Of a stretch of 64,000 nt of DNA, positions 1 to 64,000 are shown one piece after another. This DNA is from Gemmatimonadota bacterium (lineage in GTDB: Bacteria; ARS69). Location of the stretch: positions 1 through 64,000 of the forward strand of contig JASLLL010000005.1 in NCBI GenBank assembly GCA_030747075.1. The letters run 5' to 3'. A program made the translations under genes and the position numbers. Positions within the stretch are counted from its first letter, which is position 1. Every line of letters starts with the position of its first letter. Below the pieces are notes generated by a model. The model saw only the letters and a program-made list of their open reading frames with translations. It made no database searches and had not been told where the DNA came from.

Positions 1-708
1 GCCTGCGTGGAGTTGGTCCTGCGCGACCTCGTGCAGCGTTCCGCTTTCCATCTTCAGAACACGGTCGGCATGTTGGGCCAGTTCCGCATCGTGGGTAGCG
101 ACGACGAATGCTTGCCCGTGGTCCGCCCGCAGTTGATCTACCAGCGCATGAAGCTCCCGGCGCGTCGAGACATCCAGATTCCCGGAGGGCTCGTCCGCCA
201 ACACAATCGTCGGGTGGTTGGCCAGCGCGCGGGCCATGGAGACCCGCTGCTGCTCACCCCCGGAGAGTTCCGCCGGCCTGTGGTCCGCACGGTCCGAAAG
301 GCCGACGGCCTCCAGGAGTTCGCTCGCGCGCGAGGCGGCTTCACCCGCGCGCATGCCGGCAATCCTGCAAGGCAACGACACATTCTCCCGAGCGGAGAAA
401 TCCGGAAGCAGGTGGTGAAACTGAAAGACGAAACCGATCCGGCGATTTCGTATCGCGGCAAGATCCGGCTCGGCCATGTCCCACAGAGACTGTCCATCCA
501 GGCGAACCTCGCCTTCGTCCGGTCGATCCAGCCCACCGAGCGCGTGCAGGAGTGTGCTCTTGCCTGAACCCGATGGCCCGACCACCGCGACAATCTCCGC
601 AGGCCGAACGCGCAGGTCCACTCCCCGCAGGACACGCAGCATCCCCTCGCCCGAGGCGAAGTTTCGCCTGACACCACGCGCCTCCATGACCATTGCAGCG
701 CTACTCAT
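1..708 (-). CDS. lolD: Lipoprotein-releasing ABC transporter ATP-binding protein LolD (3' end cut by window edge)
   Basis: Cytoplasmic ATPase that powers the LolC/E-type permease lifting lipoproteins from the inner membrane. I read 236 codons with no stop before the edge, so the C-terminus is missing. Walker [10 protein letters not shown] lies at residues 44-52, followed by the signature LSGGEQQRV, Walker B ending [10 protein letters not shown], and the H-loop in ATHD. The start ATG at 708 overlaps the lolC stop by 8 bases (ATGAGTAG). A second in-frame ATG lies a few codons downstream. The adjacent permease makes a Lol role more likely than a MacB-type export role, though the ATPase alone cannot separate the two. 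Confidence 0.9.
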
Positions 709-1930
709 AACGGATCGCCTCCGCCGGAACGAGTCGGGAGGCCCGCCACGACGGGTAGAGAGCAGAAAGCACCGAAACCGCAAATGCCAGCATCGCGACG
801 ATCACGAGATCACCCCACCAAAGCTCCACCGGAAGCGTCTCGATGAAGTACACATCGCCCGGAAGCGTGAGGCGGTACCGGTCCAGCCCCGCGCAAGCCA
901 GCCAACCGGTCAGGCAGCCCAGAACCGTCCCTGTCCCGCCGATGGCCGCTCCTTCGAGAACGAACAGACGACGGATGGACCGCCGCGCCATGCCGACCGC
1001 CATGAGAACGCCGATCTCCCGTGTCTTCTCCAGCACGATCATGATGAGGGTGGACGCAATCAGAAAGGACGCCACCACGAGGATCACACCGAACAGCAGA
1101 TATCCGACGATCTTCTCGATCCGCATCCACAGGAAGAGCTGGCGGTTCTGCCGGATCCAGTCGTTCGCCCAGAGTGGCGGGTCGGCAATCTCCGAGACAA
1201 TGCGCTCGCCGATTGCCGGCGCGTCGTCCATGTCGGTCACACGCACGAGGATTCCGGTCGCGCGGCCCGCCGAGTCCAGCGCTTCCGCCGCGCTCTCAAT
1301 GGAGGTGAGCGCCAGGGCTGAGTCGTATTCGTGCATTCCGGACTCGAAGAGACCGGTGACCACAAATGAGCGCATCCGCGGAATCCCGCGCCTGCGAACG
1401 GTCGGCACCATGACCGAGACGGTCTCGCCGATTCCGGCACGCAAGGAGGCCGCAAGACCCACTCCCAGAACGATTCCCGGAAGTTCGTCCAGGTCGGTTT
1501 CCGCTCGTCGCCCGAGTTCCGCGTTCTCGGGGAAAATGCTGCCCGGCACTTCCGTCACGAGGCTCTCCGCCGCGCGATCCATCCCGCGAAGGACCGCGCC
1601 TTCGGCCTCTCTGGCCGTCGAGATCATCACCTTTCCGTACACGAAAGGAACCGCCGCGACCACTCCCTCTACCTCCTCCACCGCAGAGACCACGACTTCC
1701 GGCGACTCGATTCCCCGCTCCTCCGGATCCAGCAGCACGACATGAGCATTGGTTCCTACGATTCGTCCGCGCACTTCCTTGCTGAAGCCGTTCATCACCC
1801 CGAGGACCACAATAGCCGAAGCCACCCCCACGACCACGCCGCCCACCGCAAGGAGGCTGATCAGCGAGCGAAACCGTGACCGCCCCCGGGCACGAAGATA
1901 TCGCGACGCGACGAACCACTCGACGCTCAT
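701..1930 (-). CDS. lolC: Lipoprotein-releasing ABC transporter permease LolC/E-type
   Basis: Inner-membrane permease of the Lol lipoprotein-sorting transporter, 409 aa. The layout is typical: an N-terminal membrane helix at about residues 21-45, a long periplasmic MacB_PCD-like domain, then three C-terminal helices (about 270-300, 315-340 and 370-395) forming the FtsX domain. The N-terminus (SVEWFVASRYLRARGRSRF) matches LolC/LolE proteins. It sits between lysS (4-base ATGA overlap at 1927-1930) and lolD. Only one permease gene is visible, so it may act as a homodimer (LolF-like) or have a partner elsewhere; the C/E/F assignment is open. Confidence 0.88.
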   Translation of the reverse strand: MSVEWFVASRYLRARGRSRFRSLISLLAVGGVVVGVASAIVVLGVMNGFSKEVRGRIVGTNAHVVLLDPEERGIESPEVVVSAVEEVEGVVAAVPFVYGKVMISTAREAEGAVLRGMDRAAESLVTEVPGSIFPENAELGRRAETDLDELPGIVLGVGLAASLRAGIGETVSVMVPTVRRRGIPRMRSFVVTGLFESGMHEYDSALALTSIESAAEALDSAGRATGILVRVTDMDDAPAIGERIVSEIADPPLWANDWIRQNRQLFLWMRIEKIVGYLLFGVILVVASFLIASTLIMIVLEKTREIGVLMAVGMARRSIRRLFVLEGAAIGGTGTVLGCLTGWLACAGLDRYRLTLPGDVYFIETLPVELWWGDLVIVAMLAFAVSVLSALYPSWRASRLVPAEAIRYE

Positions 1931-3420
1931 TCTTCCCCCTTCTCCGGACGCATCTGCGGGAAAAGAATGACCTCTCGAATCTGGTCCGCCCCGGAGAGAA
2001 TCATGGCCAGCCGATCAATGCCCAGGCCCAGCCCGGAGGCCGGTGGCATCCCGTGTTCCAGCGCGCATAGGAACGGCTCGTCGAGCACCATCGTGTCCTC
2101 ATCGCGTCGGGCGCGCTTCAGTTGATCCTCAAACCGGGCGCGCTGCTCCTGAGGGTCGTTCAGCTCAGAGAAACCGTTCCCGACCTCCATCCCGCACACA
2201 ATGGGTTCGTATCGTTCCACCAGATGCGGCGAACCCGGCTTCCCCTTCGCCAGAGGCGACATGAGCTTCGGGTGATCGATCACAAAGGTCGGATCCAGCA
2301 GTTCAGGCTGCACAATCCGGGAGAAGAGGTCGTCCAGCATCACCGCGGCGGTAGGGTCTCCCTCATACTCGATTCCGTGCGCCTGGCAGGCTTCCCGGAT
2401 CGGCCCTTCCTCCAGCGAGGAGAGATCCCGCCCTGCCGCCTCCGAGAGAATGGTCAGATACGACACGCGCTCCCACGGCCTCCCGAAGTCCAGCGTGCGA
2501 CCGCCCCATTCCACCACGGTACTTCCACACGCGGCCTCGGCTCCGGCCGCCACGAGTTCTTCCACCAGCGACATCCCGTCCTCGTAGTTCCCATAAGCCT
2601 GATACGCTTCCAGTTGCGTAAACTCGGGCTGGTGTGTGCGGTCCATGCCTTCGTTTCGGAAGTCCTTGCCAAACTCATAGACGCGGTCCAACCCGCCCAC
2701 GAGACATCGCTTCAGATAGAGTTCATCCGCGATTCGCAGGTACAGCGTGACGCCCAGCGCGTTGTGCTCCGTCCGGAACGGCCGTGCATTGGCTCCGCCA
2801 TAGAGCGGCTGGAGTACCGGCGTCTCCACTTCCAGAAAGTCCTTCGCGTCCAGCACACGCCGCATGGCCGAGATCATTCGTGAGCGCGCCCGAAAGACGA
2901 CGCGTGCCTCTTCGTTCATGGCAAGATCCAGGTATCGCTGACGGAACCGTATCTCCTTGTCCCGGACACCATGCCACTTCTCCGGCAGCGGCCTTTGTGC
3001 CTTTGCAAGGAAGCGCCAGCTTTCCACCTGAACGGTGGCCTCTCCGGTACGCGTGCGAAACATCGTCCCGGCGATTCCGGCGAAGTCCCCAATGTCGAGC
3101 AGGCTCATCAGCGCATAAGGCTCCTCGCCTACCGCGTCCTTTCGACAGTACGCCTGAATGCGCCCGTCCCGGTCCTGCAAGTGCAGGAAGGTGGCCTTGC
3201 CCATCTTTCGGCGCGACATCACCCGCCCCGCGATCCGCACGGGAACCCCTTCTCCTTCCGCTTCAAACGCACTCACCGCCTGCGTGGAAGTGTGCGTGAT
3301 GTCATATCCACCGGGATAAGGGTCCACGCCCGCTTCTTCGAGACGGCGCCGCTTGTCAAGGCGCGCAAGCACCTGATCGCTTTCGGAACTCATTGGCGCG
3401 GCTCCCGGCGCATCGGTCAT
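1927..3420 (-). CDS. lysS: Lysyl-tRNA synthetase, class II
   Basis: Charges tRNA-Lys with lysine using ATP. The 497-aa length is normal for bacterial class II LysRS. An N-terminal OB-fold anticodon-binding domain (about residues 55-160) precedes the class II catalytic domain. Motif 2-type sequence FRNEGMDRTHQPEFT and C-terminal motif 3 GLGLGIDRLAMIL are present, as is the LysRS hallmark GGANARPF. It overlaps prfB upstream and lolC downstream by ATGA, so translation is probably coupled. prfB-lysS is a widespread gene order. Confidence 0.97.
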   Translation of the reverse strand: MTDAPGAAPMSSESDQVLARLDKRRRLEEAGVDPYPGGYDITHTSTQAVSAFEAEGEGVPVRIAGRVMSRRKMGKATFLHLQDRDGRIQAYCRKDAVGEEPYALMSLLDIGDFAGIAGTMFRTRTGEATVQVESWRFLAKAQRPLPEKWHGVRDKEIRFRQRYLDLAMNEEARVVFRARSRMISAMRRVLDAKDFLEVETPVLQPLYGGANARPFRTEHNALGVTLYLRIADELYLKRCLVGGLDRVYEFGKDFRNEGMDRTHQPEFTQLEAYQAYGNYEDGMSLVEELVAAGAEAACGSTVVEWGGRTLDFGRPWERVSYLTILSEAAGRDLSSLEEGPIREACQAHGIEYEGDPTAAVMLDDLFSRIVQPELLDPTFVIDHPKLMSPLAKGKPGSPHLVERYEPIVCGMEVGNGFSELNDPQEQRARFEDQLKRARRDEDTMVLDEPFLCALEHGMPPASGLGLGIDRLAMILSGADQIREVILFPQMRPEKGEE

Positions 3421-4551
3421 GAGTGACCCTCCTGCTCCCCGGCCGCCACTCCAGTCCCGACTCCCTGCAGAAGTGCCGCCTCAATGAACATATCAATATC
3501 TCCGTTCATGACCGCCTGAACATTGCCGGTCTCCACCTTCAGCCGATGGTCCTTCACCATCGTATACGGCTGAAACACATAGGACCGAATCTGATTGCCC
3601 CACGAAATCTCACCCTTGGCGTCTTCGATTTCCCGGCGCTTTCGATCGTCCTCTTCCTTCGCCAGCGCATACAGGCGTGACTTGAGAATATGCATCGCCA
3701 TCTCGCGATTCCGGTGCTGGGAACGCTCCGCCTGGCAAGTCACCACGGTGTTCGTGGGAAGATGCGTGATGCGGACCGCGGAATCGGTCTTGTTCACATG
3801 CTGCCCGCCCGCACCGCTGGCGCGGTAGGTGTCCCACTTCAGATCCTGATCGTTGATCTCCACCGCTACTTCTTCGTCGGCCTCGGGATAGACATACACC
3901 GAGGCGAACGAGGTATGCCGACGGCTCTGCGCATCGAAGGGCGAGATCCTCACCAGTCGATGCACGCCTCTTTCCACCTTCATGTAACCAAATGCATAAT
4001 CTCCGCGGATGATGGCCGAAGCGCTCTTTAGCCCTGCTTCTTCCCCGGGCGACTGATCCACGATTTCCACCTCGAATCCCCTTCGCTCTGCCCAGCGCAG
4101 ATACATCCGGAAGAGCATCTCAGCCCAGTCCTGGCTGTCCACACCACCCGCACCGGGATGGACGGTCAGGATGCCATCTCTTCGATCGTCCTCGTCCCGG
4201 AAGAGACTGCGGACTTCCAGCGCCTTGAGATCTTCCTCGAGCGCCACCGCGCCTTCGGCCGCTTCTCTCTCGGAGTCCTGATCCGCTTCTTCTCTTGCCA
4301 TCTCCAGAAGAAGTTCCAACTCCTCGCACCGCGACGCCACTGAGGTCAACTGCTCCACCCAGTTGCGTTCGCGCTTCATCTCTCGAAGAAGCCGCTGCGC
4401 CTTGGCGGAGTCGTTCCAGAATCCCTCCGCCGAAGTCTGCTCCTCCAGTTTGGCAATCCTCTTCTCCCGCGTGGGGAGGTCAAAGAAACCCCCGAAGGTC
4501 GGCGATTCGTTTCTGAAACCCTTCCAGCGTCTTCCCCAGATCGTCGTGCAT
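3417..4551 (-). CDS. prfB: Peptide chain release factor 2, expressed through a +1 programmed frameshift
   Basis: Recognises UGA and UAA stop codons and triggers peptide release on the ribosome. The gene is in two frames. A 23-codon zero-frame ORF starts at ATG 4551 and ends at an in-frame TGA (4480-4482). Reading resumes in +1 with GAC at 4481 and continues to 3417, giving 377 aa in all. The second frame holds the RF2 tripeptide SPF (in ISPFDAQSRRHTSF) and the catalytic GGQ (SGAGGQHVN). Starting at the internal ATG 4379 would give 320 aa and lose the conserved N-terminal helices. An SD (GGAGG) lies upstream of 4551. The stop overlaps lysS by ATGA. Confidence 0.95.
4479..4494 (-). promoter_or_regulatory. 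prfB +1 programmed frameshift signal
   Basis: On the coding strand the site reads CGGGGGTTTCTTTGAC. It has an SD-like GGGGG three bases before the slippery CTT codon, then the in-frame stop TGA followed by C. Order and spacing match the E. coli prfB site, where the ribosome slips from CUU to UUU when UGA is read slowly at low RF2. This is autoregulation of RF2. Basis: sequence seen directly; mechanism is established for prfB. Confidence 0.93.
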
Positions 4552-4608
4552 TCCTGATCCTCCCTCCGGATCTGCTCTCACCGTCTGCAACCGCGCGGGA
4601 TACTAGTC

Positions 4609-5214
4609 TCAAATGGCCTTTTCGTCGCGCCTCAGCTTTCGTAGAAACTCTTCCACTCCTGCGGCAAGATCCTCCACGGACCCGTGGTTTGCAAGCACAT
4701 GATCCGCCCGGGACGCGCGCTCGGCGTCCTCCGCCTGCGCTTCCATTCTCTGAAGAGCCTCCGCCCTGCTCATTCCCCGGTCTTCCAGTCGTTGGAGACG
4801 GATCGAAGCCTCGGCCTCCACCACAAGCAGGAAGTCCACCGGGTAGGGTGGCCTCGCTTCCACAAGGAGTGCGGCGTCCACGACCGCAAGACCCGCGAAA
4901 CCGGCCGCACGCCATTCCGCAAGCGATTCTTCCACCACGCCCCGCACTACCGGGTGCACGATCTCCTCCAGCACACGCCGACTCTCCTCATCCGGAAACA
5001 CCCTTGCGGCCAGGCGGGCCCGATCGACCGAACCGTCCCCCGCCATCACCTCCGGGCCGAAGCGTGCCAGGACGCGCTCGCAGACCTCTCCGCCCGCATA
5101 GAGCTCGCGCACGATCTCGTCCGCATCCAGTACGCGCGCACCACGCGCCGCGAGAAGCGCCGCGACGGTGCTCTTCCCCGCCCCGATGCCACCGGTAACG
5201 CCCACGACGCACAT
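4609..5214 (-). CDS. coaE: Dephospho-CoA kinase
   Basis: Phosphorylates the 3'-hydroxyl of dephospho-CoA with ATP in the last step of coenzyme A synthesis. The 201-aa protein begins with the P-loop TGGIGAGKST (residues 7-16), with DADEIVREL shortly after and a central VVDAALLVEA segment equivalent to the family's vPLLfE region. I chose ATG 5214 because GGAG lies five bases upstream and the N-terminus then matches the family. ATG 5232, just after the polA stop, is an alternative adding six residues. It follows polA and precedes prfB in the same direction. Confidence 0.93.
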   Translation of the reverse strand: MCVVGVTGGIGAGKSTVAALLAARGARVLDADEIVRELYAGGEVCERVLARFGPEVMAGDGSVDRARLAARVFPDEESRRVLEEIVHPVVRGVVEESLAEWRAAGFAGLAVVDAALLVEARPPYPVDFLLVVEAEASIRLQRLEDRGMSRAEALQRMEAQAEDAERASRADHVLANHGSVEDLAAGVEEFLRKLRRDEKAI

Positions 5215-5233
5215 CCGATCTCCGGTGCCCATG

Positions 5234-7921
5234 CTAGTGTGCCTCGCTCCAGTTCTGTCCGTGCCCCGTTTCCACAAGCAGTGGAACCTCCAGCTCCATG
5301 GCACCCTCCATGGCCGGGATCGCCACCTTGCAAAGCGCGTCCACTTCGTCCCGTGGAACATTGAACACCAGTTCATCATGCACGGTCAGGAGAATGCGAG
5401 AGCGCAGTCCCGCCTCACGGATCCCCGTCGCGACGCGCACCATTGCGATCTTCATGATGTCCGCTGCCGTCCCCTGAATGGGCGTGTTCACCGCAATCCT
5501 CTCGCCGAAGGAGCGCAGACGCGGATCCGACGACGCGATCTCGGGCACAGGTCGCCGCCGCCCACTCAGCGTCTCCACGAAGAGGTCCTGGCGCGCTCGC
5601 TCGCGAGCTTCCCGGATGAACGCGTCCACTCCCGGATAGCGTTGGAAGTACGCCTTGATGAAGCCGCCCGCTTCCTTTCGGGCAATGCCCAGCTGACCCG
5701 CGAGATTGCCGGCGCCCATCCCGTAGAGCACACCAAAGTTGATGGTCTTCGCTCTCCCCCGCTGTTCGCCGGTGACCTCCTCTTCCGGCACATCGAACAC
5801 AAGCGCGGCCGTGGCGCGGTGAATGTCACGGCCCTCGCGGAACGCCTGGATCAGCGTGTCGTCTTGAGCCATGTGTGCCAGGATGCGCAGCTCAATCTGC
5901 GAATAGTCCGCGGAGAGAAGGACACTCTCCGAGTCCAGTGGAACGAACGCGCGCCGGATCGAGCGGCCTTCTTTCGTCCGAACCGGCACATTCTGCAGGT
6001 TCGGATTCGATGAAGACAGCCGTCCCGTCACCGTCACCGCCTGATTGAAGCTGGTGTGCAGACGCCCTGTCTCCGGATGCACCAGCCCGGGGAGGGAATC
6101 CACATAGGTGGACTTGAGCTTCGCCAGTTCCCGGTGCCTCAGCAGAAGCCCGGGGATGGGGTGCTGATCGCGCAGCATCTCCAGCACGCTCGCGTTGGTG
6201 GAGAAGCCGGTCTTCGTCTTCTTTCCCGTCGGCAGTCCCAGCTTCTCGAAGAGCAGCACTCCCACCTGCTTCGGACTGCCCGGATTGAAGTCCGGCCCGG
6301 CGGTCTCCCGGATCTCCGAAACCAGTGCTTCCAGCTCGCGGTGCATCTTTCCGGAGAGGTCGACGAGAAAGTCCGTATCAAGACGGATCCCCGCCTCTTC
6401 CATGTCGGCGAGTACGCCAGCCAGTGGCATCTCAATGTCGCGAAGCAGCTCCGTTTGCCCGGCCGCGTTCAGTCCCGGCTCCAGAACCGCTCGCAGCCGG
6501 AAGGTCACATCCGCATCCTCGGCGGCATAGCGCGCCACCTTCTCCACGGGCGCGTCCGCCATGGACACCGCGGACTTGCCCTTCCCGAGTACTTCTTCGA
6601 TCGGGATCTTGCGCATCGACAGGAGACGATCCGCCAGTTCGTCCAATGAGTGGGACCGCCGGGACGGATCCTCGACATACGATGCCAGCATCGTATCGAA
6701 GTCCACCCCGCGCACCTGAACTCCATGCCGTTTGAGCACCAGCGTGTCGTACTTCACATTCTGACCCCACTTGGGAATCTCCGCGTCTTCCAGGATGGGG
6801 GCCAGAATCCCCCTGGCGGTCTCCCACGGCACGCCGCCACCCTGCGCATGGCCGACGGGCACATACCAGGCCTCCCCGTCCGACGACGCGAACGAGAGCC
6901 CCACCAGGCGGGCCAGCATTGGCCGCTTCGAAGTCGTTTCCGTGTCGAAGGCAAAGCGGCCCGCTTCACGGAGAGCGCGGGCTGCCTCCTGCAGGGCCCG
7001 GGCGGTATCCACGATCCGGTAATCGCTGCGACCGGCCACCACGGGAGCGGAAAGCTCTTGCCGCAACGAATGGAACTCCATCAGCCGCAGGAACTCGTCC
7101 AGTGCTTCCGGGTTTGCCGCCCCGTGATCGTAGTCCGAATCCGCCGGCTCGATTTCTCCATGGAGACGAACCAGTTCCCGCGCAGCCAGCGCAATCTCCC
7201 GGTCGGCGATCAGGTTCTCGCGGAGTTTGCTCGCCTTCATGTCGGCCGCGTGGTCCAAGATCGCGTCCAGTGTGCCGTGCTCCGCCAGGAGGCGCACCGC
7301 AGTCTTCTTGCCCACGCCGCGCACTCCGGCGACATTGTCGGAGGAGTCACCGACCAGCGACAGGTAGTCCACAATCTGTTCCGGGCGCACACCCATTGCC
7401 TCCAGCACTCCGCCCTCGTCCAGCGTGCGCGGGCGATCCGCACCCCTGCCCATGATCACGACGCGGACGCCTTCACCCACTTCCTGCAACAGATCCTTGT
7501 CACCGGAGACAATGCGCACCTCCTTGTCGGAGGCCGCGGCTCTTCGCGCCAACGCGGCCAGCACATCGTCCGCTTCGTACCCGTCCATGGTCACTTGTTC
7601 CACGCCGGACAGGCGCAGGTACTCCCGGATTCTCGGGAACTGGTCGCGCAGATCGTCAGGCATGCGCTCCCGCGTCGCCTTGTAGTCAGCGGAGAGCCTG
7701 TGGCGAAAGGTCGGGCCGCGAGGATCGAACACCACCACCAGCTCGTCCGGAGACAGTGCCTCCTTCATGCGCCGCAGTCCGGTGATGAACCCGTAGACTG
7801 CGCTCGTCACGGTGCCATCCGCAGTGGTCAGCGGGTTCTTCGCAAAGGCGAAGTGAGAGCGGTACGCCAGCGCTGTTCCGTCCACGAGAACCAGAACGCA
7901 CCGTGCGGTCGCGCGCGTCAT
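5234..7921 (-). CDS. polA: DNA polymerase I
   Basis: Repair and Okazaki-fragment polymerase, 895 aa, with all three domains. The 5'-3' nuclease (about residues 1-290) contains GDKDLL and GDSSDNVAGVRGVGKKTA. The 3'-5' proofreading domain keeps its acidic residues: D326 and E328 in FAFDTETTS, then NVKYD and YAAEDADVT, so proofreading looks intact, unlike in Taq-type enzymes. The polymerase domain has motif A DYSQIELRILAH, motif B RGRAKTINFGVLYGMG and motif C VHDELVF. ATG 7921 shares ATGA with the ftsK stop. The reading frame continues well upstream but there it overlaps ftsK and has no family similarity. Confidence 0.98.
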   Translation of the reverse strand: MTRATARCVLVLVDGTALAYRSHFAFAKNPLTTADGTVTSAVYGFITGLRRMKEALSPDELVVVFDPRGPTFRHRLSADYKATRERMPDDLRDQFPRIREYLRLSGVEQVTMDGYEADDVLAALARRAAASDKEVRIVSGDKDLLQEVGEGVRVVIMGRGADRPRTLDEGGVLEAMGVRPEQIVDYLSLVGDSSDNVAGVRGVGKKTAVRLLAEHGTLDAILDHAADMKASKLRENLIADREIALAARELVRLHGEIEPADSDYDHGAANPEALDEFLRLMEFHSLRQELSAPVVAGRSDYRIVDTARALQEAARALREAGRFAFDTETTSKRPMLARLVGLSFASSDGEAWYVPVGHAQGGGVPWETARGILAPILEDAEIPKWGQNVKYDTLVLKRHGVQVRGVDFDTMLASYVEDPSRRSHSLDELADRLLSMRKIPIEEVLGKGKSAVSMADAPVEKVARYAAEDADVTFRLRAVLEPGLNAAGQTELLRDIEMPLAGVLADMEEAGIRLDTDFLVDLSGKMHRELEALVSEIRETAGPDFNPGSPKQVGVLLFEKLGLPTGKKTKTGFSTNASVLEMLRDQHPIPGLLLRHRELAKLKSTYVDSLPGLVHPETGRLHTSFNQAVTVTGRLSSSNPNLQNVPVRTKEGRSIRRAFVPLDSESVLLSADYSQIELRILAHMAQDDTLIQAFREGRDIHRATAALVFDVPEEEVTGEQRGRAKTINFGVLYGMGAGNLAGQLGIARKEAGGFIKAYFQRYPGVDAFIREARERARQDLFVETLSGRRRPVPEIASSDPRLRSFGERIAVNTPIQGTAADIMKIAMVRVATGIREAGLRSRILLTVHDELVFNVPRDEVDALCKVAIPAMEGAMELEVPLLVETGHGQNWSEAH

Positions 7922-10356
7922 GATCCGGCAACGCCGCCCGGGGAGCCCTGCGACCTGGCGCTCAGGAGTTTGTCCAGATCCTCCACCGTCGGAACCAGAA
8001 TCTCGCGCGCTTTGCTTCCCGTGAAAGGCCCCACGATGCCAGCCTCTTCCATCATGTCCACAAGACGGGCAGCGCGTGCATAGCCCACCTTCAGCCGCCT
8101 CTGAAGAAGCGAAATCGACCCCTGCTGATGAGCCACCAGAATCCGCGCCGCTTCTTCGAAGAGATCGTCTTCCCTTTCCATGGGGAAGAGGTCGTCCCCC
8201 CCGGCGATGGGACTCTCCTCGACAGCGTCTTCCTCTACGCTGGGGGAATGCGTCTTCAACCACTCCACGACATCGACCGCCTCTTCGGTAGAGACAAATG
8301 ACCCGTGCACCCGGACAGCATCCGGCATTCCCACTCCGAGGTAGAGCATGTCGCCCTTACCCAGAAGCCGCTCCGCACCCACTCCGTCCAGGATGGTGCG
8401 TGAATCGGTACCCGTGGGAACCTGGAACGCAACTCGCGAGGGGAAGTTGGCCTTGATCACGCCGGTGATGACATCCACCGAGGGCCGCTGCGTGGCGAGC
8501 ACGAGATGGATGCCTACGGCCCGGCCCATTTGCGCAAGGCGCGCGATCGAAGTCTCGATGTCCCCCTTCACATTCGACAACATGAGGTCCGCAAGTTCAT
8601 CCACCACAATCACCAGGAAGGGGAGCGTGGGCGCACCCTCCTGCTCCTGCCGGGAGTTGTAGTCGCCAATCCCTCGCACGCCTACATGCGCAAGCATCCG
8701 ATAGCGAGCCTGCATCTCTCCGACAGCCCACTTGAGGATCTTGACGGCTTCCTTCGCCTGAGTCACGACAGGCGGGATCAGGTGCGGGAGGCCGACATAG
8801 GTCTGCAGTTCCAGCATCTTCGGGTCCACCATCACAAACCGCACCCGCTCCGGACCCGCCTGATAGATGATGGACATAATGATGGTGTTGATGCAGACGG
8901 ACTTCCCGGACCCGGTCGCTCCCGCAACCAGCACATGCGGCATGGCATCCAGCGGCACGCAATACGGATCCCCGGAAATGGTGCGGCCCAACGCAATGGT
9001 CAGCTTCGAACGGCTCTCCGTGAACTCCTTCGACTCCAGCAGCGGCCGAAGCCGCACTGTGACGGGTACGTCGTTGGGGATCTCGATCCCCACGGCACCC
9101 TTCCCGGGAATGGGAGCCTGAATGCGGATCTGTGAAGCCCGCATCGCCAGCGCGAGATCATCCGAAAGCCCCGCGATGGCGGACACTTTCTGCCCCGGAG
9201 CAGGTTCCACCTCGTAACGCGTGATGACGGGGCCGGGGAATACCTGCGTCACCTTTCCCTTGATGCCGAAGTCGCGAAGCGTGGTCTCCAGCACACCGGC
9301 CCGTTCACGGAAGACCCCGGCGTCCGGACCGACCTCCGCGTTTTCTTCATCCTCCGCAAGAAAGTGAAGAGGCGGTGGGGCGTATGGCGCCATGCCTTCC
9401 GGAGTGATGACCGACCCTGCCAGAGACTGCAGTTCTGAATCCGCGGAACGATCCGACTCCGCTGCCGGCGCAGGCCTGGGCGGGGTGGGCTCTCCCCGTG
9501 AAGGAAGCACTTCCACCGGTGCGCCTTCGCGCTGTTCATCCGTCGTGGGCAAGTCCGGCCCCGAGCCGGGGTCCTTTGCCGGGGCGGGGCGCACCACGGG
9601 GATTTCCCGCTCACCCGGTCCCGGTTCCTCTTCCGACCCGGCGACCGCTCCACCGCAGACTCCCGACTCCTCCGGTGGGGTGGTGATGGTTCCGCGCCTG
9701 GCCTTCAGCCTTTTCGAACTATCCTGCGCGAACAGAGACCGTACGCTCAAGGCTGCACTCTTCCACAAACCCGCACTCTTCGAAGGCACCCGGGCGGTCC
9801 ATGTCGCGAAGACACTCCCCAGACGCTGCAAGTATTCCATCCCGGGAATGCGGCGTACTCCCGACACCACAACAAGCACCACCGACGCGCCCACCAGAAG
9901 AATGGTGGCACCCACCCTTCCGAAGAACTCCTCCAGCACCCAGGCAGTGCGGGTGCCCACCCAGCCCGCGAGAAACCCGCGAACCCCCTCGGTGCTCTCC
10001 CCGGGAAGCGCGATGAATGTGGCTGCAAGCACGACCGCACCCGCCACTTTTGCCGCGAACTTCCCGTCCACGCCGGGGAGCGATCTTCCCGCAAGGAGGC
10101 GAACGCCCACGGCCCCGGCGCCCAGCGGAAGCAACCACGCTCCCAGCGCGCCCAGCAAGGCGATGGCACGCGAGGCCGCAAAGTGGTTGATCCGACCCAT
10201 CTCGCGCGCGAGTTCTCCCGAATCGACGCGCCAGTTCCCATTCTGGATGTACGCGACGAGGGCCACGGCCAGCATCAGCGCGACGACCAGCAGGCACAGC
10301 CCCGCGAGAAGACGCGGTCTTCCGGAGCGCTTTCTTCTTCGGGACTTTCCACCCAT
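7918..10356 (-). CDS. ftsK: DNA translocase FtsK/SpoIIIE
   Basis: Septal DNA pump that clears the chromosome from the division plane and activates dimer resolution. The 812-aa protein has N-terminal membrane helices (from about residue 15 to 170), an acidic/proline-rich linker, then the RecA-like motor with Walker A AGATGSGKSVC and Walker B VIVVDELADLML. A C-terminal winged-helix gamma domain (ISLLQRRLKVGYARAARLV) would read KOPS-like sites and contact XerD, which is encoded at 54727-55635. ATG 10356 is chosen over upstream in-frame TTG 10437 because the basic stretch before the first helix is typical. Its SD is weak. Confidence 0.95.
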   Translation of the reverse strand: MGGKSRRRKRSGRPRLLAGLCLLVVALMLAVALVAYIQNGNWRVDSGELAREMGRINHFAASRAIALLGALGAWLLPLGAGAVGVRLLAGRSLPGVDGKFAAKVAGAVVLAATFIALPGESTEGVRGFLAGWVGTRTAWVLEEFFGRVGATILLVGASVVLVVVSGVRRIPGMEYLQRLGSVFATWTARVPSKSAGLWKSAALSVRSLFAQDSSKRLKARRGTITTPPEESGVCGGAVAGSEEEPGPGEREIPVVRPAPAKDPGSGPDLPTTDEQREGAPVEVLPSRGEPTPPRPAPAAESDRSADSELQSLAGSVITPEGMAPYAPPPLHFLAEDEENAEVGPDAGVFRERAGVLETTLRDFGIKGKVTQVFPGPVITRYEVEPAPGQKVSAIAGLSDDLALAMRASQIRIQAPIPGKGAVGIEIPNDVPVTVRLRPLLESKEFTESRSKLTIALGRTISGDPYCVPLDAMPHVLVAGATGSGKSVCINTIIMSIIYQAGPERVRFVMVDPKMLELQTYVGLPHLIPPVVTQAKEAVKILKWAVGEMQARYRMLAHVGVRGIGDYNSRQEQEGAPTLPFLVIVVDELADLMLSNVKGDIETSIARLAQMGRAVGIHLVLATQRPSVDVITGVIKANFPSRVAFQVPTGTDSRTILDGVGAERLLGKGDMLYLGVGMPDAVRVHGSFVSTEEAVDVVEWLKTHSPSVEEDAVEESPIAGGDDLFPMEREDDLFEEAARILVAHQQGSISLLQRRLKVGYARAARLVDMMEEAGIVGPFTGSKAREILVPTVEDLDKLLSARSQGSPGGVAGS

Positions 10357-10464
10357 GCGGACCACCCGGGACGGAGGAGAATGAGAAACCAGTGATGACT
10401 CTTTGAACGCCCCGAGTCGCCGGAGCGCCACGCGCAAGACGGATCCCGGCTGTCGCCGACCGCC

Positions 10465-11811
10465 CTACTCTGCGGACTGCCGCCGATCCAGGAAGCCGGT
10501 ATCGTAGCATCCCTGCACGAAAGCGTCCTCCTCCAGAATCTCGGCCAAAAGAGGGACGGTCGTCTTCACTCCCTCCAGCGAGAACTCATCCAGAGCACGC
10601 TTCATCCGCGCGATGGCTTCGGCGCGGTCTCTCCCATGAGCCAGCACTTTGGCCACCAGTGAATCATAATAGGGCGGAATGTCCGCGCCGGAGTCCATGT
10701 GAGTATCCACTCGGATTCCCGGGCCTCCGGGAAGGTGCAGGTGCTCTACATGTCCCGGACAGGGTGTGAAGTCCCTCGCCGGGTCCTCCGCGTTCACGCG
10801 ACACTCGATGGCGTGCCCTTCCACGCGCACCTCATCCTGCGTGAACGAGAGCGGTTCCCCTCCGGCCACAAGGATGCTCTCCTTGATGAGATCCCGCCCC
10901 GTGATCAGCTCCGTCACGGGATGCTCCACCTGGATTCTCGCGTTCATCTCCATGAAGTAGAACCCGCCCTCCGCATCCACGAGGAACTCGACGGTCCCGG
11001 CGCCTGCATAGCCCACCTTGCGCCCACCGTCTGCAGCAGCCTGGCACAACCGCTGACGAGTCTCCTCACTCACTGCCGGGCTGGGGCCCTCTTCAATGAG
11101 CTTCTGGTGTCGACGCTGAATGGAACACTCCCGTTCATACAGATGGACGACATTCCCGTGTGTGTCGCCGAGAATCTGCACCTCTACATGGCGCGGGTCC
11201 ACGGCCAGCTTCTCCGCATACATGTCTCCGTTCCCGAAAGCCGCCTGCGACTCTGTGGAAGCGGACACGAACGCCGACTCCACCTGGTCCCTCTCGTATA
11301 CCCGACGCATCCCTCGGCCGCCGCCACCCGCCGACGCCTTCAGGATGATCGGGAGGCCGATCTCGTCGGCGGCACGCAGTGCGGCTTCCACATCAGGAAG
11401 AACCCCATCGGAACCCGGGAGCACCGGAACACCCGCAGCGGCCATCGTCTCGCGTGCGAGTGCTTTGTCTCCGAGGGCGCGCATGACCTCGGGAGAGGGC
11501 CCGATAAATGTAAGTCCGCAGGACGCACAGATCTCCGCGAAACGCGCGTTCTCCGCAAGAAACCCGTACCCCGGGTGGATCGCGTCACAGTCGGTGATCT
11601 CCGCAGCACTCAAGATGCGCGGGACATTCAGATAGCTCTCCTGCGCAGACGGCGGACCGATGCAGACATCTTCGTCCGCAAGGCGTACATGGAGCGCGTC
11701 CTGATCCGCTTCCGAATGCACCGCCACCGTCGCAATGTCGAGCTCACGACAAGCGCGGACAATCCGGACCGCAATCTCTCCCCGGTTCGCCACGAGGATC
11801 TTTCGAATCAT
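10465..11811 (-). CDS. accC: Acetyl-CoA carboxylase, biotin carboxylase subunit
   Basis: Carboxylates biotin on AccB using ATP and bicarbonate, the first step of fatty-acid synthesis. The length of 448 aa is standard. The N-terminus [20 protein letters not shown], the ATP-grasp glycine loop [11 protein letters not shown], and the [13 protein letters not shown] segment of the active site are all visible. Its partner accB lies just upstream, but a pilT gene sits between the two, which is unusual. After the stop there is a 108-nt gap to ftsK with no convincing terminator. Confidence 0.97.
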
Positions 11812-11850
11812 TGCAGAGCACCGTCCCGGGTTGTGCGCCGCAGACAGACA

Positions 11851-12978
11851 TCAGGAGGGGATCTTCTCTCCCGGACCGCTTTCGAACATGTCCCACGCTC
11901 CGCCCGAGGAACCCTCAATGCCGCGTGCCTTGAGAGCAAACTCGTCCGGACTCGTCGCATGTGCCAGCGCGTCCTCGTACGAGATCACCTCCTCCTTGAG
12001 CAGCCGCATCAACGACTGGTCAAAGGTCTGCATCCCGTACTGGTGACACCCCTCCCGAATAGCCTGCCGGATGGCGCAGGTCTTTTCCGGGTCGATGATA
12101 TACTCCTGAATCGCCGGCGTGCATAGCATGACTTCCACTGCCGGAACCCTTCCCTTCCCCTCCGATCGGGGAATCAGCCGCAGGGAGACAATCGCGTTCA
12201 GACAGGAAGCCGTGAGAAGGCGGATTTCGCGGTGCTGATGCGTCGGGAAGAAGGAGACCACCCGCTCGATTGTTCGCGCTGCGTCCGGCGTATGGAGAGT
12301 CGAGAGCACGAGGTGCCCCGTGTTGGCGGCAGTGATCGCGAGTTCCATCGTCTCGCGATCCCGGATCTCCCCGACCATGATGACATCGGGGTCCTGCCGG
12401 AGCGCGTGCCGAAGCGCCGCCGCAAAGGACTTCGTGTCGGTCCCCACCTCGCGCTGCGCGACCAGCCCCCGCCCGCGCGAATGCAGAAACTCGATGGGGT
12501 CCTCCACCGTCACGATCTTCGCGTTGCGCTCATGATTCACCACCTGGATCATCGACGCCAGCGTCGTCGACTTCCCTGAACCGGTTGCGCCCGTGACCAG
12601 CACCAATCCGCTCGAACTTCGCGCAATGCCCGGAATCGCATCCGGAAGCAACAAGTCCTCCGGCGTAGGAACATCAAACGGGACAAATCGAAAGACCATC
12701 GCCAGAGTTCCGCGCTGCCTGCTGACATTGGCGCGGAACCGCCCGAGGCCTGGAACGCCGAACCCGAAGTCGATCTCCTGAGTCTCTTCAAACTCAGCAC
12801 GCTGCTCGACGCTCAGCACGCAGTCGGCCAGTTCGACCATGGCCTCCGGCGTCAATGCCGCGTCGTCCATAGGCTGCAGGCACCCGTCGATTCTGAATGT
12901 CGGTGGGAATCCCGCAAAGATATGCAGGTCCGACGCATTGCGCCGCATCATCTCTTCCAGAACTTTGCGGAGTTCCAT
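11851..12978 (-). CDS. pilT: Type IV pilus retraction ATPase, PilT/PilU family
   Basis: Hexameric cytoplasmic motor that depolymerises type IV pili for twitching motility. The 375-aa protein has the N-terminal PAS-like domain, Walker A GATGSGKST (residues 130-138), the Asp box VTVEDPIEFLH, Walker B DVIMVGEIRD and the His box STLHTPDAA. A C-terminal AIRQAIREG segment corresponds to the PilT AIRNLIRE motif needed for retraction. No other pilus gene is in the window. It lies between accB and accC, and its SD is buried in a perfect hairpin (12979-13012). PilU cannot be excluded from sequence alone. Confidence 0.92.
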   Translation of the reverse strand: MELRKVLEEMMRRNASDLHIFAGFPPTFRIDGCLQPMDDAALTPEAMVELADCVLSVEQRAEFEETQEIDFGFGVPGLGRFRANVSRQRGTLAMVFRFVPFDVPTPEDLLLPDAIPGIARSSSGLVLVTGATGSGKSTTLASMIQVVNHERNAKIVTVEDPIEFLHSRGRGLVAQREVGTDTKSFAAALRHALRQDPDVIMVGEIRDRETMELAITAANTGHLVLSTLHTPDAARTIERVVSFFPTHQHREIRLLTASCLNAIVSLRLIPRSEGKGRVPAVEVMLCTPAIQEYIIDPEKTCAIRQAIREGCHQYGMQTFDQSLMRLLKEEVISYEDALAHATSPDEFALKARGIEGSSGGAWDMFESGPGEKIPS

Positions 12979-13012
12979 TCCGTCCTCCCGCAGATGCCTG
13001 CGGGAGGACGGA
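12979..13012 (-). promoter_or_regulatory. Perfect 15-bp hairpin filling the accB-pilT gap and hiding the pilT ribosome site
   Basis: Arms at 12979-12993 and 12998-13012 are exact inverted repeats around a 4-nt loop. The spacer consists of this hairpin only: the accB stop ends at 13013 and the pilT ATG begins at 12978. On the coding strand the 3' arm contains GGGAGG, five bases before the ATG, so the SD is paired in the folded RNA. There is no U-run, so a simple terminator is unlikely. Inference: pilT translation depends on ribosomes finishing accB, or the stem stabilises or attenuates the mRNA. Confidence 0.85.
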
Positions 13013-13471
13013 TCAGGCCGGTGAAACCAGGAAGATCTCCTGTCCGAACTCCACCGGTTGTCCATTCTCCACGCAGATTCGCTCGACCCGTCCGGACACC
13101 TCGGACTGGATCTCGTTCATCAGTTTCATGGCCTCCACAATGCAGACCACCTGCCCGACGGACACCATGTCACCCGGCGCGACATACGCCTTCGCGCCCG
13201 GCGCGGGGGCTTCGTAGTAGGTGCCCACCATCGGTGCCACAATCCGAAGGAGTCCGGCGTCCGGATTCGCCTCCGGCGGAGCGTCCACCTCCTCGGCGAC
13301 GGGAGCGGTCACGGTCGCCACCGTCGCAGGGGCGGAGGCCGCCTGTACCGGAGCAGCCGGAGCGTTCCGGCGAGTGATCCTGACCCGCCCGAAGGGTCTC
13401 TCGACCTCCAGTTCGTCGATGTCACTTTCTTCGACCATGCGGATCAACCGCTTGAGTCTGCCCTCATCCAT
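13013..13471 (-). CDS. accB: Acetyl-CoA carboxylase biotin carboxyl carrier protein
   Basis: Carries biotin between the biotin carboxylase and the carboxyltransferase of acetyl-CoA carboxylase. The 152-aa protein has an N-terminal helical region, an Ala/Pro/Val-rich linker (about residues 40-75) and the C-terminal biotinyl domain with the EAMKLM biotinylation motif. ATG 13471 begins MDEGRLKRLIRMVEES, matching the usual BCCP start. The same frame is open further upstream but without similarity. It lies directly downstream of efp, a common pairing. Confidence 0.96.
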   Translation of the reverse strand: MDEGRLKRLIRMVEESDIDELEVERPFGRVRITRRNAPAAPVQAASAPATVATVTAPVAEEVDAPPEANPDAGLLRIVAPMVGTYYEAPAPGAKAYVAPGDMVSVGQVVCIVEAMKLMNEIQSEVSGRVERICVENGQPVEFGQEIFLVSPA

Positions 13472-13514
13472 CTTCACCGTTCCTTGTCGATGCCTGCGTT
13501 CATTGTCGGCGACC

Positions 13515-14078
13515 TCAGCCCTTGACTCTCTCCACATAGCTCCGATTGCGTGTGTCGACTTTCAGGCGATCTCCCACTTCGATGAAGAGAGGCACATTCA
13601 CGACCGCACCGGTCTCCAGCTTAGCCGGTTTGGCGCCGCCCTGCGCGGTGTCACCGCGCACGCCGGGATCCGTCTCGGTGACTTCGAGTTCCACGAAGTT
13701 CGGAACTTCCGCCGTCACCGCACTTCCGTCCCGCAGGAGCACCGTGACAATCTCATTCTCGCTCAGAAACTGCGCCGACTCACCCAGAAGAGCCACATCC
13801 AGAGCCATCTGCTCAAAAGTCTCCTGATCCATCACATGGAGCAGGTTCCCCTCGCGATACAGAAACTGCAGGGCCTTCCGGTCCAGACGAATCTCCTCGA
13901 CCTTCTCTCCCGCCCGCCAGGTCTTTTCGACGACCGCACCCGTGCGCACATTCTTGAGTTTCGAGCGGACGAACGCGCCGCCCTTGCCGGGCTTCACATG
14001 CAGGAACTCCACGACAATCATGAGATTGCCGTTCATCACCACCGTCATACCGTTACGAAAGTCATTGGTCGTTGTCAT
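13515..14078 (-). CDS. efp: Translation elongation factor P
   Basis: Binds the ribosome E site and rescues stalling at polyproline. The 187-aa protein has the three-domain EF-P layout, with the KOW-like N-terminal domain carrying KPGKGGAF. The lysine aligned with the modified residue of E. coli EF-P is K32. No modification enzyme (EpmA/EpmB, EarP) is encoded in this window. It overlaps aroQ by ATGA (14075-14078). The aroQ-efp-accB-accC order is widely conserved; here only pilT breaks it. Confidence 0.97.
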   Translation of the reverse strand: MTTTNDFRNGMTVVMNGNLMIVVEFLHVKPGKGGAFVRSKLKNVRTGAVVEKTWRAGEKVEEIRLDRKALQFLYREGNLLHVMDQETFEQMALDVALLGESAQFLSENEIVTVLLRDGSAVTAEVPNFVELEVTETDPGVRGDTAQGGAKPAKLETGAVVNVPLFIEVGDRLKVDTRNRSYVERVKG

Positions 14079-14569
14079 CGGCTCTCCCGCCCACCCGGGG
14101 CGATCGTGGGGAGCGAAGCCCCCTCCAGCAGGTCCACCAGCGCATCCAGGGCATAGCAGGCCCCACCCGCGCCCAGTCCGGATATCGTGCCCGTCACCAC
14201 ATCGGAGATCAGCGATTCACGACGGAAGTCCTCTCGCGCATGGATGTTGCTGATGTGGACCTCTACGACCGGGACGCTCAGCGCGAGAAGCGCATCACGA
14301 ATGGCCACCGAGGTATGGGTGTACCCCCCCGGATTGATCACGACCCCATCCACCTTCCCCAAGGCTCCACCCAGAGCATCCACGATCTCACCTTCATGAT
14401 TGGAGCTGAACCACTCCAAGTCGACCTCGCGCCGCGCCGCTCCCGACTCCATTGCCGTTCGAATCTCAGCCAGGGTCACACTACCGTAGACGGAAGGTTC
14501 GCGCTTTCCCAACAACTCCAGGTTGGCGCCATGAACGACGAGGATGCGTCGGCGGGGCTGCTCCGTCAC
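14075..14569 (-). CDS. aroQ: 3-dehydroquinate dehydratase, type II
   Basis: Converts 3-dehydroquinate to 3-dehydroshikimate in the shikimate pathway. The 164-aa protein is slightly longer than the usual ~145-150 because of a short C-terminal tail. The family signature is clear: LVVHGANLELLGKREPSVYG near the N-terminus, INPGGYTHTSVAIRDAL in the middle, and EVHISNIHAREDFRRES with the catalytic His region. The start is GTG at 14569, sharing GTGA with the preceding TPR gene. aroB, which makes its substrate, lies two genes upstream. Confidence 0.96.
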   Translation of the reverse strand: MTEQPRRRILVVHGANLELLGKREPSVYGSVTLAEIRTAMESGAARREVDLEWFSSNHEGEIVDALGGALGKVDGVVINPGGYTHTSVAIRDALLALSVPVVEVHISNIHAREDFRRESLISDVVTGTISGLGAGGACYALDALVDLLEGASLPTIAPGGRESR

Positions 14570-15204
14570 GAGGGCTCTCCCTCCGCCGTGTCCCTGGAGC
14601 GCAGCTCCTGGATGCGCATCCGAAGATCTTCCCGATCCGGGTACTCCCGGACCACCGCTTCGTAGATCTCCAGCGCCTTTCCGTCAAAGCCCTGTCGCTC
14701 CAGTATCCCCGCGAGCGTCCCGGAATAGAGCGGAGTCGGCAGAGCGTCTTCCAACTCTTTCTCCGTCAGTGCCGCTTCGGGCTCCGCCTCCGCCTCGGTT
14801 CGACCGCTCGGCGAGGGGGCAACGCACCTGGCCCGACCGGAACCGGGCTCCGACACGAGCCGGGCGTTGTCCGGATCCAGCGCAAGTGCTTCTTCATGGA
14901 TGCGGCGGCGGTCTTCTCCCCGCCCGGCCTCGTCGTAACACCAACCGAGAAGAACTCGCCCGGAGATGGTGTCCGCGTTGCCGCTCACCAGCTCTTCCAG
15001 CAGTTCCATCGCCCGCTCCAGCCGACCGCTCATCCAGTTGGCCTCGGCCACCTTGACGACATTTCTCGCCGACGAATCCTCCGCAAGCGAAGACTCAAGA
15101 TCCGGCAAGGCCCGGTTGAGTCCCGGGAGAATGGGCGGTACGGGACGCAAGTGGTCCACCTCAGCGGCTTCGAAGGAACTCAACGGCCGCCTCAGCGGCC
15201 CCAT
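14566..15204 (-). CDS. TPR-containing protein, function unknown
   Basis: A protein of up to 212 aa, not assigned to a named family. A segment from about residue 45 to 115 (MSGRLERAMELLEEL, then LGWCYDEAGRGEDRRRIHEEAL ending LDPDN) reads like two tetratricopeptide repeats. A second helical pair near the C-terminus (LAGILERQGFDGKALEIYE, VVREYPDREDLRMRI) is another TPR-like unit. The middle is rich in Glu and Pro. ATG 15204 overlaps the end of aroB by 44 bases; GTG 15159, just past the aroB stop, is an alternative start. Coupled by GTGA to aroQ. Probably a scaffold or adaptor protein. Confidence 0.7.
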   Translation of the reverse strand: MGPLRRPLSSFEAAEVDHLRPVPPILPGLNRALPDLESSLAEDSSARNVVKVAEANWMSGRLERAMELLEELVSGNADTISGRVLLGWCYDEAGRGEDRRRIHEEALALDPDNARLVSEPGSGRARCVAPSPSGRTEAEAEPEAALTEKELEDALPTPLYSGTLAGILERQGFDGKALEIYEAVVREYPDREDLRMRIQELRSRDTAEGEPS

Positions 15205-16243
15205 CCGGGAGATTCTCAGCGACGCTAACGGCCTGCACTCCCGCTGTCAACTGGTAGCGATCTCTACCGCCCCTGCGCTTCTTGTCGACACGAGTCCGGG
15301 CCACGACGGCCTTCGAATCCAGTCTCTCATCGCGAACCGGAAGCCCGAGCCGTGCCAGAAGTGACACCATCCGATCCAGGTCCCGCGATGCGCATCTTCC
15401 CGTTTCCACCGAGAGATAGAGCGCTGCCACCAGCCCCAGCGACACGGCCTCGCCATGCAGCAGTCGTCCCCGGGCCTCCGTTTCAATCGCGTGCCCCAGC
15501 GTGTGGCCGAAGTTGAGGACTTCCCGGGGTCCGGATTCCCGTTCATCGCGGGCCACGACGGCGGCCTTCACCCGGATGCAGCGCTCGACGATCTCCTCAA
15601 GCCCCGGATGTGGCGCGCGCGCCGGTGGATTCGCCTCCAGAAGATCCAGCAACTCCCCGTCGCCCAGCCAGGCTGTCTTCACGACCTCCGCCATCCCGGA
15701 TCGGAACTCTCTCTCGGGGAGTGTCTCCAGAAAGAGGGTGTCGCAGACCACACCTCCCGGCTGATGGAACACCCCCACCAGGTTCTTCCCGCCAGGTAGA
15801 TTGACGCCGGTCTTTCCGCCCACCGAAGCGTCCACCTGCGCGAGGAGAGTCGTGGGCACGAGCAGGTGCTTCATCCCGCGGAAAAGAACGCCCGCAACAA
15901 AGCCCGCCAGATCCGTTGCCGCGCCTCCTCCAAAACCGAGGATCAAGTCCCCGCGGTCCATCCCACCGTCCACCAGTTCCCCGCAGACGCGCTCCGCTTC
16001 GGCCAGCGTCTTGCACGACTCCCCGGATGACAGCGTCACGCGGAGGACGGCTTCGCCCCCGATCGCGTCCTGGAGCATCTCCCCGTGAAGCGCATGCACC
16101 GCCGAGTCCGACACCAGCGCGACTCTTCCCGCCCCGGCGGCCTCCACCGCACCGCGCAGCCACGCCACGCACTCCCCGTGCCCGATGACTACCTCATAGG
16201 TTCGCCCGCCAAGAGGTACCGCCACTCGCCGGCTCTCGTTCAA
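15161..16243 (-). CDS. aroB: 3-dehydroquinate synthase
   Basis: NAD- and metal-dependent cyclase converting DAHP to 3-dehydroquinate. The 360-aa protein shows GGGAATDLAGFVAGVLFRG, PTTLLAQVDASVGGKTGVNL and the metal-binding region NFGHTLGHAIE. The start is a TTG at 16243 that shares TTGA with the stop of the preceding lipoprotein gene. GGGAGGG lies about five bases upstream, so this rare start is well supported, and an ORF extended upstream lacks similarity. Together with aroQ here and aroF/aroA at 49814-52140 it covers much of the shikimate pathway. Confidence 0.95.
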   Translation of the reverse strand: MNESRRVAVPLGGRTYEVVIGHGECVAWLRGAVEAAGAGRVALVSDSAVHALHGEMLQDAIGGEAVLRVTLSSGESCKTLAEAERVCGELVDGGMDRGDLILGFGGGAATDLAGFVAGVLFRGMKHLLVPTTLLAQVDASVGGKTGVNLPGGKNLVGVFHQPGGVVCDTLFLETLPEREFRSGMAEVVKTAWLGDGELLDLLEANPPARAPHPGLEEIVERCIRVKAAVVARDERESGPREVLNFGHTLGHAIETEARGRLLHGEAVSLGLVAALYLSVETGRCASRDLDRMVSLLARLGLPVRDERLDSKAVVARTRVDKKRRGGRDRYQLTAGVQAVSVAENLPDGAAEAAVEFLRSR

Positions 16244-17262
16244 GAGGACCCTCCCTTCCGGCTCACGCGCTCCGGCACACATCCACACTGGAACGACTGC
16301 GCGACCGCTTCCAGCGTTCGCATGAGGGGTCGCTTGTCGCGATCCGGCGCGTAGACACACAGGTCCACCAGGTAGGTTCGGTCATCCTCCGCGCACCAGA
16401 ACGACCAGCTCTCGAACGGCCCCCCGATCACATACCGGTCGTTCTCCCACAGCCCCTCCAGGCGGACTCCGTCCGGTGCGCCCGGCATCTTCCCATGACT
16501 GGCGACCGACCGTCCCTCGACCACCTGGTCCCCCTCATAGAAACGATCCACCAGAAGGCTCCTTCGAGCCAGCCACTCTTGAGGCGTGCGATCCACGCGT
16601 CCCTCCTCCCACGACACGAACATCTGGCACACCGGCGCGTCCCTCCAGATTCGCACGAAGGACTCTTCCGCATACCGATCGTCCACGACCCAGTCCGATG
16701 CCAGGCGAACCCCCCACCCCCACCGCTCCACCATGGCCCTTCTTGCACCCGCAGTCGCGCCGGCCCGGAAAAGGTTCGTGTGAAGGAGCGTGCAGGCAGC
16801 CTCTTCGACCCTCTCGACGAATGCGTCTTCTTCTTCCTGCAGTTGCGAAAGAAGCACCGCACCCTCCCCCGAATAGACCAACAGAATCTGCCCGGCGGAG
16901 AAGGGTTCCGTCACAATCCAAAGCCCCGGAAAGGCGGTGGGTACGGGTTCTCCGCCCGCCTGTCGCAGGAGGGCGCGGAGAGGCTCGTCCTCCGGTGTCC
17001 CCACCGCGAACAGAATCTTGCGTGTTCGGTAGAAGGAGACATCGGCGTAGCTCTCGGAGACGGTCTGGAAGAGCGGTTCCCGGCGAAGGTAGAGAACCTC
17101 ACGCGAGAGAACCCGCGCGACGCGATCACCCAGCGCGCGACTCTTCTCCGTGGAGAAGACGATGATCTCGTAGCCCGGACCGACTGCGGGGATGCGCTTG
17201 CCGTCCGAACACCCCGTCAGGGCGCAGAGAGTGGTCAGCATCATCGCAAGAGGCACCTTCAT
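16240..17262 (-). CDS. DUF4837-like lipoprotein
   Basis: Probable membrane-anchored lipoprotein of unknown function, 340 aa. ATG 17262 gives a lipoprotein signal MKVPLAMMLTTLCALTGC with Cys at residue 18. The pattern resembles DUF4837, a family best known from Bacteroidota: GYEIIVFSTEK after the signal, ESYADVSFYRTRKILFAV, RWGWGVRLASDWVV in the middle, and a C-terminal GPFESWSFWCAEDDRT followed by VYAPDRDKR. The domain call is by eye. It is the first gene after a clear promoter (17304-17332) and is coupled to aroB by TTGA; the biological link to aroB is unknown. Confidence 0.75.
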   Translation of the reverse strand: MKVPLAMMLTTLCALTGCSDGKRIPAVGPGYEIIVFSTEKSRALGDRVARVLSREVLYLRREPLFQTVSESYADVSFYRTRKILFAVGTPEDEPLRALLRQAGGEPVPTAFPGLWIVTEPFSAGQILLVYSGEGAVLLSQLQEEEDAFVERVEEAACTLLHTNLFRAGATAGARRAMVERWGWGVRLASDWVVDDRYAEESFVRIWRDAPVCQMFVSWEEGRVDRTPQEWLARRSLLVDRFYEGDQVVEGRSVASHGKMPGAPDGVRLEGLWENDRYVIGGPFESWSFWCAEDDRTYLVDLCVYAPDRDKRPLMRTLEAVAQSFQCGCVPERVSRKGGSS

Positions 17263-17303
17263 TGGGAACTCCCCGCATCGGCAGGACGCAATCACACCGG
17301 TAC

Positions 17304-17332
17304 AGGCTAGCCTGCAGACGAAGAGGGGTCAA
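17304..17332 (-). promoter_or_regulatory. Sigma-70-type promoter for the DUF4837-aroB-aroQ-efp-accB-pilT-accC operon
   Basis: On the minus strand TTGACC (17332-17327) is followed by a 17-base spacer and TAGCCT (17309-17304). The -35 overlaps the stop of the preceding HtrA-like gene. Transcription would begin near 17297, leaving a leader of about 35 nt before ATG 17262. The -10 lies inside the perfect 12-bp palindrome CAGGCTAGCCTG (17303-17314), which could be a repressor site; that part is inference. Confidence 0.7.
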
Positions 17333-18477
17333 CGAGGCGAAACGCGCGCGGCGGCCATGGGCCGACGGCGTGCCGCCTCTTCCGCAAGAGAGTCCGGGGC
17401 GGCCTCGACTCGGGGAACGCGAGTGGCCTCTCCCAACTCCAGCGTGACGAAGTGTTCCACGCCCTGGCGCAGGAAGGCGATGTCCATCGGAACCCCCGGA
17501 CGCGATCCGCACACGAGGCCGCAGAGGTCGCGCGGGCCGCCCACTTCCACATCCCCGAACCGGATCACCACATCTCCGCGAGCCAGCCCCGCCCGATGCG
17601 CGGGGCCGCCCTCCACCACCCGCAGGATGCACGCACCGCCCTCGCCCGAAGCCTCCCCGGGGAGCAACACGCCCAGGTAGCCGCGGCGGACTCGTCCGAA
17701 CTCCCGCAGATCCTCCCAGGCACGACGGCAGGTTTCGGCAGGCAATACGAATCCCACGCACTTCTCTCCCTCGCGCAGGCCGGGATGCAGGATGCGCCCC
17801 CGGTGCATCGCAGGCGCCACGCCCGTGACCATTCCAAGCAGGCGCCCTTGCGCATCGATGACCGCGCCTCCCATGTCTCCCGGGAGAATGGACGCCCGGA
17901 CGCGCACCACCCGTGTGGGGATTCCGCCCGCCGAGATGGCCACCGGCTCTCCAAGAATGCCGCGAGCCGCAGAGAAGTTGCGCCCCTGCGTGTTTCCCAT
18001 CACAAGGCAGGGTTCGCCGGGCGTGCGCTCTGTGCGCGTCACGACATCCGGAAGATCCCGGACGCTCTCCAGTCCCTCCGGAACCTCCAGCAGGACGACA
18101 TCCAGCAGCGGATCCCGACCGACCACGCGTGCGTAGTACATTCGGCCCGCATGGTCCAGAATCTCCACATCCTGGGCCGCGCCCACCACCGAGAAGGTCG
18201 ACAGCAGGTACTTTCCGCCACCCACATAGGTCGCGCATCCGACCCGACGGCATACGCGAAGCACTTCCGCGCTCTTCATGGCTGCGTCCAAGTGGACTCG
18301 GGGGGCCTCTCGCTCCCCGATCACGAGGAAGACCCGTCGCTCCCAGTCTGCGGGGATTGCGCCAGCGGTCTGGCTTGCCCCCGCCTTCACGACGAACGCG
18401 AGGCTCACCGCAAACGCCAGAAGCGCAACCCGCGCCGCAGGCTGCCTAGAACGCAAGGATCGTGGGTGCGACGGCAT
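17329..18477 (-). CDS. HtrA/DegP-like PDZ protein lacking catalytic His and Ser (pseudoprotease)
   Basis: A 382-aa protein with a signal-peptide-like start (hydrophobic residues 16-33), a trypsin-like fold and one C-terminal PDZ domain (about residues 285-370, GYLGVLLPGEA and GPAHRAGLARGDVVIRFGD). Against the HtrA consensus, the TNxHVV His is replaced in LLSTFSVV (S96), the Asp survives in DPLLD (D126), and the GNSGG Ser is replaced in GDMGG (M202). Two of three catalytic residues are therefore missing. It is third in an operon with an ECF sigma factor and its anti-sigma factor, overlapping the latter by 32 bases. Likely a non-proteolytic sensor or adaptor in the envelope (inference). Confidence 0.85.
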   Translation of the reverse strand: MPSHPRSLRSRQPAARVALLAFAVSLAFVVKAGASQTAGAIPADWERRVFLVIGEREAPRVHLDAAMKSAEVLRVCRRVGCATYVGGGKYLLSTFSVVGAAQDVEILDHAGRMYYARVVGRDPLLDVVLLEVPEGLESVRDLPDVVTRTERTPGEPCLVMGNTQGRNFSAARGILGEPVAISAGGIPTRVVRVRASILPGDMGGAVIDAQGRLLGMVTGVAPAMHRGRILHPGLREGEKCVGFVLPAETCRRAWEDLREFGRVRRGYLGVLLPGEASGEGGACILRVVEGGPAHRAGLARGDVVIRFGDVEVGGPRDLCGLVCGSRPGVPMDIAFLRQGVEHFVTLELGEATRVPRVEAAPDSLAEEAARRRPMAAARVSPR

Positions 18478-19171
18478 GGCCGTTCGCCTCCGGGGTGGCT
18501 GAACTCCGACCCGCCACCTGCTGAGCGGTTCCCTGTTCCGGAATCCGGCGCAGCGGGTACCGGTAACGCGCCTCGCGATAGCGGGACGCATCCGTGGGAA
18601 GGCGGAGATCCCTGGACTCCTCCAGGAGCTTCTGCAACTGGAGGGGCATCTCGCCAAATACATCCTCTTCGGAGTCTTCCTCCGATCCCTGCGCCAGCGC
18701 GTCAGACTCCATCATCACGACTCCCTCCGCCGGAGCCTCGGCAGGACTCACGGCAAAGCGCGAGACAGACTCACCCGGAGCACGCCCACCGGAAGGAAGG
18801 GAATCGCCCGACGGATGGGTGGCCAGCAGCAAAAGGACGGCTCCCATGGCCATGGCGGGGGAAGCGCTCCAGATCGCGCGCGACCGATCCACATCCGACC
18901 ACCAGCTCTGCAGACGCACCTTCCACAGGGCCGGTCCTCTCGCCGGACCCGCCAGACCGTCCAGCTTTGAAAGAACCGCTTCGTTGAACTCGTCGGCGAC
19001 CTCTACCGTTCCGAGTTCTTCCAGCAGTGCAAGGGATGCGCGAAACTCCTCCATCGCCGCAGAGCAGGGTGAGCACGCCGCGAGGTGACCGTCCAGCTCG
19101 CGGCTGGCTTCCGCGGAAAGCGCCCGGTCGCATCGCAGGGAAAAGAGGTTCTGTACATGGGAGCAGTTCAA
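18446..19171 (-). CDS. Zinc-finger anti-sigma factor
   Basis: Predicted membrane anti-sigma factor, 241 aa, that would sequester the sigma factor encoded immediately upstream. The N-terminus has the ZAS motif H-x3-C-x2-C (H29, C33, C36) plus a nearby Cys at position 14. A modest hydrophobic stretch (about residues 99-117) can serve as the single membrane helix, followed by a disordered, acidic periplasmic part. The start is TTG at 19171, sharing TTGA with the sigma-factor stop; GAGGAG seven bases upstream supports it. Family assignment is strong; the partner is inferred from adjacency. Confidence 0.85.
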   Translation of the reverse strand: MNCSHVQNLFSLRCDRALSAEASRELDGHLAACSPCSAAMEEFRASLALLEELGTVEVADEFNEAVLSKLDGLAGPARGPALWKVRLQSWWSDVDRSRAIWSASPAMAMGAVLLLLATHPSGDSLPSGGRAPGESVSRFAVSPAEAPAEGVVMMESDALAQGSEEDSEEDVFGEMPLQLQKLLEESRDLRLPTDASRYREARYRYPLRRIPEQGTAQQVAGRSSATPEANGHAVAPTILAF

Positions 19172-19887
19172 GTGATGTCTCCTCGTTCCGGGCGGGGGGA
19201 TCCGGCAGTCCTCACGCGGGACGCCTTCCAGAATACGGTGGGGTCATTCCCACGCGTGGCAAAAAGAAGCGGCTCGATCCGCCGCTTGAACTCCTGACGC
19301 GCCCGGTTGATTCGGGACTTCACGGTGCCGACGGGGAGCTTGAGCATGGTGGATATCTCTTCGTAGGTGAACCCTTCCAGGTCTCTCATCACGAGCATGA
19401 TCCGAAAGTGCCCCGGCAGCGAATCGATGGCACTGCGGACCGCCTGCCTCCGCTCATTCAAGTCGGCAATGCGATCCGGCGCAAAAAAGTCCTCGCGCGT
19501 TCCAAAGTCGTAGTCCGCCTGCCCCAGCTCCCTCGGCGTATCCTCAATCGAGACATTCCTCCGGCGGGCACGGTTCCGAAGTTCGTTCTTCCCGAGGTTG
19601 GACGCGATCGTGTAGAGCCATGTCGTAAAGCGTGCCGTCACGCGGTAGGTCCCCGCGTGGCGGTAGACTCTGAGGAACACTTCCTGCGCCAGGTCCTCGG
19701 CGCGGTCCGCGTCGCCAATCAGTCGAATCAGGAAGTTGACGATCCGCCCCCGATGCCGACACATCAGTTCCCCGAAGGCGGACTCGTCGCCCTCCTTCAG
19801 GTCCAGCATCAGATCTTCATCCGGCCTGCGTGTCTCCACGGTCACCTCGTTGGCATCCACCCGGACTCGTTTGAACGCAAGGGTCAT
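19168..19887 (-). CDS. ECF RNA polymerase sigma factor, RpoE-like
   Basis: Extracytoplasmic-function sigma factor, 239 aa. Region 2 runs from about residue 22 to 110 (ESAFGELMCRHRGRIVNFL, DADRAEDLAQEVFLRVYRH, FTTWLYTIASNLGKNELR) and region 4 from about 140 to 205 (LPGHFRIMLVMRDLEGFTYEEIS, VGTVKSRINRAR). ATG 19887 has GGAGG six bases upstream. It is followed directly by an anti-sigma factor and an HtrA-like gene, mirroring the rpoE-rseA-mucD arrangement used in envelope stress responses. A GGAAC-type motif upstream hints at self-activation but is weak. Confidence 0.93.
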   Translation of the reverse strand: MTLAFKRVRVDANEVTVETRRPDEDLMLDLKEGDESAFGELMCRHRGRIVNFLIRLIGDADRAEDLAQEVFLRVYRHAGTYRVTARFTTWLYTIASNLGKNELRNRARRRNVSIEDTPRELGQADYDFGTREDFFAPDRIADLNERRQAVRSAIDSLPGHFRIMLVMRDLEGFTYEEISTMLKLPVGTVKSRINRARQEFKRRIEPLLFATRGNDPTVFWKASRVRTAGSPRPERGDIT

Positions 19888-19939
19888 CGACCACCTCCAC
19901 GGGCTGCTGAACCCTCCTGAGAGCCAAAGGTTCCAGCAC

Positions 19940-21691
19940 TCACCGGCCCGTGGCCGTGGAATCCCTCTTTGCCCCCTCCGCGGCCCGCTTCTCAGCCAGC
20001 CCCGGGAGGGTCGAATCCAGTTCCCAAGCCTTCTCCCAGGCCTCCCGAGCCCCCTTCCCGTCTCCCAGAGCGGAAAGGACATCTCCCAGATGGTCCAGAA
20101 TGACCGGTTCCGCCCTCGAGTTCTCCAACGCACGGAGGAGAAGATTCCGCGCGGCCTCGGGCCGCCCCGACCGGAAGTGAGCCCATGCCAGGCTGTCCAG
20201 ATAGTAGGCATTCTCCGGGCTCAGTCGAACGGCTTCCTCCAGCAGCTGCACTGCCTCCGTGAGATGAATCCCCCGTTCCGCAAACATGTAGCCCAGGTAG
20301 TTCATAGCCTCGGTGTCCTGAGGGCGGATCCGGATGACTTCGCGCAGGTCGGCCGCCGCCTCTTCGGGCTTCTCCAGCCTCTCCCGCGCCGCGCCCCGTG
20401 CGAAGAGCCCCTCCGGATCCGCGGGTTCCAGCTCCAGGTAGCGATCGAGGGCCTCTTCCGCCGCTTCATATTCAGCCAGATCGTTGTAGCACAGCCCGAG
20501 AAACAAGTGCGCGCCCGAGCGATCGGGGTCCAGCTTCACCGAACGACCGAATGCCGCGACCGCTTCGCGGGTCTTCCCAAGACGCGACCGCAGGAATCCG
20601 GTATACAACCATCCCTCCGCGAACGTGGAGTCCAGTTCGACCGCGGTCTCAAAGTGCGCCAGCGCCTCTTCGCTTCGCCCGTGATCCATGTACCACCGCC
20701 CGAGGTGCTTCCTCGTCTCCATCCGCTCCGGAGCCCGGCGTGCCACTTCCTCCAGTTCATTCACCGCCCGGTCTCCTTCCCCCGCCTGAATGAGAAGCAG
20801 CCCGAGCTGTTCCCGCACCTCCACATCTTCCGGGTGCGCACTGAGGATTGTCCGGGCTTCCTCGATCCCGCTCTCCACATCGCCCAGGACAAAGAGCGTG
20901 CGCAGGTACCTTCGCCGAATCTCCAGGCTGTCCGGGGCGAGAAGCAGCGCCTCCCGATAGCTCATGGACGCCTGGGGCAATTCCCCGCGAATCTCACGGA
21001 CCATCCCGGCACGAAGCATCTCTTCCGGCAACCCCGGCGCAAGCTCCCGAACCGTGCGGAACTGTTCCTGCGCATCCCCGGCGCGGTCCAGGCGGTCGTA
21101 CAACATCCCCAGGCGGAAATGAACCCGCGGCAGCCCCGGCCGGACGCGGGTGACTTCCAGAAGCTCCTCCGCTGCCCCCTCCGTGTCTCCAAGGCGCTCC
21201 AGTACCCCCGCGCGGCGAATGCGCATCTGCAGGTCCTTTGGATCCGCCTGGAGGAACGCGTCCAGAGCGTCGGCCTCCCGCCTGGCATCTCCCGAGGCGG
21301 CATGGACATCCGCCATCACCTCCAGCGCGTCCAGGTTCGCGGGATCCTCTGCCAGAGCGAGAGTCGCTTCCCGTGCGGCTTCCTCCACCTCTCCCAGCGC
21401 GTGATGCACCCGGGCCATTCCCGTGTGAATCTCCGGAGCCTCCGGATTCGCGTCTGCCGCCAGCCGATACTGCTGAAGCGCTTCGCGGAACTCCCCTTCG
21501 CCCTCAAGGAACATCCCCAGCGAATAGTGCGCCAGCGCATCCGAGGTCACGCTCCCCGAAGCACTGCCCTCCACCGCCTGCGTGGAGCAAGGCACCCCGG
21601 TGAGAAGCGCCACCACGGCCACGCTCCGCAGCCATGTGCTCTTTCGACCCTCCACCTTCCCGCTCCTCACAACTGTCTCCCTTTCGTCCAC
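19940..21691 (-). CDS. Large secreted or periplasmic TPR-repeat protein
   Basis: A 583-aa protein made almost entirely of tetratricopeptide repeats; I count roughly fourteen from residue 50 to the end, with typical A-x-x-x-Y/L-x-x-x-L patterns and P-x-N/D-x-E repeat ends. The N-terminus has basic residues then a hydrophobic stretch (about residues 20-40), suggesting export. A Cys at about residue 35 is in a poor lipobox context. It overlaps the transporter permease gene by 25 bases and ends 52 bases before the sigma factor. No specific function can be assigned; a scaffold in envelope assembly is possible. Confidence 0.8.
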   Translation of the reverse strand: MDERETVVRSGKVEGRKSTWLRSVAVVALLTGVPCSTQAVEGSASGSVTSDALAHYSLGMFLEGEGEFREALQQYRLAADANPEAPEIHTGMARVHHALGEVEEAAREATLALAEDPANLDALEVMADVHAASGDARREADALDAFLQADPKDLQMRIRRAGVLERLGDTEGAAEELLEVTRVRPGLPRVHFRLGMLYDRLDRAGDAQEQFRTVRELAPGLPEEMLRAGMVREIRGELPQASMSYREALLLAPDSLEIRRRYLRTLFVLGDVESGIEEARTILSAHPEDVEVREQLGLLLIQAGEGDRAVNELEEVARRAPERMETRKHLGRWYMDHGRSEEALAHFETAVELDSTFAEGWLYTGFLRSRLGKTREAVAAFGRSVKLDPDRSGAHLFLGLCYNDLAEYEAAEEALDRYLELEPADPEGLFARGAARERLEKPEEAAADLREVIRIRPQDTEAMNYLGYMFAERGIHLTEAVQLLEEAVRLSPENAYYLDSLAWAHFRSGRPEAARNLLLRALENSRAEPVILDHLGDVLSALGDGKGAREAWEKAWELDSTLPGLAEKRAAEGAKRDSTATGR

Positions 21692-22626
21692 AGCCCCCGC
21701 CCTCTCTCCGGGCCGAAGATGCCCTCAAGGGCAGGATCCAAGGCGTCGCGGATCCCGTCCCCCACCAGATTGAAGCCAAGCACCGACAGGAGGATCGCGA
21801 TGCCCGGCATGGCCAGCACCCAGGGAGCGTGAATCACCAGATCCCGGCCCTGCCCGAGCATGGCCCCCCACTCCGGTGTCGGGGGTTGCGCTCCCAGACC
21901 CAGGAACGAAAGCCCCGCAGCCTCCAGTATAGCGGAGGCCAGGCCCAGGCTCGTCTGCACCATCAGCGGCGCCACGCAGTGCGGCAGGATCGTTCGAAAA
22001 AGGATCCGCCCTCGTGGCACTCCCATCGCCACCTGTGCTTCCACAAACGGTTGGGACTTGACCGACAGCACCGCACCCCTCAGAAGTCGCGCGAAGTGCG
22101 GAACGCCCACAATGCCCACGGCGATCATGGCGTTCGTCAAGCTCGGCCCGAGGATCGCCACGATCACCACGGCCAGCAGGATCCCCGGAAACGCCAGAAG
22201 AACATCCACGACGCGCATACCGATCATGTCCACGCGACCGCCCAGATAACCGGTCACCAGTCCCAGCAGCCCCCCGGCCAAGAGCCCGATGCCCACCGAT
22301 ACCATTCCTATCGTCAGGGAAATGCGGGTTCCGTACAAGAGCCGGGAGAGAATGTCGCGACCGAACTCATCCGTTCCCAGCAGATGCCCATCCCCCGGAG
22401 GGACCAGACGGTGGTCCAGATCCTGCAAATACGGGCTCTGCGGAGCCAGAACGGGTCCTATGGCAGCGCCCAGCACCAGCGTCGCCAGAATCACCAGCCC
22501 CACCCTTGAGGCCGGGCGACGCACCAGGCGGCTCAGAACCCGCCGTGTGCGTGATGCGTGCTCCTGTCCCGTCCCCCTGACCGGGGGCGGGTCAACGAAG
22601 CTTGATTCTCGGATCGAGCGCGGCAT
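21667..22626 (-). CDS. Peptide/oligopeptide ABC transporter permease, DppC/OppC family
   Basis: Inner-membrane permease, 319 aa, with about six helices. The conserved N-terminal helix precedes HLLGTDEFGRDILSRLLYGTRISL, a hallmark of DppC/OppC proteins. The cytoplasmic EAA loop EAQVAMGVPRGRILFRTILP docks the ATPase. Its start overlaps the dppB-like gene by 35 bases. No ATPase genes (DppD/DppF) occur in this window, so energy coupling must come from elsewhere. Substrate (peptide, nickel or other) cannot be told from sequence. Confidence 0.9.
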   Translation of the reverse strand: MPRSIRESSFVDPPPVRGTGQEHASRTRRVLSRLVRRPASRVGLVILATLVLGAAIGPVLAPQSPYLQDLDHRLVPPGDGHLLGTDEFGRDILSRLLYGTRISLTIGMVSVGIGLLAGGLLGLVTGYLGGRVDMIGMRVVDVLLAFPGILLAVVIVAILGPSLTNAMIAVGIVGVPHFARLLRGAVLSVKSQPFVEAQVAMGVPRGRILFRTILPHCVAPLMVQTSLGLASAILEAAGLSFLGLGAQPPTPEWGAMLGQGRDLVIHAPWVLAMPGIAILLSVLGFNLVGDGIRDALDPALEGIFGPERGRGLWTKGRQL

Positions 22627-23596
22627 AGAGCATATCCGTCAAGAGGTTCACCAGAGCGAAGGAAAACGCCATGAGCAGTACTGCGGCCTGAAGCGCGCGA
22701 ATATCCCGCGACTCCACCGCCAGGAGAACCCAGCGGCCGAGCCCCGGCCATGCGAAGATCGTCTCTGTGATGATCGCCCCTCCGAGGAGAGCGCCGAACT
22801 GCAGTCCAACCACCGTCAGCGTGGGAAGCGCCCCGTTTCTGGCTGCATGCCGAAGCAGAATGGCCATCTCGCCCGCCCCTTTTGCGCGAGCGGTGCGGAT
22901 GTAGTCCCGGCCCATGGTCTCCAGAAGGCTGGAACGCGTCATCCGCGCAATGACGGCCATCGGCACAGTCCCGAGCACCAGTGCGGGAAGTACGAGATGC
23001 CGAAAAGCGTCCGCAAGCGCCGACAGATCTCGGGCCAGCAGGGAATCCACCAGAAGGAACCCCGTCTGCACAGGCGGCGCCATCATGGCCCCCGTGCGAC
23101 CGGACACCGGTAGTACAGGGAAGAGAACGCCCAGAAAGTACATCAGGAGAAGCCCCAGCCAGAAGACCGGCATGGAGACGCCGATGGAAGCCAGCCCCAT
23201 TCCCAGCGCATCCGCGAATCGACCTGCGCGCCGCGCAGCCAGCACTCCCGCAGGGAACCCGAAGAGGCAAGCCACGAACAGCGCCGCAACGGCCAGTTCC
23301 AGCGTGGCGGGAAAGTAACGACGGATCTCCGACGCGATCGGCTCGTGCGTCTTCGCCGACCGCCCGAGATCCCCCGACAGCAGGTCGGCCATGTAGCGCA
23401 CATACTGTTCGGCAAGCGGCCGGTCGAGTCCAAGCCCGGTGCGAATCTGCTGCACGACCTGCGGCGACGCGTGTTCACCCGCGAGGATCTCCGCCGGATC
23501 GCCCGGCATCCAGTGCACGAGCAGAAACGCCACGATCGTCACGCCGAGAAGGGTCGGCAGGATCAGCGTGAGCCTTCGAAGCAGATAAGGAATCAC
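22592..23596 (-). CDS. Peptide/oligopeptide ABC transporter permease, DppB/OppB family
   Basis: Partner permease, 334 aa, about six helices. The N-terminus (YLLRRLTLILPTLLGVTIVAFLL) and LGLDRPLAEQYVRYMADLLSGDLG are typical of DppB/OppB. The EAA-type loop reads TARAKGAGEMAILLRHAARNG. It follows the substrate-binding protein gene after 16 bases, so the three genes form an operon A-B-C. The lack of downstream D and F genes is unusual for this family. Confidence 0.92.
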   Translation of the reverse strand: MIPYLLRRLTLILPTLLGVTIVAFLLVHWMPGDPAEILAGEHASPQVVQQIRTGLGLDRPLAEQYVRYMADLLSGDLGRSAKTHEPIASEIRRYFPATLELAVAALFVACLFGFPAGVLAARRAGRFADALGMGLASIGVSMPVFWLGLLLMYFLGVLFPVLPVSGRTGAMMAPPVQTGFLLVDSLLARDLSALADAFRHLVLPALVLGTVPMAVIARMTRSSLLETMGRDYIRTARAKGAGEMAILLRHAARNGALPTLTVVGLQFGALLGGAIITETIFAWPGLGRWVLLAVESRDIRALQAAVLLMAFSFALVNLLTDMLYAALDPRIKLR

Positions 23597-23612
23597 GGCA
23601 CGCCTCCGCCCG

Positions 23613-25193
23613 TCACCGGGAGAGCCACACCCGGGAGAGCAATACCCGCCCCGTGGGGTGCAGGCTGTACCCCATGACCTCGCATCTCATCGCCGCCAGT
23701 TCCATGGTGTGCACCAGCGGCACCCAGGGGGCATCCGCATGAATCAGTTCCTGCGCCCTGTGATAGTGCCCGACGCGATCCTCCGGCCGAACCGTGCGCC
23801 GACCGGCCAGCAGATGCTCGTGCGCTTCCTCGCTGCGGTAGAAGGCAATGTTCCCCGCCGGGGCGACCGCCGCCGAGGGATCGAAGTGCGTGAAAAGGAA
23901 GTTGTCCGGATCTCCGTTGTCCGCCTGCCAACCGAGCAGCGCCATGTCGTGATGCCCCCGATGCACACGATCCAGGTAGGTGCCCCACTCGAAGGTGACA
24001 ATCTTCGCGCGGATGCCAATGCCGGCCAGGTTCGCCTGGATCGCCTGCGCGATCCTCGGCGGCTGGGGCATGTAGGGCCTTGGACCGGACATCACCCACA
24101 AGGTGGTCTCAAATCCATCCGGATAGCCAGCTTCCACGAGAAGCTCCCGTGCGCGCTCCGGTGCATACTCATAGCTCGGCGGGTCCGGATGCGCGGCGAA
24201 CACATTCGGCGGCACCGGCCCGTCCGCGACCACGGCCAGATGGCCGTACAGCCCCCGGACGATCGCCGCCCGATCGACCGCATGATTCACGGCCCTCCGT
24301 ACGCGCACATCGCCGAAGGGCGAGTGATCCATGTTCATCGCCAGGTACGCCACATTCATCCCGGGTTCACCCAGAAGCTTCAAGGCCCGGTTTGAGCGGA
24401 TGGCCGGGACATCATCCGGGGGGACTCCATCCATCATGTGGAGCGACCCGGCAAGGAGTTCGAAAAAGCGCGTGGAGTTCTCCGGGAGGCAGCGAAACAC
24501 CACCCGATCCAGATAGGGCGGATGGTCCCAGTACTCTTCGTTCCTTCTGAGAACGACCGTCTCCGCCCGGTCCCAACTCTCGAATCGGAATGGACCGGTT
24601 CCGCACGGATGCCGAAAGAAGTCCTCTCCGGCCGCGTGAGCATCTTCCGAGCACACCATCGCCGCGAAGTTGCACGCCAGATTCGAAAGGAACGGAGCGC
24701 TCGGTTCCTTCAGAACAAAGCGCACCACCCCGGGAGCGGGAGAGTCGATGGTCTCGAGGATCTCGTCGATTCCCAGGTAACCCCAGAAGGGATACGGGCC
24801 TCCGAGGCCGTGGTCCGAATGCAGGGGCTGCCGTGCGCTCCACTGTCGTTCCAGGCTGTAAAGCACCGCACGCGCATCGAAGCGGCGGCCGCAATGAAAG
24901 CGAACCCCCTGTCGAATCTGAAACTCCCAGCGAAGGCCATCCTCGCTGACCGTCCAGGACTCCGCCAGCGCGGGCTCAATCTCGGTCCCGCTTCCGGCAA
25001 AACGCACGAGAGTCTCAAACAGATTGTCGCAAACTTTGAACGACTCCCCGTCCGATTCGTGCGCGGGATCCAATCCCACGGAGTCCATTCCGCGTCCGTA
25101 GATCAGCGTTCCGCCCGACTGCGGGGGATTCCCCAACGCATGAGTCACCCCAAGCGCCAGTAAAACCGCGGTAATCCCGAGGATTCGTCCCAT
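23613..25193 (-). CDS. ABC transporter substrate-binding protein, family 5 (DppA/OppA-like)
   Basis: Periplasmic binding protein of 526 aa for peptides or similar ligands. ATG 25193 gives a signal peptide (MGRILGITAVLLALGVTHALG) and has GGAG upstream; the open frame beyond it runs into tRNA-Arg. The SBP_bac_5 pattern is clear: SGGTLIYGRGMDSVGLDP, then WTVSEDGLRWEFQIRQGVRFHCG, and a middle NHAVDRAAIV. It is the first gene after tRNA-Arg and is followed by two permease genes. Confidence 0.92.
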   Translation of the reverse strand: MGRILGITAVLLALGVTHALGNPPQSGGTLIYGRGMDSVGLDPAHESDGESFKVCDNLFETLVRFAGSGTEIEPALAESWTVSEDGLRWEFQIRQGVRFHCGRRFDARAVLYSLERQWSARQPLHSDHGLGGPYPFWGYLGIDEILETIDSPAPGVVRFVLKEPSAPFLSNLACNFAAMVCSEDAHAAGEDFFRHPCGTGPFRFESWDRAETVVLRRNEEYWDHPPYLDRVVFRCLPENSTRFFELLAGSLHMMDGVPPDDVPAIRSNRALKLLGEPGMNVAYLAMNMDHSPFGDVRVRRAVNHAVDRAAIVRGLYGHLAVVADGPVPPNVFAAHPDPPSYEYAPERARELLVEAGYPDGFETTLWVMSGPRPYMPQPPRIAQAIQANLAGIGIRAKIVTFEWGTYLDRVHRGHHDMALLGWQADNGDPDNFLFTHFDPSAAVAPAGNIAFYRSEEAHEHLLAGRRTVRPEDRVGHYHRAQELIHADAPWVPLVHTMELAAMRCEVMGYSLHPTGRVLLSRVWLSR

Positions 25194-25320
25194 CACAGTC
25201 TCTCCTGACAGGGCCGCAGGAATCGTAGACCGGGATGATCGCGAAACGCCAGCCCGGATTTCCCGCCCGAGTTCGGGCGCGAACTCATCCGGTGGCTCTT
25301 TGCGGGAAGCTCCGAACAGG

Positions 25321-25397
25321 TGGCGGGCCCGAGAGGATTCGAACCTCCGGCCTTTGGTTCCGGAGACCAACGCTCTATCCAGCTGAGCTACGGGCCC
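25321..25397 (-). tRNA. tRNA-Arg (anticodon CCG)
   Basis: The minus strand folds into a standard 77-nt cloverleaf with encoded CCA (25321-25323). The acceptor stem GGGCCCG pairs with CGGGCCC, the anticodon stem TTGGT/ACCAA holds loop CTCCGGA, and the T-loop is TTCGAAT. Anticodon CCG reads CGG. A near-consensus promoter lies just upstream (25412-25440). Confidence 0.97.
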
Positions 25398-25411
25398 GCA
25401 CAGGAGGAGAG

Positions 25412-25440
25412 AATCTAGGGGGCGAACACCCGGGTGTCAA
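25412..25440 (-). promoter_or_regulatory. Sigma-70-type promoter for tRNA-Arg
   Basis: On the minus strand a perfect TTGACA (25440-25435), a 17-base spacer and TAGATT (25417-25412). The expected start falls about 7-10 bases before the tRNA 5' end. It lies between the sulfatase-like gene and the tRNA and may also feed the downstream transporter genes. Confidence 0.85.
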
Positions 25441-25468
25441 GAAACGCCGCCCCGCTCGCCGGACCCGG

Positions 25469-26839
25469 TCATTGCACATAGCCCAGCGCACGAAGCTCGG
25501 CCAGCGTCCCCTCTCTCAGGCTGGGGCGCGGAGTCGCGGGAGGCGCCAGACGCGCCCACTCTCTCGCGCGGGCCGCCGCCTGAAAGTCCGCTGTGATCTG
25601 CGGGTACCTCCCCGAGCAATCCGCCCTTTCGGCCGGATCGGCGCGAAGGTCGAACAGTTCTCCGCGCCCCTCGTCTCCCGCCCGAGCAATGAACTTCCAC
25701 TTCCCTTCGCGGATCGAGATGTGCGTGTCGTGCAGTTCGCCATAGACCCTGCGCGTTCCTGTACCGGCGGCCAGTGTCTGAAGAGAGCGCCCCTGTGCAA
25801 GACTCTCGCGCCCCCCCCCCGCGACGGCGACCACGGTCGGGAAGACATCCACCAGAGACGCCGGTTCCGCCACCACTCCCCCTCCGGCCAGAACTCCCGG
25901 CAGCCGGGTGATCAGCGGAATGTCCAGCGTTTCGCCATACAGGTTCCTCCGATGCCCCTTCCCCCCGTGTTCGAAGAACTCCTCCCCGTGATCGCCCACC
26001 ACCACGATGAGCGTGCGCTCCAGATCCCCGCGCGACTCCAGCGCGCGCAGAACCTTCCCGATCCACCGGTCGGTGTATCGGATCTCCCCGTCGTACAGGT
26101 CCATCACGCGCTGTCTCTCCGTGGGGGCCATGCCGGAGTGAATGGCGCGATTCTCGGAAAACCCACGGCCGCTCAACCGCCCGCGATACTCCGGATTGAA
26201 CACGCGATCATACGGAGCTTCCGGCACAAAGTCGTAGTGCGGATCCCAGTAGTGGAGGAAGAGGAAGAACGGTTTGCCCGTCGGCACCCGGGCGAGCCAG
26301 TCGACCGCCCTTTCGTGCAGCGCGGGAGAGGTCACCCCCGAATGCGACCGCAGATGCACTCCGACAAGGTTTTCGATACCGCCTTGATTGTCCCGCTCCA
26401 CGCGGTAATCCACGCAAGGTTCGTAAGTGTCAAAACCCTGTGCGAAGCCGAAGGCCGGGTCCAGGTACGGTCCGGTGACAAACCCCGCTGCCGCATATCC
26501 GCGACGGGTCAGAAACTCCGCCAGCGTGGTCTTCGAATCCGGCAGCGCGTGGATGTCTCCCACGACTCCGTGGCTCGAAGGGTACTGTCCGGTGAGCAGC
26601 GAAAGATGCGCCGGAAGTGTCCAGGATGTCGTCGAGGATGCCTGCGAGAAGACCGTGCCCGTCGCGGCCAGTCGATCCAGGTGAGGAGTGGTCGCCCGGG
26701 GATTCCCCGCGCCTCCCGGTCGATCGGCACGGAGGGTATCGATCGAGATCAGAAGCACATTCGGAGGCGGTTCCGGTGCCCGCCCGCACGAACCGCCCAG
26801 CAGAATCCCACCTGCCAGGAATACGCAGAACCGCTTCAC
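25469..26839 (-). CDS. Sulfatase-like hydrolase/transferase, predicted lipoprotein
   Basis: Alkaline-phosphatase-superfamily enzyme of 456 aa, probably periplasmic and lipid-anchored (signal [18 protein letters not shown]). Metal-site motifs are visible: [11 protein letters not shown] near the N-terminus and [17 protein letters not shown] in the C-terminal half. At the nucleophile position it has [15 protein letters not shown], not the C/S-x-P-x-R signature of formylglycine sulfatases, so a phosphodiesterase or phospho-transferase activity is as likely as a sulfatase. The GTG start at 26839 shares GTGA with the trpB stop. A run of nine G lies in the coding sequence at 25811-25819. Role in the trp operon unknown. 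Confidence 0.85.
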
Positions 26840-28038
26840 GAAGCCTCCGGCTCTCCCCCGGTCAGGCGAGAGACCTGCTGCACATCCTTGTCGCCCCGAC
26901 CGGAGAGATTGACGATCGTCAGCGAATCCGCCGGCAGACTCGGCCCCTCGCGGAGAAGCCACGCCACCGCATGCGCCGACTCCAACGCCGGCAGGATCCC
27001 CTCTTCGCGTGCCAGTCGGCCGAATGCCGCCAGCGCTTCGCCATCTTCCACGCTGTGGTATTCCGCCCGGCCCAGTTCCCGAAGCTGCGCATGCTCCGGC
27101 CCGATCGACGGGTAGTCCAGCCCCGCAGACACGCTGTGCGTCGGTGACACCTGTCCGTCGTCGTCCTGCAGAAGCCAGCTGCGCGTGCCATGGAGCACTC
27201 CGGGACTTCCACCGGCGAAGCGCGCCGCGTGCCGTCCCGTCTCCACGCCTTCTCCCCCCGCTTCCACGCCCACCATGCGAACGGATTCATCCGCAAGAAA
27301 CGCGTGAAAGAGGCCGATCGCATTCGAGCCGCCCCCGACGCAGGCCACCAGCAGATTCGGCAGACGCTCCTCCGCTTCCTGGATCTGGCGGCGGGCCTCG
27401 ATTCCAATCACCGACTGGAAGTCACGCACGATTCGCGGAAAGGGGTGCGGGCCCAGGACGGACCCCAGAATGTAGTGGGTGTCCGCGACATGGGTAACCC
27501 AGTCGCGCATGGCTTCGTTGATGGCGTCTTTCAGCGTACGGCTCCCTGCGTCCACGCCGGTGACCGTCGCGCCCAGAAGGCGCATCCGGAACACATTCAG
27601 CGACTGTCGCTCCATGTCCTCCACGCCCATGTAGACCACGCACTCCAGCCCGAGCAGCGCGGCAACGGTCGCGGTGGCGACGCCATGCTGCCCCGCGCCG
27701 GTCTCCGCGATGACGCGTCGCTTCCCCATTCGCCTGGCAAGAAGTCCCTGGCCGAGCGTGTTGTTGATCTTGTGCGCACCCGTATGGAGAAGGTCCTCGC
27801 GCTTCAGATAAACCGTGTGGCCGACCGCTTCCGAGAGATTCCCGGCACGATACAGTGGCGAGGGCCGACCCGCGTATTGCTCCTGCAGGATCCGAAGTTC
27901 TTCCGTGAAGGCAGAGTCGGCGGCCGCCTCCGTCGACGCCCGGTTGAGTTCCTCCAGCGCGGCCATGATCGTCTCCGGCACAAAGCGACCCCCGTACGGA
28001 CCGAAGTACCCCCGCGCGTCCGGCGTCTCCCCGATCAT
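26836..28038 (-). CDS. trpB: Tryptophan synthase beta chain
   Basis: PLP enzyme joining indole and serine to make tryptophan. The 400-aa length is standard. The N-terminus [21 protein letters not shown], the PLP lysine in [11 protein letters not shown], and the phosphate-binding loop [10 protein letters not shown] are all present. ATG 28038 shares ATGA with trpC; the frame continues upstream but only as a trpC shadow. No trpA lies next to it, which is unusual because TrpA and TrpB form a channelled complex. Confidence 0.98.
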
Positions 28039-28823
28039 GCCGTCTCCTCCGTTCCCGTGAGTTCCGCGAGGCACCCCACCGGGTCCGGCGCGGTCACCAG
28101 AGCCTCGCCGACGAGCACCGCAGACGCGCCGACCCGCTCCACCCGCAGCACATCCTCGCGGGAGGCGATCCCGCTTTCGGAGACCACGCGCACGCCCTCC
28201 GGAAGCATGGCCCCTACGCGCTCCGTGACGGACAGGTCCGTCCGGAAAGTCGACAGGTCCCGGTTGTTCACACCGATCACCTCCACGCCGGCATTCAACG
28301 CGCGTTCCGCTTCCGCTTCCGTGTGAACTTCGACCAGAGGCGTGACCTGCAGCTCGGTGAGGAGCGCGTGAAGATCCGCCAGTGCCCCCTTCTCCAGCAC
28401 CGCCACAATCAGGAGTGCCGCGGACGCCCCCCACGCACGCGCCTCCCAGCACTGGTAGGCATCCACCAGGAAGTCCTTCCGCAGAACCGGCAAGTCCGTT
28501 TCCCTCGCGACGGCCTGGAGGTCGGCGCCACTCCCCGCGAAGTGGTCCCGTTCCGTCAGAACCGAAAGCGCACGCGCCCCGCCCCTCTTGTACGCACGCG
28601 CCAGCTCCACTGGATCGTACGGGTCCAGCAGGACTCCCCGCGAAGGAGACGCGCGCTTCGCCTCGGCGATGACGGAGGTTCCGCGCCGATCCACGGCCGC
28701 GACAAACGACACGGGGTCCGGAGACTCCTCGGCCTGTCGGCGCACTTCCACGGCCGGAATGGCACGCTGGGCTTCCTTCAGGCGGTGCCGCACATCAGCC
28801 AGAATCGCGGGCAGCACACTCAC
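28035..28823 (-). CDS. trpC: Indole-3-glycerol phosphate synthase
   Basis: Converts carboxyphenylaminodeoxyribulose phosphate to indole-3-glycerol phosphate. The 262-aa TIM-barrel protein has [44 protein letters not shown] and [13 protein letters not shown]. It is a stand-alone enzyme, not fused to TrpF; no trpF is in the window. The GTG start shares GTGA with trpD. Confidence 0.97.
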
Positions 28824-29848
28824 GCCGATTCCGCCCGGAGCGCCGCGAGCAGATGAGCCACCCGTCCTTCGTCCAGCGCGGCCGCCGCTGTCTTGGCTCC
28901 GTCGCGAAAGTCCGCGGCCATCCCGCAGGCAACCAGCGCCAGCGATGCATTCGCGACCACAACGGAGCGCGGAGCCCCCTTCTCCCCGGCGGCAATCCTC
29001 TCCAGGATGCCGGCGTTCATCTCGGCATCTCCACCGGCCAGGTCTTCGCGCTTCACCGGTTCCATCCCGAAGTCCGAGGCGTTCAGCACACCCCTGCGAA
29101 CCTCTCCGTTCGCGACTTCCGCATAGTGGGTAGGGGCACAGAGACTCACTTCATCCAGACCGTCCGCGGAATGCACGACGAACGCGCGCTCCACTCCCAG
29201 CCCCAGAAGCGCCGCCGCCGCCAGGTCCACGATCTCCGGCGAATACACACCCATCACCTGACAGGCGGCCCCCGCCGGATTCGTGAGCGGACCCAGAAGG
29301 TTGAAGACGGTGCGCATGGCCAACTGCCGACGCGGCCCCATCGCGTGACGCATGGCACCATGGAAACGCGGGGCGAACAGGAATCCGAACCCGTGGCGAT
29401 CCACCAGCATTTCCGCGCGCGCGGGTTCCACATCGACCGGGATGCCGAGCGCTTCCAGAACATCCGCGCTGCCGCACTGCGAAGAAACCGACCGATTGCC
29501 GTGCTTTGCCACGGCCGCGCCCGCCGCCGCCACCACCAGGGCCGCTCCGGTCGAGATGTTGAAGGTGCCGGAAGCGTCCCCGCCTGTTCCGCAGGTGTCC
29601 ACCAGCGGAGTGCGCGAGGGCGCAATCCCCGACGCCGCCGCACGCATGGCCCGGGCCGAACCCACGACTTCGTCGACCGTCTCGCCCTTCATCCGGAGTG
29701 CCACAAGATAACCGGCCACCTGCGCGTCGGTGGCCTCGCCCTGCATGATGGCCGCCATGGCGCCCTCGGCGGTCGCGGAGTCGAGCGAACTCCCGGACAC
29801 CACACGCTCAATCGCGTCCCGAAGTGCGCCGCTGCCGGAGTGGGTCAT
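28820..29848 (-). CDS. trpD: Anthranilate phosphoribosyltransferase
   Basis: Transfers phosphoribose from PRPP to anthranilate. The 342-aa protein has the PRPP loop DTCGTGGDASGTFNISTGAA, KHGNRSVSSQCGSADVLEALG and PRRQLAMRTVFNLLGPLTNP. It lies six bases after trpG and overlaps trpC by four bases in a tightly packed trpE-G-D-C-B run. Confidence 0.97.
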   Translation of the reverse strand: MTHSGSGALRDAIERVVSGSSLDSATAEGAMAAIMQGEATDAQVAGYLVALRMKGETVDEVVGSARAMRAAASGIAPSRTPLVDTCGTGGDASGTFNISTGAALVVAAAGAAVAKHGNRSVSSQCGSADVLEALGIPVDVEPARAEMLVDRHGFGFLFAPRFHGAMRHAMGPRRQLAMRTVFNLLGPLTNPAGAACQVMGVYSPEIVDLAAAALLGLGVERAFVVHSADGLDEVSLCAPTHYAEVANGEVRRGVLNASDFGMEPVKREDLAGGDAEMNAGILERIAAGEKGAPRSVVVANASLALVACGMAADFRDGAKTAAAALDEGRVAHLLAALRAESA

Positions 29849-29854
29849 TCCGGC

Positions 29855-30418
29855 CTACAGTTCGAGGAAGTTCCGGAGGATGGCCTTCCCCCCCGGCGTA
29901 AGGATGGACTCCGGATGAAACTGCACGCCGTGGATCGGATACTTCCGGTGGCGCAGTCCCATGATCTCCTGGTCCGCCGTCCAGGCCGTGACCAGGAGGT
30001 CCTCCGGCAGGGAATCCTTGTCCACGATCAGCGAGTGATAGCGCGTGGCCTCGACAGGATTCTCCACGCTGCGGAAAATGTCCCTCCCGTTGTGGATCAC
30101 GCGGGAGGTCTTCCCATGCAGGAGCCTGTCCGCAGGCACGATCCGCGCCCCCCACGCAACCGCAATGGCCTGGTGCCCCAGACATACGCCCAGAAGCGGG
30201 ATCTTCGGGCCGAGAGTCTGGACCAGGCCCACGCTGATCCCCGCATCCTCGGGGCGTCCGGGACCCGGCGAGATCACGATGCGCTCGGGATTCATACGAC
30301 GAATCGCGGCAAGGCTCACGGCATCGTTCCGCAGCACCTTCGGGTCCGCACCCAGTTCCCCGAGGTACTGCACAAGGTTGAATGTGAAAGAGTCGTAGTT
30401 GTCGAGGACGAGAATCAT
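29855..30418 (-). CDS. trpG: Anthranilate synthase component II (glutamine amidotransferase)
   Basis: Supplies ammonia from glutamine to TrpE; may double as PabA for folate synthesis. The 187-aa class I amidotransferase keeps its catalytic triad: Cys in LGVCLGHQAIA and His/Glu in VQFHPESI. ATG 30418 overlaps the trpE stop (ATGA). The N-terminus MILVLDNYDSFTFNLVQYL is diagnostic for TrpG/PabA. Confidence 0.96.
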   Translation of the reverse strand: MILVLDNYDSFTFNLVQYLGELGADPKVLRNDAVSLAAIRRMNPERIVISPGPGRPEDAGISVGLVQTLGPKIPLLGVCLGHQAIAVAWGARIVPADRLLHGKTSRVIHNGRDIFRSVENPVEATRYHSLIVDKDSLPEDLLVTAWTADQEIMGLRHRKYPIHGVQFHPESILTPGGKAILRNFLEL

Positions 30419-31908
30419 CCCGATCTCCTCCTGCGTGAAGTGCCACTTTCGGCGGCTTCCACCGCTGCGAAGAGCGCACGCGCCTTGTTCACCGTTTCCC
30501 GGTACTCCCGCTCGGGATCCGAATCCGCGACAATCCCGGCGCCGCATCCCACATAGATGCGCCCCCTCTCCACAAGCGCCGTCCGAATCGCGATACAGGT
30601 GTCCAGGCTGCCACCGAAGGAGAGGTAGCCCACCGCTCCTGCGTACACGCCTCGTCGAATCGGTTCCAGATCCTCAATGATCTCCATCGCCCGCACCTTC
30701 GGGGCTCCGCTTACCGTTCCGGCCGGGAAGCACGCCTTCAGGGAATCCAGCGGGCCGACCCCGCGACGCACCTTCCCCACCACATTGGAAACGATGTGCA
30801 TCACATGGGAGTAACGCTCCACATTCATGAACTCCGTCACATTCACCGAGCCGAACTCCGCCACACGCCCGACATCATTTCGGCCGAGATCGACCAGCAT
30901 GACATGTTCCGCGCACTCCTTCGGGTCCGAGATCAGCTCTTCCTCCAGGCGCCGATCGTCCAGGGAATCCGCGCCGCGAGGACGCGTTCCGGCAATCGGG
31001 CGCACTTCCACTTCGCCGTGCTGGTGCCGTACGAGCACCTCCGGCGACGACCCGACGATGTGTCGATCGTCCATGCGGAGGTAGTACATGTAGGACGAAG
31101 GGTTGATCACGCGAAGCGAACGGTAGACTTCGAATGGATCACACTTCAGAGATTTCTCAAACCGCTGGCTCAGCACCACCTGCACCACATCTCCGGCCAG
31201 AATGTGCTTCTTGGCTTTACGCACCGCGCTTCGGAAAGCCGCAGGTCTGATGGAACTTCGGAAGCGTCGTGCCGTGCCGCGGCTCGGGGGGCGGGTCTCC
31301 CGCTCAGGGAGCGCGGTCTTCAGGCGAGCCACCACTTCATCAATGCGCTCCAGCGTCTTTCGATAAGTTCGCTCGGCATCCTTCCCGGCAGGCATGCTGG
31401 AGATGATCTTCATCGTCAGCGTAAGGTTGTCGAAGACCACCACGGTGTCCGCCAACATGAAGACGGCGTCGGGGATGCCCAGATCATCGTCGGCCTGTCG
31501 GGGGAGCTTCTCCAGGCTGCGCACCGCGTCATACGAGACGAAACCGACGGCGCCGCCCCAGAACGGCGGCAGCCCCTCCAACTCCACAGGACGCTGCCGA
31601 CGCTGCCATCGACCCAGTTCGGCAAGCGGATCGTCCGAACGAATCCGACGCACTCGATTCCCGGTGCGGATTTCCACGGTGGAACCGCGAATCGTCAGAA
31701 TGGAGGACGGGTCCGTGCCGAGTAAGGAGTACCGCGACCACTTCTCCCCGCTCTCCACGCTCTCCAGAAGAAAAGCGTAGGGACCGGTGGCCACCTTCAG
31801 GAAGGTAGACACGGGCGTCTCCGTGTCTGCGAGAATCTCGCGAACCACGGGCACGCGTCGGCCTGGCCTGGCCAGTTTGCGGAACTCCGCCAGCCCGGGG
31901 GTGATCAT
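30415..31908 (-). CDS. trpE: Anthranilate synthase component I
   Basis: Makes anthranilate from chorismate, the committed step of tryptophan synthesis. The 497-aa length is typical. The N-terminal domain has the tryptophan-inhibition motif LLES (in FLLESVESGEKWSRYS), so feedback control is likely. The chorismate-binding domain has PIAGTRPRG, DLGRNDVGRV and GTVSGAPKVRAMEIIE. ATG 31908 overlaps the pgsA stop. No leader peptide or T-box is possible immediately upstream, since recN-pgsA run directly into it. Confidence 0.97.
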   Translation of the reverse strand: MITPGLAEFRKLARPGRRVPVVREILADTETPVSTFLKVATGPYAFLLESVESGEKWSRYSLLGTDPSSILTIRGSTVEIRTGNRVRRIRSDDPLAELGRWQRRQRPVELEGLPPFWGGAVGFVSYDAVRSLEKLPRQADDDLGIPDAVFMLADTVVVFDNLTLTMKIISSMPAGKDAERTYRKTLERIDEVVARLKTALPERETRPPSRGTARRFRSSIRPAAFRSAVRKAKKHILAGDVVQVVLSQRFEKSLKCDPFEVYRSLRVINPSSYMYYLRMDDRHIVGSSPEVLVRHQHGEVEVRPIAGTRPRGADSLDDRRLEEELISDPKECAEHVMLVDLGRNDVGRVAEFGSVNVTEFMNVERYSHVMHIVSNVVGKVRRGVGPLDSLKACFPAGTVSGAPKVRAMEIIEDLEPIRRGVYAGAVGYLSFGGSLDTCIAIRTALVERGRIYVGCGAGIVADSDPEREYRETVNKARALFAAVEAAESGTSRRRRSG

Positions 31909-32423
31909 GCCCGCTCCTCCCCGACTGCACCGACTGGTGACTGACAGGCGTAGGTGAGGCCCGCCAGCACATAGAGCACCACCACCCACGGGCCGGCCGC
32001 ATCAAAGAACGGCCACTCGACAGCCATGCCGAGAGCGTAGATTCCCAGAAGAGCGAATGCCGTCTTTCCCGGGCGGTTGGAGACCGGCGTTCCCTTTCCT
32101 GCACGAATCCGCCGGACAGCCCACGCCACAATCGCCAGATCCCGCGCGACCACGACTGCGAGAAGCTCCTTCGGAACCTGCCCCTTTGCGACCAGTGCGC
32201 CCAGCACACCCACCGCGAAGATCTTGTCCGCCACCGGATCCAGCGCCCTTCCAAACTCGGTGACCTGCCGGGACCGGCGTGCCAGCCAGCCGTCGAGGAC
32301 ATCCGTCAGAAGAGCCACTCCGACCGTCGCGAACGCCACTTCCCGATTCCCGGACAGGATCCCCCACATGGCCAGCGGAACCAGCAGGATTCGCAGGCAG
32401 GACAGCCCGTTCGGGGCATTCAA
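31905..32423 (-). CDS. pgsA: CDP-alcohol phosphatidyltransferase, PgsA-like
   Basis: Membrane enzyme of phospholipid synthesis, most likely CDP-diacylglycerol-glycerol-3-phosphate phosphatidyltransferase. The 172-aa protein has the family motif DG-x2-AR-x8-G-x3-D-x3-D in DGWLARRSRQVTEFGRALDP and following residues, and about four helices. I chose TTG 32423, which shares TTGA with the recN stop; the open frame upstream is a recN shadow. An ATG near the N-terminus is lacking. Substrate is inferred. Confidence 0.85.
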   Translation of the reverse strand: MNAPNGLSCLRILLVPLAMWGILSGNREVAFATVGVALLTDVLDGWLARRSRQVTEFGRALDPVADKIFAVGVLGALVAKGQVPKELLAVVVARDLAIVAWAVRRIRAGKGTPVSNRPGKTAFALLGIYALGMAVEWPFFDAAGPWVVVLYVLAGLTYACQSPVGAVGEERA

Positions 32424-34117
32424 GGAGCGACCGCCCCCAGCAACTCCCGGGCGTGTTCCACGGCAGCTCCGTCCCCTCCCCCGAGCATCCGGGCCACTTC
32501 CCGCACTCTCTCCTCCCCCTCGACCGGCTCCACCAGCGAGAGGGTCCGGTTCTCCCGCTCCACCTTCCGAACGGCGAAGTGCGTCGTCGCCCGTGCCGCA
32601 ATCGGAGCCAGATGGGTGATCGAGATGACCTGTCCGCGAGAGGAAAGCTCCGCAAGCATCTCCGCGACGCGTCCGGCCACGACTCCACCGATTCCCGCGT
32701 CGATCTCGTCGAAGACCATCGTCCCCGGACACCGGGTCGTGCCGAGCGCAGACTTCAGCGCCAGCATGACGCGGGAGATCTCCCCTCCGGAGGCGATGGC
32801 ACGCAGCGCGCCCGGCTTCTCTCCCGGGTTTGCCGACAGGAGAAACTCCCCCTCGTCGAATCCTCGCCGACTCGCCTTCGGCCGGTCTTCTCCGATGCAA
32901 ACGACCTCTCCCTTCTCCAGCGGACGCACGAGGGTCCGGAACACGGTGCCCCGCATCCCGAGACTCTTCAGCGCGTCCTCCACGGCGGCATCCAGCTGTG
33001 ATGCAGCCTCTTGCCGCCTCGCGGTCAGGTCCGCTCCTGCGGCGGCGATCGTAGCAGAGATCTTCCCGACCCGCTCCCGCAAACCCCCGACCCGTTCCCG
33101 GGCCGCCTGAGGATCCGCCACTTCCTCCGCAAGGCGCTTCTGCTCGCGAAGCAGATCCTCTTCCTCGGGACCGTACTTCACAAGAAGATCTTCGATCCGC
33201 CGAATCCGCCCCCGAACCTCCTCCAGCCGGGCGGGGTCATCGACCGCCCCGTCTCCGGCGCGTCGCGCATCATCCGCGAGATCCCCCACGCGAACCACCA
33301 CCTCCGCGAGCCCCTCCGCCAGCGCCTCCCACTGCGGATCGTGCCGGGCGGCCTCCGCGGCGGCTCCTTCCAGCGCGGCCACCTCATCGTGAATCGAGCC
33401 GTCTCGCTCCCGAAGAGTGTCCACCAGCCGCGAAGAGGTCTCCCGCAGGAACTCCGCCTGCTCCAGTCTGCTTCGAAGTGTACGCGACTCCGCCAGTTCT
33501 CCGGGCTGAACAGCCGCATCCTCCAGTTCCTTCCACTGGAACCGGACCCACTCCTCACGCTCGCGACAATCGCGAAGCGCCTCCTCGGCGCTCTCCAGTT
33601 CTGCAATGGCCGCACGAAGCTCATCGAACGCCGCGGCGAACCCGGCCCGCAGCCCCAGGAGCCCGGCGAAGGCGTCGAGCATGTCCAGCTGGAAGGATGG
33701 GCGCAGAAGCGATTGATGATCGTGCTGCCCGTGCAGGTCGATCAGGAACTCTCCCGCGCGAACCAACGCGGAACGGGGAATCGCCCGGCCATTCGCCCGG
33801 CATCGGCCCCGCCCGCCCGGCACGATTTCACGACGGAGAATCAGCTCCCCGTCCTCCGCCTCGATATCCAGCTCCCGAAGCGCGTCCACCACCCATCCCT
33901 CGGGGTCCAGTTCGAAGACGCCCTCCACGACCGCCCTCTCCGCGCCCGCGCGGACCGTCTCCGATCCCGCACGATCGCCCAGGAGAAGACGCAGCCCCCC
34001 CGTCAGGAGCGACTTGCCCGCTCCCGTCTCTCCGGAGAGGACATGGAGCCCCGGGCCGAAGCGAATCGTGATTCGGGAGATGATCGCCATGTCCCGGATG
34101 GAAAGCTCGGTCAGCAC
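32420..34117 (-). CDS. recN: DNA repair protein RecN
   Basis: SMC-like ATPase acting in double-strand-break repair. The 565-aa protein has Walker A SGETGAGKSLL near the N-terminus, a long central coiled coil (about residues 150-350), and Walker B TMVFDEIDAGIGG near the C-terminus. I chose GTG 34117 because it gives the family start VLTELSIRDMAII; a GTG at 34171 overlapping dxs by 26 bases is an alternative. It lies between dxs and pgsA. Confidence 0.94.
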   Translation of the reverse strand: MLTELSIRDMAIISRITIRFGPGLHVLSGETGAGKSLLTGGLRLLLGDRAGSETVRAGAERAVVEGVFELDPEGWVVDALRELDIEAEDGELILRREIVPGGRGRCRANGRAIPRSALVRAGEFLIDLHGQHDHQSLLRPSFQLDMLDAFAGLLGLRAGFAAAFDELRAAIAELESAEEALRDCREREEWVRFQWKELEDAAVQPGELAESRTLRSRLEQAEFLRETSSRLVDTLRERDGSIHDEVAALEGAAAEAARHDPQWEALAEGLAEVVVRVGDLADDARRAGDGAVDDPARLEEVRGRIRRIEDLLVKYGPEEEDLLREQKRLAEEVADPQAARERVGGLRERVGKISATIAAAGADLTARRQEAASQLDAAVEDALKSLGMRGTVFRTLVRPLEKGEVVCIGEDRPKASRRGFDEGEFLLSANPGEKPGALRAIASGGEISRVMLALKSALGTTRCPGTMVFDEIDAGIGGVVAGRVAEMLAELSSRGQVISITHLAPIAARATTHFAVRKVERENRTLSLVEPVEGEERVREVARMLGGGDGAAVEHARELLGAVAP

Positions 34118-34145
34118 GGCCCCACCCCCTCCCGGGAATGCCGGG

Positions 34146-36074
34146 TCAGCTTCGGCCGGGGAGTTGAACACGCCCCGCAGTCTCCAGTAGGCTCAGTGCG
34201 CGCCCGACCACCGTGTCCACGCCGAGACCCGCCATTTCGCGAAGAAGCTCCGGTCGCCCATGTTCCACATAGAAGTCGCCGATGCCGACACAGGACAGTC
34301 GAACATCGTGGGCGCCGCTCTCGGTGAGGAGCTCTCCGACCGCGCTTCCGAACCCGCACGCCTTCTGCGACTCCTCAAGCGTGACGATGCACCCCGTGGT
34401 CCTGCCAAGATCCAGAATGAGCTCGGCATCGAGCGGCTTCACGAAGCGCGCGTCCACGACTGCGGCGGAGACACCTTGTGTCGCCAGTTCAGCGGCTGCG
34501 CTCCGCGCCGTACCCACCATGGACCCCAGTGCCAGAAGCAGAACATCCGAACCGTCCTGCAGGATCTCCGCCTTCCCGATCGGGATCTGTCGGAACTCAG
34601 CATCCACGGCCACACCCAGCCCCGCGCCGCGGGGATATCGCAGAGCCGTCGGGCCTCCATCGTGACAGAGTTGCGTGTAGAGCATGTTGCGCAGTTCATT
34701 CTCATCCCGGGGCGCCATCATGACCATCCCGGGGAGCATCCGTAGGAATCCCGGATCGAAAACACCATGGTGCGTCGGGCCGTCGTCCCCGACCAGTCCC
34801 CCTCGATCCATCACGAACCGAACCGGCAGTCCCTGAAGCGCCACATCGTGCGCCACCTGATCGAACCCTCGCTGCAGGAAGGTGGAGTAGATCGCGCAGA
34901 ACGGCTTGATCCCTTCGCAGGCGAGACCCGCCGCGAAAGTGACCGCGTGCTGCTCCGCGATTCCCACATCAAAGAAGCGGTCCGGAAAGCGATCCGCGAA
35001 TCCTGCGGTACCCGTTCCGTCCGGCATGGCTGCCGTGATCGCCACCACATCCGGGTCCAGTTCCGCCAGTTCCACCAGCGCCGAACCGAAGACACTCGTA
35101 TACGAAGGCGCCTCCGGGGCCGTTCCCTCCGGCACCGGGGCCTTCTGCGGCGACATCCCGTGCGCCCGCGTCTTGGAGGTGGCCGCTGAAGGGAAACCGC
35201 GCCCCTTCTCCGTGACCGCATGGAGAAGGACCGGACCGCGCTGTCCCTTCAGGTGCCGCAGTGTCTCAAGAACCTCCGGGAGATCGTGACCGTCGATGGG
35301 GCCGTAGTACTTGAAGCCGAGTTCCTCAAACATCACGCCCGGCACGACCAGGTTTGTCAGGCTCTCCTTGATCCGACGGCCCATTTCCTGCGCGCGCCGC
35401 CCCGCCCGGGGAATGCGGCCGATCAGTTCATAGACATCTTCCTCCAGACGGCGGTAAAGCGGTCGCGAGGTGAGGCGTGTCAGGTAGGTGGAGAGCGCCC
35501 CGACATTCCGGGAGATGGACCATTCGTTGTCGTTGAGGATCACCACGAGATTGCTCCGCAGATGTCCCGCCTGATTCAGTGCTTCAAACGCCATCCCCGC
35601 GGTGAGCCCGCCATCTCCAATCACACACACCACGCGGGAGTCGTCACCGCGAAGGCCGCGTGCCGCCGCCAGTCCCAGCCCTGCTGAAATGGAGGTTCCC
35701 GCGTGCCCGACTCCGAACGCATCGTGTTCGCTTTCGCTGCGATTGGGGAACCCGCACAGCCCGCCATGCTGGCGCAGCGTCTGGAAGCGGTCGCGGCGAC
35801 CGGTCAGAAGCTTGTGTCCGTACGCCTGATGTCCGACATCCCAGACGACCGGATCCCGGGGCGAGTCAAAGACGGCGTGAATCGCGACTGTCAGCTCCAC
35901 CGTCCCCAGCGAAGCGCCCAGATGCCCGCCGGTCCGGGAGACCGTGCGAATGATCTCCTCGCGGATCTCCGCACACAGTACCGTCAAGTCCTTCAGCTCC
36001 AGCGAGCGAAGGTCCGCAGGCGTTTCGATTCGATCCAGAACCCGGCTCACAGTCTCTCCCTGCAGGTCAGCCAT
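34146..36074 (-). CDS. dxs: 1-deoxy-D-xylulose-5-phosphate synthase
   Basis: TPP enzyme condensing pyruvate and glyceraldehyde-3-phosphate at the start of the MEP isoprenoid pathway. The 642-aa protein shows GHQAYGHKLLTGR, the TPP motif VIGDGGLTAGMAFEALNQAG, GPIDGHDLPEV and DRGGLVGDDGPTHHG. ATG 36074 overlaps the preceding PAP2 gene by eight bases. ispA, whose product uses MEP-pathway C5 units, is two genes upstream. Confidence 0.98.
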   Translation of the reverse strand: MADLQGETVSRVLDRIETPADLRSLELKDLTVLCAEIREEIIRTVSRTGGHLGASLGTVELTVAIHAVFDSPRDPVVWDVGHQAYGHKLLTGRRDRFQTLRQHGGLCGFPNRSESEHDAFGVGHAGTSISAGLGLAAARGLRGDDSRVVCVIGDGGLTAGMAFEALNQAGHLRSNLVVILNDNEWSISRNVGALSTYLTRLTSRPLYRRLEEDVYELIGRIPRAGRRAQEMGRRIKESLTNLVVPGVMFEELGFKYYGPIDGHDLPEVLETLRHLKGQRGPVLLHAVTEKGRGFPSAATSKTRAHGMSPQKAPVPEGTAPEAPSYTSVFGSALVELAELDPDVVAITAAMPDGTGTAGFADRFPDRFFDVGIAEQHAVTFAAGLACEGIKPFCAIYSTFLQRGFDQVAHDVALQGLPVRFVMDRGGLVGDDGPTHHGVFDPGFLRMLPGMVMMAPRDENELRNMLYTQLCHDGGPTALRYPRGAGLGVAVDAEFRQIPIGKAEILQDGSDVLLLALGSMVGTARSAAAELATQGVSAAVVDARFVKPLDAELILDLGRTTGCIVTLEESQKACGFGSAVGELLTESGAHDVRLSCVGIGDFYVEHGRPELLREMAGLGVDTVVGRALSLLETAGRVQLPGRS

Positions 36075-36531
36075 GCCACGATCCGACTCCCCCGAAGAGC
36101 ACCGCAAAAGCGACTCCCAGAGCAGCCCCCGCCAGAACTTCGAACGGCGTATGTCCCAGCAGCTCCAGCAGGCGCTCTTCGCGCACCTTCCCGGACATCT
36201 GGAGATCGTCCACGATCTTGTTGAGCACTTCGGCCTGCCTTCCGGCCGACCGGCGAATACCCGCCGCATCGTACATGGTCAGGAGGCTGAAGAACAACGC
36301 CATCCCGAAAACGGGCGAGCGCAACCCTTCCTGAATGCCCACGCCTGTCGAAAGTGCGGCCACTGATGCGGAATGCGCACTCGGCTTTCCGCCCAGTTCG
36401 ACGAGCCGCTTGAAGTTGACGCGACTCTCTCCGACCACCGTCCAGACGAACTTGATGATCTGCGCGGTCGCAGCGCTGCCCATCGCCAGCACAAACGGCC
36501 CGCTCAGCGGAGAAGATGCCATCATATCCAT
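36067..36531 (-). CDS. Divergent PAP2 family membrane protein (DUF212, YuiD-like)
   Basis: A small membrane protein of 154 aa from the divergent PAP2 family. The characteristic segment runs from QIIKFVWTVVGESRVNF through GGKPSAHSASVAALSTGVG to FGMALFFSLLTMYDAAGIRR, with a C-terminal LGHTPFEVLAGAALGV. These conserved polar residues resemble the acid-phosphatase signature of PAP2. Placed between ispA and dxs, it could act on isoprenoid or lipid phosphates; that is inference from position. Confidence 0.88.
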   Translation of the reverse strand: MDMMASSPLSGPFVLAMGSAATAQIIKFVWTVVGESRVNFKRLVELGGKPSAHSASVAALSTGVGIQEGLRSPVFGMALFFSLLTMYDAAGIRRSAGRQAEVLNKIVDDLQMSGKVREERLLELLGHTPFEVLAGAALGVAFAVLFGGVGSWHG

Positions 36532-36579
36532 GTCAGTTCCAACCCTCTTCGTGCTCGCGGAGGCCCAGCCCCCGGCTTC

Positions 36580-37467
36580 TCAGCGATCTCTGTCCTTCAC
36601 AAAACGCACCAGTGCGGCCAGCCCCTCGCCGCTCTCTCCAAAACCATCTGCCAGTTTCACCGCCTCCTCGACCAGCGAAGCCAGCACTCGCCGCGACTCC
36701 TCTTCCCCCAGAATGCCCGGGCCGGTGGCCTTGCCGAGCGCGCGGTCTCTTCCCGCATCCTTGCCCAGGTCATCGCGGGATCCCGTCTCGTCCAGGAGAT
36801 CATCCGCAATCTGGAAGGCATACCCCGCCGCAGCGCCGAATCGCCTGAGTACATCCAGCAAGTCCGCGTTCGCTCCTCCCGCCAGACCGCCCAGCTGACA
36901 CGACGCCTCGAAGAGCGCACCCGTCTTCCGAGTATGGATCTCCCGAAGCTCCGCCAGTTCCACACCGGTCTTTCGCTCCGCCGCCAGATCCAAAGCCTGC
37001 CCGCCCACCATTCCGTGCGCGCCCGCGGCCTGCGCGAGCGCCGCGACCATCTCCAGCGTCCTCTTCGGCGGCGTCGGGCCGCCCCCGTCCGTCAGCACTC
37101 CGAACGCACGCGTCAGGAGAGCATCTCCGGCCAGCACCGCCATGGCCTCTCCATGAACACGATGATTCGTGGGCACGCCGCGGCGGAAATCGTCATCGTC
37201 CATGCACGGGAGATCGTCGTGGATGAGCGAATAGGTGTGCACCAGTTCCAGCGCTGTCGCGGCAGCGACGGCATCTTCCGCGCGGCCACCCACCGCCTCA
37301 CAGGAGGCAAGACACAAGGCCGGGCGAATCCGCTTGCCCTTCGCGAGAAGACTGTACCGCATCGCGTCGTGAAGCGGCCGAAGAGAGGCCACATCCGACG
37401 CGATGGCCGCTTCCAGCGCGGGATTCACCAGGTCCGCAACTCTGGACAGAAGCGAGGCGATCTTCAT
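36580..37467 (-). CDS. ispA: Polyprenyl synthetase, farnesyl/geranylgeranyl diphosphate synthase type
   Basis: Chain-elongating prenyltransferase, 295 aa. The first Asp-rich motif is LIHDDLPCMDDDDFRRG and the second FQIADDLLDETG, both complete; GKRIRPALCLASCEAVGG precedes the first. ATG 37467 begins four bases after the xseB stop. Chain length (C15 or C20) is not certain from sequence. The xseA-xseB-ispA-dxs cluster is common in bacteria. Confidence 0.94.
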   Translation of the reverse strand: MKIASLLSRVADLVNPALEAAIASDVASLRPLHDAMRYSLLAKGKRIRPALCLASCEAVGGRAEDAVAAATALELVHTYSLIHDDLPCMDDDDFRRGVPTNHRVHGEAMAVLAGDALLTRAFGVLTDGGGPTPPKRTLEMVAALAQAAGAHGMVGGQALDLAAERKTGVELAELREIHTRKTGALFEASCQLGGLAGGANADLLDVLRRFGAAAGYAFQIADDLLDETGSRDDLGKDAGRDRALGKATGPGILGEEESRRVLASLVEEAVKLADGFGESGEGLAALVRFVKDRDR

Positions 37468-37471
37468 GGGG

Positions 37472-37726
37472 TCAGGCCTCCGACGCTTCCGCACCGAAGA
37501 GGTCCAGCGTGACTTTCCCGTCTTCTTCACGAACGAGACGCTTCACGCGATTCTCCGCCACCGAGAGCATCTCATGGCACGCGCGACTGAGCGCCACGCC
37601 TTCCTCAAACAACCCGAGCCCCTCGGCCAGCGGCGCCTCTCCTGTTTCCAGAAGGGCGACGATCTCCTCCAGTCGGGCCAGCGACTCCTCGAAAGTCCCG
37701 GCCGCCTTCTTGTCATCAGCTCCCAT
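37472..37726 (-). CDS. xseB: Exodeoxyribonuclease VII small subunit
   Basis: Short helical subunit (84 aa) that binds the XseA large subunit. The family pattern is clear: FEESLARLEEIVALLETGEAPLAEGL followed by LFEEGVALSRACHEML. ATG 37726 has GGAAGGAG six bases upstream and overlaps the xseA stop by 11 bases. A longer start at 37759 is possible but has no visible ribosome site. Confidence 0.95.
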   Translation of the reverse strand: MGADDKKAAGTFEESLARLEEIVALLETGEAPLAEGLGLFEEGVALSRACHEMLSVAENRVKRLVREEDGKVTLDLFGAEASEA

Positions 37727-39059
37727 GTCCGTCTCCTTCCGCGCAAGTCGCAGCCTCATCGCTGCACACCCGCACTGAATCTACCGTGCAGTCCACGGCT
37801 CCATCCTGCAACTGAACTTCGATTGCGTTCCCCGGAGCCAGTTCATGCGCCGAACGAATCAGATCCCCGGCACCCGATCGAACCGCAGCATAACCCCGTT
37901 CCAGAACCGCCAGCGGGGAAAGCGCCCGAAGGCTCCCCGCCGCACCGCCCACGCGCAGTCCCCGGTTCTCAAGCAAGATACGCATGGCCGTGTCGACTCT
38001 CTCGCGAAGCCCGTCCACATCCTGCGAGCGACGCCGGTAGAACTCCAGCGGGCGCCTGAATGCAGACGACGCGACGCGCAGATCCACCCGTTCCCGTACC
38101 GACTTGAGCCGAGCGGCCACAGCCCGCGCCATGCGGCCTCCCGTGCGCTCCAGAACCTCCGTCGGCACTTCTACCAGTTCGCGAACGCTGCAGGTGACCA
38201 GACGGTCCCCCAGGGATGCAAGATCCGACAGCAGCGCCTCGCGATCGGGCACGGCAAGCTCCGCCGCCGCGCTGGGGGTGGGAGCCCGAAGGTCCGCCAC
38301 CGCATCTGCGATCGTGTGGTCCACCTCGTGACCGACCGCAGAGATCACCGGCGTCCTGCATTCCACCAGAGCCCTCGCGAGGACTTCCTCGTTGAAGGCC
38401 CAGAGATCTTCCAGCGACCCTCCGCCCCGCCCGACGATGAGTACATCCGCACCACCCCAGTCGTCCAGATCCGCCACCGCCCCGGCCACCTCCTCTGCAG
38501 CCCCCTCACCCTGCACGCGCGCAGGGCAGAGCACGGCCGTCACATGAGGAGCGCGACGGCCGAGCACATCCATGATGTCCCGCACGGCAGCACCCGTCGG
38601 GGAAGTCACGATCCCCACCGTCCGCGGATAGCGGGGAATCGGCTGCTTCCGGGCTTCATCGAACAGGCCTTCCTTCTGCAGACGAGCGAACAACTGCCGC
38701 CAGGCCAGCTCCAGTTCTCCGACACCCAGCGGTTCCAGCCGCGAGGCGATCACCTGATAACGGCCCTGTCGTTCGTAGACCGTGAGATCTCCGCGCAGGC
38801 GTACACGCTGCCCGTCCTCGGCCTTGAAACGCACGCGGGACGCACGCGACTTGAACATCACTCCCGACAGCGCGGCACCTTCGTCCTTCAAGCTGAAGTA
38901 CAGATGCCCGGATGAGTGGTGCTTCACATTGGAGAGTTCTCCCTCCACCCAGACGGTCCCGAATCCCGATTCGATATGCGACTTCACCGCCTGCGTCAGT
39001 TCCGTAACGGAATAAACGCGCGCGTCGTCGCTCTCAGACAGACTGTTCGACCGGCTCAT
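37716..39059 (-). CDS. xseA: Exodeoxyribonuclease VII large subunit
   Basis: Degrades single-stranded DNA from both ends together with XseB. The 447-aa protein has an N-terminal OB fold (about residues 15-110, VWVEGELSNVKHHSSGHLYFSLKD) and the catalytic domain with VGIVTSPTGAAVRDI, DVLIVGRGGGSLEDLWAFN and SAVGHEVDHTIADAVADLRA. The C-terminal part is helical, ending PLAVLERGYA. ATG 39059 has GGAGG close upstream and overlaps folD by 26 bases. Confidence 0.96.
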   Translation of the reverse strand: MSRSNSLSESDDARVYSVTELTQAVKSHIESGFGTVWVEGELSNVKHHSSGHLYFSLKDEGAALSGVMFKSRASRVRFKAEDGQRVRLRGDLTVYERQGRYQVIASRLEPLGVGELELAWRQLFARLQKEGLFDEARKQPIPRYPRTVGIVTSPTGAAVRDIMDVLGRRAPHVTAVLCPARVQGEGAAEEVAGAVADLDDWGGADVLIVGRGGGSLEDLWAFNEEVLARALVECRTPVISAVGHEVDHTIADAVADLRAPTPSAAAELAVPDREALLSDLASLGDRLVTCSVRELVEVPTEVLERTGGRMARAVAARLKSVRERVDLRVASSAFRRPLEFYRRRSQDVDGLRERVDTAMRILLENRGLRVGGAAGSLRALSPLAVLERGYAAVRSGAGDLIRSAHELAPGNAIEVQLQDGAVDCTVDSVRVCSDEAATCAEGDGHGS

Positions 39060-39930
39060 AGGCCTCCGCCGCAAGGACCGTGTTCTGCAGGAGGAGCGCG
39101 ACCGTCATCGGGCCTACCCCCCCGGGGACCGGCGTGATCCACGCCGCCTTCGGAAGCACCGCGTCGAAGTCCACATCGCCCACCAGACGGCTGCCTCGCG
39201 GAGCAGCCGGGTCTTCCACGCGATTGATGCCCACATCCACCACGACCGCACCCTCGCGCACCATGTCCGCGGTCACCGTCCCGGCGCGCCCGACCGCCGC
39301 CACCACGATATCCCCGCGCAAGACCACCTCCGCCAGTTCCGGCGTTCGGGAGTGACAGATGGTGACCGTGGCATCTCCCCCGCGTCCCTTGGCAAGCAGC
39401 AGCATGGCCAGCGGACGGCCGACCAGATTGGACCTCCCCACGATCACGACATGTTTCCCCTGCGTCTCCACTCCCGAGCGCAGGAGAAGTTCCACAATCC
39501 CGGCGGGAGTACAAGGGACGAACCCCGGGGCTCCCCGCGCCAGTTCCCCCGCGTTCACCGGGTGCAGGCCGTCGACATCTTTCGAAGGAGGAATCCGGCG
39601 AATCACGCGGTCTGCATCCAGCCCTTCCGGCAGAGGAAGCTGAACCAGGATCCCGTGGACTGCTTCATCGGCGCCCAACCGCTCCACGACCTCTTCGAGA
39701 TGAGCCTGCGAAACATCCGCGGGGACTTCATGCGTCCGCGCATCCATGCCGATCTTCCGCGCGGAGCGCTTCTTGTTGCCGACATAGACTCTTGACGCCG
39801 GGTCCTCCCCGACCAGAACCACATCCAGGCGAACCGTGACGCCACGCGCCTTCAAGGTGGCGACGCGGTCCGCCAGTTCGCGCCGGATCTCCTTCGCCGT
39901 CGCCTTCCCGTCCAGTATGCGTGCGCTCAT
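39034..39930 (-). CDS. folD: Bifunctional methylenetetrahydrofolate dehydrogenase/cyclohydrolase
   Basis: Interconverts 5,10-methylene-, methenyl- and 10-formyl-tetrahydrofolate. The 298-aa protein has the active-site region SRVYVGNKKRSARKIG, ILVQLPLPEGLD, PSKDVDGLHPVN and the NADP loop VIVGRSNLVGRPLAML. The end PVPGGVGPMTVALLLQNT is diagnostic. ATG 39930 shares ATGA with ymdB; the longer open frame upstream is a shadow. Confidence 0.97.
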   Translation of the reverse strand: MSARILDGKATAKEIRRELADRVATLKARGVTVRLDVVLVGEDPASRVYVGNKKRSARKIGMDARTHEVPADVSQAHLEEVVERLGADEAVHGILVQLPLPEGLDADRVIRRIPPSKDVDGLHPVNAGELARGAPGFVPCTPAGIVELLLRSGVETQGKHVVIVGRSNLVGRPLAMLLLAKGRGGDATVTICHSRTPELAEVVLRGDIVVAAVGRAGTVTADMVREGAVVVDVGINRVEDPAAPRGSRLVGDVDFDAVLPKAAWITPVPGGVGPMTVALLLQNTVLAAEAYEPVEQSV

Positions 39931-40772
39931 CCTTCGAACTCCCTCCCGGGGCCGTGGTCTTCCAATCGTTCCTGTATGCGCTTCACCGAAAGTGCCCGGC
40001 CCGTCGCCGGGTTCACTTCCACCAGAACACCATTCAACCGAAGATCTCCCGTCGCCGGTTCCAGTCGCTCCGACCTGCCGGACAGAAACCGATGAAGCGC
40101 CCCTTCCGCCTTCATCCCGATCACGCCGTCGTGCCCGCCCGTCATTCCCGCATCCGTCTGGAACGCCGTTCCTCCCGGTAGAATCTGCGTGTCCGCCGTA
40201 ACCGTATGCGTATGAGTTCCCACGACCATGCTGCACAGTCCGTCCAGATGCCTGCCCAGAGCCATCTTCTCGGAGGTGGCCTCCGCATGAAAGTCGACGA
40301 AGATCACCGGCGTCTCCGTGCGCAGCTCTTCCAGGAGCTTCCGTCCCGTTCGAAAAGGGCAGTCGACAGGAGCCATGAACACCCGCCCGATCAGGTTCAC
40401 GACCGCGACCTTGCCCCCGGGAACTTCATACACCCCGTGCCCATGACCGGGTGTCCCCGGCGGGAGGTTTGCCGGGCGAAGCACCCGGGGCCGCGTTGCG
40501 ATGAGGCGGACCCCTTCCGCCTTGTCCCATGAGTGATTGCCGCCGGTGAGAACATCGGCGCCCGCGTCGAAGAGCGCCGATGCGGAACGCTCGTTGACAC
40601 CGAAGCCGCCCGCCGAGTTCTCCGCGTTCACAATGACCATGGAAGGCCGCTCGCGCTCGATGACCCGGGGAGCGAGTTCGCGCAACACACGCCGTCCGGG
40701 CCGACCGACCACATCCGCGATGAAGAGAATCCGCAAGGCGCCACGCTCTGCCAACGCACCCTCACTCGTCAT
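39927..40772 (-). CDS. ymdB: Metallophosphoesterase, YmdB/TIGR00282 family
   Basis: Calcineurin-like phosphoesterase of 281 aa; family members hydrolyse 2',3'-cyclic nucleotides. Metal-ligand motifs are intact: IADVVGRPGRR, VNAENSAGGFG, TGGNHSWDK, VDFHAEATSEK and VGTHTHTVTAD. ATG 40772 is preferred over 40793 because AGGA lies six bases upstream. In many bacteria rny (RNase Y) sits beside this gene; here zapA is its direct neighbour and rny is absent. Confidence 0.93.
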   Translation of the reverse strand: MTSEGALAERGALRILFIADVVGRPGRRVLRELAPRVIERERPSMVIVNAENSAGGFGVNERSASALFDAGADVLTGGNHSWDKAEGVRLIATRPRVLRPANLPPGTPGHGHGVYEVPGGKVAVVNLIGRVFMAPVDCPFRTGRKLLEELRTETPVIFVDFHAEATSEKMALGRHLDGLCSMVVGTHTHTVTADTQILPGGTAFQTDAGMTGGHDGVIGMKAEGALHRFLSGRSERLEPATGDLRLNGVLVEVNPATGRALSVKRIQERLEDHGPGREFEG

Positions 40773-40817
40773 GGGAAATCCTGCCGAACCCATCTATGGT
40801 TCGGCCATCCGTCCGGA

Positions 40818-41171
40818 TCAAGAAGCCGCGCGCGCTGCCGGGGTCTTCTTCCGAGGCTTCTTTCCGGCAGGCGGTGGCTCCGCATCCAGCGCGTCTTCCA
40901 AGCGGGACACAATACCGCGAAGCCTCTTCTCCGTCCCGCTCGGCAGGCCTCTTCCGTTTCGTTGCGCGGCAAAGAGCTCTTCTGTGATGTTCAGCGCGGC
41001 CAGGACCGCGACCTGCGTCGTCGTTCCCTTGCTGATCATCGAAGATACCCGCGTCATCTCCTCATCCAGATAGCGGGCGATGGCGCGAACGGTATCGGGA
41101 TCATCTTCGGACCGGATTTTGTAGTCTCGTCCCAGAATGGTCACGACCGTAGTCTGCACGGCTGAGCTCAT
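40818..41171 (-). CDS. zapA: Cell division protein ZapA
   Basis: FtsZ-associated protein that bundles FtsZ filaments. The 117-aa protein starts TTVVTILGRDYKIRSEDDP, the ZapA N-terminal beta structure, then a helix with AIARYLDEEMTRVSS and VAVLAALNITEELF. The C-terminus has a basic Lys/Pro/Ala tail (PAGKKPRKKTPAARA). It follows a coiled-coil gene that may encode a ZapB-like partner. Confidence 0.9.
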   Translation of the reverse strand: MSSAVQTTVVTILGRDYKIRSEDDPDTVRAIARYLDEEMTRVSSMISKGTTTQVAVLAALNITEELFAAQRNGRGLPSGTEKRLRGIVSRLEDALDAEPPPAGKKPRKKTPAARAAS

Positions 41172-41211
41172 GGTGCCCTCACCTCATGGGGAAGTTCGAC
41201 CGACGCTTCGT

Positions 41212-41487
41212 TCAGCCCTCCAGCGCCCTTGCCTGCTCGATCATACGGCGAATCCGGTTCCGGACCCCCGCAAACTTCTTCTCCAGTTCCGCACACCGCT
41301 TCCTCAGCGATTCGACTTCGGCCGCATCCGCTGAGGAACCGTTCAGGTCCTTTTCCAGCGCGTCCAGTCGGGTGGCAAGCTCCTCAGCCTCTTCCCGCAG
41401 CGCGCCGTTCTCTCCGCGCAGGCGGGCCATGCGATCCGCAACGGCCCCCGCGCTCTTCTCCAGACGATCCAAGAGGTCTGCCTTCAT
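41212..41487 (-). CDS. ZapB-like coiled-coil protein
   Basis: A 91-aa protein predicted to be almost wholly coiled coil (heptads through ENGALREEAEELATRLDALE and VESLRKRCAELEKKFAGVRN). Size, composition and position beside zapA suggest a ZapB-type cell-division factor, but sequence similarity in coiled coils is weak evidence. ATG 41487 lies 14 bases after the pheT stop. The longer ORF upstream overlaps pheT and is not real. Confidence 0.7.
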   Translation of the reverse strand: MKADLLDRLEKSAGAVADRMARLRGENGALREEAEELATRLDALEKDLNGSSADAAEVESLRKRCAELEKKFAGVRNRIRRMIEQARALEG

Positions 41488-41501
41488 GGCTGTCTCCGCA
41501 G

Positions 41502-43904
41502 TCAGTCCTGGCGAATCCGGGCGTCGAGATCTTCCGAAAGCCTCTTCGTGATCCGCTCGACCCGGGCGTCCACTTCGTCGTTGGTCAGACTTCGCTCCAG
41601 CGAGCAAAAGCGAAGGTTGTACGCAAGGCTCTTCAGATCCGCTCCGATCTGCTCCCCTTCGTAGACATCGAACAGGCTCACGCCCACGAGGAGTTCTCCC
41701 GCCGCCGAGCGAATCACCTCTTCCACCTGCGCATGCCGACAGGCTGCGCTCACCACCACGGCGAGATCGCGTTCCACTCCCGGGTACCTCGGAAGAGCAC
41801 GGAACTCCGCGATCTCCTGCCGGGCACAACCCACTCGATCGACATCCACCTCCGCGACGAAGACGGGAGCATCCGGCGGAATGTCAAACACGCGACGAGC
41901 TTCGGCTCCGGCCTCGCCGATGGCACCGACTCCTTGCCCGTCCACGCTCACCAGGGCGGACCGGTCCGCGTGAAAGAAACCTCCCGGCGCGGCACCGGAC
42001 TCCACAGCCACCGTCCCGAACGCTTCGAGGTATACTTCCAGAATCCCCTTCAGGTCAAAGAAATCACACCACTTGCCCGAGCGGGCTACTGTTCCGGCAA
42101 GGCCCTGCCCGCTCAGTAGAAGACCCGCATGAAGCGACTCCACGATCTCTCCGGCGGCTGTCAGTCGAAACACGCGCCCCACCTCAAACACGGCCAGATC
42201 TCTCAGCGAATGAGCCTGATTGGACGCTAGAACGCGCAGGAGCGAAGGGACCAGCGATCCGCGCAGATGCCCCCGATCGCTGGAGATGGGATTCCGAACC
42301 GGCACAGGCCGACCCAGCAGATCCCCCGGGTTCCCGATGGCGGACTCCTCCTGGTCGCCGTCCACCAGCGCGGGCGTCAGCACTTCCGTCAGTCCCAGCG
42401 CAAGAAGGCGGTTTCGGGACTTGCGCTGACGGTCGATTCGCGGAGCATCCACCGGGGGAATGTTCGTGGGAATCCCGGACCGATCCGCAAAGCGATCGTA
42501 GCCGTGAAGGCGTGCCACTTCTTCCACAAGATCCTCTTCGGCCTGCACATCCTGCCGGACGGTGGGAGGAGTGACCGTCCAGACCCCGTCCGACTCAGAC
42601 TGAACCTCCATCCCCAGCGCCTCCAGATGCGCTCGGACTTCTTCTTCGGGAATGTCTTCGCCGAGGATTCTTCGGAGAGTCACGCCGCGCAGCTTGATCC
42701 CCGGGGGCGTGGATGGCGCGGGGAAGCTGTCGAAGGAGTGCGCGAGCTTCGCGCCCGGGCAGCTTTCGATGAGAAGTTCCACACAGCGGTCCAGCGCATG
42801 CGGAATGCCGTGAGGATCCACACCCCGCTCGAAGCGAGATGATGCTTCCGAAACCAGACGGAGCCCCCGCGCGCAGGCACGCACGCGGCGCCCTTCGAAC
42901 GACGCGCCCTCCAGAAGGAGCGCCGTCGAATCCGAAGTCGCCATGGAACCCTCGCCGCCCATCACGCCGGCCAGTGCGATGGGTCCGCCCTCATCCGCAA
43001 TCACGAGCATGTCCGGATTCAGCGACCGGTCCTTCCCGTCGAGCGTGGTCATCTTCTCGTCCGGCTTCGCTCTTCGAACACCGATCTGTTTCCCGAGCAG
43101 TCTGGACGGATCAAACGCGTGCAGCGGATGCCCCGTCTCCAGAAGGACATAGTTGGTGACATCCACCAGATTCATGATCGGGCGAATCCCGGCCGCCCGG
43201 AGGCGCCGGGCCATCCAGTCGGGAGAGGGGCCGGCCTTCAGCCCTTCGACCACCCTCCCGGCATACCGGGGGCAATCGGCTGTATCCTCGATCTGTACGA
43301 GCCACCCGCCCGCGTCAGGCTGGTCGGGCGGCGACGAAAGCGGAACCGGGCGCGTGAGCCCGAGCACCGCCGCCACCTCCCGAGCCACTCCCTCGATCGA
43401 CAGCCAGTCCCCGCGGTTCGAGGTCGGCTCGGTCACCAGAACCGTCTCCCGCGACAGAGCCTCTTCCAGCGCGATCCCCACGGGCGTCTCTTCCGGCAGC
43501 AGGAGAATCCCCTCGGCTTCCGTGGACATGCCCAGTTCCGCCTCCGAGCAGAGCATGCCCTCGGAGAGTTCCCCCCGCAGCTTGCGCCGCGCAATCACGA
43601 AGCCGTCCCCGAAGTCCACTCCGACGCGCGCGACCGCACCCACCAGACCCTTCCTTGCATTGGGCGCCCCGCAGACGATCGACAACCGTTCCTCCCCGCC
43701 GACATCCACCGTGCAGACACGAAGCCGATCCGCATTCGGATGCGCATCACACTCGACAATCCGCCCGGTCACCATGCCGTCCGGAAAAGGAGAAGGCCGT
43801 TCCACTTCGCACTCCAGACCGGCGGCAGTCAACCGTTCGGCCAGGCTCTCGGGATCCAGCGAAGCCCCCACCTGCTCTTCCAACCAGCGGAGAGGCACTT
43901 TCAT
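41502..43904 (-). CDS. pheT: Phenylalanyl-tRNA synthetase beta subunit
   Basis: Large subunit of the (alpha-beta)2 PheRS, 800 aa. Domains in order: MKVPLRWLEEQV start, EMAP/OB tRNA-binding domain (about residues 40-150, ECDAHPNADRLRVCTVD), the B3/B4 editing domain (about 210-390, DVTNYVLLETGHPLHAFD), the B5 domain, the catalytic-like core and the C-terminal FDX-ACB anticodon domain. It overlaps pheS by ATGA. Confidence 0.97.
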   Translation of the reverse strand: MKVPLRWLEEQVGASLDPESLAERLTAAGLECEVERPSPFPDGMVTGRIVECDAHPNADRLRVCTVDVGGEERLSIVCGAPNARKGLVGAVARVGVDFGDGFVIARRKLRGELSEGMLCSEAELGMSTEAEGILLLPEETPVGIALEEALSRETVLVTEPTSNRGDWLSIEGVAREVAAVLGLTRPVPLSSPPDQPDAGGWLVQIEDTADCPRYAGRVVEGLKAGPSPDWMARRLRAAGIRPIMNLVDVTNYVLLETGHPLHAFDPSRLLGKQIGVRRAKPDEKMTTLDGKDRSLNPDMLVIADEGGPIALAGVMGGEGSMATSDSTALLLEGASFEGRRVRACARGLRLVSEASSRFERGVDPHGIPHALDRCVELLIESCPGAKLAHSFDSFPAPSTPPGIKLRGVTLRRILGEDIPEEEVRAHLEALGMEVQSESDGVWTVTPPTVRQDVQAEEDLVEEVARLHGYDRFADRSGIPTNIPPVDAPRIDRQRKSRNRLLALGLTEVLTPALVDGDQEESAIGNPGDLLGRPVPVRNPISSDRGHLRGSLVPSLLRVLASNQAHSLRDLAVFEVGRVFRLTAAGEIVESLHAGLLLSGQGLAGTVARSGKWCDFFDLKGILEVYLEAFGTVAVESGAAPGGFFHADRSALVSVDGQGVGAIGEAGAEARRVFDIPPDAPVFVAEVDVDRVGCARQEIAEFRALPRYPGVERDLAVVVSAACRHAQVEEVIRSAAGELLVGVSLFDVYEGEQIGADLKSLAYNLRFCSLERSLTNDEVDARVERITKRLSEDLDARIRQD

Positions 43905-44926
43905 GAGGCACCTCCGAACTGATGGAGAAAGCGCAGGTCGTTGTCATAGAACAGGCGAATGTCGGGAATCCGGTGGCGAAGCATCGCGATGCGATCCACG
44001 CCCAGGCCGAATGCAAAGCCGGACACGACATCCGGGTCGTAACCCACGCCACGGAGGACGCGCGGATGCACCATGCCGCACCCGAGCACCTCTACCCAAC
44101 CGCTCGACTTGCATACGGGGCAACCCGCCCCCTCGCAAACGGTGCAGGCGATGTCCATCTCAAGGCTGGGCTCGGTGAAGGGGAAGTAGCTCCCGCGGAA
44201 GCGAAGTCCAATGCCCTCTTCGAAGAACGAATGTGCAAAGGCACGCAGCGTGCCCTTCAGATCACCCAGCGTCACATCCTCGTCCACATAGAGCCCTTCC
44301 ATCTGGAAGAAGAAGGGCGAGTGGCTGGCGTCGAAGGTGTCCCGGCGATAAACGCGCCCGGGACTCACAATGCGTACCGGAGGCGAGTGCTTCTCCATGA
44401 CCCGGATCTGCACCGGAGACATCTGCGTTCTGAGAAGAAGCCCACCGCCCAGAAAGATGGAGTCCTGATCGTCTCGGGTGGGATGCCCCTCCGGGATGTT
44501 CAACATCTCGAAGTTGTAGCGTTCGGTTTCGACTTCCGGCCCATCGGCGACGGAGAAGCCCATCGAGCGGAAGGCGCCCACGAGTTCGTCCAGCGTGGCC
44601 GCCAGCACATGAGGAACCCCCAGCGGGGGGCGCCTGCCGGGGAGCGTCGGGTCAAAAGACGACCCGTCCGACTGCCCGCCGGTATCCGCAAGCTCCGCGC
44701 CCCTCGCATCCAGTGCCTCCGCAAGGGCGGTGCGAAGCCGGTTCCACTCCTGCCCGGCGCTCGGGCGCTGGGCCACCGGGAGCGAGGGGATCGACCGAAG
44801 CCCGGCCGTCACCTCTCCCTTTCGCCCGAGGAAGCGGACCTTCACATCGTTCAGGGCTTCCTGATCGGTGCAGGCGCCCACTTCCCGCAGTGCCCGCTCA
44901 AGGACTTCCGCAGGGCTTTCCGCCAT
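43901..44926 (-). CDS. pheS: Phenylalanyl-tRNA synthetase alpha subunit
   Basis: Catalytic subunit of PheRS, 341 aa. An N-terminal coiled-coil region precedes the class II core with HPTRDDQDSIFL, GRVYRRDTFDASHSPFF, FRGSYFPFTEPSLEMD and GFAFGLGVDRIAMLRH. A Cys-rich segment CTVCEGAGCPVCKSSGW is typical of bacterial PheS. ATG 44926 lies seven bases after the rplT stop, in the standard rplT-pheS-pheT order. Confidence 0.98.
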   Translation of the reverse strand: MAESPAEVLERALREVGACTDQEALNDVKVRFLGRKGEVTAGLRSIPSLPVAQRPSAGQEWNRLRTALAEALDARGAELADTGGQSDGSSFDPTLPGRRPPLGVPHVLAATLDELVGAFRSMGFSVADGPEVETERYNFEMLNIPEGHPTRDDQDSIFLGGGLLLRTQMSPVQIRVMEKHSPPVRIVSPGRVYRRDTFDASHSPFFFQMEGLYVDEDVTLGDLKGTLRAFAHSFFEEGIGLRFRGSYFPFTEPSLEMDIACTVCEGAGCPVCKSSGWVEVLGCGMVHPRVLRGVGYDPDVVSGFAFGLGVDRIAMLRHRIPDIRLFYDNDLRFLHQFGGAS

Positions 44927-44933
44927 CGGGGCC

Positions 44934-45308
44934 TCAGGATCCCGTGGGAGGGGATTCGGGGTGCTCACTGGCGACGGCTGCGAGATCCGCAAAGGCCTGC
45001 GGATCGTTGACGGCCAGTTCCGCCAGAGCACTGCGATCGAGTTCCACTCCGGCCGTCTTCAGCCCGCAGATGAAACGCGAGTAGCTCAGCCCGTGAAGGC
45101 GCGCCGCAGCATTGATGCGAATGATCCAGAGGCGACGGAACTCCCGCTTGCGATTGCGGCGATCCCGATACGCATACTGGAGGCTCTTGTCTACCGCGTG
45201 CTTCGCGACGGTATAGAGCTTGCGGCGTCCTCCCACGAAGCCCTTGGCAGACTTCAGGACGCGCTTGCGACGGCGATGTGAATCGTACGAGCGGCGAGCT
45301 CTGCTCAT
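44934..45308 (-). CDS. rplT: 50S ribosomal protein L20
   Basis: Assembly protein of the large subunit that binds 23S rRNA; in several bacteria it also represses its own operon by binding the leader. The 124-aa protein starts [20 protein letters not shown] and has [21 protein letters not shown]. The ~8-residue tail ending SPPTGS is non-conserved. GGGAG lies six bases before ATG 45308. In most bacteria rpmI (L35) precedes this gene; here it does not. Confidence 0.98.
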
Positions 45309-45402
45309 GAAGTACTCCCTTTCGGTTCGGGGGCCTCCTTTCGGAGGACTTGATGACCCCTTGCCCGTTTGGCCTCCTCTCCCGGCACGACGCCGGGATT
45401 GA
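45309..45402 (-). promoter_or_regulatory. infC-rplT spacer with two hairpins, in the place of rpmI
   Basis: Only 94 nt separate infC and rplT, too short for L35 (about 65 codons). On the coding strand the spacer holds CCCGGC/GCCGGG with a 5-nt loop (45381-45397), six bases after the infC stop. Nearer rplT is CCTCC/GGAGG capped by the stable tetraloop GAAA (45334-45347). The second lies 14 bases upstream of the rplT SD and could be a protein-binding or translational-control element. Function is inferred. Confidence 0.6.
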
Positions 45403-45990
45403 TCAGGAGGCTTCCTCCCTGGAAGCGTCTCCGGCGTTCTTGCCGGATTCCTGCTTCGCGGAGGCCTGTCCCTTCTTTGCCTGGCTCAGCGGAATCAGGT
45501 GGACCACCATCGTCCGCCCCTCCATCCGAGGCCCGGATTCCACAGTCGAAACATCCGAGAGCTCCTCCGCCATCCGGCGGAGCACCCGGGTGCCGAGATC
45601 CTGATGCGTGATCTCTCGTCCCCGGAAGAACAGCGTCAGCTTGACGCGATCCCGGGCTTCCAGAAACTTGCGCGCGTGTCGCATCTTGAACTGGAGGTCG
45701 TGCTCCTCGATCTTCGGACGAACCTTGACCTCTTTCTGCTGCATTCGATGCTGCGCGGAACGCGCTTTCCGTTCCTTCTTGTTCTGGTCGTACTTGAACT
45801 TCCCGTAATCCATGAGCCTGCACACGGGCGGTCTGCTGCCCGGCGCAATCTCCACCAGGTCGATGCCCCGGTCATCCGCAAGGCCTCTTGCCTCCTCGAT
45901 GCTCATGACGCCGAGCATCTCACCCTCTTCATCGATCACACGAACCGGTGAGATCCGAATGCGATCGTTGATTCTCAGATCCTTGTCGAT
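45403..45990 (-). CDS. infC: Translation initiation factor IF-3, with a non-canonical AUC start
   Basis: Binds the 30S subunit and checks the start codon. The conserved IF3 N-terminus ([18 protein letters not shown]) is only reached by starting at ATC 45990, with GGAGG eight bases upstream; no ATG, GTG or TTG gives that N-terminus in frame. An internal GTG at 45939 would lose 17 conserved residues. Rare AUU/AUC/AUA starts are a known autoregulatory feature of infC. The 195-aa protein includes [21 protein letters not shown], then the C-terminal domain ([14 protein letters not shown]) and a ~25-residue Lys/Ala/Ser-rich tail. Confidence 0.95.
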
Positions 45991-46048
45991 TTAGCCATCC
46001 TCCTTGCGCGGCCTTCACCAGAACCGCGCCACGAGTTCACTCCCTATG

Positions 46049-46068
46049 CCTCCCGGGCCTCCGGGAGG
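46049..46068 (-). promoter_or_regulatory. 8-bp GC hairpin between tRNA-Val and infC
   Basis: On the minus strand CCTCCCGG and CCGGGAGG form a perfect stem around the loop AGGC. It sits about 36 nt past the tRNA-Val 3' end and about 58 nt before the infC start. There is no following U-run, so it may be a processing or stability element, or a partial attenuator, rather than a terminator. Confidence 0.5.
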
Positions 46069-46104
46069 TACTTCGCACAGTCCCGAACCGCCACGGTCCG
46101 AGAA

Positions 46105-46181
46105 TGGTGGGCGATAGTGGACTTGAACCACCGACCTCCTGCATGTCAAGCAGGCACTCTAGCCAGCTGAGCTAATCGCCC
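46105..46181 (-). tRNA. tRNA-Val (anticodon GAC)
   Basis: A standard 77-nt cloverleaf on the minus strand with encoded CCA (46105-46107). Acceptor GGGCGAT pairs with ATCGCCC, anticodon stem CCTGC/GCAGG encloses TTGACAT, and the T-arm loop is TTCAAGT. Anticodon GAC reads GUC/GUU. It lies between rpsA and infC. Confidence 0.97.
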
Positions 46182-46199
46182 CCCACGAAACGCCCGGGA

Positions 46200-46228
46200 A
46201 ATCTCCGTCAGGCCACTTCCCGAGTCAA
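46200..46228 (-). promoter_or_regulatory. Probable promoter for tRNA-Val and infC operon
   Basis: On the minus strand TTGACT (46228-46223), a 17-base spacer, then GAGATT (46205-46200). It starts just past the rpsA stop and would begin transcription near 46193, twelve bases before the tRNA. The -10 is weaker than at the other promoters here, but spacing and position fit. Confidence 0.6.
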
Positions 46229-46235
46229 GCGAGGA

Positions 46236-48323
46236 TTACTCGCCTTCTCCCTTCGCTTCCGCTTCGGCCTCGGCCTCCGGCGTCGCGTCGTCAGCCCCGG
46301 CCTCCGCGGCCTCCTCCGCACCTTCGGCCGCATCCGCATCCGGGGTTGCTTCGGCACCTTCGGGCGCATCCGCATCCGGGGTTGCGTCGGCACCTTCGGC
46401 CGCTTCGGACTCCAGGCTCGCAGCAGCGTCTGCTGCCTCCGCCTCACGCTTCGCAGCCGCCTCTTCGCGAGCTGCGCGGCGCTCTCCGGCACGACGCTGG
46501 ACCTCGGCGCGGAAGTTCATCTCCTCTTCCTCCCCGAGACCTTCCAGGTAGTCCTTCAGAGAGAGCACAATCCGCCGCTGCTGCTGATCAAGACTGATGA
46601 CCTTCAGCGGCACATCGTCTCCCTCCTCGAAGAGATCCGCCGGAGTCACGATGTCTTCCCAGCCAAGGTGCGAGATGGGAACAAAGCCCTCGAGGTCGTG
46701 CTCCAGATCCACGACCACTCCGCGATCCAGGAGACGGCTCACCTTACCCACCGTCTCAATGTCCGGCTGGAATTGCTCTGAAAGCTCCAGCCAGGGATCG
46801 TCGTGAACCTGCTTGATCCCCAGAGAAATCCGACGGGCTTCCTTGTCGATATTGAGGACGATGACCTCGACCTCGTCGCCCTTTTTCACCACCTCGTTGG
46901 GGTGGCGGATTCTCTTCGTCCAGGACATGTCGCTGATGTGAACGAGTCCGTCGATCCCCTCCTCCAGCTCTACAAAGGCGCCGAAGTTGGTGAGGTTCCG
47001 TACCGTTCCATCCAGCTTGGAGCCGACCGGGTACTTCTCGTCCAGCGTCAGCCACGGATTCGGTTCGATCTGCTTGAGTCCGAGAGAGATCTTCTCGTTC
47101 TCCTGATCCACCTTCAGCACCACGGCCTCGATCGTCTCGTTGACGGTCACGACCTTGCCGGGATGACGCACATGACGCGTCCAGCTCATCTCCGAAACGT
47201 GGACAAGCCCTTCCACGCCGCGCTCCAGTTCGATGAATGCGCCGTAATCGGTGATCGAAACCACGCGCCCGTTGATCCGTGAGTTGACGGGATAACGCTC
47301 CTCGACATTCTCCCACGGATACGGGGTCAGCTGCTTCAGACCCAGCGAAATCCGCTCTCTCTCGCGGTCGAACTCCAGCACCTTGATCTCGATGGTGTCG
47401 CCAATGGACACGATCTCGCTCGGATGCCCGACTCGTCCCCATGCCATGTCCGTAATGTGCAGGAGGCCGTCGATCCCGCCGAGATCCACGAAGGCGCCGA
47501 AGTCGGTGATGTTCTTGACCTGGCCCTCGCGAGTCTGTCCCTTCTCCAGTTCCTTGATGAGCGCGTCGCGCTTGACCGCACGCTGCTCTTCCAGAACCAC
47601 ACGCCTTGACACGACAATGTTCCTGCGACGCTTGTTCAGCTTGATGACCTTGAACTCCAGCGTCTCTCCGATGAGATCGTCGAGGTTGGGAACGCGACGC
47701 AACGCAACCTGCGAACCGGGGAGGAATGCATCCACTCCGAACAAGTCCACGACCACGCCACCCTTGATCCGGCGCACCAGCCGACCGTCCACGACGCTCT
47801 CTTCGTCGTAGGCGTCCTTGATGCGGTTCCAGACGCGAAGGAAGTCCGCCCGCTGCTTCGAGAGAACGACGAGCCCGTCGCGGTTCTCCATTCTCTCTAG
47901 AAACACCTCCACGGTGTCGCCGACGGCAATGCTGTCACGCTCCGTGAACTCGGAGAGGTTGATGGCCCCCTCCGACTTGAAGCCGATGTCCACGATCACC
48001 TGTTTCTCGAGGATCGTGAGGATCTTCCCCTGGACGATCTCCCCTTCGGAGAGGTCCGCCATGGATTCCTCGTACAGCCCCAAGAGTTCCGCAATCTCCG
48101 GAGACTCCAGATCCAGGTCTTCTTCATCGGCGAGGTTCACGAGCTTCGGCGGATCCGGCGGACGGATCGTCTCCGTCTGCACGGCTTCTTCGCTGCTCTC
48201 CTGGGCCGAGGATCCATCTTCCGGGATCTCCGGCGCGTCGCACACGGTTCCTTCGGCCGCTTCCACGGCCTCGTCGGTCTGAATGTCCGTTCCCTTGTCT
48301 TCTGTCATGACTTTCTGGTCCAT
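46236..48323 (-). CDS. rpsA: 30S ribosomal protein S1
   Basis: Helps bind and unfold mRNA on the 30S subunit. The 695-aa protein has an acidic N-terminal extension (about residues 1-70), then six S1 OB-fold repeats, with repeats 3-5 the most canonical (for example NITDFGAFVDLGGIDGLLHI). The C-terminus ends in about 110 residues of Ala/Glu-rich low-complexity sequence containing near-exact 12-residue repeats. ATG 48323 is preferred to an upstream open frame that overlaps plsC. The usual neighbour order cmk-plsC-rpsA is kept. Confidence 0.96.
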   Translation of the reverse strand: MDQKVMTEDKGTDIQTDEAVEAAEGTVCDAPEIPEDGSSAQESSEEAVQTETIRPPDPPKLVNLADEEDLDLESPEIAELLGLYEESMADLSEGEIVQGKILTILEKQVIVDIGFKSEGAINLSEFTERDSIAVGDTVEVFLERMENRDGLVVLSKQRADFLRVWNRIKDAYDEESVVDGRLVRRIKGGVVVDLFGVDAFLPGSQVALRRVPNLDDLIGETLEFKVIKLNKRRRNIVVSRRVVLEEQRAVKRDALIKELEKGQTREGQVKNITDFGAFVDLGGIDGLLHITDMAWGRVGHPSEIVSIGDTIEIKVLEFDRERERISLGLKQLTPYPWENVEERYPVNSRINGRVVSITDYGAFIELERGVEGLVHVSEMSWTRHVRHPGKVVTVNETIEAVVLKVDQENEKISLGLKQIEPNPWLTLDEKYPVGSKLDGTVRNLTNFGAFVELEEGIDGLVHISDMSWTKRIRHPNEVVKKGDEVEVIVLNIDKEARRISLGIKQVHDDPWLELSEQFQPDIETVGKVSRLLDRGVVVDLEHDLEGFVPISHLGWEDIVTPADLFEEGDDVPLKVISLDQQQRRIVLSLKDYLEGLGEEEEMNFRAEVQRRAGERRAAREEAAAKREAEAADAAASLESEAAEGADATPDADAPEGAEATPDADAAEGAEEAAEAGADDATPEAEAEAEAKGEGE
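46319..46408 (-). repeat. 36-bp tandem repeat in the rpsA C-terminal tail
   Basis: Two near-identical 36-bp units (46319-46354 and 46355-46390; two base differences) and a partial third (46391-46408). Each encodes about 12 residues of the type GAEATPDADAAE. Such in-frame repeats can expand or contract without a frameshift. Confidence 0.85.
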
Positions 48324-48378
48324 CCCTTCCCTGCGAATATACGGTTCCTTGCGGACGAAGCGCCGGGCGGGCCGAGGG

Positions 48379-49038
48379 CTAGCGCCGGGCCTTCGCTTCC
48401 GGGGAACCGTTCCCCCGATCGGAGATTCCACGCCCCGGTTCAAGCTCCGTGATGTGCTCCATCACGACGCTCGCGATCCGCCGGTAGTCCTCCCGCCGGT
48501 TCTCCGGGTTCGTGTCCCCCTTCGGGAGCGTGAACGGGCGTCCTATGGCCACCCGCACACGTCCCCGGCGGAGCAGGCTCCGCAAGGGGTGATCCGACCC
48601 TTCCACCCGAACCGGAAGCACCGGCACGGGATTCCTGGTGAGCACCATGCCCACCCCAATCTTCGGCCGCCTGGGCCTTCCCTGGCGACCGCGCGTGCCT
48701 TCCGGAAAGTACAGGAGCGCCCCCTGGCTCTCCAGCACGCGGTCAAACTCTCTGAGCGTCTTCACCGACAGGCTGTCGCGATCCACCGGGATCGAGTTCA
48801 GCGCGCGGATGGTCCGCCCGAGCAGCGGAACCCCGAAGAGCTCCCGCTTCGCCGCGAAGAACACCTCTCGCGGAAGCGCGCTCCCGATCAGAGGCGGGTC
48901 GACCGTCCCGATGTGGTTGCACGCGACAAGAAGCGCCCCCTCTCGGGGGACATGCTCCAACCCTGTCACGCGCACTCCCCAAAGGAGACGCGCCACCCCC
49001 CGGACCAGGCTGTGCGCAAACCGATAGAAAGGGGTCAA
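48379..49038 (-). CDS. plsC: 1-acyl-sn-glycerol-3-phosphate acyltransferase
   Basis: Acylates lysophosphatidic acid to phosphatidic acid. The 219-aa protein has the acyltransferase motifs NHIGTVDPPL (H-x4-D) and FPEGTRGRQG, with RALNSIPVDRD between them. The first possible start is TTG 49038, since an in-frame stop lies just upstream; the ribosome site is weak and the exact start is uncertain. The gene lies between cmk and rpsA, a position often held by ispH or plsC. Confidence 0.9.
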   Translation of the reverse strand: MTPFYRFAHSLVRGVARLLWGVRVTGLEHVPREGALLVACNHIGTVDPPLIGSALPREVFFAAKRELFGVPLLGRTIRALNSIPVDRDSLSVKTLREFDRVLESQGALLYFPEGTRGRQGRPRRPKIGVGMVLTRNPVPVLPVRVEGSDHPLRSLLRRGRVRVAIGRPFTLPKGDTNPENRREDYRRIASVVMEHITELEPGRGISDRGNGSPEAKARR

Positions 49039-49121
49039 AAGGCCCGATTCCCTTCATTCCCGGCACGGACAAACGGGCATCCTAGAGCACTCGGGGGGGG
49101 CATGGGAAGAAAAAAGGAGAC

Positions 49122-49817
49122 TCAACCGTTGGAAGTCCCGGATTCCGCCTCTCGCCGTTGCCGCACAATCTCCACGACCGCCAGAACCTGCTCCTCAATG
49201 GTCATCTTCGTGGTGTCGAGAGGGACTGCGTCCTCGGCCCGACACAAAGGGCTGTCCAGCCGGTCGGAATCCAGGGCATCCCGCTTGCGGATTTGGTCCA
49301 TCAGCTCTTCCACCGGGACGACCACTCCTTCTGAAGCCAGCTCCCGGGATCGCCGCCTCGCACGCTCCTTGAGCGACGCCACCAGGAAGACCTTCACTTC
49401 GGCGTCGGGGAACACCACCGTGCCGATGTCCCGGCCTTCCACGACGACATCGCCACGCTGCCCGACACCCCGCTGCAAACGCACCATCTCCCGCCGGACC
49501 GCCGGAACCCGCGCCACAAGAGAGACGGTTCGGCTGATCTCAGGGTCGCGAATCTCGCCGGTCACATCCCGGTCGTCCACGACCACTCGCGTTCCCTCCG
49601 CGCCGTGCGCCAGGTCCAGATCCGTGGAGGCAGCCAGGCGACCGAGCGCCTCTTCGTCGGTGAGGTCGGTCCCTTCCTGAAGCGCCTTCCAGGTGATCGC
49701 GCGATACATCGCGCCGGTGTCCAGATACAGGTGTCCCAGCCGCTCCGCCACCAGTCGCGCGGTCGTGCTCTTCCCCGAGGCCGCCGGACCGTCGATCGCC
49801 ACCACTCTTCCGCTCAT
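49122..49817 (-). CDS. cmk: Cytidylate kinase
   Basis: Phosphorylates CMP and dCMP with ATP. The 231-aa protein has the P-loop AIDGPAASGKSTTARLVAERLG, YLDTGAMYRAITWKAL, and the substrate region VVVEGRDIGTVVFPDA. ATG 49817 shares ATGA with the aroA stop. Downstream, 83 nt separate it from plsC; that gap holds an 8-base C tract on the coding strand. Confidence 0.97.
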   Translation of the reverse strand: MSGRVVAIDGPAASGKSTTARLVAERLGHLYLDTGAMYRAITWKALQEGTDLTDEEALGRLAASTDLDLAHGAEGTRVVVDDRDVTGEIRDPEISRTVSLVARVPAVRREMVRLQRGVGQRGDVVVEGRDIGTVVFPDAEVKVFLVASLKERARRRSRELASEGVVVPVEELMDQIRKRDALDSDRLDSPLCRAEDAVPLDTTKMTIEEQVLAVVEIVRQRREAESGTSNG

Positions 49818-51130
49818 TTCGCTCTCCGCACGACACGACGCAAGCGTCCATCAAAGCCGGGATCTGAGACCCGAATACACGAAGAACCCAAGATGCGCAC
49901 TCTCCCTCGCGCGAGGAGACTTGCCACGCGAAAGGCCATCGCAAGCCGGTGGTCCCCGTGTGAATCCACCGTGCCTCCGTGGAGTTCTCCCCCTTCGATG
50001 ATGAGCCCGGCGGGGCGCTCCGTCACACGAGCCCCCAGTCGGCCCAATCCCTCCGCCAGCCCGGCCAGACGGTCGGATTCCTTCACCCGAAGCTCTCCGG
50101 CCCCTGTGATCCGTGTGGTTCCCCGACACGCCCCGGCAGCCAGAACCGCCAGCACGGGGATTTCATCCAGAAGCGACGGGATCGCCGGGCCGCCGATCCT
50201 CACACCGTGAAGTGTGCCCGCTCGCACGCGGAGGTTCCCGACCGGCTCCCCGCACCAGCGGCGCAACTCCACCATGTCGATGCGGGCCCCCATGCGGGAC
50301 AACACTCGATAGAACCCCAGACGCGTCGGGTTCAGGCAGATGCCCTCCAGCCACAGGTCCGACCCCGGGAGCGCGGCGGCCGCGGCGGCCAGGAATGCCC
50401 CGGCGGAAGGGTCGGCCGGGACGCGCCCCGACGGGGACGCGAGGCTCCCCCCCGCGCGAAGTCGGGCTCGCCCCTTCTCCCGGCGTATGGGCAGCCCCAG
50501 TGCGTCCATCATTCGCTCCGTATGGTCCCGGGATGCGCCGGGTTCGACAATGTCCACCGCCACTTCCGCCCCGTGCGCGGCGAGGAGAATGGCCGACTTG
50601 ACCTGCGCGCTGGCTACGGGGAGCGAAAAGCGCCCGCCGCGAAGCGCACCCCCTTGAATGCACAGCGGCGGCATAATCTCCGCCCCGGCACCCGCGACTC
50701 CCTCCACCTTCGCACCCATGCGCCGGAGGGGGACCGCAACCCGCGACATGGGGCGCCGCACGAGCGAGGTGTCACCGGTAAGCCGCGAACGAAAGGGGCA
50801 CGCGGCCAGGACTCCCGCCAAGAGGCGCATCGTGGTGCCGGAGTTCCCGCAGTCAATGCTACGGCCGGGCTTTCTGAAAGGGGACTCTGTCGCGCGCGCA
50901 CCCCCGCGCCCAATGACAGTCCATGCCCCGCCCTCTCTCTGAACGCGGACACCCAGAGCCGCCAGCGCCCCGGCAGTGGAGGCGACATCTTCGCCAGGAT
51001 TGAGCCCGGTCAGCCGCACGGATTCCCCTGACAAGGCCGCAAACAGGAGCGCACGATGAGAAAGTGACTTGTCTCCGGGGGGGCGGACTCGACCCGTCAC
51101 GCACGGGGCGGCTCTCCGCAGGGCCGTCAC
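49814..51130 (-). CDS. aroA: 3-phosphoshikimate 1-carboxyvinyltransferase (EPSP synthase)
   Basis: Sixth step of the shikimate pathway, adding enolpyruvyl to shikimate-3-phosphate. The 438-aa protein has [16 protein letters not shown], then [37 protein letters not shown], and the C-terminal [16 protein letters not shown] and [15 protein letters not shown]. The GNSGTTMR loop resembles Bacillus-type enzymes more than the enterobacterial form. The GTG start shares GTGA with aroF, and its end shares ATGA with cmk. Confidence 0.97.
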
Positions 51131-52140
51131 AGCCCGCGGCCCACCGCGCGGGCGACCTTTCGGAGATCCGTCATCCCTTCCGCGAACCGCTCGGGAAGCA
51201 GCGACTGGACGCCATCAGAGAATGCCGTTTCCGGCGAATCGTGGACTTCGATCATCAGTCCGTCCGCACCGGCGGCCACCGCGGCCCGCGCCATCGGCAT
51301 CACAAATCGCCAGGTCCCCACGGCGTGACTCGGGTCCACAAAGATCGGGAGGTGCGTCAATGACTCCAGCAACGGCACGGCCGAAACATCCAGCGTGTTG
51401 CGCAACGCCGTCTCGAAGGTGCGGATCCCGCGTTCGCAGAGGATCACATTCTCATTCCCGTTCGACATGACATACTCCGCCGACATCAGGAACTCGCTGA
51501 TCGTGGTCATCAGCCCGCGCTTCAGGAAGACGGGCGTGCGCGTCCGGCCGACTTCGTTCAGAAGGCTGAAGTTCTGAACATTCCGCGCACCGATCTGGAG
51601 AATGTCCGCATATTCGCAGACCAACTCAACATCGCGCGTGTCCATGACTTCCGTCACAATCGCCAGGCCGGTCCTCTCTCGAACTTCGGCAAGGATCTGC
51701 AGCCCTTCCTCGCCCAGCCCCTGGAACGAATACGGGGAGGTCCTCGGCTTGAAGGCTCCGCCCCGAAAGACGGTGGCACCCGCCTTCGCCACGGCATCAC
51801 CGATGGTGAAGCACTGCTCCCGCGACTCCACGGAGCACGGCCCCGCCATGACGACGACCTTCTTGCCCCCCGCCCGCGATTTCCCCGCCTTGATGACGGT
51901 CTTCTCCCCGCGAAACTCGCGGCTCGCCATCTTGTAGGGCTTGGCGGTGGCCACCACGCGCTCCACCCCGGGAAGCGCCTCCAGTTGTGAACCGCGGAGG
52001 GTCTCCATGTCTCCCTCCACAGAGACGACCACGCGATCCGCGCCATGAGCCACATGCGCCTGCGCGCCCAGCGCGGTCAGCCGGTCCAGCAGCGCGTCGA
52101 TGTTCTTCTGTGTCACATTTGGAGAGAGAATGAGAATCAC
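51127..52140 (-). CDS. aroF: 3-deoxy-7-phosphoheptulonate (DAHP) synthase, type I-beta
   Basis: First step of the shikimate pathway, joining PEP and erythrose-4-phosphate. The 337-aa protein has an N-terminal ferredoxin-like regulatory domain (about residues 1-70) typical of the Thermotoga/Bacillus I-beta group, then the barrel with [33 protein letters not shown] and [14 protein letters not shown]. The start is GTG 52140, shared with the rluB stop as GTGA. The N-terminal domain suggests feedback control by an aromatic product. Confidence 0.96.
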
Positions 52141-52898
52141 GAGACATCCTCCCCGGACGCAAGCTCGGGACCGAACACAGCACTTCGAAGGCCGTCCAGT
52201 TCCGTCTCCGTCAAGGGCCGCCACTTACCGGGCGCCAGAGAGCCCATGGTCAACGAGCCCACCTGAGTGCGCACAAGGCGCGTCACTTCCAGACCGAACA
52301 AAGCGAACATCCTCCGAACTTGTCTCTTGCGCCCTTCCCGAAGCGTGACCTCCAGGCGGGTGAATCTCTTTTCGCGCTCCACGATGCGTACGCGCGCCGG
52401 CTGTGTCGGCCCGTCTTCAAGGCGAACGCCTCGTCGGAGGGCATCCACCACCGCAGGAGCGACTCCCCCCAGCACCTCCACCAGGTAAACCTTCTCCACC
52501 TTGAACGCCGGGTGGGCCAGACGGTAGGCCAGATCCCCGTCATTGGTAAAGAGAAGCAAGCCTTCGCTCCGGAAGTCCAGACGCCCCACGGGGAAGACAC
52601 GCACGGGAACCTCCGTGAGAAAGTCCATCACAATCCGCCGCCCCCGGGGATCCACCGCGGCCACGAGGACATTGGGGGGCTTGTGGAACGCCAGGGAGAC
52701 CGATTCTTCCTCTGCCGTCACGACCTTCCCGTCCACGCACACCGAATCGCTGTCCGGCTGGATCCGGCCTCCCAGTTCGGACACGACCTCGCCGTTGACG
52801 GTCACCCGCCCCTCGGAGATGAGAGCATCGCACCGGCGACGGGAAGCGACTCCCGCCCGTGCAAGGAACCGGTTAAGCCTGAGCGCCTGAGTCATCAA
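52137..52898 (-). CDS. rluB: rRNA pseudouridine synthase, RsuA/RluB family
   Basis: Isomerises a uridine in rRNA. The 253-aa protein has an N-terminal S4 domain ([22 protein letters not shown]) and the catalytic core with [21 protein letters not shown], where the Asp in RLD is the nucleophile, plus [15 protein letters not shown]. RluB and RsuA cannot be separated with certainty; the scpB neighbour favours RluB. It overlaps scpB by 26 bases. Confidence 0.93.
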
Positions 52899-53778
52899 CC
52901 GTGCCCGACTCCCTCCCGGAGTGAGACGAGGATTCCTGTCCCGCCGTGGAAGCCGTTTCCGGATCTTCGCTCATGTCGCCGGGTGGGATTTCGTCGAAGG
53001 CGTCCGGCTCTTCCGAAGCCGCACCATTTTCGGTCAGTGTCCCTTCGGGGAGTTCTCCAGCCAGAAGAGATTCCAGTTCCGCGGTCCCGGGCAAGTCCGA
53101 CACATTCTCCAGCCCGAAGTAGACGAGGAACTCCCGAGTGGTCGTATAGAGAAGTGGACGCCCGGGAGCATCGGCACGCCCTGCAATGCGAACCAGTTTT
53201 CGCTCCAGAAGGTGCCGGAGGACGCTGTCCGTGGAAGTGACTCCGCGAATGGCATCAATCTCCGCACGAGTCGCCGGCTGCTTGAACACGACGATCGAGA
53301 GCGTCTCCAGGGCCGCCCGCGAGAGGCGGGAAGGGATCTTCTCCTTGTGCAGGCGCGTCAGGAGTTCGGAGAAGCCGGACACCGTCACCATCCGAAATCC
53401 GCCCGCAAGCGCTACAATCCGAAACACGCGCCCTGACTCTGCATACGCAAGATTGAGTTCATCGATTGCCCGAAGCACATCCTTGCGTTCCGCTCCGCAC
53501 AGATCCGCAAGGCGACGCGGCGCAAGAGGGATTTCGCAGGAGAAGAGAAGCGCCTCTACCGTCTCGGTCACTGCGGGACCGGCCCCATCCACCGGCTCCG
53601 CCACCGATCCCCCGGGCGCGGACACCTGAGCCGCAGGTTCCACATACCCCGCATCCACGGATTCCGCAGACGCCTCCGCGACCGGCATGTCCTTCACCGG
53701 AAGCGAAGCTTCTTCCACGACGGGTTCCCGTTCCTTCGACTTCTCCTGGACTTCTTCATGCGTCATCAGGGATTCCAA
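52873..53778 (-). CDS. scpB: Segregation and condensation protein B
   Basis: Winged-helix subunit of the SMC-ScpAB condensin. The conserved core runs from about residue 70 to 225 (VEALLFSCEIPLAPRRLADL, LSIVVFKQPATRAEIDAIRG, GRPLLYTTTREFLVYFGL). Both termini are long, acidic and poorly conserved, making the protein (301 aa) longer than the usual ~190. ATG 53766 is a possible shorter start. It overlaps scpA by 23 bases. Confidence 0.93.
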   Translation of the reverse strand: MESLMTHEEVQEKSKEREPVVEEASLPVKDMPVAEASAESVDAGYVEPAAQVSAPGGSVAEPVDGAGPAVTETVEALLFSCEIPLAPRRLADLCGAERKDVLRAIDELNLAYAESGRVFRIVALAGGFRMVTVSGFSELLTRLHKEKIPSRLSRAALETLSIVVFKQPATRAEIDAIRGVTSTDSVLRHLLERKLVRIAGRADAPGRPLLYTTTREFLVYFGLENVSDLPGTAELESLLAGELPEGTLTENGAASEEPDAFDEIPPGDMSEDPETASTAGQESSSHSGRESGTVDDSGAQA

Positions 53779-54601
53779 CCTCCGTTCTCCTCAGCCAGAT
53801 TTCGCCAAACAGATCCGCTTGATTCACGGCCAGCACTCTCTTCCGAATCAGTTCCAGGAGCGCCAGAAAGGTCGTAATGACATTGGCCCGGCTGGGGGTT
53901 CCCTCGAAGAGGCGGGCAAAACTCACGCCCTCCGAGTTCCGGTCACACTCCGCCAGAATGGCCTCCGTCCTCTCCTCCACCGAATACTCCTCCGGCTCCA
54001 GCGTGAAAGGTGTGTCGTCCGGGCGGTTCGAAAGGACGGTTCGAAACGCGCGATACAGCTCCAGCATCGTCAGATCCAAACTCTCCGTTCCCGGGTCCTC
54101 TGCCTCGGGAAGGGCGCTTGGCCCTCGCTCAAAGATGCCGCGCCATTCCTGTTCCCGGTCTCCCAGCAGTTCCGAAACCTTCTTGAACTCCCGGTATTCC
54201 AGAAGGCGGCGGACCAGTTCCGCGCGAGGATCTTCTTCCTCGTCTTCCAGGTCTTCGTCTTCACGCGGGATCAGCGTGCGGCTCTTGATGCGCATCAGCG
54301 TGGCCGCCATCAGGAGGAACTCCCCCGCGAAGTCCAGGTCCAGCGACTCCACATCCTGAATGGAGAGCAGAAACTGCTCCGTGATGTGGGCGATGGGAAT
54401 ATCGTGAATGTCCACTTCGTCCCGTTTGATCAGATGCAGAAGCAAATCCAGCGGCCCTTCGAACTGATCCAGCGACACTCGGTAGCCGTCGCCCCGAACC
54501 GGGGAGTCCACCTCGGCGGAGAGGGCGGTCCCGGGCCGCGCCTCCACGGCTTCGACCACCTTTCCGGCGGGCGGAGCAAGGACCTGCTCTTCCGTGGACA
54601 T
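53756..54601 (-). CDS. scpA: Segregation and condensation protein A
   Basis: Kleisin subunit of SMC-ScpAB, 281 aa. The N-terminal domain has YRVSLDQFEGPLDLLLHLIK, then IPIAHITEQFLLSI and EFLLMAATLMRIKSRTLIP; the C-terminal winged helix ends VTTFLALLELIRKRVLAVNQ-like. ATG 54601 has GAGGAAG four bases upstream. About 35 disordered residues precede the conserved region. Confidence 0.95.
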   Translation of the reverse strand: MSTEEQVLAPPAGKVVEAVEARPGTALSAEVDSPVRGDGYRVSLDQFEGPLDLLLHLIKRDEVDIHDIPIAHITEQFLLSIQDVESLDLDFAGEFLLMAATLMRIKSRTLIPREDEDLEDEEEDPRAELVRRLLEYREFKKVSELLGDREQEWRGIFERGPSALPEAEDPGTESLDLTMLELYRAFRTVLSNRPDDTPFTLEPEEYSVEERTEAILAECDRNSEGVSFARLFEGTPSRANVITTFLALLELIRKRVLAVNQADLFGEIWLRRTEVGIPDDA

Positions 54602-54726
54602 GGGACTTCCTCAGTTGGGCGCGGGTTCTTGAACTCTGCGTTGCCGCGGAGATTACCCGCATGCCCTCACCTGCGCCAGTCCGCAGTTTCACCGCCTCCG
54701 TGGGACAGGGGCAGCGTGGAAGAGCG

Positions 54727-55635
54727 TCACGACCTTCGGGCCCGCTCACGAGGATGGGCGCTTCTATGGACCTCGGAGAGGAGCGTCGTGTCCACTCGCG
54801 TGTAAATCTGCGTCGTGGACAGGTCTGCATGGCCCAGAAGCTCCTGAACGACGCGCAGGTCCGCCCCTCCCTCCAGCAGATGAGTCGCGAAGGAGTGCCG
54901 CAGAGTATGGGGAGACACACTCCCGCCCAGCCCGGCCGCTCGCGCGTGACGCCGAATCGCAAGCCAGATTCCCGCACGAGAGAGACGCCCCCCGCGCGCG
55001 TTCAGAAACAGCGCGTCTTCGCGCCTGCCCCGAAGAAGCGAAGGCCTCCCCTTCCGCCGCCACGCCTCCACCGCATGGCGGGCGATGCGCCCTACCGGGA
55101 CCTGGCGTTCCACTTCTCCCTTGCCTCGAACGCGAACAAGTCCCGGCTCTTCGTCCAGATCTCCCTCATTCACCGAGGCCATCTCCGACGCCCGCAGGCC
55201 GGTCGCGTAACCGAACTCCAGAAGAGCCGTGTCACGAAGGGCCAATGGGCCTTCCTTCGGCACCGCCGCGAGCAGGCGTTCGATTTCCGGCACCGTCAAC
55301 GCACCCGGGAGCTTCCGCGTGCGCCGAGGCCCCACGACTTCGCGCGTCGGATCCTCCCCCGCGAGCCCGGCGCGAAGCGCGCTTCGGTGAAGTCCCCGCA
55401 CTGCGCTCAGTCTCCTGCGAACCGTGGTGGGCGCGCGCCCCCGCTTCGTCTCGGACTCCAGGAACTCGGCCACGAGTGTCGGGGTGACATGCTCCACTTC
55501 GACCACCTCGCGCTTCCGCAGTGCCTCCACATACGCCGCAAGATCCCGACGGTACGCGTCCAGCGTGTTCTTCGACGCACCCCGTTCAACCGAGAGTTCA
55601 TCCAGAAAGCGCCGCTTCGCGTCCTCCAGCTTCAT
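54727..55635 (-). CDS. xerD: Tyrosine recombinase XerD/XerC
   Basis: Site-specific recombinase that resolves chromosome dimers with FtsK. The 302-aa protein has the SAM-like N-terminal domain (about residues 1-90) and the catalytic domain with all key residues: Arg in YATGLRASE, Lys in RGKGEVER, His/Arg in SPHTLRHSFATHLL, His in LGHADLSTT and the Tyr nucleophile in QIYTRV. XerC or XerD (or a single XerH-like enzyme) cannot be told from this window. It overlaps uvrC by ATGA. Confidence 0.93.
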   Translation of the reverse strand: MKLEDAKRRFLDELSVERGASKNTLDAYRRDLAAYVEALRKREVVEVEHVTPTLVAEFLESETKRGRAPTTVRRRLSAVRGLHRSALRAGLAGEDPTREVVGPRRTRKLPGALTVPEIERLLAAVPKEGPLALRDTALLEFGYATGLRASEMASVNEGDLDEEPGLVRVRGKGEVERQVPVGRIARHAVEAWRRKGRPSLLRGRREDALFLNARGGRLSRAGIWLAIRRHARAAGLGGSVSPHTLRHSFATHLLEGGADLRVVQELLGHADLSTTQIYTRVDTTLLSEVHRSAHPRERARRS

Positions 55636-57464
55636 GATGCGTCTCCGGACATCCGTTCCCAGATTGCGCGAGCCAGTTCGACCCCGATCCCCGGGACGGC
55701 GGCGATTCCCTCGCGCCCGGCAAGGCGCAGCCCCTCCGGTGAGCCAAACGCACGCAGAAGAGCCCGCCGCCGCTTCGGCCCGATCCCGGGAATGCCGTCG
55801 AGGGCGCTCTCCCGCATTCGCTTCCCGCGCTTTCGGAGATGCGCTCTTCGGGCAAACCGGTGCGACTCATCGCGGACTCTCTGAAGCAGTGCCAGCGCGT
55901 GATCGCCTTCCTTCATACACACCTCGCCCGGACTTCCCGCCAGGCGCACGACTTCCTCGCGCTTGGCCAGCGCCGCGACGGGCACGCCGCCGAGCCCCGC
56001 CTCCATCAGCGCCCGCCGCGCCGCCTCCAGTTGTGCCTCTCCACCATCGACCAGCACGAGATCGGGAATCGTCCCCTCTTCCCGGGCCGTCTTCGCGCGC
56101 CGCCCCACGGCTTCCCCGATCGCGCCCGGGTCGTCTGCCCGCGCGGCAGTTCGAATGCCGAAGGTACGGTATTCCGCACGCGACGGCTGCCCTCCCCGGA
56201 ACACCACCAGCGATGCATACGCATCTCGACCCTGCACATGGGAGATGTCGAACCCCTCGATCCGGCCCGGGAGCCCCGGGAGCCCCAGCACCGCCGCCAG
56301 TTCGACGAGCGCCGCGTCCCGCGTTTCCACCCGTTCCGCACCCGCCCCCACCGCCACCGCCGCATTGTGGTCGGCCATCTCCAGAAGCCTCGCGCCGTCG
56401 CCGCGGCTGGGCACCCGAAGGCGAACGCGACGACCGGCCCTCTCCCCCAGCCAGCTCTCAAGGACGGGCGCGTCCGCAACCCGGGCAGGCAGCAGGATCT
56501 GTGGCGGAATGGTGGATCTGGAACGATAGAACCCGAGCAGAAGAACGCGCGCCACCTCCGCCGGGGAATCCTCCGGGCCGCACTCCACATCCAATCGATC
56601 CCTCCCCACGACGCGCCCTTCCCGCAGATGAATGAGAACGCCCGTGCCCCGGCTGCCGTCCCGCGCAAAACCGAGCGCGTCGAGATTCCCACGCCCGAGA
56701 GTGACATGCTGGGTTTCGAGAGTGCTTCGGAGAGAGCGAAGTCGATCGCGGATGCGCGCCGCCTCCTCATAGCGACGATCCCGGGACGCCCGCGCCATGT
56801 CCTCTTCCAGCGCCGAGAGAATGCCCACGCCCCGGCCGCCGAGGAAGCTCATCACCTCCTCCACGATTCTCCGGTACTCCGCCGGATCCCCATCTCCGCG
56901 ACACGGGGCCACACACCTCCCCAGCTGATGGTCCAGGCAACCTCGCTCGGACATGCCCTCCGTCAGGCGGATCCGGCAGGTCGGCAGCGGAAAGGCCGCC
57001 CCCAGCGCACGCAGCGCACTTCGCATGGATCCCACATCGGTGTACGGCCCGAAATACCGACTGCCGTCCTCGACCACCTCGCGCGTCGGAACCACGCGAG
57101 GATACGGTTCCCCGAGCGTCACCTTCAGGTACGGATAGCGTTTGTCGTCCCGGTACACCACATTGTACCGGGGTCGGTATTCGCGAATCAGGTTGTATTC
57201 CAGAAGCAGCGCTTCGACCTCGGTTCTCGTGACGATGGTCTCCACCGAGTCGGTCTGCGACACCGTGCGCTTCACCTTGACGGCGGGGTCCGCGGTGGGC
57301 GCGAAGTAACTTCGAACTCGCGTGCGAAGAACTTTCGCCTTCCCGACATAGATGACCGCTCCCTCGTCATCCCGGAAGAGGTAGACGCCCGGTGCCCGCG
57401 GAAGCTCGGCCGCCTCTCGCGCCAGACGCTTCCGCCGGACGGCGGAGGAACTCGCCTCGCTCAC
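55632..57464 (-). CDS. uvrC: Excinuclease ABC subunit C
   Basis: Makes both incisions in nucleotide-excision repair. The 610-aa protein has the N-terminal GIY-YIG nuclease (PGVYLFRDDEGAVIYVGKAK), the Cys-containing GCLDHQLGRCVAPC segment, a UVR domain (about residues 205-240), the RNase H-like endonuclease with GFDISHVQGRDAYAS and DLVLVDGGEAQLEAA, and a C-terminal HhH2 domain (GIPGIGPKRRRALLRAFG). The GTG start shares GTGA with murJ. Confidence 0.97.
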   Translation of the reverse strand: MSEASSSAVRRKRLAREAAELPRAPGVYLFRDDEGAVIYVGKAKVLRTRVRSYFAPTADPAVKVKRTVSQTDSVETIVTRTEVEALLLEYNLIREYRPRYNVVYRDDKRYPYLKVTLGEPYPRVVPTREVVEDGSRYFGPYTDVGSMRSALRALGAAFPLPTCRIRLTEGMSERGCLDHQLGRCVAPCRGDGDPAEYRRIVEEVMSFLGGRGVGILSALEEDMARASRDRRYEEAARIRDRLRSLRSTLETQHVTLGRGNLDALGFARDGSRGTGVLIHLREGRVVGRDRLDVECGPEDSPAEVARVLLLGFYRSRSTIPPQILLPARVADAPVLESWLGERAGRRVRLRVPSRGDGARLLEMADHNAAVAVGAGAERVETRDAALVELAAVLGLPGLPGRIEGFDISHVQGRDAYASLVVFRGGQPSRAEYRTFGIRTAARADDPGAIGEAVGRRAKTAREEGTIPDLVLVDGGEAQLEAARRALMEAGLGGVPVAALAKREEVVRLAGSPGEVCMKEGDHALALLQRVRDESHRFARRAHLRKRGKRMRESALDGIPGIGPKRRRALLRAFGSPEGLRLAGREGIAAVPGIGVELARAIWERMSGDAS

Positions 57465-59029
57465 TGCCGCCCCGCTCGTCTCCGGAAGACCGCGACCACG
57501 TCGGCCAGTTCACGATGGCGCAGCAGACGCCCCGCGACGAGCCACAGACTCAGTCCGCCCACCACGCCGCCCGCCACTTCTCCGACGCGCCCCACCGGCG
57601 CTCCCAGGGCTGCGCCCGCCACACAACCCACGCCCAGCGCAAGGGTCGCGGCCAGCGTCCGGACGACGGAGCCCGTCAGCGCCCCGCGTCCCCGCAGCCC
57701 GATCCGGCCGCGCAATCCCGCAAGGAGAAGGCCGGTGTTGAGGCACGCCGCCAGCGAGGTCGCCAGCGCCAGGCCACGCAACCCCATGGGGCCCACCAGC
57801 GCGAAGTTCAGCACAATGTTCGTCCCCATCGCCACACACGCGATCCGTACCGGCGTCTTCGTGTCCTGCACGGAGTAGTACCCTTGCGCCAGCCCCTTCA
57901 CCAGCCCGAACGCCGGCAGACCCAGCGCGTAGAACGCGACAGCTCCCGCCGTCATCGGCGTGGAATGCGCCGCGGTAAACTCCCCGTACTGGAAGAGGAG
58001 GCGCACGATCGGCTCCGACAGGATCATGAGCCCCGCCGCCGCCGGCAGAAGGAGCGCAAACAGAAGTCGCAGCGAATGCGCGAGCCCCTCGCGAAGTTGC
58101 GCAAGGTCACCCCGTGCCGCGCGCATGGAGAGGTCCGGAAGCGCCGCCGTCGATATGGCCACGCCGATGACGCCCATCGGGAGAAGGGTCACGCGGTTTC
58201 CGAGACGCAGCGCGGAGAGCGAACCTTCCTCCAGCCGGAGTGCCAACAGCGTGTCGACCAGCAGATTCACCTGCGTCACGCCGAACGCCAACAGCCCCGG
58301 CAGCATGAGAGCTCCGATCCGCCTCACATCCGGATCGGACGGCTTCCATGCGGGCGTAATGGGAAGCCCCAGTCGGCGCATGACCGGGAAGTGGGCGAAC
58401 CAGGCCAGAAGCCCCCCCGCCAGCCCTCCGAGGGCGAAGACGACCGCGCGGCTCTCCAGACTTCCCCCGCGAAGCACCGCCACGCCCGCGGCCGACAGAA
58501 ACGACAGATTCAGGAGAATCGGAGCCAGCGCAGGAATCCGGAAATGACGGAGGCTGTTGAGCGCAGCCCCCGCCAGCGCCGCTCCCCCAGCGAACAGGAG
58601 ATACGGAAACAGGATACGCAACAGTCTGACGGCGTAGTCGAACGCGGCCGGATCCGCCGACCAGTCCCGCGCGTACAGGCGCACGAGCGGTTCCGCAAGG
58701 AACTCTCCCGCCAGCGTCAGGACAAGGAGCACCCCGAAGAGAGACCCGGCCACACGCCGGAGAAGGACCCCTCCGGCCCGGTCCCCCCGGCGCTCCCGGA
58801 CCTCGGTGAAGACGGGGACGAAGGCTGGATTGAGGTTCCCCTCGCCGACGATGCGGCGAAAGAAGTTCGGCAGGAGAAACGCCAGATTGAAGGCATCGGC
58901 GACAAAGCCCGTCCCGAAAAGAACGGCAAAGGCGGTGTCCCGCGCCAGCCCGAATACCCGGCTCAGAAGCGTCGCGGCCCCGATTCCCGTCGCCTGCCGG
59001 GTTACCGGCCGGATCCCGCCCCCCTCCAT
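57461..59029 (-). CDS. murJ: Lipid II flippase MurJ
   Basis: Moves lipid II across the inner membrane for peptidoglycan synthesis. The 522-aa protein has about 14 helices in the MOP-exporter fold, starting ATGIGAATLLSRVFGLARD with AFNLAFLLPNFFRRIVGEG and FGVTQVNLLVDTLLALRLEEG. ATG 59029 has GGAGGG five bases upstream. It is divergent from rpsT. Confidence 0.95.
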   Translation of the reverse strand: MEGGGIRPVTRQATGIGAATLLSRVFGLARDTAFAVLFGTGFVADAFNLAFLLPNFFRRIVGEGNLNPAFVPVFTEVRERRGDRAGGVLLRRVAGSLFGVLLVLTLAGEFLAEPLVRLYARDWSADPAAFDYAVRLLRILFPYLLFAGGAALAGAALNSLRHFRIPALAPILLNLSFLSAAGVAVLRGGSLESRAVVFALGGLAGGLLAWFAHFPVMRRLGLPITPAWKPSDPDVRRIGALMLPGLLAFGVTQVNLLVDTLLALRLEEGSLSALRLGNRVTLLPMGVIGVAISTAALPDLSMRAARGDLAQLREGLAHSLRLLFALLLPAAAGLMILSEPIVRLLFQYGEFTAAHSTPMTAGAVAFYALGLPAFGLVKGLAQGYYSVQDTKTPVRIACVAMGTNIVLNFALVGPMGLRGLALATSLAACLNTGLLLAGLRGRIGLRGRGALTGSVVRTLAATLALGVGCVAGAALGAPVGRVGEVAGGVVGGLSLWLVAGRLLRHRELADVVAVFRRRAGRQ

Positions 59030-59089
59030 CGCGTCCCTCCCCGCTGACAGTGGACATTCCACGTTTCCGCCGCAGTCGTCAAATGACGC

Positions 59090-59118
59090 TTGACCCGCCC
59101 CGAACTCCCCCCTAGAAT
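59090..59118 (+). promoter_or_regulatory. Sigma-70-type promoter for rpsT
   Basis: TTGACC (59090-59095), a 17-base spacer and TAGAAT (59113-59118). Transcription should begin near 59125, giving a ~45-nt leader before ATG 59170. Almost consensus; same form as the promoters of tRNA-Arg and the DUF4837 operon. Confidence 0.85.
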
Positions 59119-59169
59119 CCATCGGTCCGTATAGGGATATCGAAACTCACGCTTGGAGAGGCTCTACTT

Positions 59170-59424
59170 ATGCCCCAGCACAAGTCGTGCGAAAAGCGCC
59201 TGCGTCAGACCAAGACGGCCAATGAACGCAATCGCGCCATTCGCAGCGCACTCCGAACCATCGTGCGCAAGTTCCGCGAAGCCAGCGGCGAGGAAGCCCG
59301 GGACCTGTTCACCCGGAGTTGCTCCGTTCTGGACCGCGCTGCCAGCCGGAATGTCATCCACCGCCGCCAGGCGGATCGCCGGAAGAGCCGATTGGCTCTC
59401 GAACTGGCTCGGAAGACGGACTGA
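59170..59424 (+). CDS. rpsT: 30S ribosomal protein S20
   Basis: Binds 16S rRNA early in small-subunit assembly. The 84-aa basic protein matches bS20: HKSCEKRLRQTKTANERNRA at the N-terminus, then ALRTIVRKFREA, and SVLDRAASRNVIHRRQADRRKSRLA reading near the end. GGAGAGG lies eight bases before the ATG. It is the only plus-strand gene seen, with its own promoter and terminator. Confidence 0.96.
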   Translation: MPQHKSCEKRLRQTKTANERNRAIRSALRTIVRKFREASGEEARDLFTRSCSVLDRAASRNVIHRRQADRRKSRLALELARKTD

Positions 59425-59448
59425 CCGGCCCACGCTGCCTGAATTCAG

Positions 59449-59482
59449 ACCCCCCGGCTTATACCCGGGGGGTTTCTTCGTT
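59449..59482 (+). terminator. Rho-independent terminator of rpsT
   Basis: ACCCCCCGG (59449-59457) and CCGGGGGGT (59465-59473) form a 9-bp stem with a 7-nt loop, followed by a T-rich tail TTCTTCGTT. The last codons and stop of the converging proS gene lie inside the hairpin. On the proS strand the hairpin is not followed by a T-run, so it acts mainly for rpsT. Confidence 0.85.
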
Positions 59483-61168
59483 CAGCATCCGCGCCACCAC
59501 CTCCGGCGCGGACTCCACGGAGACCTTCTCGACCTGACCGTCGCGTCGGCGCCGCACCTCAACCAGTCCTTCCGCGAGATTCCGCTCTCCGATGGTCACC
59601 CGCACGGGGCTGCCCACCAGGTCCGCATCCTTGAACTTCGCGCCCGGCCGGCCAGAGCGATCGTCCAGCAATGTCTCGTCCGCGGGAAGCGCGTCAGCGA
59701 TGGTCCGTGCCGCGATCATCGATTCCTCATGCGCGGCCTTGACCGGCGTGACGGTCACCTCATACGGAGCCAGAGCCACGGGCCAGATGATGCCGTTCTC
59801 GTCGTGGTTCTGCTCCACAGCCGCCGCCACCGTCCGCGTCGTCCCGATGCCATAGCACCCCATGACACTCGTCCGGTTCTTGCCGTCCTTGTCAAGAAAC
59901 TGCGCCCCCATCGCCCCGGAGTACTTCGTCCCCAGCTTGAAGATGTGGCCGACCTCGATCCCCCGGATCGCCTGCATCGGTCCCCCCCCGCGCGGGCACA
60001 GGTCTCCGGCGCGAGCCGTCGCAATATCACACCAGTCGTCCGGGTCGAAGTCCCGTCCAGGGTTCACCCCCGTGAAGTGCGCATCTTCCCGGTTGGCACC
60101 GGTCACTCCGTCCGCAATGCCCCGCACGGAGTAGTCCGCGATCACGCGCACCCCGGAGAGTCCCACCGGACCCGCGAATCCGACCGGGGCCTTCGTGACG
60201 CGCGTGATCACTTCCGGAGAAGCCAGCTCCACCCGCTTCCCGAGGAAGCGCGCCAGCTTGCCCTCGTTGACATCCCGATCGCCACTGACCAGTGCAACCA
60301 CCGGGCCATCCTCCGTCTCGTAAACCAGCGTCTTCACCAGTCGCCCCGGCTCGACACCGAGGAACGCCGCCACCTCATCCACGGACTTCAGCCCGGGCGT
60401 GTCCACTTCCGCAAGATCCGCACTCCCTTCGGGCGACTCGCCCCCCGGATCCAACCGGTCCGCGCGTTCGTCAGAAGCGCAGTAGCCGGATTCCTCGCTG
60501 AAGAGAATCGTCGCCTCTCCGGACTCCGCCAGCACCATGAACTCGTGGCAGACCTCTCCCCCGATCGCGCCGGAATCCGCCTCCACCACGCGAAACTCCA
60601 ACCCGCATCGCGTGAAAATCCGTGTGTAAGCTTCGTGCATCTTCCGATAGGTCTCGGCCAGGCAGTCTTCGGTTTCATGGAAGCTGTACGCGTCCTTCAT
60701 GCCGAACTCGCGTGCCCGCATCAAGCCGAATCGAGGCCGGATCTCGTCGCGGAACTTGGTCTGGATCTGGTAGAGATTCACCGGCAGCTGCCGATAGGAC
60801 GAAACCTCGGTCCGGATAAGATCGGTGATCACTTCTTCGTGGGTCGGTCCCAGCGCGAAGAAGCGGCCATGCCGATCCTCCATTCGCATCATCTCTTTCC
60901 CGTAAACATCCCAGCGCCCCGTCTCCTTCCAGAGATCCTCCGGCGAAAGAACGGGCATGCGGACTTCCTGCGCACCGGCCCGGTTCATCTCCTCGCGGAC
61001 AATGGCCTCTACCTTCAGCACCGATCGCCACCCAAGCGGAAGCATGGTGTACAAGCCGGAGCCGACTCTTCGCATCATTCCCGCCCGGAGAAGCAAACGA
61101 TGCGAAGGGATCTCCGCGTCCGAGGGGACCTCTTTCATGGTGGGGATCAGCGCGCGACTCCACAGCAT
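59459..61168 (-). CDS. proS: Prolyl-tRNA synthetase, bacterial type with editing domain
   Basis: Charges tRNA-Pro. The 569-aa length and layout match ProS of the E. coli type: class II motif 1 region GLYTMLPLGWRSVLK, motif 2 QIQTKFRDEIRPRFGLMRAREF, a YbaK-like editing insertion (about residues 225-380), motif 3 MGCYGIGTTRTVAAAVEQ and the C-terminal anticodon domain. ATG 61168 lies 34 bases after the aldolase stop, so the BMC operon may read through into proS. Confidence 0.96.
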   Translation of the reverse strand: MLWSRALIPTMKEVPSDAEIPSHRLLLRAGMMRRVGSGLYTMLPLGWRSVLKVEAIVREEMNRAGAQEVRMPVLSPEDLWKETGRWDVYGKEMMRMEDRHGRFFALGPTHEEVITDLIRTEVSSYRQLPVNLYQIQTKFRDEIRPRFGLMRAREFGMKDAYSFHETEDCLAETYRKMHEAYTRIFTRCGLEFRVVEADSGAIGGEVCHEFMVLAESGEATILFSEESGYCASDERADRLDPGGESPEGSADLAEVDTPGLKSVDEVAAFLGVEPGRLVKTLVYETEDGPVVALVSGDRDVNEGKLARFLGKRVELASPEVITRVTKAPVGFAGPVGLSGVRVIADYSVRGIADGVTGANREDAHFTGVNPGRDFDPDDWCDIATARAGDLCPRGGGPMQAIRGIEVGHIFKLGTKYSGAMGAQFLDKDGKNRTSVMGCYGIGTTRTVAAAVEQNHDENGIIWPVALAPYEVTVTPVKAAHEESMIAARTIADALPADETLLDDRSGRPGAKFKDADLVGSPVRVTIGERNLAEGLVEVRRRRDGQVEKVSVESAPEVVARMLNEETPRV

Positions 61169-61202
61169 TGGTTCCCTGCCTCCTCTTTCCCTGGAGATGT
61201 CC

Positions 61203-61973
61203 TTACCTGTTCGAGTCCCCGCGAAGGGAATCGCGAACGCGGTCCGCAATCGTGGCCGCGAGCTGCCGATCCGCGTCGGACAACCCGCCACTCCGGGGAG
61301 TCGACACCCCGCAGGAAGCCAGCCCCTCGCGTATCCCGTGTCGCCCTCTCTCATCAAGAAGGCGCTCCACCTGCTCCCTGCCCAGCGGATGCGCCCCACC
61401 CAACAGCCGCGCCACCAGGAGAACCCGCGCCGCGTGTTCGACCGTCTCCATCCGGCGGTACGCGCTGGAAACGCAACTCCCCACGGTCACCACACCGTGA
61501 TTCGCCAGAAGAACCGCGTCGTGATCGGCGATCCACGGATCCAGCGACCGGGACAGATCCTCGGTCCCCGGCGTGCCGTATGCGGCGACCGGCACCCCCC
61601 CGAGCCCCAGGATGACCTCCGGCAGGACACATTCCGACAGGTCCGCCCCGGCCGCTGCAAAGCCGGTCGCCACCGGCGGGTGGGCATGAACCACCGCCTT
61701 CACATCCGGCCGGAGATCATAGATGCGAAGATGCATCCCTGTCTCGGAAGAAGGAGTGCCGCGCCCTTCCCGCACCTTCCCGGCGCGACCCAGAAGGAGC
61801 AGGTCCTCCGCGACCATCTCCCCCTTGGCGCGGCCGGACGGCGTGATCAGGAGGGTGTCCTCCTGGCCGAGCAGCGCAGAGACATTGCCATCGGTGCCCG
61901 CGACATACTGCCGGGTGTCCAGCCGCGCACAGACGCGAACGATCTCCCGGCGAACTTCTTCAGGAGTGGTCAC
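61203..61973 (-). CDS. Class II aldolase, L-fuculose/rhamnulose-phosphate type, BMC-associated
   Basis: Likely zinc aldolase splitting a deoxysugar phosphate into DHAP and lactaldehyde. Catalytic and metal residues by alignment with FucA: E77 (SSETGMH), H96 and H98 (VVHAHPP), H159 (ANHGVV). At 256 aa it is about 40 residues longer than FucA. The extra C-terminus is a Gly/Ser/Pro linker then an amphipathic-looking helix (ADRQLAATIADRVRDSL), a candidate encapsulation peptide. GTG 61973 shares GTGA with a shell gene. Substrate is inferred from similarity and the BMC context. Confidence 0.85.
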   Translation of the reverse strand: MTTPEEVRREIVRVCARLDTRQYVAGTDGNVSALLGQEDTLLITPSGRAKGEMVAEDLLLLGRAGKVREGRGTPSSETGMHLRIYDLRPDVKAVVHAHPPVATGFAAAGADLSECVLPEVILGLGGVPVAAYGTPGTEDLSRSLDPWIADHDAVLLANHGVVTVGSCVSSAYRRMETVEHAARVLLVARLLGGAHPLGREQVERLLDERGRHGIREGLASCGVSTPRSGGLSDADRQLAATIADRVRDSLRGDSNR

Positions 61974-62251
61974 TTCTCAGGAACCCTCCACGGGTGGTGG
62001 TCGACTACACCGACAATCACGGTGCGAATGGGCGGCTGGTCGAGGCCGAGCACCTGTCCGGCCGAGTTCCCTTCATCCAGGACGAGGACTTCGTCCCCGA
62101 CGCCGGCGTCCACGGTATCCACCGCCAGATACGCTGCCCCCCGAAGCACGCCGGTCGCGTCCATCGGGCGCACCAGCAGGAGCTTTCGCCCGGCGAGTGT
62201 TTCCTCCTTCGCGGTGGCCCAAACGCTCCCGATGACCTGCCCGAGTTTCAC
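61970..62251 (-). CDS. BMC pentameric vertex protein (EutN/CcmL family), copy 1
   Basis: Small shell protein of 93 aa that should form pentamers capping the microcompartment vertices. The family start KLGQVIGSVWATAKEETLAG and the GVGDEVLVLDEGNSAGQVL segment are typical of EutN/CcmL. GTG 62251 shares GTGA with the second EutN gene; its own stop overlaps the aldolase start. Confidence 0.92.
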   Translation of the reverse strand: MKLGQVIGSVWATAKEETLAGRKLLLVRPMDATGVLRGAAYLAVDTVDAGVGDEVLVLDEGNSAGQVLGLDQPPIRTVIVGVVDHHPWRVPEK

Positions 62252-62541
62252 GCGTCCTCCTCCGGGCACAGCTCTTCCTCAACGGAGAGATCGTCGACGA
62301 TCCCGAGAATCGCCGCATCCACCGGCGCACACTTCCCGGGGAATGCCTTCGCGGCCTCGCGGGACAACACAAAGAACACGCGGTCCCCGGCGCGAGCGGA
62401 CACCTGATCCGCCGCGATCAACGGGGCGCCGCTTGTCTTCCCGCGCTCGTCCTCCGGCTGGATTACGAGGAATCGGAAGCCCTCCAGGCGAGGGTTCTTC
62501 CGCGTCGCCCAGACGGTGCCGATGACGCGCGCCAGATTCAT
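62248..62541 (-). CDS. BMC pentameric vertex protein (EutN/CcmL family), copy 2
   Basis: A second vertex protein, 97 aa, starting MNLARVIGTVWATRKNPRLEG with RFLVIQPED and SARAGDRVFFVLSREAAKAF. It is clearly diverged from copy 1, so the two are not a recent duplication. In place of the usual D/G-EGNSAR-like stretch it has FFVLSREAAK. ATG 62541 shares ATGA with the tandem shell gene. Several BMC types carry two or three different pentamers. Confidence 0.92.
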   Translation of the reverse strand: MNLARVIGTVWATRKNPRLEGFRFLVIQPEDERGKTSGAPLIAADQVSARAGDRVFFVLSREAAKAFPGKCAPVDAAILGIVDDLSVEEELCPEEDA

Positions 62542-63137
62542 CCGGCACCCCCCTCGTCCGTGCTTTCGGTGAGCATCCTCCCCACCCGCGCCGCCAGTTC
62601 CGGATGCGGACCCGCGAGAACCTCGGTTCGAACATGAAAGCCGCGTTCATCAATGGGCGCACGCGCCGCTTCCACGGCCGCCTGCACCGCGGCGACATCT
62701 CCGGTCAGCGTGAAGAAGCCCTTGCCGCCGATCCCGCGACCGGCCCCCAGTTCCAGAACGCTCACCGTCGCGGCCTTGGCGGCCGCGTCCGCTCCGACAA
62801 TCGCCGATGCCACCGTCAAGGTCTCCACGATCCCGATCGCCTCGCCCACCTTCAGCGCGGACGGCCCCCGGCCAATGGCGGGCGGCACCTCCGGGTGCAC
62901 ACGCGCAAGGAGAAGTTCGTCCAGGATGCAGCCGGGTGCCACCGATCGACCGCTGTCCAGCGAGGCCTCCACCTCCGCCACCCCCCCACCGAAGATCACG
63001 AGAAACTTGCCGGGGGAAACGGGCGACGCTCGAAGCAGAGCCACGCGAGCGGTCTTGAGTACTTCGTCCGCCGCACGCACTCCGGCCGCAATGGACGAAT
63101 ACTCCAGAAGCCCCAGCGCATCCTCGACCGTCTTCAC
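62538..63137 (-). CDS. Tandem-domain BMC shell protein, PduT-like
   Basis: A 199-aa shell protein with two fused BMC domains (residues about 5-90 and 98-185), forming a pseudohexameric trimer. It follows Salmonella PduT closely in order: LGLLEYSSIAAGVRAADEVL, PGKFLVIFGGGVAEVEASL, ARVHPEVPPAI, GIVETLTVASAIVGAD and GIGGKGFFTLTGDVAAV. PduT holds an Fe-S cluster at its pore through Cys38; the aligned residue here is S41 (SPVSPGK), so that cluster is probably lost. GTG start, GTGA-coupled to the PduS-like gene. Confidence 0.9.
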   Translation of the reverse strand: MKTVEDALGLLEYSSIAAGVRAADEVLKTARVALLRASPVSPGKFLVIFGGGVAEVEASLDSGRSVAPGCILDELLLARVHPEVPPAIGRGPSALKVGEAIGIVETLTVASAIVGADAAAKAATVSVLELGAGRGIGGKGFFTLTGDVAAVQAAVEAARAPIDERGFHVRTEVLAGPHPELAARVGRMLTESTDEGGAG

Positions 63138-64000
63138 GCTCTCTCCCTTACCAGCGTCAGCGAACCATTCAACGCGCGAACTCTCCCCGAGAAGGGCGCG
63201 TGAATGCGCACTTCCTGCTCCCCGTCCCCGCCTCGGGCGACCACCTGCCCCTTCCAGACATCCTCCCCAGTCCGGACGACCGCCGAGACGCGGAGTCCGT
63301 CCTCTTGGGCCAGCGACAGGCGAACGCGCCCGATCCGGTCGCGGACATCGGTCCGGGCCTCCACCGCTCCTCCGATCCCGAGCCTGCGTGCGAACGCCTC
63401 GCGCGGGACGAAGCGAACCGCTGACGGCGACCGCTGCCGCACCCCTTGCGAACGAACACGCTGCGCGACTTCCGATGCGAGTCTACCCACCGGAATCGCC
63501 GACGGACAGACGGTATCGCACAATCGGCATTCCAGACACGATCCGGACGCGCTCGGAGGATACGGTCCTCCATCCCGCCCCGGCCAGCGAAGAGCGTCCA
63601 CCAGGCTTCGCGGCCGCACCCCCGCATCGGCAGCCGGGCAGATGGTGTTGCACAGGAAGCAGCGGGAGCAGCCCGCTTCCACGCGAGAGAGCGCGCTGTT
63701 GAAGGAGCGCGCCTCCCCTTCGGCCAGTGGGTGATCGGGCGGAAGGAAGATCATCGCACCCTCCCCGGCGGAAATGCCGTGTCGCGTTCCGACCGCTCGC
63801 CCACGACTCCCGCTCCAGGCGAACGCCACCGCATCGGGTGACTTGCGCCCTCCCGCCATCCGCGCAAGCGTGGCAACCGTCGTGCCAAGGGGAACGCGAA
63901 AAGTGCCCGGACTGCGCACATCTCCGGCAACCGTCACCCATGCGTCGAGCAGAACACGACCGCGCCTCGCGTGCCCGGCCGCCACCGCAACCCATGCGGG
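63134..64000 (-). CDS. PduS/RnfC-like Fe-S electron-transfer protein (5' end beyond window)
   Basis: C-terminal 288 residues of a PduS-type cobalamin-reductase/RnfC-like protein; the frame is open to the window edge. Visible parts, in order: an SLBB-like segment (VTVAGDVRSPGTFRVPLG), two complete 4Fe-4S motifs (CSRCFLCNTICP and CLECRLCDTVCP, eight Cys in all), and a C-terminal barrel-sandwich domain (VRTGEDVWKGQVVA). In BMCs such proteins recycle cofactors or pass electrons across the shell, usually beside PduT. The flavin/NADH part, if present, would be upstream. Confidence 0.85.
   Translation of the reverse strand, partial: PAWVAVAAGHARRGRVLLDAWVTVAGDVRSPGTFRVPLGTTVATLARMAGGRKSPDAVAFAWSGSRGRAVGTRHGISAGEGAMIFLPPDHPLAEGEARSFNSALSRVEAGCSRCFLCNTICPAADAGVRPRSLVDALRWPGRDGGPYPPSASGSCLECRLCDTVCPSAIPVGRLASEVAQRVRSQGVRQRSPSAVRFVPREAFARRLGIGGAVEARTDVRDRIGRVRLSLAQEDGLRVSAVVRTGEDVWKGQVVARGGDGEQEVRIHAPFSGRVRALNGSLTLVRERA

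What the first reader, a model, noticed from the sequence alone, without database searches (positions are those of the whole stretch)
61203..64000. Edge of a bacterial microcompartment operon with an aldolase cargo
Five GTGA/ATGA-coupled genes encode a PduS-like protein, a PduT-like tandem shell protein, two different vertex pentamers and a class II aldolase. The aldolase points to fucose/rhamnose-type deoxysugar breakdown (PVM or GRM5-like BMCs), while the PduS/PduT pair is typical of Pdu/GRM types. The combination in what looks like an FCB-type genome may be an under-described BMC class. The signature enzymes and hexamers should lie upstream of position 64000.
Basis: partly seen in the sequence, partly recalled or inferred. 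Interest (0 to 1): 0.75.

Follow-up and report, generated by a model that had tools for sequence, protein, structure and literature searches.

The report
Aldolase-type bacterial microcompartment operon, compact variant
The sequence carries a complete, compact operon for a protein-shelled bacterial organelle that very probably cleaves a sugar phosphate and oxidises the toxic aldehyde released; the genome points to waste from S-adenosylmethionine chemistry, rather than fucose or rhamnose, as the likely source.

Summary
The window ends inside a nine-gene minus-strand operon that I completed on the same contig (C5 66896-61203): BMC-H, BMC-H, BMC-P, CoA-acylating aldehyde dehydrogenase (AldDH), PduS-like protein, PduT-like BMC-T, BMC-P, BMC-P, class II aldolase. 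All four BMC domains and three BMC-P genes detected in the genome lie in it. Two other genomes of this very small phylum (five held) carry the locus almost whole, and a third has its BMC-P/aldolase end.

The fucose/rhamnose reading is not supported: no L-fucose isomerase in any of the five genomes, and no FGGY sugar kinase in one BMC-bearing genome. No PduL or Pta phosphotransacylase was found in the window's genome. The PduS-like protein has lost its flavin/NADH-site signature, and the BMC-T has Ser at PduT's cluster-binding Cys38.

The aldolase is the genome's only PF00596 protein, alongside MtnP and MtnA, so I propose an encapsulated DHAP shunt: 5-methylthio- or 5-deoxyribulose-1-phosphate to DHAP plus a C2 aldehyde, then acyl-CoA. 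AldDH is closer to EutE (55%) than PduP (46%). The substrate remains inferred.

Closest known type is HO (Haliangium ochraceum). This is a compact variant of aldolase-type metabolosomes with an incomplete core.

The parts
61203..61973 (-). Class II (PF00596) aldolase, 256 aa; E77, H96, H98, H159 metal/catalytic residues intact; C-terminal tail in the position of an encapsulation-peptide-like helix
   Evidence: Pfam E 4.7e-46; residues; tail alignment; tail resembles the AldDH N-terminus in orthologues (26, 5 and 16 of 1000 shuffles) but not significantly in the window copy itself (741/1000)
61970..62251 (-). BMC-P (pentamer) c; start taken at the GTGA overlap, longest ORF begins 62269
   Evidence: PF03319 E 2.3e-23; junction
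62248..62541 (-). BMC-P (pentamer) b
   Evidence: PF03319 E 7e-27
62538..63137 (-). BMC-T (tandem PF00936, PduT-like) with Ser at the PduT Cys38 position (VSPGKF)
   Evidence: PF00936 twice, E 9e-37; TIGR02526 101 bits, below its 250-bit cut-off; best solved relatives are PduT family; Ser in all three orthologues
63134..64000 (-). PduS/RnfC-like protein, in-window part; the whole gene is C5 64408-63134 (424 aa). Two CxxCxxCxxxCP cluster motifs kept, GAGGAGFPTH flavin/NADH motif lost. The rest of the operon lies outside the window on the same contig (same numbering, minus strand): AldDH 65868-64405, BMC-P a 66194-65886, BMC-H2 66515-66222, BMC-H1 66896-66582
   Evidence: alignment; Complex1_51K 21 bits, below cut-off, against 153 and 144 bits in canonical PduS; upstream genes: AldDH NF011927 620 bits, cut-off 403, BMC-P E 4e-27, BMC-H E 1e-30 and 5e-30

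Best explanation
A complete single-operon metabolosome of the class II aldolase type with an incomplete core. SHOWN: gene content, order, coupling and conservation; intact aldolase and AldDH active-site residues; absence of PduL and Pta from the genome; loss of the PduS flavin signature and of the PduT cluster cysteine. INFERRED: the aldolase and the acylating AldDH are packed inside the shell by terminal helices; the aldolase cleaves a ketose-1-phosphate to DHAP plus a C2 aldehyde; AldDH at once converts the aldehyde to acyl-CoA with NADH, which pulls an unfavourable cleavage forward and keeps the aldehyde from the cytosol. Most likely substrate: the product of cytosolic MtnP and MtnA, i.e. 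5-methylthioribulose-1-phosphate or 5-deoxyribulose-1-phosphate from methylthioadenosine or 5'-deoxyadenosine. That would be an encapsulated DHAP shunt yielding acetyl-CoA or methylthioacetyl-CoA. With no phosphotransacylase, acyl-CoA must leave the shell or be handled by an unknown route.
For: Locus conserved in G003 and G004, and its BMC-P/aldolase end in G002. The aldolase is the only PF00596 protein in G000, G002, G003 and G004, so no separate MtnB or Ald2 is available. True MtnA in G000 and G003 (TIGR00512 424 and 431 bits, cut-off 279), PF01008 also in G004; MtnP over cut-off in all five. No FucI in five genomes; no FGGY kinase in G004. AldDH 54.7% identical to EutE (acetaldehyde) against 46.5% to PduP; it groups with EutE/HO/SPU and not with GRM enzymes. 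Related non-BMC aldolases sit in an operon with mtnA (G006, 42% identical) and in a plasmid cluster with mtnA and deoD (Pusillibacter, 46%). A tailed relative (50%) adjoins metH in an SPU-BMC Elusimicrobia genome. The solved 5-deoxyribulose-1-phosphate aldolase DrdA (6btd) is among the best solved relatives, level with FucA. Equilibrium constant of such cleavages about 1e-4 (PMC6079011), giving a reason for coupling. The MtnP form of the DHAP shunt is described in PMC10986504.
Against: Substrate specificity cannot be read from the sequence: best NCBIfam matches are mixed (ribulose-phosphate epimerase, fuculose-, ribulose-1-phosphate and oxo-tetronate families) and all fall below cut-off. DrdA groups with FucA, apart from the window clade. 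mtnA is not near the BMC locus and is common in bacteria generally. G001 has MtnA and MtnP but no aldolase was found (82% complete), and G002 lacks a detected MtnA (67% complete). Other fates for the MtnA product (RuBisCO-like route) and L-rhamnose isomerase were not searched. In G006 the mtnA-linked and the BMC-linked aldolases are separate paralogues.
Confidence: 0.42

Rival explanations
1. PVM/PVM-like function: the aldolase cleaves L-fuculose- or L-rhamnulose-1-phosphate to DHAP and lactaldehyde, which AldDH converts to lactoyl-CoA.
For: PF00596 aldolase is the signature enzyme of PVM and GRM5 (PMC8217296, PMC4207490); FucA proteins match as well as DrdA; HMMER scores of GRM3/GRM5-type AldDH structures are high.
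Against: No L-fucose isomerase in five genomes; no FGGY kinase in BMC-bearing, 96% complete G004 and only one full-length hit in G000; no DeoR regulator, lactate/malate dehydrogenase, acetate kinase or PduL in the operon; AldDH closer to EutE than to PduP.
Confidence: 0.13
2. Ribonucleoside salvage: ribose-1-phosphate is isomerised to ribulose-1-phosphate and cleaved by the BMC aldolase to DHAP and glycolaldehyde, oxidised to glycolyl-CoA.
For: Haloarchaeal ribulose-1-phosphate aldolase family is the best NCBIfam match of the G003 orthologue (121.5 bits) and third best for the window; purine-nucleoside phosphorylase-like genes exist (weaker MTAP hits); the Pusillibacter cluster contains deoD.
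Against: The isomerase is a clear MtnA, not ribose-1,5-bisphosphate isomerase; a dedicated 5-deoxynucleoside phosphorylase (MtnP) is present; AldDH resembles the acetaldehyde enzyme EutE.
Confidence: 0.2
3. An HO-type metabolosome of still unknown substrate in which the aldolase is accessory, as suggested for Haliangium-type loci.
For: Same order H-P-AldDH-BMC-T as HO loci L025, L029 and L033, and same BMC-P/BMC-P/aldolase order as the G006 satellite L064; the HO substrate is unknown (PMC8217296).
Against: No BMC-Tdp in or near the operon, although HO loci carry one; HO-linked aldolases have Asn in place of the third metal His, whereas the window aldolase is intact; AldDH forms its own branch.
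Confidence: 0.17
4. A decaying metabolosome: PduS-like and BMC-T have lost their cofactor sites and core enzymes are missing, so the operon is residual.
For: Missing PduL/Pta, lost PduS flavin motif and PduT cysteine, PduS-like gene absent in G003.
Against: All nine frames are open and coupled; AldDH 70-72% and BMC-H2 about 93% identical between genera; aldolase and AldDH catalytic residues intact.
Confidence: 0.05

Closest known systems
HO-type BMC (Haliangium ochraceum type; Sutter et al. 2021, PMC8217296)
   Same: Order BMC-H, BMC-P, AldDH, BMC-Ts; three BMC-P genes; BMC-P/BMC-P/aldolase unit as in HO satellite or type II loci; no PduL in the locus (H. ochraceum was filed as incomplete-core in PMC4207490)
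   Different: Two BMC-H, no BMC-Tdp in the operon, a PduS-like gene, all parts in one 5.7 kb operon, intact aldolase with a C-terminal tail; AldDH on its own branch
PVM / PVM-like BMC
   Same: Class II aldolase plus CoA-acylating AldDH
   Different: No PduL, DeoR regulator, lactate/malate dehydrogenase or acetate kinase in the locus; no fucose isomerase in the phylum; contains BMC-T and PduS-like genes
ACI BMC of Acidobacteria
   Same: Class II aldolase with C-terminal encapsulation peptide and BMC-P triplet
   Different: Here AldDH is in the main operon, there is no hydroxyacid dehydrogenase in the operon, and a BMC-T is present
SPU-like BMC of Latescibacteria (PMC4207490)
   Same: Class II aldolase, AldDH, PduS
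   Different: That type has PduL, RpiB and acetate kinase, which are absent from this operon
DHAP shunt (MtnP or MtnN/MtnK, MtnA, Ald2; PMC10986504, PMC6079011)
   Same: MtnP, MtnA and a single class II aldolase in the genome
   Different: The DHAP shunts described in those papers are soluble and not linked to a shell or an acylating AldDH

Membership tests
Metabolosome (catabolic BMC) | BMC-H and BMC-P shell genes in one locus | tested here: met
Metabolosome (catabolic BMC) | PF00171 CoA-acylating AldDH with encapsulation helix | tested here: met
   NF011927 620 bits; amphipathic N-terminal helix, individually weak statistics
Metabolosome (catabolic BMC) | Phosphotransacylase (PduL or Pta) | tested here: not met
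   no PF06130 or PF01515 in G000
Metabolosome (catabolic BMC) | Alcohol dehydrogenase for NAD+ recycling in the locus | tested here: not met
   operon gene list; elsewhere in the genome not searched
HO type | Order BMC-H, BMC-P, AldDH, BMC-Ts and BMC-P triplet | tested here: met
   compared with L025, L029, L033
HO type | BMC-Tdp shell protein | tested here: not met
   none in the window, in C5 55-95 kb or in the L013/L014 loci; a genome-wide PF00936 scan is weak for Tdp (25-31 bits), so a distant copy is not excluded
HO type | AldDH in the HO clade | tested here: inconclusive
   own branch beside EutE, HO and SPU, forks open
PVM / PVM-like | Class II aldolase signature enzyme | tested here: met
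PVM / PVM-like | Fucose/rhamnose pathway in the genome | tested here: not met
   no FucI in 5 genomes, no FGGY kinase in G004; RhaA not searched
PVM / PVM-like | DeoR regulator, PduL, lactate/malate dehydrogenase in the locus | tested here: not met
GRM5 | Glycyl radical enzyme in the locus | tested here: not met
   none seen among the translated genes at C5 55-95 kb
PduS/PduT redox pair | PduS flavin/NADH domain with GAGGAGFPTH motif | tested here: not met
PduS/PduT redox pair | PduT pore cysteine (Cys38) for the [4Fe-4S] cluster | tested here: not met
   Ser in all three orthologues, aligned with the PduT structure 3n79
DHAP shunt | MtnP and MtnA present | tested here: met
DHAP shunt | Class II aldolase with intact active site and no other PF00596 protein | tested here: met
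DHAP shunt | Aldolase activity on 5-deoxy-/5-methylthioribulose-1-phosphate | not testable with these tools
   needs an enzyme assay

The most novel reading that the evidence does not exclude
A bacterial organelle dedicated to salvage of S-adenosylmethionine by-products: a shell-enclosed DHAP-shunt aldolase and acylating AldDH that works without a phosphotransacylase, a function not described for any catalogued BMC type that I found (no paper in the held library joins bacterial microcompartments with the DHAP shunt, or microcompartments with methylthioadenosine and deoxyadenosine together).
Probability: 0.35. Interest if true: 0.78.

Novelty: new variant of a known kind. Interest (0 to 1): 0.55.

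Why it matters
About a fifth of surveyed genomes carry BMC shell proteins (PMC8217296), and many types, including the structural model HO, have no known substrate. This locus gives a compact nine-gene case with one candidate aldehyde-producing enzyme and a clear genomic suggestion of substrate, so the function of incomplete-core, class II aldolase BMCs becomes directly testable. It also shows a metabolosome with no recognisable phosphotransacylase anywhere in its genome, which sharpens the open question of CoA recycling.

Tried and rejected
Fucose/rhamnose function: tested by FucI and FGGY searches and disfavoured. PduL elsewhere in the genome: not found; Pta likewise. Reading PduS/PduT as a working electron relay: rejected on motif loss. 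Obtaining a biochemically proven Ald2 sequence from the UTI89 leuX region: the stretches fetched did not contain mtnK-mtnA-ald2. Aldolase phylogeny to fix the substrate: forks unresolved. AlphaFold of the in-window part of the PduS-like protein (pLDDT 81) lacks the N-terminal domain of interest and was not pursued. Naming the host phylum: not possible; the related records are titled only 'bacterium' (M3-44_Bin_119, M3-22_Bin_282). The supplementary locus diagrams of the BMC catalogue could not be read, so an identical catalogued subtype is not excluded.
Full report
WHAT IS THERE. The window is bases 1-64000 of contig C5 (112,215 bp) of a 2.67 Mb genome rated 100% complete. The five genes reported at the window's right edge are real and coupled by GTGA/ATGA overlaps. 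Reading on along the contig gives the whole operon on the minus strand, 66896 to 61203: BMC-H1, BMC-H2, BMC-P(a), AldDH, PduS-like, BMC-T, BMC-P(b), BMC-P(c), class II aldolase. Pfam assignments are unambiguous. The genome has only four PF00936 domains and three PF03319 domains above threshold, all in this operon; PF00936 is a weak detector of BMC-Tdp proteins, so a distant Tdp gene cannot be excluded. Downstream are ProS, MurJ and UvrC (assigned by reading the translations); upstream is an unassigned protein (67548-68165, no Pfam or NCBIfam match) and then an alpha-amylase-like gene on the other strand (by eye).

CONSERVATION. Only five genomes of this phylum are held, all in one family. G004 has the same nine genes in the same order; G003 has eight, lacking the PduS-like gene. 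G002 (67% complete) has BMC-P and aldolase at a contig end next to S20/MurJ/UvrC, the same neighbourhood as in the other genomes. In G001 (82%) neither the BMC-T nor an aldolase was found. Identity to the window copies is 87-93% for BMC-H, 70-72% for AldDH, 65-72% for BMC-T, 58-60% for the aldolase and 42% for the PduS-like protein.

REDOX PARTS. In neighbouring Pdu/GRM-like loci PduS has GAGGAGFPTH and PduT has (V/I)CPGKF. In the window and G004 the PduS-like protein lacks the glycine-rich motif but keeps both CxxCxxCxxxCP motifs, and the BMC-T reads (V/I)SPGKF in all three genomes. Pfam's Nuo51 FMN-binding domain scores 21 bits in the window protein (cut-off 31), no hit in G004, against 153 and 144 bits in canonical PduS. 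The PduT structure 3n79, which reads ISPGKF at the same place, is to my knowledge the C38S mutant. The natural HO BMC-T1 was, again to my knowledge, engineered to bind a cluster at this position (JACS 2016, cited in PMC8217296). So the pair should not be read as a Pdu-type NADH-to-cluster relay.

CORE ENZYMES. The aldolase keeps E77, H96, H98 and H159 and the AldDH keeps Cys288. There is no PduL (PF06130) and no Pta (PF01515) in the genome; control genomes were detected in both searches. This is therefore an incomplete-core metabolosome in the sense of Axen et al. (PMC4207490). The AldDH N-terminus and the C-terminal tails of the orthologous aldolases look like encapsulation helices. The tail-to-AldDH similarity is significant in G004, G003 and G002 (26, 5 and 16 of 1000 shuffles; the G002 tail was compared with the G003 AldDH) but not in the window copy itself (741 of 1000). 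The tail is absent from the non-BMC aldolase of G006 and from FucA, and present in an aldolase of a Firmicute BMC (Acetoanaerobium, L092).

SUBSTRATE. Fucose/rhamnose: no L-fucose isomerase in five genomes, and G004 has no FGGY kinase, so the FucK/RhaB step is missing there. Methylthioadenosine/5'-deoxyadenosine: MtnP is over its cut-off in all five genomes; MtnA is found in four by PF01008, confirmed by TIGR00512 in G000 and G003. The BMC aldolase is the only PF00596 protein in G000, G002, G003 and G004. An MtnB or Ald2 would also be PF00596, so unless a RuBisCO-like route exists the MtnA product has nowhere else obvious to go. The AldDH is 54.7% identical to EutE and 46.5% to PduP, which favours a C2 aldehyde, as a DHAP shunt would give (acetaldehyde or methylthioacetaldehyde, PMC10986504). 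Related aldolases lie in an operon with mtnA in a myxobacterium (L063), in a cluster with mtnA and deoD in Pusillibacter (L094) and next to metH in an Elusimicrobia genome with an SPU BMC (L069). The aldol cleavage has an equilibrium constant near 1e-4 (PMC6079011), so immediate oxidation by a co-packaged AldDH is chemically sensible. None of this proves the substrate: the aldolase scores below every curated cut-off, DrdA itself groups with FucA, and mtnA is common.

PLACE AMONG KNOWN TYPES. The order H-P-AldDH-BMC-T is that of HO loci (L025, L029, L033), and the BMC-P/BMC-P/aldolase order is that of the satellite in the same myxobacterial genome G006 (L064), matching the description of HO type I satellites and type II main loci in PMC8217296. 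But HO loci have BMC-Tdp upstream and their linked aldolases have Asn for the third metal His, whereas this locus has no Tdp nearby, an intact aldolase, two BMC-H and a modified PduS. I therefore call it a new variant of class II aldolase metabolosomes with an HO-like shell plan. It works like an aldolase metabolosome; it is not filed as PVM, GRM5 or Pdu, and HO membership is open.

CONFIDENCE. That it is a complete BMC operon with aldolase and AldDH cargo: about 0.95. That the substrate is the MtnP/MtnA product (encapsulated DHAP shunt): about 0.4.

Noticed in passing
L064:6910-7584 and L068:7881-8564 (myxobacterial HO-type genomes G006, G005): BMC-P-linked class II aldolases have Asn in place of the third metal-binding His (SGNG/AGNG instead of ANHG), so the HO-type aldolase may be inactive or altered.
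   Followed up: partly
L069:7519-8262 (Elusimicrobia genome G010, which has an SPU BMC): The genome's only class II aldolase carries a C-terminal encapsulation-like tail and lies next to metH and a MetH activation-domain protein, suggesting a second cargo for the SPU organelle.
   Followed up: partly
L070:3210-4079 with BMC-H at 5192-5662 (Latescibacterota genome G008): Tailed class II aldolase, 48% identical to the window's, close to a lone BMC-H gene: possible satellite locus.
   Followed up: no
L092:8971-13503 (Acetoanaerobium noterae): Unannotated BMC locus: DeoR-like gene just upstream, tailed aldolase, AldDH, several BMC-H-like genes, PduL, BMC-P.
   Followed up: partly
L063:6369-8190 (Myxococcales YF1.bin66, G006): Overlapping aldolase and mtnA genes: an apparent DHAP-shunt operon in a genome that also has an HO-type BMC.
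   Followed up: partly
L094:5989-11901 (Pusillibacter faecalis plasmid pMM59_01): Class II aldolase, DeoR, cupin, SDR, mtnA, BMP-family ABC transporter and deoD in one cluster: looks like a 5-deoxynucleoside or nucleoside catabolic island.
   Followed up: no
L014 (G003) between AldDH 7139-8608 and BMC-T 6521-7132: The PduS-like gene is absent here although the rest of the operon is conserved.
   Followed up: yes
contig C5 67548-68165 (minus strand), just outside the window: 205-aa protein upstream of the operon with no Pfam or NCBIfam match and an HTH-like C-terminus; possible regulator.
   Followed up: no
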